Program-made: the position numbers and the translations under genes
Shown here: positions 1 through 64,000 of the stretch, piece by piece
How positions within the stretch are numbered: the first letter of the stretch is position 1
How the letters are laid out: each line of letters begins with the position of its first letter
Source of the DNA: Paracoccaceae bacterium
Lineage (GTDB): Bacteria > Pseudomonadota > Alphaproteobacteria > Rhodobacterales > Rhodobacteraceae
Assembly (NCBI GenBank): GCA_026709265.1
Contig: JAPOTI010000119.1
Location: 1 to 64,000 of the forward strand
Length of the DNA stretch: 64,000 nt
Direction of reading: 5' to 3'
Notes under the pieces: generated by a model
The model's database searches: none
What the model saw: the letters and a program-made list of their open reading frames with translations, nothing else
Told to the model about the DNA's origin: nothing

Positions 1-6
1 CCCCAG

Positions 7-45
7 AATTCTCACCCTGATTGTCGCAAATTCTCACCCTGATTG
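7..45. repeat. tandem 17-bp direct repeat, probable insertion-sequence end
   Basis: The sequence AATTCTCACCCTGATTG occurs at 7-23 and again at 29-45, a 22-bp period. Short tandem repeats of this kind occur at the ends of IS21-type and some other insertion sequences, so this may be the end of an element lying mostly left of the window. No transposase of such an element is visible here, so the family cannot be assigned. Confidence 0.4.
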
Positions 46-381
46 ACGCGCCACAAGCGCGAATCCCTGCCAACCCATAAGGAGCCCGCGTCTCATAGGG
101 TGTGAACAGGTACACACCCCAACGCAACCGGGCTGTTCACCATCAATGCCACAGGCAGACGCACAAGGCCCTGCACGCCGGTCAGCGATCGTCACTGTGA
201 CATCACATCGACATCAGGGGGTGAGTAGTTACAAAAGTCCTTGATATTTTTGGACAGTTTTGCATAAAGAAACACATAAAGAGACTGTGAAATCCCAAAA
301 AAAGCCCATAATGTTCCACCCCGCGCCCGTCCCGCAAACGATCGTTTTTCAGATTCGGCACCTCTGGTATTGAGGCTGGCC
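46..381. other. gene-poor leader region
   Basis: I see no convincing coding sequence between the tandem repeat and the first gene. The stretch contains the first copy of a repeated sequence with a palindromic core (334-348) and an A/T-rich segment around 230-305. The reading frames open here show no recognisable domain. Confidence 0.4.
334..348. repeat. 15-bp sequence with palindromic core, copy 1 (candidate recombination site)
   Basis: GCAAACGATCGTTTT occurs here and, identical, at 1732-1746. Its core AAACGATCGTTT is a perfect 12-bp palindrome. The two copies bracket the hypothetical gene and the AbiEii-like gene, and the second lies just upstream of the serine resolvase coding region. They could be recombination half-sites used by that enzyme. 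A 15-bp match can arise by chance in a window this size, so the case rests on palindromy and position. Confidence 0.35.
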
Positions 382-921
382 ATGCCCCCGCCCATTGCCG
401 ATCCCATTGAGGTTCTTGTCCCCCTGATTCAAGAGGATGGTACCTTTCCCGATCATGTCGAGGCACCCTATAATTACTGGCATGAGCCTTGGTTTTTATG
501 CACGTATCTGCGCCCCGACCATCAGTTTTGCGGCCCGATCGCCACCACCGCATTTGTCTATGATGCAGAGTGTGTGGACAGCATCATCTGTCATAAGCAA
601 GCCGGCTGTGCGCGGAAAGCCTCCCCTGCCGAGCTCTCCCGCTTATGGGTGCAGGGAACAACAGGCGATCCGCACGTGGACGATCGGGTGATACTGGATG
701 TTCTCGCCGAGCTTCCTCTTGATGATTTAATCACGGTCTTTACGCATTCAGGTGCGTGCCCGCGCGACATTGCCCGTGTTTACCGCCAGCATCCGCACCG
801 TATTACCTATCCGGTCTTTATCGCCTTAAATCAATGGTCGGATATCGGACCGAAAGAGTTGCCCCGGATGTATGTCAAAGAAATGTTTACCGAATATGAC
901 GGTGGATCACGTGCATGGTGA
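382..921 (+). CDS. hypothetical protein upstream of AbiEii-like gene
   Basis: A 179-residue protein that I do not recognise. I chose the ATG at 382 because GAGG at 372-375 sits six bases upstream; a TTG at 370 would add four residues. It has several Cys and His residues in its first half, is rich in Pro, and shows no predicted signal peptide or membrane helix. Its stop overlaps the ATG at 915 of the following nucleotidyltransferase gene by a few bases, so the two are probably co-transcribed and translationally coupled. The pairing suggests a partner or antitoxin role, but the protein lacks the recognisable winged-helix of AbiEi. Function unknown. Confidence 0.5.
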   Translation: MPPPIADPIEVLVPLIQEDGTFPDHVEAPYNYWHEPWFLCTYLRPDHQFCGPIATTAFVYDAECVDSIICHKQAGCARKASPAELSRLWVQGTTGDPHVDDRVILDVLAELPLDDLITVFTHSGACPRDIARVYRQHPHRITYPVFIALNQWSDIGPKELPRMYVKEMFTEYDGGSRAW

Positions 922-1726
922 TGGCCTCCGATTCCCGTTCTGCACCTTATCGGTTGCCAGCACGTCTTCAAATCCCCTTTGAGCGTGCAATACAGCTGTT
1001 CTGTGTGATCTCTTATCATCAACTGATGGATCGGATATCCGCTTTGGCGGTGGGACCGCCCTTGCGTTACAATGGGCACATCGCCATTCGACGGATCTTG
1101 ACTTTGCCGTCGATCAAGCCATGTTTGATCGCGCCTTTCCAGTACAGGAGTGTCAACAGATTAAACAGTCGTTTGATCAGCAACGTGACAGCCATCTCGA
1201 TCACGCACCTCTCACCGCGTTTACGCTTAATTGGCGGGGGATGGGATATCGCATTCAAGGCGTTCCAGTTTCGCTGGTCCGGTCGCGATTGGCGCAACGC
1301 TCCACCACCGATATCCTGTCGCCCTATGTGGTCGGCATGAGTGCCATCCATCTTGTTGAACCCGCGGTTATTCTGAATGTAAAAATTGAAGGTCGTCTGA
1401 TTGACGCGAACTCACCGGCTGATCGGGATGGATATGATATCGCGTATGCACTCAAATATCATCCGGACATTTTCCACCAGGCCATGAAAGGTGTTCATTT
1501 CGGGATATTCTGTGAGCGGGTATCATCCTGTAGTGGCGTGACGGGGGTCGACCGTGCCATTCTTGCCCCCACCGATCAATCACTGGCCGATAATCCACGG
1601 GGTTATCTGAATGATCATGCCGAGATCATCATGGCGTTATCACAGGATGATACCCGCTCGTCACCCCCACACTCCAATCCGCTTGATATCCCGGACCCCA
1701 CAACTCCGCCGGCGCCATGGAAATGA
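915..1726 (+). pseudogene. AbiEii/AbiGii-type nucleotidyltransferase, apparent frameshift
   Basis: Reading from about 1037, the translation begins RFGGGTALALQWAHRHSTDL and continues with LDFAVD. This is the GG(T)AL...(S/T)DLDF signature of the AbiEii/AbiGii nucleotidyltransferase family, whose members are toxins of abortive-infection or toxin-antitoxin systems. A later segment near 1360-1480, with an RDGYDIAYAL-like helix, also fits the family. The frame with the signature has no ATG, GTG or TTG between the stop at 980 and 1121. A second frame starting at ATG 915 gives a plausible N-terminus (residues PFERAIQLF, then YHQLMD) that would join the signature frame if one base were missing near 1027-1035. 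The gene is therefore probably a decaying toxin gene, unless there is a base-call error or recoding. Confidence 0.6.
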
Positions 1727-1731
1727 CTGTT

Positions 1732-1746
1732 GCAAACGATCGTTTT
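1732..1746. repeat. 15-bp sequence with palindromic core, copy 2
   Basis: Second identical copy of GCAAACGATCGTTTT, 1398 bp from the first. It lies immediately upstream of the preferred resolvase start at 1756. Resolvases often act at sites next to their own gene, which makes this a reasonable candidate res or crossover site, unproven. Confidence 0.35.
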
Positions 1747-1755
1747 AGAGAGCCC

Positions 1756-2145
1756 ATGACGGTCTATCCCCGCACCGGCGACATCCTGGGATACGCCCGT
1801 GTCTCCACCCGGGATCAGGATCTGTGCAGACAGATCGGCCGTCTGATCCAGCACGGCGTCGTGCGGGTGTTTGAAGACGTGATCTCTGGCAAAACATTCA
1901 CGCGCCCGGGGATGGCCGCCGCGCTCGATCAGGTCCGCCCCAACGATACCCTCGCCGTCATCCGCCTCGATCTCTTGGGCCGCTCGCTCAAAGAACTCCT
2001 GACAACCGTCGAAGATCTCAAGGCCCGCGGGATCCATCTGATCAGCCTGGAAGAACGCATCGATAAATCCTCCGCTGCCGGGGAACTGGTGTTCCACGTC
2101 TTTGGGGCACTGGCACGGCGCTGGACAGCGACAGCAAGCTCATGA
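1756..2145 (+). pseudogene. serine recombinase (resolvase/invertase), truncated
   Basis: The N-terminal catalytic domain of a small serine recombinase is clear: GYARVSTRDQD with the nucleophilic serine, then AVIRLDLLGRSLKELL containing the conserved Arg residues, and LEERIDKSSAAGELVFHVFGAL. ATG 1756 gives the usual short lead before the GYARVST strand; ATG 1717 is in frame but would place the palindromic repeat inside the gene. At about 2118, after HVFGALA, the family continues with an EFERxLIRERT-like helix and a DNA-binding helix-turn-helix. Here the sequence becomes that of an IS1-like transposase and the recombinase frame ends at 2145. The DNA-binding domain is missing, so the protein is probably inactive. 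Confidence 0.75.
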
Positions 2146-2715
2146 TGTCGTGGCTGGTGGGGGACCGTTCGGGAGAGACGGCCATTGAATTGATGGACGA
2201 CGGTACGGGCGAGACTGGCCAACCGGGTCCAGCTGACCACCGGCGGCCTGAAAGCCTATCTGGAAGCCGTGGCGGGCGCGTTCGGCGGCGATATCGATGA
2301 CGCGATGCTGGTCAAGATCTACGGCGAGAGCGCCAACGGCAGACGCTATGACAGGAAGCACTCGCCCGCGCAGTGCAGGGGCACGAGGAAGGTTGTCATC
2401 GAGGGAAACCCGTCCCGGAAAGCCATCAGCACGTCGCATATTGAGCGCCACAACCTGAGCATGAGAATGCACATGCGCCGTTTCACGCGGTTGACCAACG
2501 CCTTCAGCAAGAAGATAGAGAACCACGTTCACATGGTCGCGCTTTACACCTTCTGGTACAACCTGATGTGCGTCCACGGATCTCTTCGTGTGACTCCCGC
2601 GATGGAGGCAGGATTGACCGATACAATGGACATGGAAGAGTTTATCGCCATCATGGACGACCGCGCGCCCAAGCCGAAACCGCGCGGACCCTACAGCAAG
2701 AGAAATTCAAACTGA
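2118..2715 (+). mobile_element. IS1-like transposase remnant, 5'-truncated and frameshifted
   Basis: From 2121 the translation runs LDSDSKLMMSWLVGDRSG and ETAIELMDD, matching the interior of an IS1-family DDE transposase. At 2202 one extra G shifts the frame. After it the translation resumes as VRARLANRVQLTTGGLKAYL and continues without a break to 2715, including STSHIERHNLSMRMHMRRFT, FSKKIENH and LRVTPAMEAG, all typical of the family. The 5' part of the transposase is missing and is replaced by resolvase sequence. It is a dead fragment that inserted into or recombined with the resolvase gene, and its stop lies about 70 bp before the mrp coding region. Confidence 0.85.
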
Positions 2716-2787
2716 CTCACCACCTTTTATGTAGGCAACAATATCAACCATGCGACATGAGCGCCGTGTCTAGCGAGGACAAAAACA

Positions 2788-3846
2788 CTGACCATTACCA
2801 AAGAACATATTCTCGATGAACTGAGGCGCATCGGTCTGCCCGATGGTGGCGACATCGTCTCGCGCGCCTTTGTCAAGGCCCTGCATGTTGATGGCGGGCG
2901 AGTCAGTTTTGTCCTGGAAGTCCCTCAGCAGCATGGCCAGGGAATGGAACCGGTGCGCCGCGCTGCTGAAGAGTTGGTTGGCAAACTTCCGGGAGTCAAC
3001 ACAGTCTCGGTGGTCATGACGGCACATAGTGACGCCACGACGAATGAGAAGGCCCCACCGAATCTGAAAATTGGCCGCCATCCTTCCGGTGGAAACACAG
3101 TCACGCAATTTCCAAATATCGGCCGCATTATTGCCATTGCATCTGGCAAAGGCGGTGTCGGCAAGTCGACCATCGCCGTCAACCTCGCCGTTTCACTTGC
3201 CCGGCGCGGCGACCGCGTTGGAATCCTTGATGCTGACATTCATGGCCCCTCGTTGCCAATGATGATGGGTGTGACCAAGAAGCCGGTTTCACCTGACGGT
3301 AAAATGATACGCCCTCTCACCGCGCATGGCGTGACAATGATGTCGATTGGCCTCCTCTTGCCCGCAGAGGAGGCGGTGATCTGGAGAGGCCCGATGCTGA
3401 TGGGCGCGCTGCAGCAGATGTTGCAACAGGTCGAATGGGGGCAGCTCGATACGCTGGTTGTCGACCTGCCGCCAGGTACCGGTGACGTCCAGCTGACATT
3501 ATGCCAGAAATTCGAACTGTCGGGTGCAATCATTGTCTGTACACCGCAGCAGGTCGCATTACTTGATGCCCGCCGTGCCATTGCCATGTTCAAGAAACTG
3601 AATATCAATATTCTTGGTCTCGTTGGCAATATGACTCATAGTATCTGTAGCAAATGCGGGCACCATAATCCCACCTTTGGAGGAAAAGGCCTACAACAGG
3701 AAGCCGCTGCGAATGCTATCCCGCTGCTCGGCGAAATCCCCTTTGCACCGGATATCGGGATATCCGGCGACAAAGGGGTCCCAATCATTCTTCAGGACCG
3801 ACCGACCGCATCAATCATCAGGTCAATCGCTGAACAACTGGACTGA
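2788..3846 (+). CDS. apbC: Mrp/ApbC iron-sulfur cluster carrier ATPase, unusual start
   Basis: A P-loop ATPase that carries and delivers Fe-S clusters in the cytosol. The N-terminus is a MIP18/DUF59 domain (from ITKEHILDELRRIGLPDGGD), followed by a deviant Walker A, SGKGGVGKST, and a CSKCGHH segment with the CxxC that holds the cluster in this family. The first in-frame ATG (2944) would remove most of the DUF59 domain. The frame is open from 2761 but has no ATG, GTG or TTG upstream of 2944. A CTG at 2788 lies nine bases after GAGG (2775-2778), so CTG is the best visible start. Remnants of an IS1-like element end about 70 bp upstream and may have removed the original start and promoter. Product assignment is firm; start is uncertain. 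Confidence 0.88.
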   Translation: MTITKEHILDELRRIGLPDGGDIVSRAFVKALHVDGGRVSFVLEVPQQHGQGMEPVRRAAEELVGKLPGVNTVSVVMTAHSDATTNEKAPPNLKIGRHPSGGNTVTQFPNIGRIIAIASGKGGVGKSTIAVNLAVSLARRGDRVGILDADIHGPSLPMMMGVTKKPVSPDGKMIRPLTAHGVTMMSIGLLLPAEEAVIWRGPMLMGALQQMLQQVEWGQLDTLVVDLPPGTGDVQLTLCQKFELSGAIIVCTPQQVALLDARRAIAMFKKLNINILGLVGNMTHSICSKCGHHNPTFGGKGLQQEAAANAIPLLGEIPFAPDIGISGDKGVPIILQDRPTASIIRSIAEQLD

Positions 3847-3860
3847 AGCTCGACGCGATT

Positions 3861-3879
3861 CGTCACCCGGGTGGTGACG
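3861..3879 (+). terminator. hairpin downstream of mrp
   Basis: CGTCACC at 3861-3867 pairs with GGTGACG at 3873-3879 across a five-base loop, 15 bp after the mrp stop. No T-run follows, so it is a weak candidate for an intrinsic terminator. Confidence 0.3.
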
Positions 3880-4395
3880 GGTCATTCGGTGATTCTGTCA
3901 GGACACGCGGTCATTTCTGTTTCTGATGTCTCACTTGGGTGGAACTAAATCCCATAAAAATACAAAAGCAAATATAGAATTGATTGATTAAGTCTCTTCA
4001 AAATAGACAAATTTAGGGCATTTAACAACAATATATTGATTAGTTTATGAGAAAAACATCTATATATATTGAGATGATGCATAAAAATCACAGACTGAGA
4101 TAAATCTTGAAATGGTACAAAATCCCACTGGAATCTATGGACGCTTATCAAATCCCACAATAACAATGACTATGGTTTCAGCATGAACCCCTTGCTGGAG
4201 CCAATGCCGGAGGTTGCTGCCTCACCCCATTCGGCAGCTTTCATACAGGCATAGTCTTTAAGTAAACTGGATGCCCGGGCCGCGCTGCACGTCACCCCCC
4301 CCCCCTTAATGGCGGCAGTCGGTCGGGGCTCCAGAAATCGGCATTAGATCCGCTGGAGTGACAACCGGGGCAGGACAGGCAGATGGAGCGGATCA
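3880..4395. other. gene-free region with AT-rich island upstream of mraZ
   Basis: Between about 3945 and 4165 the DNA is strikingly A+T-rich compared with everything around it and encodes nothing recognisable. AAATCCCA occurs three times (3947-3954, 4120-4127, 4150-4157); the first two are embedded in similar TGGWACWAAATCCCA contexts. From 4170 to 4395 base composition returns to normal, and an uninterrupted run of eleven C residues lies at 4295-4305. The dcw promoter should be in this stretch, but I could not identify a convincing -35/-10 pair or the short TGGG-type boxes that MraZ binds in other bacteria. Confidence 0.5.
4295..4305. repeat. homopolymer C11
   Basis: Eleven consecutive C residues 90 bp upstream of mraZ. 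Such tracts are prone to slippage and to sequencing error. It lies outside any coding sequence that I can support. Confidence 0.6.
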
Positions 4396-4890
4396 TTGGG
4401 TTTTGCGTTCAGAGGAGAGTGCTGCCACAAGATCGACCAGAAGGGACGGGTGTCGGCCCCGGCAGATTTTCGGCGTGGAATTATCAGTGGGGATTTAGAG
4501 TATCAGCCGGGTACAAACGCCAGTTTCACGATTGTGTATGGCGACAGCCGACTGGCATGCCTGCAATGCTATACCGAAGAGTCGATTCGCAGCATTGATG
4601 AAGCGATTTCCTTCATGGAATTGGGATCTGAGAAACGACAGTTCCTGGAATTTTTCTTCCAGACAAAGTCCTTCAAGGCGCAACTTGATCCTGCGGGCCG
4701 ATTTGTTCTCCCCAAAAATTTGAAGACCAAGGCAGCGATCAATGGCGAGGTCTGTTTCGCCGGAACCGGCCAATCCTTCCAGATGTGGAATCCGGAATCC
4801 TTTGCGTTGCATTGTGCTGAACTGGAGAAGCAATTTCGCAACGGCAACGAGACGGTCAATCCTTTATCCATTCTCGATGCGGAAATCTGA
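4396..4890 (+). CDS. mraZ: MraZ, transcriptional regulator of the dcw cluster
   Basis: A 164-residue protein with two SpoVT-AbrB-type half domains. The first begins FRGECCHKIDQKGR followed by VSAPADFR, and the second is AQLDPAGRFVLPKNL, both diagnostic of MraZ. It binds DNA upstream of its own operon and represses it in other bacteria, and it is the usual first gene of dcw. I used TTG 4396, giving a few residues before FRGE as in homologues, with GGAGCGG at 4386-4392 as ribosome binding site; an ATG at 4383 is in another frame. The next gene, rsmH, starts 12 bp after the stop, consistent with one operon. Confidence 0.93.
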   Translation: MGFAFRGECCHKIDQKGRVSAPADFRRGIISGDLEYQPGTNASFTIVYGDSRLACLQCYTEESIRSIDEAISFMELGSEKRQFLEFFFQTKSFKAQLDPAGRFVLPKNLKTKAAINGEVCFAGTGQSFQMWNPESFALHCAELEKQFRNGNETVNPLSILDAEI

Positions 4891-4902
4891 CATGCTGGCG
4901 TC

Positions 4903-5898
4903 GTGTTGAAAATTGATGAGCCCGAATCCCTGGATCACAAGCCGGTGCTGTTGCAATCATTTCTTGATGCGGTGGCGCCAGTTCACGGAACATGGCTGGA
5001 CTGCACATTCGGTGCCGGGGGATATTCGTTAGCGCTCTGTGCCGCGGGCGCGACGAAGGTATTCGGGATTGATTGTGATCCGGAGGCGTGCAGGCGCGGA
5101 CATGTCGCCGAGAAGACTTTCAACAACATCTTTCATTTTATTCACGGCCGTTTTGGTCAATTTGATGAAATTCCGGAAATAGGCCAAATTGCTCCCCTGC
5201 AAGGCGTCGTCTTTGATCTCGGCGTGTCGTCCATGCAATTTGATACGGCGGAACGCGGCTTTTCGCTGCGCCGGGACGGTCCACTCGATATGCGGATGTG
5301 CAGGACCGGATGGTCCGCGGCAGATCTGATTAATGGCGCGTCCGAATCTCTGCTGTCCGAAATCTTTTCCAAGCTGGGCGAGGAGCATGCAGCGCGAAGA
5401 ATTGCCCGACGGATCGTGCAGCATCGGTCCGCTGGCAGGATCGAGTCCACCTTTGAACTTGCCGCAATCGTCGCAAAAGCAGTGACTCACAATCGATCGC
5501 GTCGTTTCCATCCGGCGACACGCGTCTTTCAGTCTCTTCGCATGGCAGTCAATGACGAGTTGATGCAGCTTGCGCAAGGCCTGAGTGCAGCAGAACGGAC
5601 TCTGTGCAAAGGCGGGTTTCTGGCTGTCGTTTCATTTCATTCATTGGAGGATCGAATCGTCAAGAGGTTTATGCGTGGGGATGGGCGGGACAATTCAGCC
5701 CGGCAGAATGTATCGGCTTTCGAACAGGTCAATCGCCGCCCCGTGGGGCCGTCCCGTGAAGAGATTTCATCCAATCCACGTTCAAGATCAGCGCGTCTGC
5801 GCGTGGCTGTCCGGTCGTCATTCCAAACCCGTTCGGTCGATTACGAACAGTTGGGCGTCCCCTGCATCATGGGAATGGAGAACTGGCAATGCGGGTGA
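4903..5898 (+). CDS. rsmH: 16S rRNA (cytosine(1402)-N(4))-methyltransferase RsmH
   Basis: 331 residues. It methylates N4 of C1402 in 16S rRNA in the ribosomal decoding centre, using S-adenosylmethionine. Visible motifs are HKPVLL near the N-terminus, the SAM-binding DCTFGAGGYS, FDLGVSSMQFD, RGFSLRRDGPLDMRM and the C-terminal SFHSLEDRIVKRF. The start is GTG 4903, with an adjacent TTG at 4906. The 3' end overlaps ftsL by 10 bp, so translation of the two is likely coupled. Confidence 0.95.
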   Translation: MLKIDEPESLDHKPVLLQSFLDAVAPVHGTWLDCTFGAGGYSLALCAAGATKVFGIDCDPEACRRGHVAEKTFNNIFHFIHGRFGQFDEIPEIGQIAPLQGVVFDLGVSSMQFDTAERGFSLRRDGPLDMRMCRTGWSAADLINGASESLLSEIFSKLGEEHAARRIARRIVQHRSAGRIESTFELAAIVAKAVTHNRSRRFHPATRVFQSLRMAVNDELMQLAQGLSAAERTLCKGGFLAVVSFHSLEDRIVKRFMRGDGRDNSARQNVSAFEQVNRRPVGPSREEISSNPRSRSARLRVAVRSSFQTRSVDYEQLGVPCIMGMENWQCG

Positions 5899-6248
5899 AA
5901 CATTTGCTGCTGGTTTTTCTTCCAGTCGTTGGGCTGGCATACTGGGTCACCCACGAAAGCAACAAGACACGCCAGTCGATCAAACAGGTCAAAAGTCTCG
6001 AAACGCAACTTCGGGACGACAGTCAGCGACTCGAGTTCCTGTCCGTTGAATGGGAATATTTGAACCGTCCGGATAGGCTGGAAGCGCTGGTCGAAAGATA
6101 TTTTGATCAACTCCGGCTCGTGGAGGCTCATGTGACCCGTTACGGCGAAGTGGAGTCGATACCATTCTACGATGGTGAAGAGGTCATTTATGATCAGGAA
6201 TCAGGTCTCCTGATGGCTGTTCCCTTGTCACCCACTGATACGAAATGA
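5889..6248 (+). CDS. ftsL: cell division protein FtsL
   Basis: A 119-residue bitopic membrane protein of the divisome. It has a short cytoplasmic N-terminus, one transmembrane helix (LLLVFLPVVGLAYWV, about residues 6-20) and a periplasmic coiled coil (about 28-60, rich in heptad Leu) ending in the typical LNRPDRLEAL segment. It forms a complex with FtsB and FtsQ that controls septal peptidoglycan synthesis by FtsW and FtsI. It overlaps rsmH upstream by 10 bp and ftsI downstream by 4 bp (ATGA). Its position between rsmH and ftsI confirms the assignment despite low sequence conservation in this family. Confidence 0.9.
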   Translation: MRVKHLLLVFLPVVGLAYWVTHESNKTRQSIKQVKSLETQLRDDSQRLEFLSVEWEYLNRPDRLEALVERYFDQLRLVEAHVTRYGEVESIPFYDGEEVIYDQESGLLMAVPLSPTDTK

Positions 6249-7960
6249 CTCGCGTTTTCGGTCAGCGCGTCCGTAACTGGCGCGATCGCATCAAATTCTG
6301 GCCGCGTGATGCCTCGTTGCGGTCGTGGGCGACACGAGTCGCGGACCGACAGGTCTTTGTCAGTCTCGGTTTTCTCATGCTCTTTCTCATTGTGGCCGTA
6401 CGCGTGGTGGAGATCGGTTTGACCAACCCGGGCAGCCTTCAAATCCATCGCGATGTGCCGGAGCAAGAGTTCAGCAGGGCTGATATCGTTGATCGCAACG
6501 GTGAAGAACTGGCAATGACGGTGTCAGGTTATGCCCTGTATGCCCATCCGCATGAAATGAACGGAGACGAAGCGCGTCGACGAGTCGCCATCCAACTCGC
6601 TGCATTAATTGATGACATCGATCCTGACAGGCTGGCGGCCGCTCTGACCAGCGGTCGAAAATTTATCTGGATCAAGCAGAGATTGACACCTGAACAGAAA
6701 CAGGACGTGCACGATCTGGGTGAGCCAGGCCTTCATTTCGGTCGACGACCAGTGCGCGTTTATCCAAAAGGAAAATTGGCTGCACATATTCTGGGCGGCA
6801 CGACCTATGGGGATGCAGCGGTCAATTCGGCAGTGATAGTTGGCAATGCGGGTGTCGAACATCATATGGATGCACGCCTCACGGCACCCGGGCAGTCGCA
6901 TCAACCACTGGAACTGTCGATTGACTCCCGGGTTCAGAATGTGGTTGCCAAATATCTGGCACGCGGCAAGGAAGAATATCAGGCCCAAAGGGCAAGCGCA
7001 GTCTTGATGGACGTGCAGACTGGTGAAATCCATGCCCTGGTCTCACTGCCTGATTTCGACCCCAATGCCCGCGCTGACCACCAGAGTTCTGAACTGTTTT
7101 GTGATCCGGTGCAGGGTGTCTTCGAATTTGGTTCAACTTTCAAGATCTTTGCCGCGGTGCAGGCCATTGAACTGGGTCACGTCACACCCGATTCAATGAT
7201 TTCCAATCAAAGCTTCAGACTCGGTCGCTACCAGATCAGATCGACGGAACGCGGCGACAAGATGTTGACCCTGAGAGATGTCATCGCGCAAAGTTCAAAT
7301 ACCGGTGTGGCGCAGCTTGCACTCAATATTGGTAGTGCCAAACAGCGCAATTTTCTCTCGCAGTTGGGTCTTCTTGAAAAATCAAGCATTGAATTCACCG
7401 AGGCACAAAATGTCGGACCATTGACTCCCAGTCGGTGGGCGGAATTGGAGACAGCGACAATTTCCTACGGTCACGGGGTCGCAGTGACGCAGGTGCAGCT
7501 GGCGGCAGCCTATGCGACACTGGTCAATGGGGGCTTCCGCGTGACCCCGACGATATTAAAACGCACGGATATGGGACCCGCAACAGATCGCGTCATCAGT
7601 GAGGAAACGTCCCGTGTTGCTGTTGAGTTGCTGCGCGCAGTGGTCACCGATGGTACGGCACGGTATGCCAATATTCCCGAGGTCGCAATTGGCGGAAAGA
7701 CCGGTACTGCGGATAAACAAAGACCTGAAGGCGGTTACTACCGGGACAAAGTTCTGGCGACTTTCGCTTCTGTCTTTCCGACAGACAATCCCCGTTATGC
7801 GCTTGTCGTGACGCTTGATGAAGGGACATCCGGAGACGGTTCGAAATGGGAAAGATCGGCCGGCAGAACGGCGGTACCGGTCGCAACTGTGATCATTGAG
7901 AAAGTGGCTCCGCTGCTTGGACTTGATCCAAATGAGCAACGGATTGCGGCGCGGAATTGA
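6245..7960 (+). CDS. ftsI: peptidoglycan D,D-transpeptidase FtsI (PBP3)
   Basis: A 571-residue class B penicillin-binding protein that cross-links septal peptidoglycan and is the partner of FtsW. There is one N-terminal membrane anchor (about residues 36-59), then the dimerisation domain with RADIVDRNGEELA. The transpeptidase domain carries the three active-site motifs: STFK with catalytic Ser297, SSN at 350-352 and KTGT at 485-488. It starts within ftsL (ATGA overlap) and is followed six bases later by murE. Length is normal for alphaproteobacterial FtsI. Confidence 0.95.
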   Translation: MTRVFGQRVRNWRDRIKFWPRDASLRSWATRVADRQVFVSLGFLMLFLIVAVRVVEIGLTNPGSLQIHRDVPEQEFSRADIVDRNGEELAMTVSGYALYAHPHEMNGDEARRRVAIQLAALIDDIDPDRLAAALTSGRKFIWIKQRLTPEQKQDVHDLGEPGLHFGRRPVRVYPKGKLAAHILGGTTYGDAAVNSAVIVGNAGVEHHMDARLTAPGQSHQPLELSIDSRVQNVVAKYLARGKEEYQAQRASAVLMDVQTGEIHALVSLPDFDPNARADHQSSELFCDPVQGVFEFGSTFKIFAAVQAIELGHVTPDSMISNQSFRLGRYQIRSTERGDKMLTLRDVIAQSSNTGVAQLALNIGSAKQRNFLSQLGLLEKSSIEFTEAQNVGPLTPSRWAELETATISYGHGVAVTQVQLAAAYATLVNGGFRVTPTILKRTDMGPATDRVISEETSRVAVELLRAVVTDGTARYANIPEVAIGGKTGTADKQRPEGGYYRDKVLATFASVFPTDNPRYALVVTLDEGTSGDGSKWERSAGRTAVPVATVIIEKVAPLLGLDPNEQRIAARN

Positions 7961-7966
7961 TCATTC

Positions 7967-9478
7967 ATGACTACGACTGGCGATGTAACGGGATCGGAGA
8001 CGGGCAAACGCACGCTGGGTGAACTTGGCATCGGATCATCGCCGCAACCTGCTGACCTTCCGATTTCCGCGCTTTCAGCCAATAGTCGCACCGTGACCGA
8101 AGGTGGGCTTTTTGCGGCCTTGCCCGGGACCCACCATCATGGTGCCGATTTCGCTGCAGAAGCCATCGCCCGCGGCGCAGCGGTGATCCTGACGGACCAC
8201 AGGGGTCAGGCCATTATTCAGTCACGACACCAGGTGACCGACCCCCGGATTATCGCGGTCGATAATCCACGCGCCGCTCTGGCGATCGCTGCTGCGCGTT
8301 GGTTTGGTCGCCCCCCGGAAATCATCACCGCCGTAACGGGCACCAATGGAAAGACCTCTGTTGCGTCGATCTGTCAGCAGATCTGGCAGTCACAAGGGCA
8401 CGCTGCCTGCAGTTTTGGAACGCTCGGAATTTGCGGCGCATGGTCCGGGCGCCTCCACCATACGACGCCGGATCCGGTGACGCTCCATGCACGTCTCGCC
8501 GAGGCAGCGCTTCACGGGGTCACACATGTGGCGATGGAAGCCTCGTCACATGGTCTGTCGCAACGACGCCTTGATGGTGTCCCGTTATCTGCCGCGGCAT
8601 TCACCAATCTCACGCACGATCATCTCGATTATCATGGGGATTTCGCTTCCTATCTCACTGCGAAGGCAGGATTGTTCACGCGGATATTACCTCCCGACGG
8701 AATCGCGGTTGTTTGTACCGGAGGGGACAGAGGCCGGGAAATCGAAGAGATCGTGCGAACGCGGGGCCAACAACTGATTTCAGTGGGAGGGAAGGACAGC
8801 GACCTGACTCTTCTGAGTCAAACCCTCCACCGCAACGGGCAGCGCATTCGATTCGCCTATCTGCAGGAAAAATATGAAATCAATCTTCCATTGATGGGGG
8901 ATTTTCAGGCCTGGAACGCGTTGACAGCAGCGGGACTGGCGATCGCTACCGGAGAGGAACCGGGACATGTTTTTGCAGCGCTCAGTGAAATTGCACCCGT
9001 GCGCGGCCGGCTGCAACTGGCAGCCATACGAGAGAATGGTGCAGCGGTCTTTGTCGATTACGCGCATACGCCGGATGGTTTACGGGCATCACTGGAATCG
9101 TTGCGAAGACACTATTCCGGACGGCTCCTGGTCCTGTTCGGGGCCGGTGGTGATCGCGATCGCCACAAGAGACCTCTGATGGGACAGGTCGCCTGCCGCC
9201 ATGCGGATCAGGCAATCGTTACTGACGATAATCCGCGTTGTGAAAACCCTGCCGAGATTCGTTCCGCGATCTTGCAGGGCTGCCCTGATTCACTCGAAGT
9301 TCCGGACCGGGCGGAAGCGATCGTGCGGGCAGTTGCCCTGCTCGAGGCAGGCGATGTCCTTCTTGTCGCCGGCAAGGGACACGAAACCGGCCAGGAAATC
9401 AATGAAATGATTCTGCCGTTCGATGATTTTGAACAGGCGAGCATTGCGGTCAGGGCACTCGAGGGTGAGGGCGTATGA
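7967..9478 (+). CDS. murE: UDP-N-acetylmuramoyl-tripeptide synthetase MurE (meso-DAP adding)
   Basis: A 503-residue Mur ligase that adds the third amino acid to UDP-MurNAc-L-Ala-D-Glu in the cytoplasm. The ATP-binding loop is VTGTNGKTS, followed by the central MEASSHGL and FTNLTHDHLDYHG segments. DDNPR in the C-terminal domain is the signature of enzymes specific for meso-diaminopimelate, so the wall should be of the usual Gram-negative A1-gamma type. Start is ATG 7967, and the end overlaps murF by 4 bp. Confidence 0.95.
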   Translation: MTTTGDVTGSETGKRTLGELGIGSSPQPADLPISALSANSRTVTEGGLFAALPGTHHHGADFAAEAIARGAAVILTDHRGQAIIQSRHQVTDPRIIAVDNPRAALAIAAARWFGRPPEIITAVTGTNGKTSVASICQQIWQSQGHAACSFGTLGICGAWSGRLHHTTPDPVTLHARLAEAALHGVTHVAMEASSHGLSQRRLDGVPLSAAAFTNLTHDHLDYHGDFASYLTAKAGLFTRILPPDGIAVVCTGGDRGREIEEIVRTRGQQLISVGGKDSDLTLLSQTLHRNGQRIRFAYLQEKYEINLPLMGDFQAWNALTAAGLAIATGEEPGHVFAALSEIAPVRGRLQLAAIRENGAAVFVDYAHTPDGLRASLESLRRHYSGRLLVLFGAGGDRDRHKRPLMGQVACRHADQAIVTDDNPRCENPAEIRSAILQGCPDSLEVPDRAEAIVRAVALLEAGDVLLVAGKGHETGQEINEMILPFDDFEQASIAVRALEGEGV

Positions 9479-10902
9479 GGTCTTTGTGGACGTCAAGTGA
9501 AGCAACGCAGGCATGTGGCGGCGAAGCGCAGGGATCCTGGGCTGCCAATGGCATATCAATAGATTCACGCAGCCTGTCGCCCGGCGATCTGTTTATTGCC
9601 CTGACAGATCGGCGGGACGGACATGATTTCGTCTCCTCCGCATTCGAAGCCGGTGCTGCGGCAGCGATGGTGTCGCGTCGACCTGAAGGGTTGACACGAG
9701 ATGCTGCCTTGCTGGTGGTCTCCGACACCGAGACGGCGCTTCGTCGACTGGCCCTATGGAGACGCCAACAGATGGCAGGAAAGGTTATTGCGGTGACCGG
9801 TTCGGTGGGCAAGACCTCAACCAAGGAAATGCTCCGGACCATCCTGCAGCGCGCGGGTCTTACGCATGCTGCACGCGGCAGTTTCAACAATCATTGGGGA
9901 GTCCCTTTGACCTTGGCGAGCATGCCACGCGACACAGAATTTGCGGTCATTGAAATCGGCATGAATCATCCCGGAGAAATTGCGCCTCTGGCCAGTTTGA
10001 CTCGCCCACATGTCGGTATCATCACCGAAATTGCCCCGGCACATCTTGCGGCTTTCGACGGGTTGGAGACAATTGCCAGAGAGAAGGCTGACATATTCTC
10101 CGGTCTGGAGGATTCCGGAATTGCGGTTTTCTATTCGGGTGCACGCTGCATGCCGATTCTGGAGGCCCGGGCGCAGGAGGTGGGGGCGGGTGAGATTATA
10201 CGATTTGGTTTTGAGACGGGCGATCGCTACCGATTGGCGGATGTCCGGGCGGTCGCAAATGGTACGGTGATGAAATTTCAACGGGATGGTTGGCACCAAT
10301 GCGTTATGCTGAGGTCATTCGGCGCGCATTTTGCGCGCAATGCGTTGGGTGCGATTGCTGCTGCTGAATCCGTCGGTGCCGATCCAGATCTCGCCGCAAT
10401 CGCCTTGCGTGACTGGCAGCCACCGACTGGCCGCGGCGATGTCTCGGAAATCAGCCTGCATCCTGAACGTCCTCCCGTGTACCTTATCGATGATTCATAC
10501 AATGCCAATCCGGTGTCGGTTGCAGCGGCAATTGATGCGATGGCGATGCGATGCTCGACTGACCGGCAGTCAAGCGGCCGATCTGTCGTGATCATGGGGG
10601 ACATGCTGGAGCTTGGGCCCGCAGAAGACAGACTGCACGCAGAATTGGCAACGATTCCATCAATCAAGAAGATCTCTGTCATCCATTGTGTGGGTCCATT
10701 GATGAAGCATCTCCATGCACAGTTGAAACCGGATATGCGCGGGGAGTGGCGTGAATCAGCAGACGGCCTTGTTGCCATCATGGGCCAGCTCCTCTTGCCC
10801 GGAGATACGGTATTGGTCAAAGGATCAAAGGCTTCGCGCCTTGCGCTTGTTGTCGATGCAATCCGTGAATTACATGACGATTCGGTGCCACCGCGCGGAT
10901 AA
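9475..10902 (+). CDS. murF: UDP-MurNAc-tripeptide:D-Ala-D-Ala ligase MurF
   Basis: A 475-residue Mur ligase that attaches D-Ala-D-Ala to the UDP-MurNAc-tripeptide. The N-terminal domain includes GISIDSRSLSPGDLFIAL, the P-loop is VTGSVGKTSTKEML, and DDSYNANPVS and a GDMLELG segment lie in the C-terminal part. It overlaps murE by 4 bp. Unlike most junctions in this cluster, it is followed by a 372-bp gap before mraY. Confidence 0.95.
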   Translation: MRSLWTSSEATQACGGEAQGSWAANGISIDSRSLSPGDLFIALTDRRDGHDFVSSAFEAGAAAAMVSRRPEGLTRDAALLVVSDTETALRRLALWRRQQMAGKVIAVTGSVGKTSTKEMLRTILQRAGLTHAARGSFNNHWGVPLTLASMPRDTEFAVIEIGMNHPGEIAPLASLTRPHVGIITEIAPAHLAAFDGLETIAREKADIFSGLEDSGIAVFYSGARCMPILEARAQEVGAGEIIRFGFETGDRYRLADVRAVANGTVMKFQRDGWHQCVMLRSFGAHFARNALGAIAAAESVGADPDLAAIALRDWQPPTGRGDVSEISLHPERPPVYLIDDSYNANPVSVAAAIDAMAMRCSTDRQSSGRSVVIMGDMLELGPAEDRLHAELATIPSIKKISVIHCVGPLMKHLHAQLKPDMRGEWRESADGLVAIMGQLLLPGDTVLVKGSKASRLALVVDAIRELHDDSVPPRG

Positions 10903-10927
10903 CGCGGATAAGAAGAGTGGTGAAACC

Positions 10928-11113
10928 ATGAAAATCACGTATCACGCAATGCACGATTGGGCTGCGATAACGGTCACGAAGGGCGTTTTTCAGGCTGAAA
11001 GACCTGTCAATTCTCCGTCGAACAAGCCGATCGCAAGGCGAGGGGATACGTGGATCCAACGCAGCCTGCATCCGGTAGATTGTGAACAACGTCTGTTTGG
11101 CATTAAGGATTGA
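10928..11113 (+). CDS. possible small ORF in the murF-mraY gap
   Basis: An open frame of 61 codons starting at ATG 10928, with GAGTGG about ten bases upstream. The product is basic, contains no recognisable domain or membrane helix, and nothing similar belongs to dcw in other bacteria. It may be spurious. The rest of the 10903-11274 gap shows only the AGGAGG ribosome binding site of mraY at its end; I saw no convincing terminator or promoter. Confidence 0.2.
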   Translation: MKITYHAMHDWAAITVTKGVFQAERPVNSPSNKPIARRGDTWIQRSLHPVDCEQRLFGIKD

Positions 11114-11274
11114 TGGTCACAACCGATGGATCGGATATCAGTCGTTTGCGATCAAACGGGTGCGGCACGACATTGAGGGTTACATGCTGCGGTGACGGGC
11201 ACAAGTTTGAGCCTGCAAGGTGAATCTGCTGCAACCATAGGGAAGGAACCAGAAGATGGGCAGGAGGTCACGAA

Positions 11275-12360
11275 TTGTTTGAGTTGTTGAGCGGCTTTGC
11301 TGAGGGCGGGGATATTTTCAATCTCTTCCGCTACATTACATTCCGCGCCAGTGGTGCTCTGCTCACGGCACTGCTCTTCGTTTTTATTTTCGGAAAACCG
11401 TTTATCAATTTTCTTCGGCAACGGCAGAAAAACGGACAGCCGATTCGTGAAGACGGCCCTGAGAGCCATATCGAGGGCAAGTCGGGAACTCCGACGATGG
11501 GAGGGATTTTGATCCTTGGAGCGATGATTATTTCAACGCTTCTCTGGGCGCGCCTTGATAATATCTATGTGTGGATCGCCCTGTTTGTGACCATTGGATT
11601 CGGGACCATCGGCTTTTTCGATGATTATCAGAAAGTGTCGCGGCAAAGCCACAAAGGACTCGGTTCAGGTATCCGGATCATCGCCGGAATCGTCATCGCC
11701 GGAATCGCTTCAGGTGCGGCGCTTTACGCCCATCCCGTTGAGTTGGCGGGTGCACTTGCCTTTCCGATTCTGAAAGATTTTCTTGTTGATCTCGGTATTC
11801 TTTTTGTTCCTTTTGCGGTGATCGTGATTGTCGGTTCAGCCAATGCAGTGAATCTGACCGATGGGTTGGATGGGTTGGCAATTATGCCGGTCATGATCGC
11901 GGCGGGCACCCTGGGGATTATCGCTTATGCCGTTGGGCGGGTCGACTTTACCGATTATCTTGAGGTCCATTATGTACCGGGAACCGGGGAACTCATGGTG
12001 TTTTCCGCCGGTATCATTGGTGGAGGCCTCGGATTTCTCTGGTATAATGCCCCACCGGCAGAGGTCTTCATGGGTGACACCGGATCGCTGTCGCTCGGCG
12101 GGGCAGTTGGTGCCATTGCCGTGGCCACCAAACACGAACTCGTCCTCGCGATTGTTGGTGGATTGTTCGTTGTTGAAGCCCTCAGCGTCATCATTCAGGT
12201 ACTCTATTTCAAGGCCACCGGCAATCGTATTTTTCTGATGGCACCGATCCATCACCATTTCGAAAAACGTGGTTGGACAGAGTCGCAGATTGTCATCAGG
12301 TTTTGGATCATCGCCCTCATTCTTGCGCTTGCCGGGCTGGCGACACTCAAAGTTCGCTGA
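11275..12360 (+). CDS. mraY: phospho-N-acetylmuramoyl-pentapeptide-transferase MraY
   Basis: A 361-residue polytopic membrane enzyme that transfers phospho-MurNAc-pentapeptide to undecaprenyl phosphate to make lipid I. Visible motifs are the cytoplasmic TPTMGG, the catalytic FFDDYQK pair of aspartates, [13 protein letters not shown], and the terminal [12 protein letters not shown]. It has about ten hydrophobic helices. The TTG start at 11275 follows a strong AGGAGG with an eight-base spacer. Its stop codon TGA shares its A with the ATG of murD, a tight coupling. Confidence 0.95.
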
Positions 12361-13745
12361 TGGGTATATTGGAGCATTTGCGAGGCCGCCGTTATGCAGT
12401 GCTCGGATTAGGACGTACCGGAACAGCGGCGGCGCATTTCCTGACCCGAATGGGGGCCGAGGTCTGGTGCTGGGATGATTCGGACACGGCGCGCAAACGC
12501 GCATGGGAGCAGGGCATCACTTTGCACGAACTGGGTGGAATGCGGGACTGGGATTCAATCGCGTGTCTGGTGGTCTCTCCCGGAATACCCTTCCTCTATC
12601 CGCAGCCTCATCCGATCGTCAATACGGCATTGCGCGCGGGTGTCCCGCTCGACAATGATATTGGATTGTATTTTTCGAATCTGCAGCAGATGTCACATCT
12701 GCCAACGACTGTTGCTGTCACCGGATCCAACGGAAAATCGACAACAGCGGCATTGATCCACTCGATATTATCGCATCTCAAACGTCTGTCGCGCCTCGTG
12801 GGTAATTTTGGTGAATCGGTTCTCGCCGGTGATCCGATCGAACCCGGCGAGACCGTGGTTCTTGAACTGTCGTCTTATCAGGGCGAACTGGCACGTCGGC
12901 TCCAACCGACAATTGCCGTATTTCTCAATTTCTCGGAGGATCATCTGGACCGACATGGGGGGCTTGGTGGTTATTTTGCGGCAAAGAGCCGGGTATTCAA
13001 CATGTCGTTGCCACAATGGTCCGTTGTCGGTGTCGATGAGCAGGAAGGGCACTTTCTGGCCGCGCAATGCCAGTCGCCACGATTGGTACGCATTTCTTCG
13101 TCGCAAGACCTGTCTCAGTTTGATGATGCTGTCTTTACCCGTGATGGCAACCTGGTTTCCCGCATGCATGGCCAATCCACCGTGATCTGCAGATTGACGG
13201 ACATGCCCGGCTTGAGCGGTCCGCACAATCATCAGAATGCCTGTGCGGCCTCGGCTGTATGTCATGCACTTGGATTGTCAAATCAGGAGATTGCAGCTGG
13301 ACTGTGTCGGTTCACGGGGCTGCCGCATCGGAGTCAGGTGGTTGGCCGATTCAACGGCATCTTGTGTATCAACGATTCCAAGGCGACAAATGCGGTCAGC
13401 GCCGGAATGGCTCTGGAAGCATTTCCCCGCATTCGCTGGATCGCCGGAGGGCTGGGGAAGGAAGGAGGAATTTCAATTCTGCAGAATAGGCTGAACAATG
13501 TGATCAAGGCTTATCTTGTGGGTCAGTCAGCACCGGAATTTGCTGCCCAGCTTGGAGCGACGCCACACGTGATCTGCGAAACCGTTTCGCGGGCAGTCGA
13601 ACTTGCATGGGGTGAAGCCAGAAACGGAGAGACGCTGCTATTCTCACCGGCGGCGGCGAGTTTCGATCAATATCCGGATTTTGAGGCGCGTGGAGATCAT
13701 TTTGTCAGTGAGGTCAAGCGCTGTTTCGCGCGCCCTGAATCATAG
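12360..13745 (+). CDS. murD: UDP-MurNAc-L-alanine:D-glutamate ligase MurD
   Basis: 461 residues from the ATG overlapping the mraY stop. An upstream in-frame start at 12273 would lie within mraY and is unlikely. It adds D-Glu to UDP-MurNAc-L-Ala. The N-terminal nucleotide-like fold has VLGLGRTG, the P-loop is VTGSNGKSTTAAL, the middle has FLNFSEDHLDRHG, and the C-terminal domain has NDSKATN. It is followed by the MITE-like element and then ftsW, the only point in dcw interrupted by a mobile repeat. Confidence 0.95.
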   Translation: MGILEHLRGRRYAVLGLGRTGTAAAHFLTRMGAEVWCWDDSDTARKRAWEQGITLHELGGMRDWDSIACLVVSPGIPFLYPQPHPIVNTALRAGVPLDNDIGLYFSNLQQMSHLPTTVAVTGSNGKSTTAALIHSILSHLKRLSRLVGNFGESVLAGDPIEPGETVVLELSSYQGELARRLQPTIAVFLNFSEDHLDRHGGLGGYFAAKSRVFNMSLPQWSVVGVDEQEGHFLAAQCQSPRLVRISSSQDLSQFDDAVFTRDGNLVSRMHGQSTVICRLTDMPGLSGPHNHQNACAASAVCHALGLSNQEIAAGLCRFTGLPHRSQVVGRFNGILCINDSKATNAVSAGMALEAFPRIRWIAGGLGKEGGISILQNRLNNVIKAYLVGQSAPEFAAQLGATPHVICETVSRAVELAWGEARNGETLLFSPAAASFDQYPDFEARGDHFVSEVKRCFARPES

Positions 13746-13808
13746 TTGCAGATCTTGTTGCACAGGGCTTAAATGAACTGAGACTCCAGCCTCCTCTCCA
13801 GCATCATT

Positions 13809-13909
13809 GGGGGCTTATAAAGATGAATTCGCATCCCGCATTATGTTGCGCCAGTCTTTCAATAAAACGCATCATGTCATATTCGGTCAACTGGTCTTTA
13901 TAAGCCCCC
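13809..13909. mobile_element. MITE-like hairpin element, copy 1, with target duplication
   Basis: A 101-bp element bounded by perfect 15-bp inverted repeats: GGGGGCTTATAAAGA at 13809-13823 and its complement at 13895-13909. ATCATT flanks it on both sides (13803-13808 and 13910-13915), which looks like a target-site duplication. A second copy is at 41132-41231; by hand alignment about 87 of 100 positions agree, including the interior. The interior continues the palindrome imperfectly, so the transcript could fold into a long hairpin around a central loop. It contains no transposase and would have to be mobilised in trans. It lies in the murD-ftsW gap, inside the dcw transcription path. Confidence 0.8.
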
Positions 13910-14029
13910 ATCATTGCCCAAGCAATTGCCAAAATGCACTTGAAAAAGCTTCCTTTACTGCTATGATCATGCACATTCGGCCGCCAAGAGTCGAAGAATG
14001 ATCGAGTTAAAATTTATACAGGCTGACGA

Positions 14030-15208
14030 ATGACAGATATCGTTCATGGGTTGACGTACAGGAGTGGCTGGGAGCCACTGTTGCCGCGTTGGACGCGCAC
14101 GGTTGACCATCCATTTCTTTTGGCAATCTTTGCATTGTTTTTCATTGGAATTCTTCTCTCCATCGTTGCGACGCCGCCTCTTGCTGAACGGGTGTCGTCA
14201 TCCGGCAGTTCCGTCTACGTCATCAAACATGTTGTATACGGTTCATTTGCGCTCGCCTTGATGTTTGTGGTGTCACTGATAAATCCGGTGAATGCCCGAC
14301 GATTGAGCCTTGGATTGTTCGGGATTTTCTTTGTGAGTCTGCTCCTGCTGCCATTGTTCGGCAGTGATTACGGCAAGGGTGCTGTTCGCTGGTATTCACT
14401 GGGATTTGGTGGAATTCAGCCGTCGGAATTTCTGAAACCCTGTTTCATAATGGCTTGTACCTGGTTGATTGCCGGTTCACAGCAGTCTGGAAGCCGTTGG
14501 GGTTACCTCATCTCTTTCCTCATAACCGTCTTCATTGGCGTTATGCTGATGATGCAGCCGGATTTCGCGCAGACCATCCTCTATATTTTTGGCTGGAGTG
14601 TCGTGTACTTTGTTTCCGGAGCGGCGCTTTGGCCACTCCTATTTCTCGCGGCAGCAGGCGTGGTCTTTGCCGTCTACGCATACAATAGTTTTGAGCATAT
14701 CGCGCACCGAATCACGCTTTTTACTGAAGGTTGCGAAAGTCCGAATTGCCAAACCAGTATTGCGGTGGATGCGATTCAACAGGGCGGGCAGTTCGGCAAG
14801 GGAATCGCTCAGGGGACAGAGAAATGGCACCTGGCTGACGGGCATACCGATTTCATCATTGCGGTCGCTGCCGAGGAACTCGGCTTCATCGCCGTGGTGG
14901 CCATCATTGCTTTGTTTGCATTTGTCTGCCTGCGTGCAATCGCATTGGTGAAAAAGGCCCGTGATCCGTTTATTCGGATTGCCGGTACCGGGCTTGCAGC
15001 CATGTTCAGCATTCAAGCATTTGTTCATTTCGCAGTTGCGGTCAGCCTCCTCCCGACGACTGGGTTGACTTTGCCGCTGATCTCTTATGGCGGCTCGTCG
15101 ATGGTCGCCACCGGCCTGACCCTTGGATTACTCCTGGTGCTGATCCGCGAGGCAAAGGAGCAACAGGACGAAGTCGCAGGGTTGAATGCGCAGTCAGGGC
15201 GCATTTGA
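14030..15208 (+). CDS. ftsW: septal peptidoglycan glycosyltransferase FtsW
   Basis: A 392-residue SEDS-family membrane protein with about ten hydrophobic helices. It polymerises lipid II at the septum together with FtsI. Characteristic segments are GAVRWYSLGFGGIQPSEFLK, the MQPDFAQT loop carrying the catalytic Asp, HTDFIIAVAAEELGF, and GLTLPLISYGGSSM near the C-terminus. ATG 14030 gives a 30-residue cytoplasmic lead. It is separated from murD by 284 bp including the MITE-like element, so it may rely on its own promoter, although I could not pick one out. Confidence 0.95.
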   Translation: MTDIVHGLTYRSGWEPLLPRWTRTVDHPFLLAIFALFFIGILLSIVATPPLAERVSSSGSSVYVIKHVVYGSFALALMFVVSLINPVNARRLSLGLFGIFFVSLLLLPLFGSDYGKGAVRWYSLGFGGIQPSEFLKPCFIMACTWLIAGSQQSGSRWGYLISFLITVFIGVMLMMQPDFAQTILYIFGWSVVYFVSGAALWPLLFLAAAGVVFAVYAYNSFEHIAHRITLFTEGCESPNCQTSIAVDAIQQGGQFGKGIAQGTEKWHLADGHTDFIIAVAAEELGFIAVVAIIALFAFVCLRAIALVKKARDPFIRIAGTGLAAMFSIQAFVHFAVAVSLLPTTGLTLPLISYGGSSMVATGLTLGLLLVLIREAKEQQDEVAGLNAQSGRI

Positions 15209-15241
15209 TCGACATGCGCAGACCGGTTGAGTCTCATCGAC

Positions 15242-16351
15242 ATGCGCACATCGGACGGGTCTGATCCACTTCTGATTGTTGCGGCAGGGGGCACCGGGGG
15301 TCATGTTTTTCCGGCACAGGCTCTCGCCGAAGAGATGCTCAAACGCGGTTGGCGGATTGAACTCTGGACAGATCACCGCGGACGCAGATTTAGCCGTGAA
15401 TTTCCACCGGCTGCACGAATCCGGATGGTGACAAGCGCGGGGTTGCATCGGGGCAGGCGATTGGCTCAATTGATCGCCCCGTGGATGATGGCCGTTGGCA
15501 TCGTCAGTGCCTGGACAGGGATGTACCGGTTGCGTCCATCGGCGGTTGTGGGATTTGGAGGTTATCCCGCCTTTCCGCCCTTGGCGGCAGCTTGGCTCCG
15601 TCGGATACCGCGGCTGATTCATGAACAGAACAGTGTGCTCGGCAAGGCCAATCTGGTGCTCTCGCGCCATGTCAATCTCGTGGCATGTGGGTCTGTTTCC
15701 ACCACGCTTCCTGCAGGGGTGAGATCAGTGACCGTGGGCAATCCGGTGCGTGAAACAGTCCTCGCTTTTGCGAATTCCCTCTATTCCTGGCCCGACAGCG
15801 GAAGAATTGAAGTGCTGGTTCTCGGGGGCAGTCAGGGGGCGCAGGTCTTGGACCGGACCGTTCAGTCGGCTGTCTTGCAGCTACCCGATTCCATTCGCCG
15901 AAACCTGCATATTGTTCAACAGGTCCGCTCCGGACGCAAAGAAGAGGTCGTACGGATCTATCAGGAAGCCGGAGTGCAATGCGAGATTGCTGATTTTTTT
16001 TCTGATGCGCCGCGCCGCATGGCGCGTGCACATCTCGTCATCGCGCGTGCAGGTGCCTCGACGGTGGCCGAACTCGCCGTGATTGGACGCCCGGCCATCT
16101 TGATTCCCTTTGCCGCGGCCGCCAACGATCATCAGACTGCGAATGCTGAGGCGCTGGCGAATTGCGGTGCGGCGATTGCCCTGCCCGAAACCGATGCGTC
16201 TGCCGAAACCCTGATGCGTGAAATGATGCTGCTGATGGAGAATCCAAGGCAAGCCGAATCGATGGCGCATGCTGCACTGAAAGCTGCGCAACCCAAGTCG
16301 GCCGAACATCTTGCCGACCTTGTCGAGGATATAGCGAGTGACCCCGCATGA
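15242..16351 (+). CDS. murG: UDP-GlcNAc:undecaprenyl-PP-MurNAc-pentapeptide GlcNAc transferase MurG
   Basis: About 369 residues. It converts lipid I to lipid II on the cytoplasmic face of the membrane. The N-terminal glycine-rich loop is [18 protein letters not shown], then [38 protein letters not shown], and [20 protein letters not shown] with [10 protein letters not shown] in the donor-binding domain. A TTG at 15227 is in frame, but neither start has a clear Shine-Dalgarno; I prefer ATG 15242. A 13-bp direct repeat (ATCGACATGCGCA, 15208-15220 and 15236-15248) spans the ftsW-murG junction and duplicates the ATG region. The stop overlaps murC. Confidence 0.93.
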
Positions 16352-17766
16352 AACCGACTAAACTGCCAGCACAAACTGGACCCATTCACTTTATCGGAGC
16401 GGGCGGTATCGGCATGTCGGGAATCGCAGAAACCCTGCTCAATCACGGATATGTTGTACAGGGTTCCGACCTCAAAATGTCGACCATTACACGACGATTG
16501 GAGGGTCTGGGTGCAACGATTTTTGAAGAGCCGAACAGGCATAATGTTCGCGGTTCCGGAGTGGTTGTGATCTCATCGGCCATTCAGGCAGATAATTGTG
16601 AGCTTATGGAAGCACGGCACCTGCGCATTCCAGTTGTGCGGCGTGCCGAAATGCTCGCTGAACTGATGCGGCTGAAGTCGAATATCGCCGTCGCAGGGAC
16701 CCACGGCAAGACGACAACGACCACAATTGTCGCTGCCCTGCTGGAGAGCGGTGGTTTCGATCCAACGGTGATCAACGGCGGGATCATTCATGCCTATGGA
16801 TCAAATGCGCGGCTTGGTGCCGGTGAATGGATGGTAGTGGAAGCTGACGAAAGCGATGGAACCTTCATCAAACTCCCGGCGACGGTCGCAGTCGTGACAA
16901 GCATCGATCCCGAACATCTTGATCATTTCGGGTCTTTCGATGAACTCCGCGAAGCTTTCCATGCATTTGTCTCGAATATTCCATTCTATGGATACGCAGT
17001 CTGTTGTCTTGATCATCCTGAAGTGCGGGCCCTGGCCGGGCGGATCACAGACCGTCGTATCATAAGTTATGGACTGGCGGCGGATGCCGATGTGAGTGCC
17101 GGTTGCATGACCTATACGGGCGGGACATCACAGTTTACAGCATATTTGCGCAATGAAGACACGATGATCGAGGGTTGCGAACTGCCAATGCCGGGGGTTT
17201 ACAATGTGACCAATGCCCTGGCGGCCATCGCGGTGGCCCGCAGTTTGGGGGTGGCGCATGACGTGATCCGTAACTCACTGCGCAATTTCACCGGGGTGAA
17301 TCGCCGTTTCACCCGGGTCGGGGATGTCCAGGGCGTGCAGATCATTGACGATTACGCGCATCATCCGGTCGAAATCGCGGCAGCGGTTCGTGCCGCGCGT
17401 CAGACTGTGTCCGGCCGCCTTGTGGTGGTCCACCAACCTCACCGCTATACGCGGCTGGAAAGTCTTTTCGATCAATTCAGCACCTGTTTTGATGGCGCCG
17501 ACCGCGTGGCAATCGCAGATGTTTACGCGGCCGGGGAAGATCCGATAAAGGGTGCGGACCGGGATGCGTTGGTGGAGGCACTGAATCGCAAGAGACGGTG
17601 TTTTGCATCGGGTATCTCAGGTCCTGAGGAAATGGCGGAATTTGTATCTCGGGACCTGTTGGCCGGTGATATGGTGCTTTGCCTTGGCGCGGGTTCCATC
17701 AGTGCATGGGCACACGATCTCCCCCGGCAGTTGAATGCGCGTGCAGGCAATTTTTCAGATGGATGA
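16348..17766 (+). CDS. murC: UDP-N-acetylmuramate:L-alanine ligase MurC
   Basis: A 472-residue Mur ligase that adds the first amino acid, L-Ala, to UDP-MurNAc. The N-terminus has [14 protein letters not shown], the ATP loop is [14 protein letters not shown], and the central part has [10 protein letters not shown] and [10 protein letters not shown]. The C-terminal domain has [13 protein letters not shown]. It starts within the murG stop (ATGA). The end overlaps the start of murB by 8 or 32 bp depending on the murB start. Confidence 0.96.
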
Positions 17767-18679
17767 GTCCAGTCTTCCGACGTGCCGTGGTGTCCTGACC
17801 GCTCAGAAATCGCTCGCCGACTTGACCTGGTTGCGCGTCGGCGGGCCGGCAGAATGGTTTTTCCAACCGGCTGATTGTGACGACCTCCGGGGCTTCCTCG
17901 CGGCGCTACCGCCGGAGGTTCCGACTTTCGTGATCGGCGTCGGATCAAATCTGATTGTCCGTGACGGCGGAATCAAGGGTGTCGTGATTCGTCTTGGTCG
18001 CGCATTCACCAAGATCGAGATTTCTCCGCATGCCGTGCGTGCCGGTGCCGCCGTGCTCGCTTCCCGACTCGCATGCCGCGCTGCCGAATCGGGTCTTGAT
18101 CTGGCATTTCTCCGCACGATTCCGGGAACGATCGGAGGTGCCGTGCGGATGAATGCCGGTTGCTATGGAACTTATGTCGCAGATGTTTGCCGGGAAGTTA
18201 CATTCATCACCCGCTGCGGTGCGGTGCGAAAGCTGTCGTCTGCGGAGCTTGGTTTTTCCTATCGCAGCAGCGAACTCCCGGAAGGCGCGGTGATCGTCGA
18301 GGCTGTGTTTGGGCCACGCCGCCACGCAGTCGAAAAACTGCAAGAGCAGATGGAGTCGCAGCTACGCGCGCGCGACATGACGCAACCGGCAAATTGTTAT
18401 ACGGCGGGTTCTGTGTTTCGCAATCCGGCCGGATTCTCATCGACGGGAAAAGAAGGCGATCCGCAGGATTTCAAAGCATGGAAACTGATCGATCAGGCCG
18501 GAGCCCGTGGTCTGCGGCAGGGGCAGGCGATCATGTCAGATCAACATGCGAACTTCATGGTGAATCTCGGTGGCGCAACAGCAGCCGATCTTGAATTGTT
18601 GGGCGAAACGGTGCGGCAAAAAGTTCTGGACAACTCTGGAATTCGGTTGGAATGGGAGATAATGAGGGTCGGTATCTGA
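17735..18679 (+). CDS. murB: UDP-N-acetylenolpyruvoylglucosamine reductase MurB
   Basis: Up to 314 residues. This FAD enzyme reduces UDP-GlcNAc-enolpyruvate to UDP-MurNAc with NADPH. Motifs are [14 protein letters not shown], the FAD-binding [32 protein letters not shown], and AGSVFRNP, whose serine is the catalytic proton donor. An internal ATG at 17759 gives 306 residues and a smaller overlap with murC; I cannot decide between the two. It is followed by 71 bp and ddl. Confidence 0.94.
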
Positions 18680-18750
18680 TCCTTGGAGACACAAGGGCAG
18701 GAAGTTGAGGCATCGGGGCAGCAGTTTCCCGGATTGAGCAGAGGCATGAG

Positions 18751-19668
18751 ATGTCAGGCAGGGACATAAACCGCATCGCAGTCCTGATGGGGGGACCGTC
18801 CTCTGAGAGCGAAGTGTCGCGCGTCACGGGTCAACAATGCGCATTGTGCCTTCGTCAGGAAGGCTATGATGTCATTGAGGTCGAGGCCGGCGAGGATTTC
18901 ACACAGCGATTGGCCGATGTTGCCCCTGACGTTGTTTTCAATGCGCTGCATGGCCGATGGGGCGAGGATGGGTGCGTGCAGGGTATCCTGGAATGGTTGC
19001 AGATTCCCTATACCCATTCAGGGGTTGCCGCGTCATCGTTGGCGATGAACAAGCTTTTGACGAAAACCCTTGCCTATGCCGTAGCCAATCTTCCCACCGC
19101 TGACAGCGTGCTCATCCCTCAACAGGGTTTGAATGGACGTCATCCGCTCAGGAAGCCCTACATTGTCAAACCGGTCGCGGAAGGCTCCTCGGTTGGTGTG
19201 TCAGTCATTGGCGATGGTGATGCGCCCCCTGATGTCACTTCTGGCGGAAAGTATGGTCAGATGATGGCAGAAGTCTATGTGCCAGGCCGTGAGTTGACGG
19301 TCACTGTTTTTGAGGATCAGCCCCTGACCGTGACCGAGATCATTGCACCGGATTGGTACGACTATGATGCCAAGTACCAACCAGGAGGTTCGCAACATGT
19401 GGTCCCGGCGGATATCTCTGCGGACATTTCCGATATGTGTATGCGCTATGCTTTGCAGGCGCATCAGGTGCTGGGGTGTCGGGGAATTTCCCGCACCGAC
19501 TTTAGGTGGAATGACGAACTGGGCATCGCGGGTATCCGGCTTCTCGAGACCAATACCCAGCCGGGCATGACACCGACCTCCCTTTCTCCTGAGCAAGGGG
19601 AATATTGTGGAATTTCTTTTGCACGGATGTGCCGGAGTTTGGTCGAGGATGCCTCATGTCGCAAATAA
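18751..19668 (+). CDS. ddl: D-alanine:D-alanine ligase
   Basis: A 305-residue ATP-grasp enzyme that makes the D-Ala-D-Ala dipeptide used by MurF. Segments seen are VLMGGPSSESEVSRVTG, the FNALHGRWGEDG loop, YIVKPVAEGSSVGV, ELTVTVFEDQPL, and the metal-binding ETNTQPGMT near the C-terminus. Length is normal for a DdlB-type enzyme. The 3' end overlaps ftsQ by 13 bp. Confidence 0.95.
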   Translation: MSGRDINRIAVLMGGPSSESEVSRVTGQQCALCLRQEGYDVIEVEAGEDFTQRLADVAPDVVFNALHGRWGEDGCVQGILEWLQIPYTHSGVAASSLAMNKLLTKTLAYAVANLPTADSVLIPQQGLNGRHPLRKPYIVKPVAEGSSVGVSVIGDGDAPPDVTSGGKYGQMMAEVYVPGRELTVTVFEDQPLTVTEIIAPDWYDYDAKYQPGGSQHVVPADISADISDMCMRYALQAHQVLGCRGISRTDFRWNDELGIAGIRLLETNTQPGMTPTSLSPEQGEYCGISFARMCRSLVEDASCRK

Positions 19669-20495
19669 ACCGTGCGTACCAGAAAGGTTCAATCCAGACT
19701 TACTTTCGCCTGCGCCGGATTCTGTTGAAATTCACGGCCAGACCTGTTGTTTTGCGTGCTCTGTTTCTGTTGGTGGGGTCAGCCGTTGCCATAGGCTCCA
19801 TGAATGTGTTCGTGCAGAGTGAAAGTTTCGCATTGATAAAGTCATCCGTGATGCATGAACTCTCCCAGTTCGTGAAAAGACCGGAACTTCAGGTGCATCA
19901 GGTGATCGTGAACGCATCACCACGGGGAGAAATCTCCGTACTGGATACACTGGCGGATCAGACGTTTCCCGTCGATATTCTGTCGCTCGATGTTGAGGAG
20001 ATTCGTCGCCGCATCGAAAATCTCGATCTGGTTGAAAAGGCTTCGGTGGCGGTTGAGGCCGGAGGTCTCCTGAAGATCGACGTGGTTGAGCATGAGCCAG
20101 CTGTGGTCATGCGACGTGGCGGCAAGCTGGCTCTCCTCGACCGGGCTGGCCGGGACCTGACCGAGATTGCCAGTCGGCATGCGTATTTCAATTTACCGCT
20201 TCTCGTCGGACAGGGAGCCGAACAGGCGGTATCCGAGGCATTGGCGATTCATGAGGAAGCCACGGATATCCAGGATTCGGTTCGTGGGTTCATTCGTATC
20301 GGACAGCGGCGCTGGGATATTCTCCTCGACGGCGATCGCCGGATTCTGTTGCCCGAAGAACAAGCGGCTGAGACGGTTCGGCGATTCATTGATCTGGAAG
20401 ACCAAAATCTCCTGTTGCAGCGCCGACTCGCTCATATCGACCTACGTGATTCAGATCGCATTGTTGTGGCCCCTTCTGCGGGTGACGACCGATAG
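19656..20495 (+). CDS. ftsQ: cell division protein FtsQ
   Basis: 279 residues from ATG 19656 (MSQINRAYQKG), which lies within the end of ddl; an upstream in-frame start would extend deep into ddl. A basic cytoplasmic tail is followed by one membrane helix (about residues 35-55, ALFLLVGSAVAIGSMNVF). A periplasmic POTRA domain follows (about 80-150, with VHQVIVNASPRGEISVLDTL), then the beta domain. FtsQ recruits FtsL and FtsB to the septum. Sequence conservation is modest as usual, but position and topology make the call secure. Confidence 0.92.
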   Translation: MSQINRAYQKGSIQTYFRLRRILLKFTARPVVLRALFLLVGSAVAIGSMNVFVQSESFALIKSSVMHELSQFVKRPELQVHQVIVNASPRGEISVLDTLADQTFPVDILSLDVEEIRRRIENLDLVEKASVAVEAGGLLKIDVVEHEPAVVMRRGGKLALLDRAGRDLTEIASRHAYFNLPLLVGQGAEQAVSEALAIHEEATDIQDSVRGFIRIGQRRWDILLDGDRRILLPEEQAAETVRRFIDLEDQNLLLQRRLAHIDLRDSDRIVVAPSAGDDR

Positions 20496-20522
20496 TGTCG
20501 TGTTCTTGAATGACATAGACAC

Positions 20523-21839
20523 ATGATGGATCCCTTTTCTCAACACCGCATCATGCGAGACAATCTCCGGGAGGCCAAGAATCAGGGCCTTGCGGCGTTG
20601 CTGGATCTTGGCCAATCCAAGATTGCCTGTCTTGTTCTGAAGTTCGAACCGCCGAAACGCGTGTCCATTGAGAGCGGTCTGACCGCTGTTTCCGCTTACC
20701 GTGTCGTCGGTTACGCGTCCTCGCGCTCCGGCGGAATTGTCAATGGCCGCATTGTCGACCCGCAGCGCGCAGCCGATGCGGTCGGACTGGCACTCGGGAA
20801 GGCACAAGATGCAGCGAAACAACCGTTTGGTCACGTTATTGCCGCCATATCGGGTGGCGCGCCCCGCTCGTCCCATTTCTTTGGGAGTACCGAGATCAAC
20901 GGAGAGGCCATTACCGAGGAGGACATTTCCGCTTCACTTCATGCCTGTGATGTGCCGGAGCCGGAACCCGGGCGGCAATATCTTCATGCTCATCCAGTCA
21001 ATTTCTCAGTCGATCACCGATCCGGAATTCATGATCCACGAGGTGAAATTGGCAACCTGCTGTCAGTTGATCTGCAATTGGTTTCCATCAATCAATCCGT
21101 CGTTGATGACTGGATCCGTGTGATGGAGAGCTGCAATGTTGAAATCGCCGGGATTGCTGCCTCTCCTTATACAGCCGGGCTCTCAACCCTGGTCAGCCAG
21201 GAGGTGGAGAGCGGCGTTGCGTGCATCGATATCGGCGCGGGCAAGACCGGGGTCGCAATCTTCTGCAAGAAACACATGGTTCATCTCAGGGAGATCCGCA
21301 TTGGTTCGGAACATATTACCTCCGACATCTCAAATGCTTTCGGTATCTCGATCAATGAAGCCGAAAAGTTGAAGGTTATGCAGGGGAGCGCGCTGGCAAC
21401 ACGGCGTGATGATCGCAGCATCTGCGAATTTATCAAGAGTAACGGAACGTTGGGAAGAATTACCCGGACCGAACTGATCGGTGTCATCAAACCGCGAATA
21501 GAGGAGATACTTGAAGAGGTCGCGGCTGAATTGGAAAATGCAGGGTTTGGAACGTCGGTTTCCGGCCGAAGTGTCGTCTTGACAGGTGGGTGTGCACATT
21601 TACGGGATCTTGAGGAGTTGGCGAAGTCGGTACTCGGCCCCAGTCTACGATTTGGGCGGCCGATGCGCGTCAACGGCATGCCTCAAGTCATGATCAACCC
21701 TGATTATTCCGCAGCAGTTGGCTTGTGTCTGTACGCCAGCCAGCCACAAGATGAATATTGGGATTTCCCCAACGCGAGTGAGGCACTGACAATGGCACCG
21801 ATTGAACGCACCCTGAAATGGTTGCGAGACAATTGGTGA
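20523..21839 (+). CDS. ftsA: cell division protein FtsA
   Basis: A 438-residue actin-like ATPase that tethers FtsZ to the membrane. The N-terminal phosphate-binding region is ALLDLGQSKIACLVLK, then the 1C domain, and CIDIGAGKTGVAIF and VVLTGGCAHLRDL form the phosphate-2 and adenosine loops. The C-terminus ends in ERTLKWLRDNW, a likely amphipathic membrane-targeting helix. ATG 20523 is doubled by an ATG at 20526. A 142-bp gap separates it from ftsZ. Confidence 0.95.
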   Translation: MMDPFSQHRIMRDNLREAKNQGLAALLDLGQSKIACLVLKFEPPKRVSIESGLTAVSAYRVVGYASSRSGGIVNGRIVDPQRAADAVGLALGKAQDAAKQPFGHVIAAISGGAPRSSHFFGSTEINGEAITEEDISASLHACDVPEPEPGRQYLHAHPVNFSVDHRSGIHDPRGEIGNLLSVDLQLVSINQSVVDDWIRVMESCNVEIAGIAASPYTAGLSTLVSQEVESGVACIDIGAGKTGVAIFCKKHMVHLREIRIGSEHITSDISNAFGISINEAEKLKVMQGSALATRRDDRSICEFIKSNGTLGRITRTELIGVIKPRIEEILEEVAAELENAGFGTSVSGRSVVLTGGCAHLRDLEELAKSVLGPSLRFGRPMRVNGMPQVMINPDYSAAVGLCLYASQPQDEYWDFPNASEALTMAPIERTLKWLRDNW

Positions 21840-21981
21840 CGGAAAACGATTCGCAGCGCGTCATATGGATATGTGCAAATTTGTCTTGCAGTCATGCCCA
21901 AAAGATCGTACCGGAATCGGTGGTGCTCAAGAGTCTAATAATCCGAACCCGGCGCCGAGCAGAAAATGAGGCCGAGCAACC

Positions 21982-23541
21982 ATGGCATTGGAATCCATAA
22001 CTGTACTTGAACACGCGAAGTTGGTGCCACTCATCACGGTATTTGGAGTTGGCGGTGCGGGCTGCAATGCAGTCCAGACCATGAAAGACAAGAATCTGCA
22101 TGGCGTTCAATTTGTCATCGCCAATACCGATGCGCAGTCGCTGGCAAATTCTTCGGTTACGAAAAAGATCCAGCTCGGACCCAAAGTCACCAAAGGTCTG
22201 GGCGCGGGAGCTGACCCGGAAATCGGGCGACAATCAGCCGAAGAGAGCGCCGAAGAGATCCGGGAAAGTCTTGAGGGCACGCATATGCTCTTCATTACCG
22301 CTGGCATGGGTGGGGGAACGGGAACGGGGGCAGTGCCGGTCATCGCCAAGATTGCCAGACAGATGGATATCCTGACCATTGGTGTCGTGACCAAGCCGTT
22401 CATGTTTGAAGGTTCGTATCGTGCAAATATCGCTGATGCGGGTGTTGTTGATCTGCGCAAATCAGTCCACACTTCGGTCGTAATCGCAAACCAGAACCTG
22501 TTCTTGAGCTCCAACGAGACGACACCTTCAGATGATGCCTTCATGAAGGCCGATGACGTCTTGTACGAAGGTGTCAAGAATATCACTGATTTGATGGTCA
22601 AACCGGGACGTATCAATCTTGATTTCGCCGATGTGCGCACTGTGATGCTGGAACTTGGCTCGACATTGATGGGAACCGGCGAGGATAGTGGTGACAATCG
22701 CGCCAAAGTTGCCGCAAAACGCGCCATGACCAACCAGTTGCTTGAAGATACCCGCCTGGATCGCGCCAAGGCGGTCTTGATCAACATTACCGGTGGTGAG
22801 GATCAGACCCTGTTTGATCTGAACGATGCGTCTGAGGAGATCCGACAACATGTCAGTCCAGATGCCCGAATTATCATTGGCTCGACCGTTGATCCCGCAT
22901 ACAAGGGAAAGATCAAGGTTTCATTGCTGGCTGCCGGGGTGAGTTCTGCGGAATTTTCACACGATTTGGAACCGCACTTCACCGAACTGCCTGATGCCGA
23001 GACAATTTGGGAAAATGAATCGGAGACCAGCATCGGGATCGATGATGAGGACTTTTATGACGACAATCCAGCCGATGATGGTTTCCAGCCCTCCTCTGAC
23101 TGGCCGCATGTCCCTGACGAAAAAGAAATATCCGCCGGGCCTGGTGCCGACGCGACCGACAGTCCGGACGCGTCGGTTGAAGCTGAACCAGAGGAGAGCG
23201 AGCCGCGTCCACCGCTGCAATTTGTGGTGCCAAAAGTCGGTGGGACATCTCGGGGTGCTTTCCCACCTGTCATGACACCAGAGAATACGACAGCTGAGAC
23301 TCGCGAGCCACCAGATCATGAAGCACGTCCCATACAGAAAAATGGACGTCTGCGCTCTCTGTTTGGGCGGATGAATTCCAGCACCAGTGATGCTGTGCCG
23401 CGTATCCTTGATGATTCACCTCGACTCACGACGCTCTCTCGCCATGAAGCTGGGCAGGAGAGAGATGCAGAAGATATCGAAGCCGAACGGAAAGAAAGGG
23501 AACGTGATGTTCCTGCCTATATTCGGCGTCAGGCCAACTGA
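21982..23541 (+). CDS. ftsZ: cell division protein FtsZ
   Basis: A 519-residue tubulin-like GTPase that forms the Z-ring. The GTP signature GGGTGTGA is at residues 110-117, preceded by VFGVGGAGCNAVQTM and NTDAQSL. The T7 loop NLDFADVRTVM completes the active site. After about residue 320 comes a long acidic, Pro-rich linker of about 185 residues, ending with the conserved DVPAYIRRQAN peptide that binds FtsA and other partners. The length and linker are typical of alphaproteobacterial FtsZ. A 69-bp gap follows before lpxC. Confidence 0.96.
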   Translation: MALESITVLEHAKLVPLITVFGVGGAGCNAVQTMKDKNLHGVQFVIANTDAQSLANSSVTKKIQLGPKVTKGLGAGADPEIGRQSAEESAEEIRESLEGTHMLFITAGMGGGTGTGAVPVIAKIARQMDILTIGVVTKPFMFEGSYRANIADAGVVDLRKSVHTSVVIANQNLFLSSNETTPSDDAFMKADDVLYEGVKNITDLMVKPGRINLDFADVRTVMLELGSTLMGTGEDSGDNRAKVAAKRAMTNQLLEDTRLDRAKAVLINITGGEDQTLFDLNDASEEIRQHVSPDARIIIGSTVDPAYKGKIKVSLLAAGVSSAEFSHDLEPHFTELPDAETIWENESETSIGIDDEDFYDDNPADDGFQPSSDWPHVPDEKEISAGPGADATDSPDASVEAEPEESEPRPPLQFVVPKVGGTSRGAFPPVMTPENTTAETREPPDHEARPIQKNGRLRSLFGRMNSSTSDAVPRILDDSPRLTTLSRHEAGQERDAEDIEAERKERERDVPAYIRRQAN

Positions 23542-23610
23542 TACAGGGGTTTGCACGGGAACGGCGTGTTTGCAACCGAATGCAACAAATTGTTGAATTT
23601 GTTTAGTTGA

Positions 23611-24612
23611 GTGTGGATAGAGGCTGCGCTAGGCAAAGTTCACTCAAGGAAACGGGCGGGCGCAGAAGTGCAGACCACAATTGCCTCATCAGTCGAATTC
23701 AGCGATGTCGGCCTGCATAATGGGAAACCCGTCACGGCGAAAATTTTCCCATCACCAGCAAATTCGGGCATTGTTTTCGTTCGCACCGATCTTCGTGACT
23801 GCAACAATATCATCCCAGCCCAAGTCAGGTATGTCGTCGAGACCAGGCTGTGTACGCGTCTGGCGAACTCGGCTCGAGCCTCCGTGGGTACGGTTGAACA
23901 TATACTTGCCGCCTTGGCCTCCTGTGGTATCCACAATGCACGGATAGAGGTTGATGCCAGCGAGTTACCCGCACTTGATGGGAGTGCGCTTGAATATGTG
24001 AGGGGAATTCTTGCCGCAGGCATTCGGCAGCTCGATCAACCGGTACGGGTTCTCAAGATCGACAAACCGGTCGAAGTCCGTATGCATGGTGCTTATGCAT
24101 CACTGATGCCTGCAGCGCGGGCGGAAATGAAGTTCACGATTGATTTTCCGCAGCCCATTGGGTGCCAGACCCGGTCGTTGGATCTGTCAAATGGCAAGAT
24201 TGTCAGGAATCTGGCAGATTGCAGGACTTTCGTGTTGCGGCATCATATTCGAGAGCTGCACGAAAATGGATTTGGTCTCGGTGGCAACACAGAAAATGTC
24301 ATTATTGCTGATGTCGAAAATAACCGTTTCATCAGTGAACTGCGCCATGCAGACGAGCCATGCGGGCACAAGATGCTGGATGCAGTCGGTGATCTGTCGC
24401 TGGCTGGCTACCCGATTATCGGAAAATTTTTCGGATACCGGTCGGGGCATAATGTGACTGTGGCATTGCTGGATAGACTCTTCGCGGAAACAGATGCTTA
24501 CCGTATCGTTGTTGCCGACGACGAGACCGCGGCGCGTTTGCCCGGAGTCGGTGCCGTCCCCGACGATATTCCTCAGCCGAAGTTGGCAGTCGGATCTTCA
24601 AACCTCCATTAA
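23611..24612 (+). CDS. lpxC: UDP-3-O-acyl-N-acetylglucosamine deacetylase LpxC
   Basis: The zinc enzyme of the first committed step of lipid A synthesis. Zinc-ligand regions are VEHILAAL and GHKMLDAVGDLSLAG, and the N-terminal part has FSDVGLHNGKPV. Two starts are possible: GTG 23611 (333 residues) or GTG 23668, which begins with QTTIASSVEFSDVGLH and matches where the family normally begins. Neither has a strong Shine-Dalgarno, and I think 23668 more likely. Its presence implies an outer membrane with lipopolysaccharide. It sits directly after ftsZ, as in many proteobacteria. Confidence 0.93.
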   Translation: MWIEAALGKVHSRKRAGAEVQTTIASSVEFSDVGLHNGKPVTAKIFPSPANSGIVFVRTDLRDCNNIIPAQVRYVVETRLCTRLANSARASVGTVEHILAALASCGIHNARIEVDASELPALDGSALEYVRGILAAGIRQLDQPVRVLKIDKPVEVRMHGAYASLMPAARAEMKFTIDFPQPIGCQTRSLDLSNGKIVRNLADCRTFVLRHHIRELHENGFGLGGNTENVIIADVENNRFISELRHADEPCGHKMLDAVGDLSLAGYPIIGKFFGYRSGHNVTVALLDRLFAETDAYRIVVADDETAARLPGVGAVPDDIPQPKLAVGSSNLH

Positions 24613-24696
24613 AGCGGTTTAGAGTGACGTGGAGGATGCCCGCCGATCCGGCGGCAATGATATGCTGGCCATCGACTCGCAGGAGGTGTGATTCCA

Positions 24697-25533
24697 TTGT
24701 TGAGAATTCATTGTCGATATCTCATGGCCTTGTTGGCGGGATTGTTTCTGGTCGCTTGCAGTGGTGACGATAATGAGGGCTACGAATCCTGGACTCCTGA
24801 ACAGATTTATCGTGAAGCGGAATCTCAGGCTGAATCGGGAGAATATGCCGATGCAGCTGAGACTTTCGAAGAAATTGAACGTCTTTATCCTTATTCCGAA
24901 TGGGCACGGCGTGGTACAATTATGGCGGCCTACTATTACGGAAGAGACGAGAATTTTGAGGAGAGTCGTTCGGCGGGCAGACGATTTCTCGCCTCGTATC
25001 CCGGTGATGAGAATGCAGCCTATGCGCAATATCTGGTTGCGATGAGCTATTATGAACAGCTTGATGATCGTGGGCGGGACCAACAAAATACGGAAAAAGC
25101 GATCGAGGAACTGCAGGCCGTGACCACCAGTTATCCCGACAGTGATTATGCGAAGTCAGCAGAGTTGAAATTTGATCTGGCAGTCAATCACCTCGCCTCC
25201 AAGGAAATGGAGGTTGGCCGCTATTATCTGAAACGCGGGAATTATGCGGCTGCCATCCGACGGTTCCAGTTCGTCATCGACAATTACGAGACCACGCAAC
25301 AAACCCCGGAAGCATTGCACCGATTGGTTGAAGCTTATCTGTTACTCGGCCTTGTTGATGAGGCGCGGGAGATGGCCGTCGTTCTCGGTTACAATTTTCA
25401 GGGAAGCGAATGGTATGCTGATACCCATCGGCTATTTACATCCCGCGGGCTTGATGTACCAGCTATCGGACGAGATGATGAAGGGTTGGTGCGTAAATTT
25501 TATCGGCGGACGATCAAAGGGGAATGGCTGTAA
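24697..25533 (+). CDS. bamD: outer membrane assembly lipoprotein BamD
   Basis: About 278 residues. It is an essential lipoprotein of the BAM complex that inserts beta-barrel proteins into the outer membrane. A signal peptide ends in the lipobox LVAC followed by SGDD. Tetratricopeptide-like repeats follow (YREAESQAESGEYADAAETF; ERLYPYSEWARRG; YYLKRGNYAAAIRRFQFVID). AGGAGG at 24681-24686 places the start at TTG 24697 or 24700; an in-frame GTG at 24688 is too close to it. It lies between lpxC and recN, the usual alphaproteobacterial order. Confidence 0.92.
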   Translation: MLRIHCRYLMALLAGLFLVACSGDDNEGYESWTPEQIYREAESQAESGEYADAAETFEEIERLYPYSEWARRGTIMAAYYYGRDENFEESRSAGRRFLASYPGDENAAYAQYLVAMSYYEQLDDRGRDQQNTEKAIEELQAVTTSYPDSDYAKSAELKFDLAVNHLASKEMEVGRYYLKRGNYAAAIRRFQFVIDNYETTQQTPEALHRLVEAYLLLGLVDEAREMAVVLGYNFQGSEWYADTHRLFTSRGLDVPAIGRDDEGLVRKFYRRTIKGEWL

Positions 25534-25550
25534 CAGAGACTTCGTAGACG

Positions 25551-27221
25551 ATGTTGGCGAGCCTCTCGATCCATAACGTTCTGGTCTTTCTGGATCAGCA
25601 AATTGAATTCGCCCCCGGACTCAATGTTCTGACCGGCGAAACCGGCGTTGGCAAGTCGGTTTTGCTTGATTGTTTGGGATTCGCAATCGGCAAGAACAGA
25701 TTCCCGTCATCGCCACCGATTTCCGGAGACCATAGTGAGGTTTCCGCCGTCTTCCACCTGCCTTCCGGGCATAAGGTCGAAACAATCGTTGATGAACTCA
25801 GCCTGCCCAGTATGGAAGAATTGATGTTACGTCGTGCGGTGGCACCGAACGGACGGATCTCGAACTATGTCAATGACAGGCGATGTACCGCAGCTTTGCT
25901 CGGGCGGCTCGGAGAATGTCTTGTTGAAGTTCATGGTCAGGATACAAGCCGCCATGTGATGGGACCGGCCGAGCAGCGCGAATGGCTTGATGCATTTGCC
26001 GACTGTGGTCACCGTGTTGCTGAATTACGCAGTGAATGGGAGCGTCTTCAGCAGTTGAGAAGGGAATTCGAGAGAGCGGAGAAAGGGCGCCGGGAAGCCG
26101 AAGCCGAACGCGACTATCTCAGTCATGCATGCGAAGAGATCGCGACACTTGATCTCAAACTGGGAGAGGAGGAAAAACTCAGTCGCAGGCGATCAGAACT
26201 GCGTGCCTTTCGGCGACATGGAGAGGAGTTACAGCAAGCGTCTCTTGCCATTGGTTCCTCTGGTGCCGAGGGAATGGCATCGGATGCAATCGGCCAACTG
26301 CAGACCATGCGGTTGGCCGGCGAGAGCCAAATCGGAGAAGCGGTTGAAGCTATTGACCGTGCATTGGTTGAATTGAACGAGGCCGGGCGACTCCTGGCGG
26401 AAGTTCAGGCGGGGTTTGAATCCGATCCTCATGAACTTGAACGGGTCGATGACAGATTGCACACGATACGACATCTGTCACGAAAGCATAATGTTTCCGC
26501 TGGGCAACTGCCGGAACTTGCGCACAGCCTTGATACACAGTTGGCAGACATTTGTGCACAACTGGCGCGTTCCGATGAATTGCCGGTCGCGGTGACAAAG
26601 CAGGAGAGACAATACAACCAGTTGGCCGTGAACCTGTCGGCTGAACGCCGCAAAGCAGCAAAGCGGTTGGACCAAAGAGTGCATGACGAACTCGCCCCTC
26701 TTAAACTCGGCGCGGCGCGGTTTACCACTGAAATCACGCCGCGTAAGGAAGGTCCTGACGGTTTGGACGAAGTGCGATTTGTCGCCGCGACGAATGCATC
26801 GACACCGCCCGGCCCAATCCATCAAATTGCCTCCGGTGGTGAATTCTCACGGTTCATGTTGGCCTTGCGGGTATGTTCGGTTTCACAAGCTGCGGGCATG
26901 ACGATGATATTTGATGAGGTCGACCGTGATGTCGGCGGCGCAACTGCAGATGCCATTGGCCGTCGCCTCCGTCTGCTGTCGAAAGAGACCCAGGTCTTGG
27001 CCGTGACACATTCACCGCAGGTTGCTGCCTATGCCGACACCCATCTCAAGATGGAAAAACAGTCGAAACAGGGATTGGACACCACCGACGTCCATCCCCT
27101 TGCTGACGATTCACGAATTGCCGAGATTGCCCGCATGTTGTCGGGCAAGACAGTGACAGGTGAAGCTGAGGCTGCGGCCAAGGTGCTGCGTCATAACGCA
27201 CAAGCCGCTTCCGAAGTTTAG
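25551..27221 (+). CDS. recN: DNA repair protein RecN
   Basis: A 556-residue SMC-like ATPase acting in double-strand break repair. The head has LSIHNVLVFLDQ and Walker A GETGVGKSVLLD near residues 32-43, then a long Arg/Glu-rich coiled coil. The C-terminal half has the ABC signature SGGEFSRFMLAL, Walker B MIFDEVDRDVGG and VLAVTHSPQVAA. It starts 17 bp after bamD, so is probably co-transcribed, and its 3' end overlaps the convergent pepP by 4 bp. Confidence 0.95.
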   Translation: MLASLSIHNVLVFLDQQIEFAPGLNVLTGETGVGKSVLLDCLGFAIGKNRFPSSPPISGDHSEVSAVFHLPSGHKVETIVDELSLPSMEELMLRRAVAPNGRISNYVNDRRCTAALLGRLGECLVEVHGQDTSRHVMGPAEQREWLDAFADCGHRVAELRSEWERLQQLRREFERAEKGRREAEAERDYLSHACEEIATLDLKLGEEEKLSRRRSELRAFRRHGEELQQASLAIGSSGAEGMASDAIGQLQTMRLAGESQIGEAVEAIDRALVELNEAGRLLAEVQAGFESDPHELERVDDRLHTIRHLSRKHNVSAGQLPELAHSLDTQLADICAQLARSDELPVAVTKQERQYNQLAVNLSAERRKAAKRLDQRVHDELAPLKLGAARFTTEITPRKEGPDGLDEVRFVAATNASTPPGPIHQIASGGEFSRFMLALRVCSVSQAAGMTMIFDEVDRDVGGATADAIGRRLRLLSKETQVLAVTHSPQVAAYADTHLKMEKQSKQGLDTTDVHPLADDSRIAEIARMLSGKTVTGEAEAAAKVLRHNAQAASEV

Positions 27222-28999
27222 GTTTTCAGGGGAGCACAAGCCCATTGCAGCCATTTTTGCGCGCGTGGCGAACACTGGGAATTGAGAGACGTTCGTGTTT
27301 TTGCATGATAATCATTGAGCCACCGCAGCTCTTCACTCGACAGTAGAGAATGGTCGATGAGGCGTCGATCGAATGGAACCACGGTCAGATTGCTGAACTG
27401 CAGGAATTCTCTGTCTTGCCCGTCTCGTGCCGGTTGACATGCTTCGACCACGGCGAGGTTTTCCAGTCGGATTCCATATTCACCACTGGCATAAAAACCA
27501 GGTTCAACGGACAAGACCATCCCCTTTTTGAGGGGAATATTTGAAAGTCGTGAGATATTCGCTGGCCCTTCATGGACAGAAAGGAAATGTCCGACGCCAT
27601 GTCCGGTTCCATGCGCATAGTCGCACTGCTCGCGCCACAGGAACTGTCTTGCGAGTGCATCGATGGCGCGTCCCTCTGACTTGTCCGGCCATTTTGCAGT
27701 CAACAGGGCGATCAGTCCACGCAATACAAGCGTGTAACTTCTGACATGGTCGGGCGAGACGGTACCGACCGGCAGGGTCCGGGTGACATCTGTTGTCCCA
27801 TCCCGATACTGGCCGCCTGAGTCAACAAGATAGAGGTCACCGTCAGAGAGTTTCCGCTCCGTATCCGGGACGACGCGATAATGGATGATGGCCCCGTTTG
27901 AACCTGTTGCAGAAATCGTTTCAAAGCTTGATTCACGGAACCATACGCTTTTCCCACGGAATTCGAGCAGCTGTAATGCAGCCTCACTCTCACTGAGTTT
28001 ACCAGCGGCGATCCTTTCATCCAGCCAGGCCAGAAATTCGGCCAGCGCGACACCGTCGCGCAGATGGGCGTTTCTAAAGCCTGCAACCTGCACAGGGTTC
28101 TTGATAGCTTTCAGCATCTCGCATGGATCAGACCCACGGCAGAGTTTCGCACCGGTTTTCCTGAGTTGCCGTATGATTCGATGACGTGCTGTGTCGGCGA
28201 CAAAAACACGCCCCGATAATTCTGCGATATGTGCATCGAATTCATCGAAAGGGCGAACCACAACCTGCTGACCAAGCCAATCGGGTGCGGCCGTATCCTT
28301 TGGCAGATTGACGCAAAGAGTCACCAACCCATGTCTGCTGACGGTCGCCAGTGCATGCTTGATCGGCGTATGTGGAATGTCTGACCCTCTGATATTCAAC
28401 AGCCAGGCGATACTTGCGCAGTCATTGAGAACAAGAGAGTCGAGCCCTTTTCGGATTTGAAAGTGAACAAGTTTGTCAATTTTCGATTCACGAGACTCAC
28501 CCGCATATTCAACGTCATGGGCAAAAATCGCGGATCGCGGCGACGGCGGCTGATCATGCCAGATATTGTCGATCAACTGATCGATGTAGACAATTTTTCG
28601 CTTCCCCAATCCCGATTTAAGATCTTTGATATCCTTGTCGCTGTGCAGGCGGGCATCGATGGCGATCGCACCATTGGAGGGGACGTGGTTTTTTAACCAT
28701 TTCCTGATCCGCGTAAGTCTGAAATCAAGTATTTTGAAACTTGTGCTCCGCATCTGCATGCGTGCCTGAATGGTGTAGCGGCCATCGACAAACAGGGCGG
28801 CCTTGGTGGTGCTGACAGCCCCCATTCCCGCCGAACCCGAAAAACCGCTCAGCCACTCCAGCCGTCTTTCACAAGGGGCGAGTGGGAAGCTGCGGCAATA
28901 ATCGGCAACAGGAACCAGACAGGCATGACAATCCAGCAATTGAAGTTGAGAGCGCAGCGTCTGCAGTCGTGACGCAATGCATGGCATGTCTTCAGTCAT
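27218..28999 (-). CDS. pepP: Xaa-Pro aminopeptidase (M24B family)
   Basis: A 593-residue cytosolic metallopeptidase that removes N-terminal residues before proline. It is the long three-domain form: two creatinase-like N-terminal domains, then the pita-bread catalytic domain. Metal ligands are visible in [19 protein letters not shown] (two Asp), [16 protein letters not shown] (His), VLSVEPGFY (Glu) and IRLENLAV (Glu). Its start overlaps the end of cobT by 4 bp, so the two are probably in one operon. Confidence 0.93.
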
Positions 29000-30867
29000 G
29001 CTGCGACCGTGAATGACTCGCCGGACTCAAACAAGGCAGCCAGTTGTTCTGTCATCGCTCCCGCGAGTTGCTCGACATCGCCAATGGTCACGGCCCGGTT
29101 GTAATAGCTTGTGACGTCATGACCGATTCCAATGGCAATCAACTCGACCTGTCGGCGTCGACCGATCATCGTGATGACTTGACGCAGATGGTGTTCGAGA
29201 TAATCGGGACGATTGGGGCCGAGCGTCGAATCATCAACGGGTGCACCATCTGAAATCACCATCAGTATTCGACGTTGTTCCGGGCGTATGCTCAGTCTTT
29301 TATGTGCCCATTCGAGGGCTTCGCCATCGATATTTTCTTTGAGCAGGCCTTCTTTCATCATCAGGCCAAGATTGATCCGTGCCCGTCGCCATGGTGAATC
29401 GGCACCCTTATAGACAATATGGCGAAGATCGTTGAGACGACCCGGCGTGGCCGGACGGCCACAAGCAGACCAGCTTTCCCGGCTTCGGCCACCCTTCCAG
29501 GCGCGGGTCGTAAAGCCCAGGATTTCGACCTTGACCTGGCATCTTTCGAGGGTGCGGGCCAGGATGTCAGCACAAATCGCGGCAATCGAAATGGGCCGCC
29601 CGCGCATTGAACCTGAATTGTCGAGCAACAGCGTGACCACAGTGTCACGAAAATCAGTTTGTTTCTCGACCTTGAAGGAGAGAGGCGTCGTCGGGGCGAC
29701 AACAATTCGCGCGAGTTTCCCGGCATCGAGAACGCCCTCCTCACGATCAAATTCCCAATGTCGATTCTGTTGCGCCAGCAGTCGACGTTGCAGCTTGTTG
29801 GCAAGCCGCCCCACTGATCCCTTGAAGGGTTCAAGTTGCTGGTCAAGGCTGGCACGCAGACGTTCGAGCTCGGCAGGTTCTGCCAGATCTTCAGCCCGAA
29901 TCTCTTCATCAAACTGTGTCGTAAAGGCTTTGTAGTCCGGGTCGGCTTCGGAATGCCGAGCAATTTGCCGTTCAGGGCGAGGATCACCCGGAACCTCTTC
30001 TTCGTCCAAAGGCTGAAACTCCTCAGAATCGATATCACCCAACTGTTGTTCATCGATTGCGGTTTCTTCGGGGCGACCATCCTGACGTGGCTGTTCTTCG
30101 CCCTCCTGTTCCTTCTGTTCCTGTCCTTCGCTATCGGTTCCGTCTTCGTCCGGCTCTTCGCTGAACTCGTCATCCTGATTTTCATCGGGATCATCACCAA
30201 GCTGGTCGGTAAAACCCATATCTCCGATCAGCTGGCGTGCGCGGCGGGCAAATCCTGCCTGATCTTCGATGATATCCTCGATTTCAAACAGGCTGTGGCC
30301 AGCCCGGTCTTCAATATCCTGGCGAAAGAGATCGACGATATGCGCGGCATCGGGAGGCAGTGAGCGGCCGGTAGCCAGTTGATGAACCAGATAGCCAATT
30401 GCATCGGCAAGTGCGGCACTTTCCGGTTCATATATGTCGCCATATCCTTTCCTGTTGGCGTCATGAGCGATCTTTGAGTCGATATTCGCAGCGGCTCCTT
30501 TCATACGCCGCGCACCGATCGCATCGCATCGGGCTGATTCCATGGCTTCGTATATCTGGCGGGCTGTTTCGCCGCTGGGAAGATAGCGAGAATGGGTGTC
30601 TTCATCATGCAACGCGCGGCGCAGGGCCAAACTGTCTGCAAGGCCACGAATATGTCGAAGATTTGCAGCATCGGCACGGAAACCTATGGAAGGCAGCCGG
30701 ATCGTATCGTTGCCGATTCCGATGGGATCAGACGAAAAGCGAACCGACAGCTCACCGTCTTCTGCGATTGAACGGGTGGTCTCGGTAACAGCTTTCTTGA
30801 AGGCCGCAATTGCGTCGGCGGACAGTTCAGGCCGGTTTGGCACCCTCTCATCCACCACCCTCTTCAC
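28996..30867 (-). CDS. cobT: cobaltochelatase subunit CobT
   Basis: A 623-residue subunit of the aerobic cobalt chelatase that works with CobN and the ATPase CobS to insert cobalt into hydrogenobyrinate diamide. The N-terminal half includes [15 protein letters not shown]. The middle (about residues 215-310) is extremely acidic. The C-terminal half is a von Willebrand A domain with the MIDAS motif DNSGS in [13 protein letters not shown]. No cobN is in the window. It lies 29 bp downstream of cobS and overlaps pepP. CobST-like pairs are widespread in Alphaproteobacteria, sometimes without cobalamin genes nearby, so cobalamin synthesis is not proven by this pair alone. Confidence 0.93.
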
Positions 30868-30896
30868 TCCTCCACTGGCACCGGCAACGATCCGGC

Positions 30897-31883
30897 CTAA
30901 GCGATCTGGCTGATTGCTGCACTTTCCGGCAGTTCTTCACCAAAACAACGCTGATACATTTCGGCGACAGTGGGTCGTTCAAGTTCATCGCATTTGTTCA
31001 AAAAACTGACGCGAAATGCATAACCGACACTGCCAAAGATCGCGGCATTCTCGGCCCATGCAATGACAGTTCTTGGACTCATCACCGTTGAAAGATCACC
31101 ATTCATGAAGGCAGCCCGAGTCAGGTCGGCAACACGCACCATTGAACCGACAATTTCCTGGCCCCTTTGATCGTTGTAGTGAGGCGCCTTTGCGAGCACG
31201 ATCTGGGTTTCGGCATCATGCGGCAGATAGTTCAACGTGGTGACCAGTGACCAGCGATCCATCTGTCCCTGGTTGATTTGTTGTGTGCCATGGTAGAGGC
31301 CGGTCGTGTCGCCAAGTCCGACGGTGTTGGTCGTGGAAAACAGTCTGAAATGTTGATGCGGCCTGATGACATCATTCTGATCCAGCAGCGTCAATCGTCC
31401 ATCGGCTTCGAGCACGCGCTGGATGACGAACATCACATCGGCACGTCCGGCGTCATATTCGTCGAACACCAGTGCCACACCGTTCTTGAGGGACCAGGGC
31501 AGAATTCCCTCCTGGAATTCCGTGACCTGTTTTCCCTCACGCAGTTTGATCTGGTCCTTGCCGATCAAATCTATACGGGAAATATGACTGTCGAGATTCA
31601 CCCGGATGCAGGGCCAGTTGAGGCGGGCCGCCACCTGCTCGATATGAGTGGATTTTCCCGTACCGTGATAGCCTTGGATCATCACGCGTCGGTTATGCAT
31701 GAAACCGGCGAGTATGGCCAAGGTGGTGTCAGGATCAAAACTATAGGTTGGATCACTGTCAGGGACCTGCTCGACGCGATCCCGGAAACCGATCACTTCC
31801 ATTTCGGTTTCGAATCCAAAGACCTCGCGGACCGAAAGTTTCACTGTCGGCAAATCGGTCTGCATTTTTGAGCCTTCCATCAA
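30897..31883 (-). CDS. cobS: cobaltochelatase subunit CobS
   Basis: A 328-residue AAA+ ATPase that forms a ring with CobT and drives cobalt insertion by CobN. Walker A is [13 protein letters not shown], Walker B is [14 protein letters not shown], with [19 protein letters not shown] typical of the CobS/MoxR group. The N-terminus [12 protein letters not shown] matches CobS proteins. It is 131 bp downstream of the DnaJ-like gene and precedes cobT on the same strand. Confidence 0.94.
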
Positions 31884-32014
31884 GGACTTCCTGTTATCAT
31901 CACTTCGCTCTGTTCAAGCGAGGTTCTGTGAAGGAATCCGGACCAATTGGCAAGAACAAGCGAGATGCAATTTCATCACCGATCAAGAAAAGGAGAGACG
32001 GTGCCACATCGCCC

Positions 32015-32641
32015 TCAGGTGGGGAAATTCCGGCTGTTTTTGATTTGATCCCAGGCCCACAATACCAGACGAAGCTGGTCTTCCTCCTCACGAAACCCAC
32101 CATTGAGATCGGGGTGATATATCTTGACGAGACCCGTATATTTCTGCCGTATCCTTGCCTTGCTCCAGGTCGGTTCGACTTCGAGTATCTCCACCGCACG
32201 GCGCTCATCAGCCGTCAGGCGAAACAGCGCAACATCTCTTGCCGCGCGTTGGCGGGTACCGTTGGCACCGAGAATTTCAAGCGGGTCATTAATTCCATGG
32301 CGCTGCCAGGCTTTCCTCTGATAGGTGCGACGCTGTTCGGCGGCCGATCCGACTTTCGCCGTTTCGTGATTCTCTGCGGTTTGTGCGCCACTCAGCTCTG
32401 TTTCAAAAAAATTCCAGTTTCGATTGTACTCACGTACATGCTTGCGACAGAACCAGTAAAAGTCTTCCAGTTGGTCCGGTGACTTTGGAGCCCGGTACTT
32501 TCCCGGATCATGGCAACCCGGGTGATCGCAGGTTCGTGACGAGGTTTCTACGGCACCAGTCCTGCTTCGGCGTCCATAGTTCTTTTCACGTCGCTGTTTG
32601 TCGTTAGAAATGGAGATATCAAATTCCAATGGCTCTGCCAT
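32015..32641 (-). CDS. DnaJ-like protein with C-terminal J domain
   Basis: 208 residues. The N-terminal part carries CDHPGCHDPGKYRAP and FCRKHVREYN, a Cys/His pattern that may bind a metal. The J domain is at the C-terminus (about residues 145-205), with the HPD tripeptide in KIYHPDLNGG, so it should stimulate an Hsp70 ATPase. Proteins of this layout stand next to cobS and bolA in many Alphaproteobacteria, as here. The client is unknown. Confidence 0.85.
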   Translation of the reverse strand: MAEPLEFDISISNDKQRREKNYGRRSRTGAVETSSRTCDHPGCHDPGKYRAPKSPDQLEDFYWFCRKHVREYNRNWNFFETELSGAQTAENHETAKVGSAAEQRRTYQRKAWQRHGINDPLEILGANGTRQRAARDVALFRLTADERRAVEILEVEPTWSKARIRQKYTGLVKIYHPDLNGGFREEEDQLRLVLWAWDQIKNSRNFPT

Positions 32642-32695
32642 GCAATCATCTCCCCAATCCTATTCGCGACTTTGGGCCGAGGACAGTGGTACAAC

Positions 32696-33076
32696 TCAGG
32701 CCAGCAGGCAGCATATAGTTTTGGCGTCTTGATGAGAAGAGGCTTTGCGCAGCATCGGGTCTTCGACCCAGTCCCCATCCGGTCGATTGGCCATCGGCTG
32801 AAAGCGCGTCTGACGGCCGACCATATCGCACTTGATCTCGCCGCCGATCATTGTCTGACCTTGCCATGCAGGCATCGTGAGACCGGACAGGGTGCCGCCC
32901 ATGTCATCCATGATCGCCACACCCCAATGCCGACACTTGGCCCTGTCTCACCACGCTGCGCACCCGCCTCGCCACGCAGGGAGACGATATGCCCGCGCGT
33001 CACCAACCGGACCTGCAAGGACAATCTAATGTCCTTGTCATCGCCCGCAAATGGCAGCTGATACGCCTGTGCTCAA
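32696..33076 (-). pseudogene. open reading frame without a start, probable remnant
   Basis: Between the DnaJ-like gene and bolA one minus-strand frame stays open for about 125 codons without an ATG near its beginning; a GTG lies at 32920. The translation includes DDKDIRLSLQVRLVTRGHIV, GPSVGIGVAIMDDMGG, GLTMPAWQGQTMIGGEIKCD and NRPDGDWVEDPMLRK. It reads like real protein, but I do not recognise it. The start is lost at a TGA next to the AQAYQLPFAG segment. It may be a decayed gene. Otherwise 32642-33187 holds only the bolA leader. Confidence 0.35.
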
Positions 33077-33187
33077 ATTCTGCTCTGCGACTTGTGTCAT
33101 CTTATCACAACAGCCCTACTCACCCAAAGACAAATGTGTCAAGAGAAACATGAATAGGGCTCTGGTGTGGAGGCGGAAGATTGAGCG

Positions 33188-33451
33188 ATGACAATACAGC
33201 AACAAATTGAAGACAGGTTGCAAGATGCATTTCGCCCGCAGGAATTAAAGGTTGAGAATGAAAGTGAGCACCATCGCGGGCATGCCGGTTGGGATGGGAG
33301 CGGTGAATCGCATTTTCGGATTGTCTTATGCTCCGAGAGGTTCAACGGTCTGACGCGGGTGCAGCGCCATCGACTGGTCTATCAAGCCCTGTCGCCAGAG
33401 CCCATGAATCACATTCATGCATTGCAGATGGAACTGACCGGTACACGGTGA
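33188..33451 (+). CDS. bolA: BolA family protein
   Basis: 87 residues with the class II KH-like fold of BolA. SEHHRGHAGWDGSGESHFRI and the conserved RFNGLTRVQRHRLVY are clear. BolA proteins pair with monothiol glutaredoxins in iron-sulfur trafficking and affect morphology and stress. It is divergent from the DnaJ-like/cobS/cobT genes, an arrangement common in Alphaproteobacteria. Upstream sequence GGAGGCGGAAGATTGAGCG contains a possible ribosome binding site, though farther from the ATG than ideal. Confidence 0.92.
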   Translation: MTIQQQIEDRLQDAFRPQELKVENESEHHRGHAGWDGSGESHFRIVLCSERFNGLTRVQRHRLVYQALSPEPMNHIHALQMELTGTR

Positions 33452-33622
33452 ATGTCCTTTCACTGGCCACATCGCTGATTACGACGTCATCGCAACGCAC
33501 ATCCACCCGCTTACGCCGACTCCGCAACCGATTCGTTGCGGTGCCGACATTCCTGTCAACAACAGACGAGAATCAAAAACCGTAATTGTTTGATCGGCAA
33601 GTTTCGTCAGGCCAGAGGTTTC

Positions 33623-35110
33623 TCAGTGGCCGAGTTTCCGGTTAACCAGTTCGCTCACCATTGTGGGATTGGCCTGGCCATTTGTCGCCTTCATCACCTG
33701 GCCCACAAAAAACCCGGCAACCCGCGGATTTGACCGCGCCTTTTCGGCCTGTTCAGGGTGATCATTCAATGCCCGATCAACGGCATGTTCAATAGACTTC
33801 GTATCTGTCATCTGCTTCATGCCGTGCGCTTCCGCCAATTCCGCAGGACGACCGCCTTCCGACCAGACCCGGTCAAACAGATCCTTGGCCATACGCCCGG
33901 AGAGTGAACCGTCGCTGATCAAGTCGAGTATTTCTCCGATCTGCTCCGCCGAAACCGGACTGTCTTCAATGGTGCGTGATTCCTTGTTGAGCCGCCCAAA
34001 CAATTCGTTGATGATCCAGTTGGCCGCTTGCCGGCCATCCCGGCCCTGCGCAACGGCTTCGAAATAGTCAGCACTCTTGCGCTCGGCGGTCAATCGCGCG
34101 GCATCGTCTTTGCCAATTCCATATTGCTTGACAAAACGTGAAATCTTACGGTCTGGGAGTTCCGGCAGATCGGCTTTGATACCGTCGACCCATTCCTGTT
34201 CAAGCCGCAGTGGCAGCAGGTCGGGGCAGGGGAAGTAGCGATAGTCATGTGCCTCCTCTTTTGAACGCATTGAACGTGTGCGACCCGTATTCGGATCAAA
34301 TAAACGGGTTTCCTGAGTCACAGTCCCACCATCTTCAATCACCGCGATTTGGCGATTCGCTTCATATGTGATCGCCTGCTGGATAAAGCGGGTTGAGTTC
34401 ATATTCTTGATTTCGCATCTTGTGCCCAAAGTGTCAGTTTCGCTGGGGCGCACAGAGACATTGACATCGGCACGCAAATTTCCATTCTGCATGTTGCCGT
34501 CACAGGTCCCCAGATAACGCATGATCTGGCGCAACTTCAGGATGGTGTCGGCCGCCTCTTCCGGGCTGCGAATATCCGGGAAAGTGACGATTTCCATTAA
34601 CGCCACGCCAGTGCGATTGAGGTCAACAAAAGACAATTCAGGATCCATATCGTGCAGAGACTTTCCGGCATCCTGTTCGAGGTGAATATGGTCGATTCGG
34701 ACCTGTCGAACGCCGTCTCCTCCCATATCCACATGGATGATTCCGGGCCCGGTTATCGGATGATAGAGTTGCGAAATCTGATAGCCTTGGGGCAAATCCG
34801 GATAGAAATAGTTCTTGCGGTCAAATTCTGAGTACAGATTGATCTTCGCATTGAGTCCGAGTCCTGTTCGTACGGCCTGTTCAATGCAGAAAGCGTTGAT
34901 GACGGGCAACATTCCAGGCATTGCGGCATCGATCAGGTGGACATTTGTATTCGGTGCCGCGCCGAATTCGGTCGAAGCCGGTGAAAACAATTTTGACCGG
35001 GAGGCAACTTGGGCATGGATCTCGAGGCCGACCACCATTTCCCAATTGCCCTTGATGCCATGAATAACCCGTGGGGCCGGCTCAGTCACGGCAAGAGTGT
35101 CGGTATTCAT
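33623..35110 (-). CDS. gatB: Asp-tRNA(Asn)/Glu-tRNA(Gln) amidotransferase subunit B
   Basis: A 495-residue subunit of the GatCAB complex that converts misacylated Glu-tRNA-Gln or Asp-tRNA-Asn to the correct form. Diagnostic segments are [49 protein letters not shown], and [15 protein letters not shown], with a YqeY-like tail domain ending in [13 protein letters not shown]. gatC and gatA are not in the window. It overlaps the end of pepN by 4 bp. Confidence 0.96.
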
Positions 35111-37743
35111 TCGCTGCTGGCTCCGGTCTTGTCGTCTTCATTCTTGCCGTGTTGCTGCTGTGACCCCGCGTCGCCCAGCAGGCGATCAAGCATTTCAAGA
35201 CTATCTGCGGACAATCCTGCCTGACTGCGGATTCTTTCCATTTCGCGATGCATCAGCATTTGCCGTGATGAGTCATACTGTTTCCATGATTCAAAAGCCG
35301 TACAGTGGCGTGCAGCGACCTGGGGATTGGCTGCATCCAGCTTGATCAACCAGTCTGCCAACAGCGCATAACCTTCGCCATTCGATTTATGAAATCCTGC
35401 TGTATTTCTGAATGTAAATGTCCCGATAACTGCGCGGAATCGGTTTGGATTCTGCCATTCGAAATTCGGGTGCGTCGTCAGTGAACGTGTTAAAGCCGGC
35501 GCATCAACGGGTCTTGATTCCAAAATCTGGACGGCAAACCATTTGTCGAGGACCAGCCGGTCATGCGACCAGAGTTCAAAAAAGTCGTGAAGTTGGGACT
35601 CACCTTTTGACAGTGACAAAAGGGCTCGCAGGGCGGCAAGTTTGACCGTCATATTGTCTGCAGAGTGATATTGACGCGCGGCCTCCTCACCGCCATCGAC
35701 TTGGCAAAGAAGACGCAGAAGCCCGAGTCGTAGGCTCCGCCGCCCGGCATCTTTGGCCGATGGCGTATAGGGGCTCTGATCGCTGAGTTCTTGCACGATT
35801 TTGGGCAGAAACGCGGACATTGCGGCGGCGATTTCCCGGGTCAATTCTTCCTGACAACGATAAAAGTCATCGGGGTCGAGAATGTGACCGCGTTGAGCAA
35901 GTTGGCGACGCAGTTCGTCTTCTGGGGGAAATTTCAGCAATATGGCGCGCAATTCCGGATCAAGCGAACTGTCATTTACCGCGGCAACCAGGGAAGAAAT
36001 AACCTCGCTGTCCGGGGCCTTTCCGTGGAGAATCATCTGGCTCAGGCTGTGGCGCATCAGGAACTGGCCAGAATCCCAGCGGTTGAACGGGTCGCTGTCA
36101 AAGCGAAGGGCGAATGATGCGTCACTGACCGACGGCTCAGTTGTGATAATGACCGGCGCAGAAAAGCCGCGCAAAACTGAAATTTTTGGCTTGTGCGGCA
36201 AGTCCGTGAAGCCAAAGGTCTCACGCGCACGGGTCAGCAAGAGCATTCGGGTAGAACCGATCTCGTGACCGTCGTCTCCGATCAGTCCAACAGCAACCGG
36301 AATCGGCAAAGGGCTCTTCTCAGGTTGGCCAAGAGTCGGTGCAGTTCGCTGTTCAAGCGTCAGGAGTAATTCGCCATTCTGATACGCTGATTTGTAGCTC
36401 AGATGCGGTGTTCCAGCTTGACAATACCATTGCTTGAATTGCGAGAGATCCATCTGCAGACTGTCTTCAAAAGCAGCCAGCCAGTCCTCAATGGTGCAGG
36501 CTTCGCCATCATGTCGGTCAAAATACAGATCAACGGCTTTCCGGTATCCGTCAGCACCCGCGAGACCGCAAAGCATTGACACCAGCTCGGCACCTTTTTC
36601 GTAAATGGTATGGGTATAGAAATTACTGATTTCGCGGTAAGAATCTGGTCGCACAGGGTGGGCGAGGGGGCCGGCATCTTCACGGAACTGAGCATCACGG
36701 AGCCGGCAAACATTCTTGATCCGCACCACAGCAGCTGAGCGCTGGTCACCGGAGAATTGCCGATCACGGTGAACCGTCAGACCTTCTTTGAGGCTGAGTT
36801 GGAACCAGTCGCGGCATGTCACGCGGTTCCCAGTCCAGTTATGAAAATATTCATGTGCGATGACGCTCTCGATAGACTCATAGTCATCGTCTGTGGCTGT
36901 TTCCGGGCTGGCGAGCACTAACTTCGAGTTAAAGATATTCAGCCCTTTATTCTCCATGGCACCCATGTTAAAATCATCGACTGCGACGATATTGAACTGA
37001 TCGAGATCATATTCGCGTCCATAAGTTTGTTCGTCCCATGCCATCGCACGTTTGAGAGAATCCATGGCGTAATCGCATCGGCCTTCATCACCTTTGCGAA
37101 CCCAGATATGGAGATCGACGTGGCGGCCACTCGCAGTGGTAAAACTGTCATCCACAGACACCAGATCACCGGCGACGAGAGCGAACAGATACGATGGTTT
37201 TGGCCATGGATCGTGCCAGACTGCAAAGTCCTGACCACGTTCGACAAGGTTGCCATTTGACAGCAACGCGGGCTGTTTCCCGTTGATACGTACCGTGAAG
37301 CGCGACAGGATGTCGGGTCGATCCGGGAAGTGACAAATGCGCCGGAATCCTTCGGGTTCGCATTGTGTACAATACATGCCGTTCGACATGTAGAGGCCAT
37401 CGAGGGAGGTGTTGGACTGTGGGCTGATTTGGGTCTCCGCGCGCCAGCAGAATTTTGCCCCGGGAAGAATCTGTTTGGGAAGGACAAGGCCATTGTCCGC
37501 CTGCTCAAGAATCGATTTCGAGATGGCGCATCCATCGATGGATGCGCGTGTCAGCCTCAGGTCGCGTCCGTCGAGCACCAGATCCTCAATGTCTGCGCAG
37601 CGCGGATTTTGCTTGAAGTGAATCTCGGTGACCACCCGGGTCTCCTGTGGGTCAAGCGTGAACTCAAGGCAGGTCTGTTCAACCAGCCATGCCGGGGGGC
37701 GGTAATCCTGTCTTCGTGTCGATACGGTATGCTGTTTAGTCAT
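35107..37743 (-). CDS. pepN: aminopeptidase N (M1 family)
   Basis: An 878-residue zinc aminopeptidase of the bacterial PepN type. The exopeptidase motif is GAMENKGLN and the zinc site is [19 protein letters not shown], with the third ligand in [12 protein letters not shown]. The C-terminal helical domains are present and the length is full. No signal peptide is seen, so it should act on peptides in the cytosol. Likely co-transcribed with gatB through a 4-bp overlap. Confidence 0.95.
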
Positions 37744-37902
37744 GCGTCAGGGGAAATTGTCTTGTTGGGTGTCAAAAAGTTGATCAGGGACAGTGTCACT
37801 ATATCGGTGGTCACGAGAATAATCGCAAACAAGCGGGCTTCAAGCCTGCCCATCAGGGGCGCGGCGAATTTATCGTCATGATATGCCACATTTCTTCTGC
37901 CG

Positions 37903-38388
37903 TCACCCGGTTTCGGGCATAATCCCGGACGGCTGTAGCGACATGGAACGCGCCCGTTTGAACGACGAGATTGTGTTGCTTTGTTCGTGTTTTGCAGTTT
38001 CCAGACGCGTGCGGATGTCTGCTGGCATCGGAGTGGCGTGTGGTCGCGGCTGTTGCTTGACATGCAGTTCGACAAATTCACAAAGCGCGACTGTTTGTCC
38101 AGACCGTTTCATGTCCAGCAGGAGATGAATGCGTTTCTCGTCAACATCCAGAACACGGGTCTCAATGCGCAACCGATCACCTTCATGGACCTCCCGAAGG
38201 TAATATTTGTGGTCTTCAAGCAGGTAGATCGTACAATGGGTTCGCTCCCGATACTCCCGGTCAAATCCGATTTCATCCTGCATCGAATCAACGGCATAGC
38301 TGAAGATCAATCCATAATATCCATCCTGCATATGACCATTGTAATCGATCCATTCAGGCCGTGCGATTGTTTCATAGACATATATCAA
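37903..38388 (-). CDS. hotdog-fold acyl-CoA thioesterase
   Basis: 161 residues with the 4HBT hotdog signature RPEWIDYNGHMQDGYYGLIF and LREVHEGDRLRIETRVLDVD. The substrate cannot be read from sequence. Similar thioesterases accompany carnitine dehydrogenase genes, which suggests betainyl-CoA as one option, but no such dehydrogenase is near. It stands alone between pepN and the sugar kinase. The 37744-37902 gap upstream of pepN contains nothing I can support. Confidence 0.8.
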   Translation of the reverse strand: MIYVYETIARPEWIDYNGHMQDGYYGLIFSYAVDSMQDEIGFDREYRERTHCTIYLLEDHKYYLREVHEGDRLRIETRVLDVDEKRIHLLLDMKRSGQTVALCEFVELHVKQQPRPHATPMPADIRTRLETAKHEQSNTISSFKRARSMSLQPSGIMPETG

Positions 38389-38519
38389 AAGAGGTTGCTC
38401 CCCCGAACCGTGGCCGGTAAATCTGTTTCACATTCCTGAGGTCAGCAGGACTTCGTCTTTTTGACGGTGCCGATCGATATTGAATGCAGCCGATCAGCTG
38501 ATAGCGCTCTCCTGACCGT

Positions 38520-39479
38520 TCACGAGGCTTGACCGGGTTGGGCCTGTGCGATTCGTTTTTCCACGTCGTCGCGAAATGGTGGGGCACAGCCGACAGCCTC
38601 ACAATTGATGGCCGCCGCCATGTTGGCGAATGTCAGCATTGTTTCCAGTTCTGCGTCATCAAGAGCATCGAGTCTGTGGCGCAGGGTGTATTCCCGCTCG
38701 GCGAGCCATGCGAGGCTAAAGCCCATGATTGTGTCTCCCGCGCCGACTGTGTCGCCGCCCGTTGTGCAGATACCATTCACCGAAGCATTGCCGTTACGGC
38801 TCCATGCACTGGCGCCCTTTTCACCATCAGTCACGATGACGAGGCTGGATCCCTGTTTCAACCTTTCCAACGCAAAGTCCTCACTGCTGATGCCCGGCTT
38901 CAGATAGTCCAGATCTTCTGTGCTGATCTTGATAATCGCGGCGGCGTTCAACAGGCGCATGATACGGGGATACCACGCGTCATGGCCGGAAATCATTGTT
39001 GGTCGGACATTGGGGTCGACTGCAAGGATTGCGTTTTCTGTTTGCGCCCGGGCAAACTCTTCAATTCGGTCAGCTCCCGGCGACACAATGAGCGAAATCG
39101 ATCCGATCACCATGATATCACCTGATCGGCACAAACCGGGCGGAAGCTCCGGCTGCATGTTGACCATACAGCTTTCACGATCGAAAAAAGCGTAAATCGG
39201 ATGTTCATCTTCGGTGACTTGGACGAAACCCAAGACTGTCGGGAGGTCCGATCTTGGCGCGTGCGTCGAATCAACTCCGAAGAAATCAAGATCGGACAGA
39301 ATCATTTCTCCAAAGAGATCGTGACTGACTGATCCGCAAAAATGTGCATCAGCTCCTGCACGTGCGGCAGCCTTGGCTGCATTGAAGGGAGAGCCGCCGG
39401 TTGCCGCACGGTAATTGAGTCCATCAGGGGTAATGAAGTCAATCAGGGCTTCGCCACAAAAGAAGATACGCGCTGTCAT
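38520..39479 (-). CDS. PfkB-family carbohydrate kinase, probable fructokinase
   Basis: 319 residues. The N-terminus FCGEALIDFITPDGLNYRAA is followed by the PfkB signature 1 region GGSPFNAAKAAARAGADAHF. DTVGAGDTIMGFSLAW near the C-terminus holds the catalytic Asp in GAGDT. Together these mark a ribokinase-like sugar kinase; the closest class by feel is fructokinase. There is no transporter or regulator next to it, so the substrate is a guess. Confidence 0.82.
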   Translation of the reverse strand: MTARIFFCGEALIDFITPDGLNYRAATGGSPFNAAKAAARAGADAHFCGSVSHDLFGEMILSDLDFFGVDSTHAPRSDLPTVLGFVQVTEDEHPIYAFFDRESCMVNMQPELPPGLCRSGDIMVIGSISLIVSPGADRIEEFARAQTENAILAVDPNVRPTMISGHDAWYPRIMRLLNAAAIIKISTEDLDYLKPGISSEDFALERLKQGSSLVIVTDGEKGASAWSRNGNASVNGICTTGGDTVGAGDTIMGFSLAWLAEREYTLRHRLDALDDAELETMLTFANMAAAINCEAVGCAPPFRDDVEKRIAQAQPGQAS

Positions 39480-40084
39480 TCATTCTCCATCTTTGTGGCC
39501 TCCCGCCTATTCGTATTTGGCCATGGAGACAAACACGAAAATATCATCGTATGCTCACACCGCAGGAAGAACAGGCGGGTTGACTGGCGTTCCTGCCGGC
39601 GTTGTCAGGAAGGACGCACGAAATCCGATTCCCGGTATCACGCGCCGGGCTTGGCAGTGCCGCTCGAAGTTTCAACAGAGAGCAGGACATTTTCCCGCTC
39701 CCCTCCATTCGCCTTGAATCGCCGCCAGAGGTTGTTTCCGTCTTGCCGATCAATCATCTGTTCCGTTGTTGAAGAGATGACATTGTAACCGCGTTCCAAC
39801 GCGCAACCTGGCAGGATTTTAGGGGCTTATAGACTTAACGACCCGAACGACTACATATTCTATTATCAATCCCTCATAACCACTACCTATAGTATGATGG
39901 GTCGTCAGGGATATCATTCCCTGTTTCAGTGCATCGTCAAGCTGTTGACCAAATCTTCCGCAACGTGGGAGAATCGTGCAAAGTCTGGGGGCGTTAAACG
40001 GCCCTTCTGGTTTCAGAACCTGCTGTCAGACCGGGATCCCAGTGTTCGAATCGGCTTCGAAGGATTTCGTCGAGGTCAAGGCCG
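39480..40084. other. 605-bp region without a supported gene
   Basis: No reading frame here gives a recognisable product on either strand. GGGGCTTATA at 39822-39831 matches the first ten bases of the MITE-like element found at 13809 and 41132, but the similarity stops there and no second end is seen. The stretch 39840-39900 is A+T-rich. It lies between two minus-strand genes and should contain the promoter of the kinase gene. Confidence 0.4.
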
Positions 40085-41020
40085 TTACACGCCGGGACAT
40101 GGGCGGGTCAGCCCCGCCATTTCAAAAGAAAGATCCATCAGCTTGGCAGCCTTCACTAAGTCCAATGCTTCTGTGTTGGGGCTGCCCTGTATATCCTCGT
40201 AGATATACTCTCCCGACAGGCTTTCATATTTCTTGTCCAGTGCCATCGCCACGATACGTTCACCCCCAACCCAGGTTGGTGCTGCGAGACGGCTGAACAG
40301 GAGGACAAAGATATTCTCCCAACCTCTTGAGTCGCGTAAGAGGTTGCTCTGGATATAGCCCGGATTCAAGCTGTTGATGGTGACATCGCTCTCCTTCAGT
40401 CTTGCGGCCAGATCACGTGTATGGATAATCATGCAAAGCTTGGCTTGGGCATATGTCGAGAACAGCGACCACCCGTTTTCGCGGTGTAAATCCTCAAAAT
40501 CCAGATGCGCTTTTGCTTGCGTGGCAGATGTGACGTTGATGATGCGACCCGCAGGGGCCTGTATCACGCGCTCAAGCAAGAGCTCCGTGAGCAGAAACGG
40601 CCCCAGATAGTTCACCACAAAGTTCATTTCATAGCCTTCTGCGGTGCATTTCCGTTCCGTGATATTGGCACCTGCGCAATTGATCAGAAGATCAATCCGC
40701 GAGCATGTCTCCTGAATATCGGTGGCGGCCTGCCGGACGCTGTCCAATGATCCGAGATCACACGCAATGGCCAGGAATTGTCCCTTGTGTCCTGCCGCCC
40801 TCAGGTCAGCCATGACACGCTGGGTCTTGGCCATGTTCCGCGCCACGAGGCAGATATCAGCGCCCATGGAAGCCAGCCGTTCAACAGCCACGCGTCCCAT
40901 ACCATCCGTGCCGCCGGTGAAGACAATCATCGTCCCGGTCAGGTTCTGATCAGGAACCATGTCCGTCACGCGGCGGGGAAAAAACGTATCAATCCAGGTA
41001 TGTTCTGTGGGTCTTTTCAT
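40085..41020 (-). CDS. short-chain dehydrogenase/reductase
   Basis: 311 residues from ATG 41020, which has GAGG five bases upstream; an in-frame ATG at 41068 has no such site. The Rossmann motif is TMIVFTGGTDGMGRVAVERL (TGxxxGxG with Asp in the third variable position), then NCAGAN, the catalytic Ser in VTSATQAKA and YAQAK as the YxxxK pair. The overall pattern resembles retinol-dehydrogenase-like SDRs. Substrate unknown. It is isolated and flanked by gene-poor DNA with mobile repeat traces. Confidence 0.82.
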   Translation of the reverse strand: MKRPTEHTWIDTFFPRRVTDMVPDQNLTGTMIVFTGGTDGMGRVAVERLASMGADICLVARNMAKTQRVMADLRAAGHKGQFLAIACDLGSLDSVRQAATDIQETCSRIDLLINCAGANITERKCTAEGYEMNFVVNYLGPFLLTELLLERVIQAPAGRIINVTSATQAKAHLDFEDLHRENGWSLFSTYAQAKLCMIIHTRDLAARLKESDVTINSLNPGYIQSNLLRDSRGWENIFVLLFSRLAAPTWVGGERIVAMALDKKYESLSGEYIYEDIQGSPNTEALDLVKAAKLMDLSFEMAGLTRPCPGV

Positions 41021-41131
41021 AAAAACCTCATGTCTATTGATGCGAACCGCATCGTCTGCGATACCCAACTTGCTACGTGGTGCCTTGTCTGAAAATGATC
41101 AAGTCATGACGAACTTCGCATGCCTCTTTTT

Positions 41132-41231
41132 GGGGTTTATAAAGATGAATTGACATACCGCATTATGTCGCGCCAATCTTTCAATAAAAATGCAGCATGT
41201 TGTATTCTGTCAACGGGTCTTTATAAGCCCC
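41132..41231. mobile_element. MITE-like hairpin element, copy 2
   Basis: GGGGTTTATAAAGA at 41132-41145 and TCTTTATAAGCCCC at 41218-41231 form terminal inverted repeats with one mismatch. The interior follows copy 1 (13809-13909) closely, including CCGCATTATGT, TCTTTCAATAAAA and the GTCAAC segment before the right end. I see no clear target duplication here, so this copy may be older or degraded at its borders. It lies about 110 bp upstream of the SDR gene start. Confidence 0.78.
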
Positions 41232-41823
41232 TTTCAATACCCCTTTGCCCGGAGAGATGCGCCGCCGAGGGCGATTTCTGGCTTGCGCAGGGTGTTGTGC
41301 GCTGCAACTTTTTCTTTTTCAGTTGCCGGTATCACCTCTTTCAAGCGGGGGCGTGATTTCAAAGGATGACATCGCGTTCAGCGCGGTCATCACATTGGCA
41401 AAACACTCACGGACGGGTTTGGGGGTATCTGAGATGTGGCTTGGCAGGGATCGGCCCACATATTCGACATGTTGTGTTGGAGAGTCCCGCAAAGTATCGG
41501 GTCATTGAATTGCGTGTGATGGTGTCAAGGATTTCAGATTTCAGCGGCGACGTACATCCGGTATGATGGCAATCTCTGAAACCAGAATGGCCGCTGACCT
41601 GCTCTGTGCTCTGCTCTATACGGGATTCTGCAATGATCCCATTGATGTCAGCATGTTGTTGTGTCGTGTATTATTGTCGTGAGAGTTCATGCATGTTGAT
41701 TGCTAAATCCAGGATGTCTTCGCCCGCCATCCCGCTCCATTTGTGCTGTCACGGCCTGCCGCACCACAATTGTTCGCTGTTCACAGGTATCGTATCGGTG
41801 ATATCCGGTCGGGTTGTCATCCT
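41232..41823. other. 592-bp region without a supported gene
   Basis: Frames open on the plus strand in this stretch show no recognised domain, and composition is uneven. It probably contains the promoter of the PuuD-like gene near its right end. I found no terminator or repeat beyond the element that precedes it. Confidence 0.35.
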
Positions 41824-41826
41824 GTG

Positions 41827-42585
41827 ATGACTGTTCCCGTTGTTGGAGTCATTGGTAATCACTATCTGCTGGATGACAGCTATCCGGTCCATGCGGCTGG
41901 AACGATGAACAGTGGTGCCATCGCCGATGTCGCGCAGGCCATGCCACTTATCGTTCCGACGAGTCCGGAATATGTGGAGATCGAACGACTGGCAGAGATA
42001 TGCGATGGCTTTCTCTTTACCGGCGGTCGCCCGAATATCCATCCCGAAGAATATGGTGAAGAAGCGACCACGGCTCATGGTGCATTTGATCGGGATCGAG
42101 ATCAGATCGTCTTACCGCTCATCCGGCTTTGTGTTGAAAAGGGGCAGCCAATTCTTGGGGTTTGCCGGGGCTTTCAGGAATTCAATGTCGCATACGGCGG
42201 ATCGTTACATCCGGAAATTCGGGATCTGGCAGGACGTATGAACCATCGTATGCCACCCGATGGAACCCTGGATGAGAAATTTGCCTTGCGTCACGCGGTG
42301 ACCTTTCGAAAGGGAAGCATATTTTCGGATATTCTTGGCACAGATGAGGTCATGGTCAATTCCTTGCATGGTCAGGGAATCAAGTCAGCCGGGTCCCGAA
42401 TCGTGGTGGAGGGCACAGCAACGGACGGGACCGAAGAAGCTCTTCGTATCAGCGGAGCACAAGGCTTCGCCCTGGCGGTTCAATGGCATCCGGAATATCG
42501 CGCGGCAGAGGATCCGGTATCGCGCCCAATCTTTGCAGCATTTGGTGAGGCTCTTTGTGCCTGGCAGGGCCGGCAAAACGATTGA
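41827..42585 (+). CDS. PuuD-like class I glutamine amidotransferase / gamma-Glu-GABA hydrolase family
   Basis: 252 residues from ATG 41827 (MTVPVVGVIGN). It is a class I amidotransferase of the peptidase C26 type. The nucleophile elbow is ILGVCRGFQE with the catalytic Cys, and the His/Glu pair is in AVQWHPEYRA. GFLFTGGRPNIHPEEYG and VNSLHGQGI are typical of the PuuD group, which hydrolyses gamma-glutamyl-GABA in putrescine breakdown. No other putrescine-utilisation gene is adjacent; the agmatinase-family gene at 60652 is distant. The start shares bases with an in-frame GTG at 41824. Confidence 0.85.
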   Translation: MTVPVVGVIGNHYLLDDSYPVHAAGTMNSGAIADVAQAMPLIVPTSPEYVEIERLAEICDGFLFTGGRPNIHPEEYGEEATTAHGAFDRDRDQIVLPLIRLCVEKGQPILGVCRGFQEFNVAYGGSLHPEIRDLAGRMNHRMPPDGTLDEKFALRHAVTFRKGSIFSDILGTDEVMVNSLHGQGIKSAGSRIVVEGTATDGTEEALRISGAQGFALAVQWHPEYRAAEDPVSRPIFAAFGEALCAWQGRQND

Positions 42586-42890
42586 TGTCGTGTGGGAACT
42601 CGTGGGCTTCATCTGGGCCATCGTCTGTGAGGTCAACGCCCGCCCGCATGCCAGCCGGGCCCGATGATCTGCAAGCTGAGATCACCCAAGCCATGAACAT
42701 TGCCCCACCGCCGCGCAACGTTCGCATCACTGTGGTCTAGCGACCCGACATCCTCCCTCATCGTGCCGCGGCTGCCCCGCCGCCAGACCCACTCGTCGTG
42801 CCACGACGAAAATTGGGCCCTTCATGGATTGACGCAAATGCACACAACGTTAAAGATGGGCTAAAATGGGAAAGCCATATGAGTGAGTCA
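42586..42890. other. gap before the toxin-antitoxin pair
   Basis: Nothing recognisable is coded here. A TTGACG at 42829-42834 followed 16 bases later by TAAAGA is a possible promoter for the toxin-antitoxin operon. Confidence 0.3.
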
Positions 42891-42892
42891 TT

Positions 42893-42916
42893 GACATATA
42901 TGCCAACGACATATAT
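42893..42916 (+). promoter_or_regulatory. direct repeats, probable operator of the toxin-antitoxin operon
   Basis: GACATATAT occurs at 42893-42901 and again at 42908-42916, 15 bp apart, ending three bases before the toxin ATG. Xre-type antitoxins commonly bind such repeats to repress their own operon. A TTGACA at 42891-42896 overlaps the first copy, but a matching -10 would put transcription start inside the gene, so these are better read as an operator than as the promoter core. No Shine-Dalgarno is visible before the toxin ATG. Confidence 0.45.
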
Positions 42917-42919
42917 CTG

Positions 42920-43261
42920 ATGACGAAGTTACAGACGGTTGTGGAGTTGCCAGAATTCCAACGCCGGGCCAAGGCGGTCATGTCCGATGATGAGCGCGAA
43001 GCGGCCATCGTGTGGATCGCCGAGAACCCTGAGGCAGGGACCTCGCTCGGCGGAGGGTTGCGAAAGGTGCGTCTCCCTCGGGAAGGTGGCGGCAAGCGAG
43101 GTGGGTTTCAGACGATCTGCATCTTTGGTGGTCGACATATGCCGATCTTTCTGGTTACGGTCTTCGCCAAGAATGAGAAGGCGAACCTCACGGCCAAGGA
43201 GCAAGCTGCGGCCGGCGAACTGAGCAAGAAGATCGTGAGCATGTGGAGTGACAAGCAATGA
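42920..43261 (+). CDS. RelE/HigB-type toxin of a type II toxin-antitoxin system
   Basis: 113 residues. The pattern TVVELPEFQRRAKAVMSDDE, ENPEAGTSLGGGLRKVRLPR, GKRGGFQTICIFG and IFLVTVFAKNEKANLT is that of the RelE-like toxins encoded upstream of an Xre antitoxin. Such toxins are ribosome-dependent mRNA endonucleases. The gene overlaps its antitoxin by 4 bp (ATGA). Toxin-first order is that of HigBA and related pairs. Confidence 0.88.
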   Translation: MTKLQTVVELPEFQRRAKAVMSDDEREAAIVWIAENPEAGTSLGGGLRKVRLPREGGGKRGGFQTICIFGGRHMPIFLVTVFAKNEKANLTAKEQAAAGELSKKIVSMWSDKQ

Positions 43262-43545
43262 GTGCCTTTGAAAGCATCAAACAAGGTCTCGAAGAAGCCA
43301 AGGCATTCTCGAAAGGGCAGCGGGCTGATGCCCGTGTCCATGAGATTGCCATTCCAGATATTGATGTCGGAGAGGTCCGGGCCAAGACCGGTCTGTCCCA
43401 AGCGGAGTTTGCTCGCAGTATCGGCGTTGCCAAGGGCACATTGCTGAACTGGGAACACGGGCGGCGGCGTCCTACAGGACCGACGCAGGTTTTGCTTGCG
43501 CTTATCTCCAAGAAGCCTTCTGTCGTTCAGGAGTTCCTGAAATGA
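43258..43545 (+). CDS. Xre-family antitoxin (HigA-like)
   Basis: 95 residues. The C-terminal half has a helix-turn-helix: VRAKTGLSQAEFARSIGVAK followed by GTLLNWEHGRRRPTGPTQVL. The N-terminal half, with SIKQGLEEAKAFSKGQR, likely contacts the toxin. It should neutralise the product of the preceding gene and repress the operon through the GACATATAT repeats. Confidence 0.9.
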   Translation: MSAFESIKQGLEEAKAFSKGQRADARVHEIAIPDIDVGEVRAKTGLSQAEFARSIGVAKGTLLNWEHGRRRPTGPTQVLLALISKKPSVVQEFLK

Positions 43546-43551
43546 GACGTG

Positions 43552-43569
43552 TAGCCGCCCTTGCGGCTA
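43552..43569 (+). terminator. hairpin after the toxin-antitoxin operon
   Basis: TAGCCGC at 43552-43558 and GCGGCTA at 43563-43569 form a 7-bp stem with a four-base loop, seven bases after the antitoxin stop. There is no T-run, so terminator function is uncertain. Confidence 0.3.
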
Positions 43570-43702
43570 TGCTGAGAATAGCTTGGAAGGAAACTTACGA
43601 ATCTATTTCTAAGAGGCTGAATCATAAACCTTTGATTTCATTATTATTTCTTGTTTTCAAGTGTGTGCGGTGCGCGCGAGGCGGCGGATCAGGAAGTGGC
43701 AC

Positions 43703-43936
43703 ATGCCATTTAGCGTTGAAAGTCACAGCCAGAAGATTCGCGGTGAAGTCCATCCGGTCGGTGGCAGGGATCCCGACAGGAATATCGTGGTCCACAATAC
43801 AAACTACTGGATGGGTCCTGACATCACGGTGGCAACGGCCGCCGAAGGGCGTGTGCGCGCATTCGGTCGAGTCTGGGACTTTGATGGCCGTTCGGCAGAA
43901 ATCTGCGCCATTGACTGGCACGGGCCAAAGTGCTGA
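43703..43936 (+). CDS. small hypothetical protein
   Basis: 77 residues from ATG 43703, with AGGAAG seven bases upstream. The translation includes KIRGEVHPVGGRDPDRNIVV, NYWMGPDITVATAA and a C-terminal CAIDWHGPKC, and reads like genuine protein, but I do not recognise it. The frame has good open length but no known partner. The rest of the 43570-44224 gap, except the acuI leader, shows nothing I can support. Confidence 0.35.
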   Translation: MPFSVESHSQKIRGEVHPVGGRDPDRNIVVHNTNYWMGPDITVATAAEGRVRAFGRVWDFDGRSAEICAIDWHGPKC

Positions 43937-44224
43937 ATGGGTGTGAAGTTATCCATGGTGAAGTGTCGATTGGTGTTGCAAGGTGACTTTGCCACCGGGT
44001 CAGGCTGCTATGGAGTTCGTTCCATAGGCTCCGGCCATATCTGACCGGGCGCTTCTCGTCCGTTGTTCAATTGTTCACCAACCTTGCGGTGTGAAAAGAT
44101 CAATGATGAATTGAGTCTGGAATTGACTGACCCGCCACCGCTATAATGGCGTCTGCGGATTCAGTTGTTCGCCCATGCCCATGCAATTTGTCGACTGAGC
44201 GTGTTTCGGTTTTGGAGATCATCA

Positions 44225-45220
44225 ATGAGTTTTAGAGCACTTGTCGTGGAAAAGAATGAAAATGGTGAAACATCTGCATCGGTTCAACAGCTGAGCGAGG
44301 CGACATTACCACCAGGTAATGTGACTGTTGATGTCAGTTTTTCCAATTTGAACTATAAGGATGGGCTATGTCTTGGAACGGGCGGCGGACTGGTACGAAA
44401 CTACCCGCACATTCCTGGAATTGATTTTTGTGGGAAGGTGATTCACTCTGACGATTCGCGTTATCAGACCGGCCAGTCGGTGATTTTGACCGGATGGAGA
44501 GTTGGTGAGAATTGGTGGGGTGGATATTCACAGAAGGCCTGCATCATGGCCGATTGGCTGGTGCCATTGCCCACAAATTTGAGCGAACGACAGGCGATGG
44601 CGGTTGGGACTGCGGGATTGACCGCGATGCTGGCGGTGATGGAACTCGAAGCGCATGGTCTCGAGCCGGGTGCAGGGCCGGTGCTTGTGACAGGAGCCGC
44701 CGGCGGCGTTGGTTCGGTTGCGGTCTCTTTATTATGTGAACTCGGTTATGACGTCACTGCGGTGACCGGTCGCCCTGAGACTGAGTCCTACCTTCGGTCA
44801 CTCGGTGCAACGCAGATTCTGCCGCGTGATGAGATTGCCGAAACTGTCAAGAGACCTTTGGAATCAGAAACCTGGTCAGGTTGTGTGGACGCAGTCGGTG
44901 GGTCAATGCTCGCGCGCATTCTTGGACAAATGAAACATGGTGCATCAGTAGCCTCTGTTGGCCTGGCGGGGGGTGCGGCACTGCCCGCAACTGTCATTCC
45001 CTTTTTGCTGCGCGGAATCAAACTGCTGGGCATTGACAGCGTGACGCGCCCCTATCAGGATCGTGTCACGGCGTGGGAGCGCATTGGGCGCGAATTACCG
45101 CTGGATAAACTCGAGTCGATGGTCCGTGTGGTCTCGCTGAACGATTTGCCTGAACTCGGGAAAGCGATACTTCAAGGCCAGGTCCAGGGTCGGGTTGTTG
45201 TCGATGTCAGCCAGACCTGA
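44225..45220 (+). CDS. acuI: acrylyl-CoA reductase (NADPH), AcuI/YhdH family
   Basis: 331 residues from ATG 44225, with GGAG upstream; a start at 44165 adds 20 residues that do not resemble the family. It is a medium-chain reductase without the zinc ligands of alcohol dehydrogenases. Segments seen are SFSNLNYKDGLCLGTGGG, HIPGIDFCGKV, the NADPH-binding VLVTGAAGGVGSVAVSLL, and GIKLLGIDSV. AcuI reduces acryloyl-CoA to propionyl-CoA. In marine bacteria this detoxifies acrylate from dimethylsulfoniopropionate (DMSP). No DMSP lyase is present in the window, so that role is an inference. Confidence 0.88.
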   Translation: MSFRALVVEKNENGETSASVQQLSEATLPPGNVTVDVSFSNLNYKDGLCLGTGGGLVRNYPHIPGIDFCGKVIHSDDSRYQTGQSVILTGWRVGENWWGGYSQKACIMADWLVPLPTNLSERQAMAVGTAGLTAMLAVMELEAHGLEPGAGPVLVTGAAGGVGSVAVSLLCELGYDVTAVTGRPETESYLRSLGATQILPRDEIAETVKRPLESETWSGCVDAVGGSMLARILGQMKHGASVASVGLAGGAALPATVIPFLLRGIKLLGIDSVTRPYQDRVTAWERIGRELPLDKLESMVRVVSLNDLPELGKAILQGQVQGRVVVDVSQT

Positions 45221-45256
45221 ATCGTATCGCACCGTTTGATTCAGCGGAGGTCAATT

Positions 45257-47422
45257 GTGCAAAGAGTTGAGCGGTTTGAGTTGCAGGTTGATGCAGGGTT
45301 CGCCGACTTCATCGAAAATCAGGCATTGCCGGGCACAGCCGTGCCGACAGATCATTTTTGGCGCGGACTGTCCGAAATCGTACATGAATTCGGACCCAGG
45401 AATCGGGCACTGCTGTTAAAACGCGAAGATCTTCAGGATCGGATCGATGACTGGCACCGAGAGCAAAGGGGCCAGAAGTTCGATCCCGAATCCTACCGGG
45501 CGATGCTGGGCGATATTGGCTATATCGAGCCGTCGCAAGGGGAATGCGCGATCAGCGTGTCGGGACTGGATCCCGAAATCAAGTCGATTTCCGGCCCGCA
45601 ACTGGTCGTGCCGGTGACCAATGCCCGGTTTACCGTGAACGCCGCCAACGCGCGCTGGAACTCCCTTTATGATGCCCTTTACGGAACCGATGCACTGGGC
45701 AACCTGCCGCCGCCAGGAGAATTTGATGTCAAGAGGGGCGAGAAAGCTGTTGCGTGGGCCAAGACATTTCTGGACGATATTTTCCCACTCATCCATGCTT
45801 CTCATGCGTCGGCCACCGGTTATGCGGTGTCCGATGGGGATCTCGCCGTCGCAACAGCTGCGGGAATCACTGCCAAACTGAGAGATGGGCGCCAGTTTGC
45901 AGGATTCACCGGGCTAGCGGAGTGTCCCGACTCCGTGTTGTTGCGAAATCATGGGCTCCATGTCGAAATCCGCATTGATCGCGCTGATTCCGTGGGGTCA
46001 CGCGATGCGGCGGGGGTTGCCGATATCATTCTTGAATCTGCGGTGACCACGATCATCGATTGTGAAGACTCGGTCGCCGTCGTCGATGCCGAGGACAAGA
46101 TTCAGGCATACAGGAACTGGCTCGGCCTGATGAAAGGCGAGCTTGAGGCCGAAGTCGAGAAACAAGGCAGGAGGTTTGTTCGCCGGCTTGCCGCAGATCG
46201 ACGATATATTGCTCCCGATGGTACCGATCTGACATTGAGGGGATTATCGCTTCTCCTGGTCCGTAATGTTGGCCTTTTGCTGACGACACCGGCCATCCTG
46301 GACCGCGACGGTAACGAGATTTTTGAAGGTCTGCTGGATTCGGTATGTACCGTCATCATCGCTTTGCATGATGTCAGAGAATCACGACGCAATTCCCGCC
46401 ATGGTTCGGTCTATGTCGTAAAGCCCAAGCTGCACGGTTCACAAGAGGCTGCATTTACTGGCGAGGTTTTTTCACGAATTGAGAAATTGTTTGGACTGCC
46501 CGCCAATACCGTCAAGATCGGCATCATGGATGAGGAACGGCGCACCACTGTTAATTTGCGCGAATGTATCCGTGCGGTTGCAGGCCGTATCGCGTTCATC
46601 AATACAGGATTTCTTGACCGGACGGGGGATGAAATTCATACCGCGATGGAGGCTGGGGCTTTCCTGCGTAAGAGCGATGTCAAGGCGGCCGATTGGCTTG
46701 CAGCTTACGAGGACTGGAACGTTGAATGTGGAGTTTCCTGTGGTCTGGCGGGTGCCGGCCAGATCGGCAAGGGTATGTGGGCCATGCCTGATCTCATGCA
46801 TGCGATGCTCAAGGAAAAACTGAACCAGCCGTTGGCGGGAGCGAGCACGGCCTGGGTTCCAAGTCCCACAGCTGCAGTGCTGCATGCAACCCACTATCAC
46901 CGCGTGTGCGTGAAAGATCGTCAGACTGACATCAGAGACAGCAACCGGCGCACCGACCTGGCTCGAATTCTCAATGTTCCACTGGCATTTGATCATCATT
47001 GGTCAGAAGATGAAATCCGCCGTGAAGTCGAAAACAATTTGCAGAGCCTGCTGGGCTATGTCGTACGCTGGGTTGATCAGGGAGTCGGGTGTTCCAAGGT
47101 GCCGGATATTTCCGATACCGCTCTGATGGAGGATCGCGCGACATGTCGGATATCCGCCCAGCATATTGCCAATTGGCTGCATCATGGTGTGGTCGACAAA
47201 CCGTTTGTTGAGGCAGCCTTGCAGCGTATGGCGGAAGTCGTTGACCAACAGAATCAAGGTGATCCCGACTATCAACGGATCTCGCCAGGTTTCGATGGGC
47301 TTGCATATCAGGCAGCACGAATGCTGGTGTTTTCGGGCCGTGATCAGCCATCGGGATATACCGAGCCGATCCTGCATCGCTTCCGCCGCAAGGCCAAGCA
47401 GCAGGCGGCACAGGCATATTGA
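45257..47422 (+). CDS. glcB: malate synthase G
   Basis: 721 residues from GTG 45257, which has GGAGG six bases upstream; the in-frame TTG at 45236 precedes that site. It condenses glyoxylate and acetyl-CoA to malate. Typical segments are PVTNARFTVNAANARWNSLY, IDCEDSVAVVDAEDKIQAYR with the catalytic acidic residues, KPKLHGSQEAAF, IGIMDEERRTTVNL, and INTGFLDRTGDEIHT. The length is right for the monomeric G form. No isocitrate lyase is nearby, so it may serve glyoxylate from other sources such as glycolate. Confidence 0.96.
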   Translation: MQRVERFELQVDAGFADFIENQALPGTAVPTDHFWRGLSEIVHEFGPRNRALLLKREDLQDRIDDWHREQRGQKFDPESYRAMLGDIGYIEPSQGECAISVSGLDPEIKSISGPQLVVPVTNARFTVNAANARWNSLYDALYGTDALGNLPPPGEFDVKRGEKAVAWAKTFLDDIFPLIHASHASATGYAVSDGDLAVATAAGITAKLRDGRQFAGFTGLAECPDSVLLRNHGLHVEIRIDRADSVGSRDAAGVADIILESAVTTIIDCEDSVAVVDAEDKIQAYRNWLGLMKGELEAEVEKQGRRFVRRLAADRRYIAPDGTDLTLRGLSLLLVRNVGLLLTTPAILDRDGNEIFEGLLDSVCTVIIALHDVRESRRNSRHGSVYVVKPKLHGSQEAAFTGEVFSRIEKLFGLPANTVKIGIMDEERRTTVNLRECIRAVAGRIAFINTGFLDRTGDEIHTAMEAGAFLRKSDVKAADWLAAYEDWNVECGVSCGLAGAGQIGKGMWAMPDLMHAMLKEKLNQPLAGASTAWVPSPTAAVLHATHYHRVCVKDRQTDIRDSNRRTDLARILNVPLAFDHHWSEDEIRREVENNLQSLLGYVVRWVDQGVGCSKVPDISDTALMEDRATCRISAQHIANWLHHGVVDKPFVEAALQRMAEVVDQQNQGDPDYQRISPGFDGLAYQAARMLVFSGRDQPSGYTEPILHRFRRKAKQQAAQAY

Positions 47423-47454
47423 TCGGCTGTTCGCTGTTGGAGAGCTCTTGATTC

Positions 47455-48498
47455 ATGAGGAATTATAGCGGCCTGTCGGCGTTAATCGGCAACACCAAAC
47501 TGATCCGCCTCGACGCGGCATCGCGGGCGGCAGGATGTGAAATTCTGGGCAAAGCGGAGTTCCTCAATCCTGGCCAGTCGGTGAAGGATCGTGCGGCTTT
47601 GGGAATCATTCGGGACGCCGAAAATAAAGGCTTATTGCGTCCAGGCGGCGTGATTGTTGAAGGCACGGCGGGAAATACCGGAATTGGCCTTGCCCTTGTC
47701 GGCTCGAGTCTTGGCTACCGCACGGTGATTGTCATCCCGGATACGCAGAGCCAGGAAAAGAAGGACATGATTCGCCTGGCAGGCGCAGAACTCGTCGAAG
47801 TGCCCGCTGTCCCGTACCGGAATCCCAACAATTACGTCCATTACTCTGAGCGGTTGGCTGCAGAATTGAACGGATCAGATGAGCGTGGCGCGGTGTGGGC
47901 CAACCAGTTTGACAATATTGCCAACAGGCAAGCGCATATCGACACCACGGGTCCGGAAATCTGGGAACAGACAGGGGGTCAGATCGATGGCTTTATCTGT
48001 GCGGTCGGAACAGGTGGAACACTTGCCGGAGTTGCGACGGCATTGCGGCAGCGAAATCCCAAGATCAAGATCGGTCTTGCCGATCCGATGGGGGCCGCAC
48101 TTTACAGTTATTTTACCAGCGGTGAACTCAGGTCCGAGGGATCGTCAATCACCGAGGGTATCGGCCAGGGCCGAATCACCGCCAATCTTGAAGATCTGGA
48201 GATCGATTTTCCTTTCCAGATACCCGATGACCACATGCTGCCCATTGTCTTTGATTTGCTGAAAAATGAGGGTTTATGCGTTGGTGGATCATCAGGAATC
48301 AACATCGCCGGCGCCATCGAGATGGGGCGGGCGATGGGGCCTGGACATACAATTGTGACAATTCTGTGCGATTATGGGAATCGATATCAGTCGAAACTTT
48401 TCAACCCCCGATTTCTTCGGGACAAGGGATTGCCCGTCCCTGACTGGTTGGATTCACATGTCTCGGTGCTTCCGACCGTATTTGAGAGGGAAGCCTGA
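47455..48498 (+). CDS. cysK: cysteine synthase A
   Basis: A 347-residue PLP enzyme of the O-acetylserine sulfhydrylase family. The PLP lysine is K44 in SVKDRAAL, the substrate loop is EGTAGNTGIGLALV, and the phosphate-binding loop is VGTGGTLAG. The insertion around ERLAAELNGSDERG and the terminal domain make it longer than Escherichia coli CysK and place it with the longer CysK-like forms found in many proteobacteria. Its stop shares a base with the ATG of the MscS-family gene. Confidence 0.88.
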   Translation: MRNYSGLSALIGNTKLIRLDAASRAAGCEILGKAEFLNPGQSVKDRAALGIIRDAENKGLLRPGGVIVEGTAGNTGIGLALVGSSLGYRTVIVIPDTQSQEKKDMIRLAGAELVEVPAVPYRNPNNYVHYSERLAAELNGSDERGAVWANQFDNIANRQAHIDTTGPEIWEQTGGQIDGFICAVGTGGTLAGVATALRQRNPKIKIGLADPMGAALYSYFTSGELRSEGSSITEGIGQGRITANLEDLEIDFPFQIPDDHMLPIVFDLLKNEGLCVGGSSGINIAGAIEMGRAMGPGHTIVTILCDYGNRYQSKLFNPRFLRDKGLPVPDWLDSHVSVLPTVFEREA

Positions 48499-50855
48499 TG
48501 CGTCGCATTCTGGTGATACTTGTCTCTTGTCTGTTGATTTCAAGTTCTGCTGGCGCGCAGGTTGACCCGGATCCTGCTCTCGACTTTGTGGCATGGCAAA
48601 AGCTTGCGGATCGCGCCGAGTCCGTGATTGATACCGCCGCTGCCTCGAATTCTGCCATGACGATATTGCAGTCTGACCTTGCTGCCTGGAGCCGTAAATT
48701 TCGTGACAGGCGGATCTCCCTGCAGGCAGAAATTGACCTTCTCAATTCGCGTCTTGTGGCCTTGGGCGAGCCGATTGAAGGCCAGCCGGAAGATGAGAGA
48801 CTGGCGCTCAAGCGGCAAGAGATTCAATCGCGACTGGCGGAAGTGGACGTACCCTACCGCATTGCGGGTGATGCGATCAGTCACGCTGAAGGTCTGATCA
48901 TACAGATTGAGGATATCAGACTGGCTCGGACGCGCGAAGCCCGTGCCACGCGCGGATTGACTCCGCTCAATCCGGCGAATTGGACGGCTGCTGTCCGGTT
49001 GCCCGTGGATTCTTTGCGGACCTCCGCAGACAGGGTCAGCGAAGCCTGGGCCAGCGTCGCACAACGGCAGCAGATTATCCAGACATTGCCGATGGCTTTG
49101 CTGTGGCTGGTTCTTGGCGGGTTGGCACTGACAATCATGCGGCGTCAGGCCATGCGAATCGCCGATAAAATCATCCCGATGGAAGACGGCAAGGTTCCGC
49201 GCGGTGGCGGATTTCGTGCTTTTGTGGCGGACGCAGTTCTGCCGGTTTGTGGTGTCTGGTTGATCGTTGCAGCCGCGACGACGAGCCGCCTGAACCATTA
49301 TTTGGGGCAGGATATCATCTTTTCGATCGCGATAGCTGCATCGGTTGTTGCCTTGTCTTACTGGCTGGCGCGGACGTTATTTGCCGGGGATGGTTCGGAA
49401 CTCATTTTATCCTGTCTCGGAGCCACATGGAGCCGTTCGGCACACCGCTCGGTTGTTTGGCTTGGCTGGGTGGTGGCGACGCAGCTTGTTGTCGATGGGT
49501 GGTATCCACGGGCGGTCAGTCATCAGGCACAGATTGAAGTCTTGTCTTTTCCTGTTTTGGTGGCTGCGGCTGTGTTGATGTATCAGCTCAGCGATCGGCT
49601 TGCCGAGAATCTGTCGGCACTTGCACAGATCGATGACCAACGGCCTTACAGTGATGTGGTGCTGGCTGGTATCACCTGGCTCGCCCGGGCCACAGCTGTC
49701 ATTGGCACCCTGTTCGCTGTGGCCGGTTATGGTGTTGCAGGGGATTATCTGGTTTTCCCGTTGCTCTACTCGTTGGCCCTGATGGGTGTTTTTGTCGCCC
49801 TTGAGTCGATCGTGACCGGTTTGATCTCGCATGTCGCGACGCGTCGGGGCATGGTGACCGGTGCGGCGAAGCTGGGCCTGATCCGGGTCTTTACTGCCGG
49901 GACTTTGCTGGTCACCGCCGTTCCTCCTCTCGCGCTCGCATGGGGTGCAACGCCAGCGGACATTGCCGGGGCGTGGCAACAGGTCGTTGCTGGAATTTCC
50001 ATTGGCAATCAGAAAATCACGGCGGCAGATATCCTCCGACTTCTTGTTGTTTTTGCAGCCGGCTGTGTGTTGACTGCGTTGTCGCAGTCAGTGCTGCAGC
50101 GTTCGGTTCTGCCCAATACGCGGTTGGATCCGGGTGCCCAGCGCGCATTGATCACCGGTGTTGGTTATATCGGGGTCATTCTGGCCGGTGTCGCCGCGGT
50201 GGCAATGACCAACTTTGACTTTACCAATGTTGCGATTGTTGCCGGTGCCCTGTCGATTGGAATCGGATTCGGCCTGCAGACCGTGGTGTCCAACTTTGTT
50301 TCTGGAATTCTTCTGTTGCTGGAGCGGCCGATCAATGTTGGCGATTGGATTGAAGTCGGTGATGTGTCAGGAACTGTGAGAAATATTTCCGTTCGTGCCA
50401 CTTTGGTCGAGACATTTGATCGTGCACGAATTGTTGTGCCCAATACCGACCTGATTGGCGGACGGGTCACCAACTGGACGCTCAACAATCGCCAGGGGCG
50501 GATCATTCTTCCGGTGGGCGTTGCCTATGGCACAGAGCCGCGTCTTGTTGAGCGGATATTGCTTGAAATCGGGAATGCACATCCGGAAGTCCTTTCGGAC
50601 CCGGCACCCGTGGCCGTATTCATGAATTTTGGCGCTGATGCCCTGGAATTTGAACTCAGGGTTATTCTGACGGACGTCAAGTTTTTTCTCACCGCCCGAT
50701 CCGATCTGAATTTTGCGATTGCCGAAAGGTTTACGCAAGAGGGAATTTCTATTCCCTTTCCACAGCGCGATCTTTGGCTACGAAATCCCTCAGACCTCAT
50801 TGCCCCGTTGCATGGCGGAAGAAAAGAGATTGATCCCGATGATGCCGCAACCTGA
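48498..50855 (+). CDS. large MscS-family mechanosensitive channel
   Basis: 785 residues. A signal peptide (about 1-21) is followed by a periplasmic, coiled-coil-prone region of about 170 residues like the DUF3772 domain. Then there are roughly ten membrane helices and the MscS core at about residues 555-760: VAIVAGALSIGIGFGLQTVV (pore helix), LLLERPINVGDWIEVG, and ARIVVPNTDLIGGRVTNW. It should release solutes on hypo-osmotic shock. The start overlaps cysK (TGATG). The following 178 bp before the AlaX gene carry nothing certain. Confidence 0.9.
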   Translation: MRRILVILVSCLLISSSAGAQVDPDPALDFVAWQKLADRAESVIDTAAASNSAMTILQSDLAAWSRKFRDRRISLQAEIDLLNSRLVALGEPIEGQPEDERLALKRQEIQSRLAEVDVPYRIAGDAISHAEGLIIQIEDIRLARTREARATRGLTPLNPANWTAAVRLPVDSLRTSADRVSEAWASVAQRQQIIQTLPMALLWLVLGGLALTIMRRQAMRIADKIIPMEDGKVPRGGGFRAFVADAVLPVCGVWLIVAAATTSRLNHYLGQDIIFSIAIAASVVALSYWLARTLFAGDGSELILSCLGATWSRSAHRSVVWLGWVVATQLVVDGWYPRAVSHQAQIEVLSFPVLVAAAVLMYQLSDRLAENLSALAQIDDQRPYSDVVLAGITWLARATAVIGTLFAVAGYGVAGDYLVFPLLYSLALMGVFVALESIVTGLISHVATRRGMVTGAAKLGLIRVFTAGTLLVTAVPPLALAWGATPADIAGAWQQVVAGISIGNQKITAADILRLLVVFAAGCVLTALSQSVLQRSVLPNTRLDPGAQRALITGVGYIGVILAGVAAVAMTNFDFTNVAIVAGALSIGIGFGLQTVVSNFVSGILLLLERPINVGDWIEVGDVSGTVRNISVRATLVETFDRARIVVPNTDLIGGRVTNWTLNNRQGRIILPVGVAYGTEPRLVERILLEIGNAHPEVLSDPAPVAVFMNFGADALEFELRVILTDVKFFLTARSDLNFAIAERFTQEGISIPFPQRDLWLRNPSDLIAPLHGGRKEIDPDDAAT

Positions 50856-51033
50856 TCGCTATTGCATGTCACCCGATCCCAGACAGGATCGATGGCGGTC
50901 GTTCCAGGAATCCCGTGCGATGAAATCCGGCGATGGGTTGCGTCGCCGCAAGACGCTACAAGTCTTGGCTTTGCGGATCTGCCAGCGCGACAACGGCGCA
51001 CAAATTCATATGGTGTAGACACGAGTCTCAGAC

Positions 51034-51750
51034 ATGACAGTCCAGCATCTTTATTCCGATCCTTATGCGACACGCTGCACGGCAATTGTTGATAATGAAG
51101 GGCCCAACGGGGGGATCCTTGTCAACAGGAGCGTTTTCTATCCCACGGGCGGTGGGCAACCTGGTGACAGTGGAGAATTAAGTTGGGGCCCGGACAAGAC
51201 CCGTATTCTTGATACCCGCAAGGCACCCGGCGACGGAATTGAGCTGATTCTTGCAGCTGACGGTCCACGGCCACAGGTGGGGACCGAGGTTGAAATGAAA
51301 ATTGATTGGTCACGCCGCCATCGCCACATGCGCATCCATACGGCACTCCATCTGCTCTCGGTGGTCGTGCCTCTTCCGGTGACCTCTGGTGCCATCTCCG
51401 AGGCAAAGGGGCGTCTGGATTTTGATATGCCGGATCCGATCACGAATCGTGATCAGCTCGAGACCGAACTGAACCGTTTGGTATCTCTTGATCTGCGGGT
51501 CAGCGAAGACTGGATGACCGATGATGAACTTGCGGCGAATCCGGCACTCGTCAAGACCTTATCGGTGAAGCCACCTGCAGGGACGGGGCGCGTGCGATTG
51601 ATCCGGATCGGCGATGGGGGCGATCAGGTTGATCTGCAGCCTTGCGGTGGTACGCATGTCGGTAGCACGGCGGAAATTGGCCGGATCCGTGTGGGAAAAG
51701 TCGAAAAGAAAGGTCGTCAGAACCGCCGCATCAATATTCATCTGGACTGA
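51034..51750 (+). CDS. alanyl-tRNA editing protein (AlaX-like)
   Basis: 238 residues resembling the editing domain of alanyl-tRNA synthetase, standing free. It hydrolyses Ser- or Gly-mischarged tRNA-Ala. Zinc ligands are visible as the HTALH of RIHTALHLLSVV and the CGGTHV of LQPCGGTHVGSTAEIG. The N-terminal SVFYPTGGGQPGDSG is typical of the family. Start is ATG 51034. Confidence 0.92.
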   Translation: MTVQHLYSDPYATRCTAIVDNEGPNGGILVNRSVFYPTGGGQPGDSGELSWGPDKTRILDTRKAPGDGIELILAADGPRPQVGTEVEMKIDWSRRHRHMRIHTALHLLSVVVPLPVTSGAISEAKGRLDFDMPDPITNRDQLETELNRLVSLDLRVSEDWMTDDELAANPALVKTLSVKPPAGTGRVRLIRIGDGGDQVDLQPCGGTHVGSTAEIGRIRVGKVEKKGRQNRRINIHLD

Positions 51751-51877
51751 TTTCTGGTTTTTGCGCTGATCACGGATGTTGACGGTCATGGCTGTCCCCG
51801 CATGTGTATTGTGACACCCGGCAGAGAGGCGGATATGAAACGATGCCAGATCGACACTGCGCGCAGGGGCAATGTTG

Positions 51878-52750
51878 TCAGCAAAGATGGCTGATCACAT
51901 AGTCAGGTTCGACACCATGCCGGTCAAAGAAACTCTTGACGCGAGAGGGGTCAGGGCGCGACTCGGTGTCGAGCAGACTGGCGGCAAGACCACCGAGGAC
52001 AAACAGGCTCGGTAGCGATTGCTCAACAGCGCCTTTAAGGTCGGTGGCAACGTTGTCGCCGACACAGAGAATCCGGTCATCAGCAACAGATTGAGAACGG
52101 ATGTCCTGAAGTCTCTTGCGCGCCAAATGATAGATGGCCGCCCGCGGTTTGCCAAACATCAGGACGTCTCCGCCGAGAGCCGTGTACAGATCGCTGATTG
52201 CGCCTGCACAATGGATTTTTCTGTTTCCGCGATACACGATGCGATCGGGGTTGGCACACAGAAAGGGCATCTTTCGTGCGGCGGCCTGAAAGAGAAACTT
52301 CCGATAATCTTCCGGCGATTCATGATCGTCATCAAACAGGCCGGTACAGACGATACCCTCGGCTTCATCGAATGACACGCGTTCGATGTTCCTGTTGTCC
52401 ACGAAACCATCGGGTGTGAAAAATCCGCTGTCGCGTTCCGGTCCAATATGGAAGACGCGGGTTCCAACGCGCCCGGCAAACAAGGCCGCCTTGGCGACAT
52501 CTCCCGAAGAGAGGATGACATCCCAAGCGTTATCAGGTACTCCGAGCAGTGAAATCTGTCTCTTGACGTCCTGCCAGGGTCGCGGGGCATTGGTGAGCAG
52601 CAGCACCGCGCCACCGTCATGACGAAACTGCTGGAGAGAATGAACAGCCGCGGAAAAGCTTGTCACACCGTTATGGATACAGCCCCAGATGTCGCAAAAG
52701 AGGGCATCGAACCGGGTGGAAATACTGTGCAGTGATGGAATAATCTGCAT
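51878..52750 (-). CDS. HAD-superfamily class IIA phosphatase
   Basis: 290 residues of the HAD-IIA type, corresponding to the TIGR01459 subgroup common in Alphaproteobacteria. Motif I is FDALFCDIWGCIHNG, motif II lies in AVLLLTNAPRPW, and the cap domain includes ERVSFDEAEGIVCTGLFDDD. KPRAAIYHLARKR and RILCVGDNVATDLKGA form motifs III and IV. The second motif I acidic residue is replaced by Trp (DIWG), as usual in this subgroup. Substrate unknown. It lies 34 bp downstream of ppaC on the same strand, so the two may be co-transcribed. Confidence 0.85.
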   Translation of the reverse strand: MQIIPSLHSISTRFDALFCDIWGCIHNGVTSFSAAVHSLQQFRHDGGAVLLLTNAPRPWQDVKRQISLLGVPDNAWDVILSSGDVAKAALFAGRVGTRVFHIGPERDSGFFTPDGFVDNRNIERVSFDEAEGIVCTGLFDDDHESPEDYRKFLFQAAARKMPFLCANPDRIVYRGNRKIHCAGAISDLYTALGGDVLMFGKPRAAIYHLARKRLQDIRSQSVADDRILCVGDNVATDLKGAVEQSLPSLFVLGGLAASLLDTESRPDPSRVKSFFDRHGVEPDYVISHLC

Positions 52751-52784
52751 GATTGACTGGACGATGTGAAACGATTTCCGTCAT

Positions 52785-53702
52785 TCAGGGTTTCAAGTTC
52801 GGAAGGATCTGTTTTTTGCGGCTGACGATTCCGGGTAACAGAACCGTATCGCCTGTCGCCGTGGCCGAAAATGATCGCTCGGCGAGTTCCCTGGTGAATT
52901 GATTGGGGGTCAACAGGGTGGCTTGGGTGTTGAGAATATCCACCACGAACAACAGGATCTGATCTATTCCCTCATTCCGGGCTGCGGTTTCCATGGCAGC
53001 AGTCAGGCCGGATCGACGATCCAGAATCACTGCAGGAGTTGTTGTCTCGAGGACGGAGACGCGGAGCTTGCAACCATCAATTTCATAGAATTTTGAATCG
53101 ATAGTGAGCAGTTCCGCATCAGAATAGTCGGACATGTCCGATTTGGCGGCAAACATTTCCGCCGCAAAGGAGGGGATATCGACACGCAACTCTGCTGCCA
53201 GATTCGCGGCGAGCAGACGGTCGGTTTTGGTGGTTGTGGGAGAACGGAATTCCAACGTGTCGGAAAGAATGCAGCTGAGAGCAATACCCTTGAGAGGTCG
53301 TGGCATACGGTCAATGTTTGTACCCAACAGTTCGCACATGACGGTCGCCGTACTCGCGAGCGGCCGTATCGTTACCGGAATCGGAATCTTGGTTGCCAAT
53401 CCACCGGAGAGGAGGTGATGATCGATGATTTCGATGATATTTGCATTGAGGATGTTTTTCGGCAATTCACCAGGATTGTTGGTGTCGACGATGATCACAT
53501 CCTCACCATCCTCCACGTCGCTGATGGTGCGCGGCAGCGAAAAACCCCATTGATCAAGCATAAACCGGGCTTCTTTACTGGGGGCACCGAGCAGGACGGC
53601 TTCTGCGGCTCTGTGTGCGATTTCCTCACATTGCCATTGCCAGATGAGCGGGGCTCCCGTTGCATCTGAGTCAGGAGACTTGTGCCCGAATATCAAAGCC
53701 AT
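52785..53702 (-). CDS. ppaC: manganese-dependent inorganic pyrophosphatase (DHH family)
   Basis: 305 residues from MALIFGHKSPDSD; an ATG five codons upstream is in frame but non-homologous. It is a family II pyrophosphatase hydrolysing PPi. The metal-binding motifs are GHKSPDSDATGAP, VDTNNPGELP, the DHH motif in IIDHHLLSGG, and CILSDTLEFRSPTTT. The C-terminal DHHA2 domain ends with SRKKQILPNLKP, including the SRKKQ signature. Many bacteria of this group use the unrelated family I enzyme, which may be elsewhere in the genome. Confidence 0.92.
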   Translation of the reverse strand: MALIFGHKSPDSDATGAPLIWQWQCEEIAHRAAEAVLLGAPSKEARFMLDQWGFSLPRTISDVEDGEDVIIVDTNNPGELPKNILNANIIEIIDHHLLSGGLATKIPIPVTIRPLASTATVMCELLGTNIDRMPRPLKGIALSCILSDTLEFRSPTTTKTDRLLAANLAAELRVDIPSFAAEMFAAKSDMSDYSDAELLTIDSKFYEIDGCKLRVSVLETTTPAVILDRRSGLTAAMETAARNEGIDQILLFVVDILNTQATLLTPNQFTRELAERSFSATATGDTVLLPGIVSRKKQILPNLKP

Positions 53703-53812
53703 AAACTCAACCCTCATTTGTCGTGTGGTGCCGCCACCTCTTACTCTGACCGCGCGTTGATGTCATTGCCTTTCATCGCGGAAAAGACATTCAAAAAAAT
53801 CCCGGCCACCTG

Positions 53813-53841
53813 TTGAAAAGGTTGTGAGTGCTTCCTATCTA
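53813..53841 (+). promoter_or_regulatory. groESL promoter
   Basis: TTGAAA at 53813-53818 and TATCTA at 53836-53841 are separated by exactly 17 bp. Transcription would start near 53848, immediately before or within the CIRCE operator. This looks like a sigma-70-type promoter. Part of it (CTGTTGAAA) also loosely resembles the heat-shock sigma-32 -35 element. Confidence 0.65.
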
Positions 53842-53849
53842 TCAGCCTG

Positions 53850-53876
53850 TTAGCACTCGAAGGTGGTGAGTGCTAA
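53850..53876 (+). promoter_or_regulatory. CIRCE operator (HrcA binding site)
   Basis: TTAGCACTC, a nine-base spacer, then GAGTGCTAA: a perfect match to the CIRCE consensus inverted repeat. HrcA binds this site and represses groESL until heat or misfolded protein titrates GroEL. It sits just downstream of the promoter and 52 bp before groES. hrcA itself is not in the window. Confidence 0.96.
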
Positions 53877-53928
53877 CACGTGAGAACCACCTGTCAACAA
53901 ACCGAAAAAAGGACGAAGGAGCAAATTC

Positions 53929-54216
53929 ATGGCGTTTACTCCGTTGCATGATCGGGTGCTGGTGCGCCGGATTGAGGGTGATGAAAAGACCAAGGGCGGT
54001 CTGATCATTCCTGATACAGCAAAGGAAAAACCCGCTGAGGGTGAAGTCATTTCCTGCGGCGAAGGAGCCCGCAAGGATTCCGGTGAACTCATTCCGATGG
54101 GAGTGAAAGAAGGCGACCGGATATTGTTTGGAAAATGGTCGGGAACCGAAGTCACGCTCGATGGCGAGGAACTTCTGATCATGAAGGAAAGCGACGTCCT
54201 CGGTATTATCAGCTGA
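53929..54216 (+). CDS. groES: co-chaperonin GroES
   Basis: A 95-residue Hsp10 that caps GroEL. N-terminus [20 protein letters not shown] with the mobile loop [13 protein letters not shown], and YDLG-like end [14 protein letters not shown]. The strong GAAGGAG ribosome binding site lies seven bases before ATG 53929. It is 44 bp upstream of groEL in the same CIRCE-controlled operon. Confidence 0.97.
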
Positions 54217-54260
54217 GGCCGAGAGACCAGAAAACCATCAGAAAACAGAGGAAAGAATAA

Positions 54261-55910
<1,650 letters not shown>

Positions 55911-55935
55911 TCGCCCACAAAAGGAAAGATGATTG

Positions 55936-55959
55936 AAGGGGGCTCTCGCCCCCTTTTTT
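55936..55959 (+). terminator. intrinsic terminator of groESL
   Basis: GGGGGC at 55938-55943, loop TCTC, then GCCCCC at 55948-55953, followed by six T residues (55954-55959). A standard rho-independent terminator 27 bp after the groEL stop. Confidence 0.9.
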
Positions 55960-56144
55960 CTGGAGGCAAGTCACGTCCACCAATGGATTTTTGTTTGTGA
56001 AAAAGTAACTGTTCAGGTTTCTGTTGGGTATTTCCGGCCTGAAAGGCGGTTCAGGGCATTTCAAGCCGCGTTGTGGGTCGCCAGAACCTTGGGATCGCGG
56101 GTGAACCGCAGCACCCCGCCGTCGTTTTCCCCGGCCCATCATCG

Positions 56145-56465
56145 TGGTCCTATCCTCATCATTGCAGTCGACCCGGTCCTGGAGTTTCCGCAAGATATGC
56201 GCGGTGCAGAGGGCCTGCGTGGTCCCTGGGATGGTGAAGTCCGTCCGCCAATGATCGTGCACGTCCACGCATGTGGATACCGGTCTCGTCCATGTGTGTG
56301 ACAGGGCCCCGTGCCATCACATCCCGGATGTGGCGGGCGAAGCCGGTGAACCGTTCGCCAGCCCGAGTGACCCGTCGTGCGACGGTGGCTGACCACTGTT
56401 GGAACTGTCAAGCCCGAGGCGGCGCACGCAGCGCGACTTCAGCCGTCTTGGTTGGCAGACCCATG
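56145..56465 (-). mobile_element. IS66-family transposase remnant with internal deletion
   Basis: On the minus strand, the translation from the 56465 end contains THMDETG (the first catalytic Asp region) and, after only a few residues, VDVHDHWRTDFTIPGTTQAL with CTAHILRKLQ. Both match IS66-type transposases, but in intact proteins a stretch of several dozen residues separates them. Here that is deleted in frame. The fragment is dead and has no visible ends. It lies between the groEL terminator and the cox promoter region; the rest of the 55960-56676 gap shows nothing else I can support. Confidence 0.7.
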
Positions 56466-56594
56466 AAAAGGGAAGGCATTATCAAACGGAATGCGGGCGA
56501 ATCAACATTGTCGGCCAGGAAAGAACCTGAACAGTTATAATTACTGTTTGAATTGTGTCGGTATTTTGTTATGCCTGCGCTGCGGATGACGAAA

Positions 56595-56623
56595 TTGGAG
56601 TTCGAGTCAGTAGCGGCTAAACT
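56595..56623 (+). promoter_or_regulatory. possible cox operon promoter
   Basis: TTGGAG at 56595-56600 and TAAACT at 56618-56623 are 17 bp apart, about 54 bp upstream of coxS. Fair but not strong matches; regulation is unknown. Confidence 0.3.
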
Positions 56624-56676
56624 TTTTGTTTTGAAAGACTATATTGCCAGTGCGGGAGCGTTACAGGAGGAAATCA

Positions 56677-57138
56677 ATGGTTGAGATCAACATGACCGTT
56701 AATGGTCAGCAGCGGTCAGGCTCTGTCGAAGGACGGACATTATTGTCTGACTTTCTGCGTGATCAGTTGAAGTTGACAGGCACCCACGTGGGATGCGACA
56801 CCAGCCAATGCGGTGCATGCGTGATTCATGCGGATGGTGTGGCAGTCAAAGCCTGTGCAATCTTCGCCTGGGAGGCGGATGGAGCCGAGATCACGACAAT
56901 TGAGGGTATGGCTGAAGCGGATGGATCAATGAGTCCGATTCAGCAGGCATTTCAGGATTACCATGGATTGCAATGCGGTTTTTGTACGCCGGGCATGGTC
57001 ATGTCTGCAGCGGCTCTGCTGAAAGAAAACCCTGATCCAACAGAGGCCGAGATCAGGGATTATCTGGAAGGTAATATCTGCCGATGCACCGGATATCACA
57101 ATATTGTGAAGGCCATTCAGGCCGCTGCGGCGGCCTGA
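56677..57138 (+). CDS. coxS: CO-dehydrogenase-type small subunit (2Fe-2S)
   Basis: 153 residues from ATG 56677, which has AGGAGG seven bases upstream; a start at 56644 would lie in the leader. It carries two [2Fe-2S] clusters of the xanthine oxidase family: [13 protein letters not shown] in the ferredoxin domain, and CGFCTPGM with [10 protein letters not shown] in the helical domain. It is the electron-transfer subunit of a molybdenum hydroxylase and is followed 43 bp later by coxL. Confidence 0.95.
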
Positions 57139-57181
57139 CACGCGTCGCTGATCAACCATACCGACAACGGGAGACGAAAGC

Positions 57182-59548
57182 ATGCCAAAGGACTTTGGAA
57201 TCGGAGCAAGTTCAAAACGCAGGGAAGATGCGCGGTTTCTGACAGGAAATGGACGCTATACGGATGACATCAATATTCATGGTCAGGCATATGTGCATTT
57301 TCTGCGATCGGAAGTTGCGCATGGCAACCTGAAGTCAGTGAATGTCGATGCGGCTGCGGCTTCTCCTGGTGTGATACGCGTTTTCACCGGGGCGGATTTT
57401 GCCGAAGTGGGCGGCCTGCCATGCGGCTGGCAGGTAACAGACCGGCACGGAGAGCCAATGAAGGAGCCACCGCATCCTGTCCTCGCACAAGGCAAGGTTC
57501 GGCATGTCGGCGACCCGATTGCTGCGGTCGTTGCTGAGACCGCCGCTGAGGCACGTGACGCAGCTGAAGCTATCGAGGTCGAGATTGAGGAACTGCCGGC
57601 AGTCATTGACATGCAGGCGGCTCTTGATGGCGGCCCGCTGGTGCATGACGATCTGGAAACCAATCTCTGTTACGACTGGGGGTTTGTTGAAGAGAACAAG
57701 GAGCAGGTTGATGCGGCCATCAGCAATGCGCCCCATGTCACACGGTTGGAACTGACCAACAATCGACTGATTCCCAATGCTATGGAACCGCGTGTCGCAG
57801 TCGGTGACTATAATCCGTCCAACGACGAATCGACTCTTTATACGACCTCGCAGAATCCACATGTGATCCGATTGTTGATGGGTGCATTTGTGCTTTCCAT
57901 TCCCGAACATAAATTGCGGGTCGTGGCGCCCGATGTGGGAGGAGGATTCGGCTCAAAGATCTTCCATTATGCGGAAGAGGCATTTTGCACATTTGCCTCG
58001 CGTCAGTTGAAACGGGCGGTCAAGTGGACGGCAAGCCGTTCAGAGTCCTTCATGTCGGATGCCCATGGCCGCGACCACAGGACCGTGATCGAGCTGGCGC
58101 TGGACAATGACGGTAAATTCCTTGCCATACGGACATCAACACTGGCCAATATGGGCGCGTATCTTTCGACCTTTTCGACCTCGGTGCCGACCTGGTTGCA
58201 TGGAACTTTGATGGCTGGGAACTATACAACGCCCTTGGTCTATGTGAATGTCAAGGCAGTCTTTACCAATACCGTACCGGTTGACGCTTATCGTGGTGCC
58301 GGGAGGCCCGAAGCGACATTTCAACTCGAACGGGTGATTGACAAGGCCGCGCGCGAGTTGAGTCTTGACCCTGTTGAGTTGCGTCGTCGGAACTTTATCA
58401 AGCCCGAACAGTTTCCCTATGCGACGCCGGTGGCCCTGGAATATGATACCGGCAATTATCATGCGACAATGGATAAGCTCGAAGAGATTGCCGGTCTGGA
58501 GGGTTTCGCGGCGCGGGCCGAAATGTCGCGTGCTGACGGGAAACTCCGTGGTCTTGGTGTGAATTGCTATATTGAAGCCTGTGGAATTGCGCCGTCCAAT
58601 CTGGTTGGGCAGCTTGGTGCACGAGCCGGTCTTTATGAAAGCGCAACCGTGCGTGTCAATGCGACGGGTTCGGTGACGGTGATGACCGGCTGTCACTCGC
58701 ATGGGCAAAGCCATGAAACGACCTTTCCACAGGTTGTCTCGGAAATGTTGGGAATCGCTGAGGACCAGGTGCATATTCAGCATGGCGACACAGCAAGCAC
58801 GCCGATGGGTATGGGAACCTATGGTTCGCGCTCAATAGCTGTTGGTGGTTCGGCGATGCTGCGGGCCACTGAGAAGATTATTGCCAAGGCGCGGAAGATT
58901 GCGGCACATCTGATGGAAGCTTCCGAAGAGGATATTGAGTTTGTTGATGGGGTCTTCAAGGTGGCAGGCACCGATAAGGAGACCGCATGGGGTGATGTCT
59001 GTCTGGCCGCTTATGTTCCCCATAATTATCCATTGTCAGAACTCGAGCCCGGTTTGGAGGAGACGGCCTTCTACGATCCGGCCAACTTCACTTTCCCGGC
59101 AGGTGCCTACGCCTGTGAGGTGGAAGTGGACCCGGAGACCGGTAAAGTGGACATTTGTTCATTTGCGGCAGCTGATGATTTCGGCAATGTCATCAATCCG
59201 ATGATCGTCGATGGTCAGGTGCATGGTGGTATCGCTCAAGGTGTCGGGCAGGCATTACTTGAAAATGCAGCCTATGATTCGGATGGTCAGCTTCTCACGG
59301 GTTCCTATATGGATTATGCGATGCCACGAGCTGATGACCTCCCCTCGTTTACAGTTGACCATTCCTGTCAGACGCCGTGCACCCATAATCCACTGGGCGT
59401 GAAGGGGTGTGGTGAAGCCGGTGCCATCGGCTCTCCACCAGCGGTGGTGAATGCTGTCATTGATGCCCTGGCGCGTGGTGGTCACCAAGTGGATCATATC
59501 GACATGCCGTTGAGCCCCTATCGTGTTTGGGAAGCGATCAATGCGTGA
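57182..59548 (+). CDS. coxL: form II CO-dehydrogenase-type molybdopterin large subunit
   Basis: 788 residues, the molybdenum subunit of a xanthine oxidase-family enzyme. The active-site loop is AYRGAGR at residues 369-375, the form II signature; true form I CO dehydrogenases have a Cys-containing AYRCSFR loop. Other marks are [13 protein letters not shown], the molybdopterin-contacting [11 protein letters not shown], and [13 protein letters not shown] with the conserved Glu (E745). Gene order S-L-M also fits form II. Form II enzymes have been called putative CO dehydrogenases, but many may oxidise other substrates. No coxDEFG maturation genes follow. Confidence 0.93.
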
Positions 59549-59595
59549 TGCAGTCATTGTCAATGTGGGCTGATAGATACTGAGGAGGATAATTC

Positions 59596-60387
59596 ATGTA
59601 TGATTTTCTGGTTGAGCGGCCGACCTCCATTTCACAAGCGGTGGCGGCGCTCAGAGATGACGATACGCAAGTGATTGCTGGGGGTCAGACCCTGATCCCG
59701 ACGATGAAAAATCGCCTGGCGGGGGCATCGAAGCTCGTATCGGTGACCAAGGTTAAAGAAATGCTGGTCTTCGTAGCAGAAGACGGCGTATTGAGGATCG
59801 GTGCTTCGACCCAGCATGACAGGGTTGCACAACTTCAGGATTCAGGTGAATTTCCGGCGCTGGGCTATCTTGCAGCCAATATTGGAGATCCAGCGGTACG
59901 AAACCGTGGGACGATAGGGGGAAGTCTCGCCAATAATGATCCGGCGGCTTGCTATCCTGCAGCGGTTTTGGCCAGTAATGCGACAATCGTGACAGATTCC
60001 AGATCGATTGCAGCCGATGACTTTTTTATCGGTATGTTTGACACGGATTTGCGTGAGGATGAACTCATCGTGGAGGTACGATTCCCCATTCCGCAACGCG
60101 CCGCCTATGTCAAGTTTGAACAACCCGCATCTCGTTTCGCTCTGGTGGGAGTCTTCGTTGCCCAGAATGCAGGCAGGGTCCGGGTCGCGGTCACCGGCGC
60201 CTCTGATGGCGGGGTCTTTCGCTGGCATCAGGCTGAGGAGGCATTGTCAGCGGATTTCAACCCGGCTTCGGTGGCAGATCTTCAGGTGTCGGCAGAGGGT
60301 ATGATTGCAGATATTCATGGATCGGCGAGATATCGTGCGCATTTGGTTCAAACCTTGACCTCCCGTGCAGTCGCGGCCGCATCCTGA
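59596..60387 (+). CDS. coxM: CO-dehydrogenase-type medium subunit (FAD)
   Basis: A 263-residue FAD-binding subunit. AGGQTLIPTMKNRLA and GTIGGSLANNDPAACYP are the two FAD-contact motifs of this family, and the CO-dehydrogenase flavoprotein C-terminal domain follows with EQPASRFALVGVFVA. It passes electrons from the iron-sulfur subunit to the acceptor. It is 47 bp after coxL, and GAGGAGG is placed just before ATG 59596. Confidence 0.94.
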   Translation: MYDFLVERPTSISQAVAALRDDDTQVIAGGQTLIPTMKNRLAGASKLVSVTKVKEMLVFVAEDGVLRIGASTQHDRVAQLQDSGEFPALGYLAANIGDPAVRNRGTIGGSLANNDPAACYPAAVLASNATIVTDSRSIAADDFFIGMFDTDLREDELIVEVRFPIPQRAAYVKFEQPASRFALVGVFVAQNAGRVRVAVTGASDGGVFRWHQAEEALSADFNPASVADLQVSAEGMIADIHGSARYRAHLVQTLTSRAVAAAS

Positions 60388-60651
60388 GGCAGAGGCATAC
60401 AACAAGGTTTGTTTTTCCTGCGACTCAATTCGGCCTCGACGTTGCCTGTCGTCGTTGGATTGCTGCTGGAGGCGTACCACTGAAGATGAGGTTAGCTGAA
60501 CCTATGCAGCAGTCCGGAACAGTTGTCGGGACTGATGGCGTACGACAAATCGACCTGATGAACTCTCAGGTCGCCGATCATGTCTGTGCTCTGTGTCGAA
60601 AACCACCACACAGCAACGCTGAACAATTGTGATGTCGATCGTGCGCACGGC

Positions 60652-61611
60652 ATGACGTTCAATCAACCGCTCGGTGGCAATGATATGCCACGTTTTGCCG
60701 GACCGGCGACAATGATGAGATTGCCGAGTCACGACACCGCCGAAGGGCTTGATGCCTGCTTTCTCGGGATACCCCTGGATATCGGGACATCGAACCGGTC
60801 CGGAACACGGTTTGGTCCCCGCCAGATCCGCGCCGAGAGCTGCCTGTTGAGACCCTATGGAATGGGCAATGGACAGGCACCTTTCGATCGTCTGCAAGTG
60901 GCCGATATCGGTGATCTGGCCATCAATACGTTCAATCTTAAAAAGTCCTGTCAGATCATCACTGAAGGGCTTGGCATCGTATTGGAATGCGGCGCGATTC
61001 CGTTGATTCTGGGTGGCGACCACACGCTGACTTATCCTGTGCTACGGGCTGTTGCGGCAAAATATGGATCCGTGGGATTGATCCATGTCGACGCGCATGC
61101 CGATACCTCCGACGCCATGTTCGGTGAGAAAGTTGCGCATGGGACACCTTTTCGCCGTGCGGTGGATGAAAAGCTGATCGATCCAAAAAGGACAATTCAG
61201 ATTGGTTTGCGGGGGACGGGTTACGCTACTGGTGACTTCGACTGGGGGCGCCGTCAGGGTTTCCAGGTTGTACCGGCAGAGGAATGCTGGCACCAGAGTC
61301 TAAAGCCGCTCATGGATGATTTTCGATCACGGGTTGGAACACGTGATCCCGTCTATCTCTCGTTTGATATTGACGGTTTGGATCCGGCATTTGCTCCTGG
61401 AACGGGAACCGTTGAAATCGGGGGACTGACAAGTATTCAGGCACTGGAAATCATCCGCGGTTGCCGTGGCCTCAATCTCGTTGGCGGAGATCTTGTCGAA
61501 GTGTCTCCGCCCTATGATCCTTCCGGCAATACAGCGCTGACAGCGGCCAATCTCCTCTTTGAGATGCTTTGCGTGTTGCCGCCGCAAACAACCGCCGGGA
61601 TCGACGCCTGA
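60652..61611 (+). CDS. agmatinase-family ureohydrolase
   Basis: 319 residues from ATG 60652 (MTFNQPLGGNDMPRFAG); an in-frame ATG at 60580 adds 24 residues unlike the family. It is an arginase-fold enzyme with a binuclear Mn site: LGGDHTLTYP, HVDAHADTSD and SFDIDGLDPAFAPGTGT. The opening NQPLGGNDMPRFAGPATMM is found in agmatinases and guanidinobutyrases, so the substrate may be agmatine, guanidinobutyrate or a relative. It is 264 bp after coxM, same strand; co-transcription is uncertain. Confidence 0.88.
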   Translation: MTFNQPLGGNDMPRFAGPATMMRLPSHDTAEGLDACFLGIPLDIGTSNRSGTRFGPRQIRAESCLLRPYGMGNGQAPFDRLQVADIGDLAINTFNLKKSCQIITEGLGIVLECGAIPLILGGDHTLTYPVLRAVAAKYGSVGLIHVDAHADTSDAMFGEKVAHGTPFRRAVDEKLIDPKRTIQIGLRGTGYATGDFDWGRRQGFQVVPAEECWHQSLKPLMDDFRSRVGTRDPVYLSFDIDGLDPAFAPGTGTVEIGGLTSIQALEIIRGCRGLNLVGGDLVEVSPPYDPSGNTALTAANLLFEMLCVLPPQTTAGIDA

Positions 61612-61635
61612 TCTGGCCGTCACCCAGATTCAGGC
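61606..61635. terminator. hairpin at the convergent gene junction
   Basis: GCCTGATCTGG at 61606-61616 pairs with CCAGATTCAGGC at 61624-61635 with one bulged base and a seven-base loop. It spans the stops of two convergent genes and could end transcription from both sides, though it lacks a T-run. Confidence 0.4.
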
Positions 61636-63494
61636 ATAACCCGAATTTCACCGGACAGGAGTTTTGGAATATTCAGGTCGCGGACTTGGGAAAGGGTGAT
61701 CGCTTCTTGGATGTTTATACAAATTCGATCAACGAGTGGTTGCATAATGTTCTGAAATGCACAGGCAATCGATTCTGGCGGTAAACACACCTCAAATTGC
61801 GCCATCATCTTCCAGTTCGTGCGCGGCATTTTGGTACCAGTTGAGGTCCGGTCAGTGTAATTCACGAACTCATCGGAGGACAGGCATGCAAGTGTAAACA
61901 TAGCCCACTTACACGTCCGTGGAACTGCAACAACAATATCGGTCGAGCAAATTCCGTTTGTTGGCGCAATTCCAACCTTATGAAAGTAGGGCCGCAGTTT
62001 TCCGAACAGGATGTCCCCTCTCCGGAAACGCGTCTTATGACTCTTAACCTTTCCAGCAACCTCCCACTCCATTAGCCCAATTGATCGGCGCGGCATATGC
62101 TTCAGATCAATGTACGGCGTGTTCTCTGAGACGTCAGATGGACTGATCCCACGCCGTGGAGAGTCTGCTATGTCAGCAAGTATTCCTCTGATCCACCCGA
62201 CGGGTTTGTCCTCACCGTCTAGAGAATTGGGGAACAGTTTCCAGAGTTCCGGTGACAGATAAGGATCACGGTCTGCCATCTTGGCGCGGGTCGGACCAAA
62301 GTCAACGAACCAGTCCTTGAAAATTGTCCGTACAATCTTTTCCAGTGTCCTGTTCATCCGGCGGTTGAGATCAATTTTATCGTCGATGGTGCCGAGAACA
62401 CGAGTGATGGCACGTTGCTCACTGAGGGGTGGGAGAGCAACGTCCAGACTTTTGATATCTGAGGGTTTTATGGATGGATAGGCCGAAGTGCTTTGCTCTG
62501 CAATCGTGTGAAGTTCGTTGACAATCCTATCCTGAGTCAGAAACCAATACAGAAAGTTAGGGATCATCACTTTTTCGAGCGCGCGAATCACTACGAAGCC
62601 AGTGGATACAAGAAGGTTCTCAGGAATGTTTCGTAGCAACCCGAAATGCCGTTGATTCGGTCGAACAGTCGAGAAAATAATGTTTCCCGATTCGACTTTA
62701 CGTCGGGCACGGAAAGGAAGTTTGTCCTTGCTCAAATCCAGATACTGGATGGATTGAACTCGATTATCCGTAATGCTACCTGTGTCGAGATAATGAACGA
62801 AAGGCCAACCGTCCTTCGGTGAATATGTTCCTTCATTCATCGTAACGCATTCACCGAGTTTCACACTGGACCAGCTTCCGATATTGGGTGACATGTTAGC
62901 AATCACCATATAATCCCGCTCGACTTGCTCACGAAAACCCTCTGGCAGGTCATCCCACACAAAAAGGTCCAAGCTGAACGGTAGGCTGCTTTCCTTTAAA
63001 GACTTGCGGAGATCAGAAAGCTGATGTGCGTGCTCCGGCGTGGCGAACACCACCAAGTCTGGGTTCGATGCTGGATGTGAAGGGCTCTTGGTGCGGGCAC
63101 CATAGATCCACGCTTCCACGTTGGGCAGATGTTCTCGTAACAACGAGATCAGTGTCAGACGATGTTGTTCTGACAATTCGAGATGGGTTCGCTGCTTTCT
63201 GAAAAGTTCGATTCCGTCTTGGCGAAGATGATCGCGCAAAGCCGCATTTTCAACTTGGTCATAGAGGAGCAGGTCAACTCGTTGCGGGACATTCAACTTG
63301 TCCATCGCGGCGACCAGGCGAGCATGGTCCGCTGTGGTCAGTTCATCGCCGAACAGTGCAATATCCACATCCGATCCAGATGTGAATGTCTCTGTCGCCC
63401 GTGATCCGAACAGCACGGCGCGTTCTACGCGCTTATTTGAGCGGATCATGTTGACGATCGCAGTACGGTGCTTGGCTTGCAGACCATCCGTCAC
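61620..63494 (-). CDS. hsdS: fusion of MNT nucleotidyltransferase, second degenerate nucleotidyltransferase and HsdS
   Basis: 624 residues in three parts. Residues 1-100 form an MNT (minimal nucleotidyltransferase) domain with an intact GSX10DXD motif (G30, S31, D42, D44) and a third acidic residue, D74. Residues about 105-200 form a second nucleotidyltransferase-like domain resembling those found next to type I restriction genes, but the GS is GA (132-133) and the first Asp is gone (N144-P145-D146), so it is probably inactive. Residues about 205-620 form a type I specificity subunit with two target recognition domains separated by the conserved LPPLSEQRAITRVLGTIDDK. It should direct HsdM/HsdR to a bipartite DNA site. 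It overlaps the HEPN gene upstream by 4 bp. Confidence 0.9.
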   Translation of the reverse strand: MTDGLQAKHRTAIVNMIRSNKRVERAVLFGSRATETFTSGSDVDIALFGDELTTADHARLVAAMDKLNVPQRVDLLLYDQVENAALRDHLRQDGIELFRKQRTHLELSEQHRLTLISLLREHLPNVEAWIYGARTKSPSHPASNPDLVVFATPEHAHQLSDLRKSLKESSLPFSLDLFVWDDLPEGFREQVERDYMVIANMSPNIGSWSSVKLGECVTMNEGTYSPKDGWPFVHYLDTGSITDNRVQSIQYLDLSKDKLPFRARRKVESGNIIFSTVRPNQRHFGLLRNIPENLLVSTGFVVIRALEKVMIPNFLYWFLTQDRIVNELHTIAEQSTSAYPSIKPSDIKSLDVALPPLSEQRAITRVLGTIDDKIDLNRRMNRTLEKIVRTIFKDWFVDFGPTRAKMADRDPYLSPELWKLFPNSLDGEDKPVGWIRGILADIADSPRRGISPSDVSENTPYIDLKHMPRRSIGLMEWEVAGKVKSHKTRFRRGDILFGKLRPYFHKVGIAPTNGICSTDIVVAVPRTCKWAMFTLACLSSDEFVNYTDRTSTGTKMPRTNWKMMAQFEVCLPPESIACAFQNIMQPLVDRICINIQEAITLSQVRDLNIPKLLSGEIRVMPESG

Positions 63495-63910
63495 TGATGT
63501 GTCCTTGTGCTCAGCGTCTTGTGAAGCCGTTTGAGAGCTGGATGGTAGCGCTCCTTGATAAGTCCTTCCGCCTCGATAGAGGTGCTTTCCTGATAGGTGT
63601 GGCTCAGAATGTTGCGTTTTTCCAAGGCTTCCAGGAGGAGTTCGCAGTCCTGCTCGTCGATATATTCAGCTTCGAAGCTTCTGCGGATCGTTGAGCGAGG
63701 GGATTTCTCTTCATAACCCTCGTAGAAAAGCAGGTCTTTCAGCACTTTCCAGGATAACTCGAAACAGATCTCGAAGGTCTTAATTAATCCAGCGCGTTCA
63801 AGGTTGGAATAGGAATCCTGTGCACACGCTTTGTTGAGTTGCAATAGCGCTTGATCAAAACTGGCGAGGCGTTGTTTCCAGCGTGTTTCATCAGCGTTGG
63901 TCATTTGCAT
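63491..63910 (-). CDS. HEPN-type nucleotidyltransferase-substrate-binding protein (HI0074-like)
   Basis: A 139-residue all-helical protein of the nucleotidyltransferase substrate-binding group. FEICFELSWKVLKDLLFYEG is the family signature. KRNILSHTYQE contains R99, H104 and Y106, matching the RX4HXY motif of HEPN RNases such as HepT, whose tyrosine is adenylylated by the MntA antitoxin in other bacteria. Its partner would be the MNT domain at the front of the downstream HsdS fusion. It overlaps hsdM upstream by 10 bp and hsdS downstream by 4 bp, so the three form one operon. Confidence 0.88.
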   Translation of the reverse strand: MQMTNADETRWKQRLASFDQALLQLNKACAQDSYSNLERAGLIKTFEICFELSWKVLKDLLFYEGYEEKSPRSTIRRSFEAEYIDEQDCELLLEALEKRNILSHTYQESTSIEAEGLIKERYHPALKRLHKTLSTRTHQ

Positions 63911-63999
63911 CCTTCCCCAAATCGCAGCAATTCAAGGTTTTGTTGTATGACTGCATCCAACTGATTTGCTTCTGCCTGCTGCTCACGCAACAGGGTGCT
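63901..63999 (-). CDS. hsdM: C-terminal end of type I methyltransferase HsdM (partial)
   Basis: The last 32 codons of a gene entering from the right edge. The translation STLLREQQAEANQLDAVIQQ followed by NLELLRFGEGCK resembles the helical tail of type I modification subunits. With an HsdS directly downstream in the same operon, hsdM is the natural reading, but only the tail is visible. Confidence 0.6.
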   Translation of the reverse strand, partial: STLLREQQAEANQLDAVIQQNLELLRFGEGCK

Positions 64000-64000
64000 G

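Follow-up and report, generated by a model that had tools for sequence, protein, structure and literature searches.

Members of the IS1595 family of insertion sequences encode a transposase with a DDE_Tnp_IS1595 domain and an N-terminal zinc finger, and they usually generate 8-bp duplications of their target (PMC8101967). Among short elements that lack such a gene, a useful comparison is offered by MITEAba12 of Acinetobacter. This MITE is approximately 113 bp long, ends in 16-bp inverted repeats and is present in multiple copies, 40% of which keep their target duplications; its mobilisation in trans by the autonomous ISAba12 has been proposed (PMC6382973). In addition, outward promoters with transcripts have been reported for it (PMC6382973).

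Here, a MITE is described from the genome of a Paracoccaceae bacterium (assembly GCA_026709265.1). It was found in a stretch of 64,000 nucleotides (contig JAPOTI010000119.1, positions 1 to 64,000), hereafter the window, and it is a real, ordinary mobile element of a known kind. Like MITEAba12, it is short, has inverted repeats and occurs in multiple copies, and an insertion sequence is proposed to move it in trans. In contrast, the duplications of MITEAba12 are of 9 bp and its parent is different, while a consensus scan yields no outward promoter in the element described here. With the full-length IS1595-family members of Rhodobacteraceae, the MITE has in common the end GGGRNTTAYAAAGA-N4-TTGACA and the 8-bp duplication. 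Nevertheless, it is only 99-100 bp long, lacks a transposase, and has an interior that is not recognisable as that of a deleted known member. It thus adds to the IS1595 group a MITE family for which the end motif and the 8-bp duplication are defined.

The element and its target duplication

The following features belong to the MITE and its insertion in the window.

13810..13908, forward strand: MITE copy of 99 bp, with boundaries set by a 20-copy alignment; 93.9% identical to the 100-bp consensus
13810..13823, forward strand: left terminal inverted repeat, GGGGCTTATAAAGA, matching the ends of full-length IS1595-family elements
13895..13908, reverse strand: right terminal inverted repeat, GGGGCTTATAAAGA, from the copy alignment
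13802..13809, unstranded: left copy of the 8-bp target duplication, CATCATTG
13909..13916, unstranded: right copy of the 8-bp target duplication, CATCATTG
13828..13833, forward strand: decayed subterminal box, TTCGCA here and TTGACA in the consensus
13885..13890, reverse strand: subterminal box of the right end, TTGACC here and TTGACA in the consensus
41132..41231, forward strand: second MITE copy in the window, from the genome search and copy alignment

A preliminary description of this DNA had placed a non-autonomous MITE-like element, flanked by a target duplication, between murD and ftsW. Both the location and the nature of the element are borne out, the latter by the 14-bp ends, the 8-bp duplication and the existence of 20 copies. 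Its dimensions, however, had to be corrected: the copy alignment reduces a claimed size of 101 bp to 99 bp and claimed arms of 15 bp to 14 bp, and a claimed 6-bp flanking repeat, ATCATT, becomes the 8-bp CATCATTG. The discrepancy arises because the duplication starts with CA and ends with TG, so that its own ends pair. In effect, the segments 13808-13823 and 13895-13910 are 100% complementary in the window sequence, the extra complementary bases being the ends of the duplication, and the terminal inverted repeats proper are perfect (14/14 bp). This copy is short and carries no transposase gene. The consensus element has a TTGACA box near both ends, whereas the window copy has no exact box on either side.

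Copies in the source genome

A search of the whole genome (3.14 Mb in 144 contigs) with the element recovered 20 copies, the weakest at an E value of 2.5e-5. Within the window, the end motif occurs five times with up to three mismatches, as against 0.65 expected; the repeat family is far beyond chance occurrence. When the 20 copies are aligned with their flanks, they begin with GGGGCTTATAAAGA and finish with its complement. The 8-bp repeats that flank them are specific to each site: TTGCATTA, AATCCAAG, TTCGATAT, ATCTATAT, CTTTGTTA, CAAACGAA, ATATTTTC and TAACGTTC are found elsewhere, and CATCATTG at the murD-ftsW site. The duplication is perfect in 9/20 copies, and 2 further copies match at 7 of 8 positions. 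Identity to the 100-bp consensus is at least 96% in eight copies and 77-82% in six; the former group indicates that the spread of the MITE is partly recent. Most copies are intergenic, and they adjoin unrelated genes in varied orientations.

Two observations on individual placements may be added. On the contig plus strand lie 18 of the 20 copies (two-sided binomial, approximately 4e-4), a bias with no clear tie to gene strand or GC skew that is possibly due to chance. One copy is located within an integrase-like frame (Pfam Phage_integrase; L212, 5843-6640, forward strand), which stays open throughout: 100 bp plus the 8-bp duplication amount to 36 codons, and the consensus can be read without a stop in one frame.

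Outside the source genome, BLAST found no copies of the MITE in 60 other genomes, including three congeners, and blastn against a plasmid collection gave no match. Similarly, a gapped scan for the end pattern gave no match in GTDB r220 contigs and viral contigs. As far as the collections searched go, this is a new family of an already known kind. The apparent burst in one genome, together with the absence from congeners, makes it suited to the study of how MITEs spread.

The murD-ftsW gap and the expression of ftsW

The surroundings of the insertion comprise the following features.

12273..13745, forward strand: longest open reading frame of murD (the true start may be internal), homologous to murD-like frames adjoining ftsW in relatives
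13940..13967, forward strand: promoter-like site of ftsW, TTGAAA-N16-TATGAT, downstream of the MITE, from a consensus scan; a -10-like box stands at the matching place in relatives
13976..13995, forward strand: ftsW leader hairpin, TTCGGC(CGCCAAGA)GTCGAA; comparable hairpins precede ftsW in most family members examined
14030..15208, forward strand: ftsW

The frame at 12273..13745 is one that, from protein sequence knowledge, we take to be murD. Between it and ftsW there are 284 bp, or 177 bp once the insertion and one duplication are subtracted. Comparison of this spacing with relatives, which had been suggested earlier, showed that the element is absent at the site in three congeners, whose gaps measure 113, 133 and 433 bp. 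Thus, murD and ftsW are not as a rule closely packed in this genus, and the claim that the element interrupts a normally contiguous site is not supported.

The promoter-like site begins 23 bp downstream of the end of the duplication. The consensus scan, which is weak evidence by itself, gave one such site against 0.5 expected in shuffled sequences. In most of 37 family genomes read by eye, ftsW is preceded by a -10-like box and, after it, a small hairpin. The stems of these leaders vary in sequence between genera while their pairing is kept, again as read by eye, with single-sequence hairpin scores that are not significant. There is no Rfam match to the region, and it is possibly an undescribed ftsW leader. 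It appears, from the sequence, that ftsW keeps its own promoter downstream of the MITE. The simplest reading would then be that the insertion is tolerated because ftsW is independent of read-through from murD. The case also suggests that gene clusters essential for cell division can accept insertions of this type if a promoter of its own serves the gene that follows. As a side observation, the -10-like box and the short hairpin lie at 13962-13995 in the window and, in relatives, in loci L139-L146 and L231-L256; the hairpin is of the type CAGACCCGGAAAACGGGC and is usually followed by GAGGCAG.

A strong hairpin is predicted for an RNA copy of the MITE (-36.7 kcal/mol, z -5.5), as had been anticipated together with an effect on read-through into ftsW. 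The predicted hairpin stands, while the proposed effect is weakened by the promoter-like site and leader downstream and by the lack of a terminator: no terminator-like site with a T-run was found on the coding strand, and the hairpin was consequently rejected as an intrinsic terminator. The effect of the MITE on ftsW is probably small. It might be proposed instead that the element now controls murD-ftsW expression, having been recruited as an attenuator or cis-acting RNA hairpin, given the strength of the predicted fold and the position 5' of ftsW, between two genes that run in the same direction. This is unlikely, as such a hairpin follows from the inverted repeats, the copies adjoin unrelated genes in varied orientations, and the element is absent from congeners; the missing T-run and the position of the promoter-like site downstream also speak against it. 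That the MITE has been recruited in this species to uncouple murD transcription from ftsW, whether as an RNA hairpin or as a spacer with a regulatory role, is very unlikely.

Relationship to the IS1595 family

Related ends were sought in 100 genomes of relatives as the MITE end plus the internal TTGACA box, allowing up to three mismatches. Only 2/100 gave matches, Rhodobacteraceae bacterium COS4_bin_11 (a MAG and congener) and Aestuariivita sp. CAR2_bin_10. In both, a transposase gene follows the matching end within approximately 70 bp. Both transposases have the DDE_Tnp_IS1595 domain and the IS1595 zinc ribbon (Pfam PF12762 and PF12760), although the zinc-ribbon match of the second is slightly under the Pfam cut-off. 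The NCBIfam IS1595 model NF033547 recognises both.

A scan of GTDB genomes with the congener's transposase gave 44 loci. Where the transposase is at least 69% identical to that of the congener, the left end of most elements agrees with the MITE end at 17-18/20 positions, while the best match in shuffled sequences reaches 13-15 of 20. More distant transposases have different ends, for example GGGAATTATATAC. Of the elements in which both ends are readable, perfect 8-bp duplications surround the full-length L171, L173, L177, L180, L184, L188 and L197; in a few further elements, a matching duplication is missing (L170) or shifted (L201). Autonomous relatives with common ends are found elsewhere in the Rhodobacteraceae, also within the same genus. 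The 8-bp duplications and the transposase domains agree with what has been published on the IS1595 family (PMC8101967). In two closely read full-length elements, TTGACA is followed 17 bp on by TATATC or TATACA, so that it resembles a -35 box belonging to the transposase promoter. The MITE retains the TTGACA boxes in its consensus but not the remainder of that promoter region, and its interior has no match past the first 30 bp in the full-length elements fetched.

Origin of the insertion

These observations make it very probable that the MITE was moved in trans by an IS1595-family transposase and inserted into an existing murD-ftsW gap, probably with near-neutral consequences. A transposase with matching ends would have bound the approximately 24-bp ends of the MITE (GGGGCTTATAAAGA-N4-TTGACA) and mobilised it, with insertion into an AT-rich target and duplication of 8 bp. 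One copy would have landed in the non-coding sequence that already separated murD from ftsW, at a distance of 23 bp from the promoter-like site downstream, and was presumably tolerated there.

Two other origins may be weighed against this one. The element could be a MITE of another transposase family that also makes 8-bp duplications, its IS1595-like ends having arisen by convergence; that no cognate IS1595 element with these ends was found in its own assembly would fit, but agreement at 17-18/20 end positions, including TTGACA at a fixed spacing, together with an equal duplication length, makes this highly improbable. A dispersed intergenic palindrome of the REP/BIME kind, spread by a route other than transposition, would likewise be short, palindromic and mostly intergenic. 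Clean 8-bp duplications at 9/20 sites and ends of transposon type contradict such an origin, and its probability is close to nil.

With mobilisation by an IS1595-family transposase as the preferred reading, the proposed search for a full-length parent succeeded as regards the class, identified in relatives, while the source assembly itself yielded no full-length element whose ends are exactly those of the MITE. This assembly has five IS1595 domain matches, which were rejected as parents: the ends nearby are of the sister types GGAGCTTATATACATAGG and GGGAATTATATACGAAAGTGCC, or none were found. The cognate element may have been lost, may lie in an assembly gap, or may have been active in the past.

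A second set of repeated ends, starting with GGRGCTTATATAC, was also noted in L099 (1-1010), L081 (2086), L078 (2504), L098 (2711) and L100 (558). Some of these ends adjoin IS1595 transposase genes or remnants of them, and in L099 they lie between apparent tRNA genes. Finally, DNA methyltransferase-like genes adjoin IS1595 transposase genes in L135 (124-1407, forward strand) and L080 (2051-2989, forward strand), possibly as passengers.
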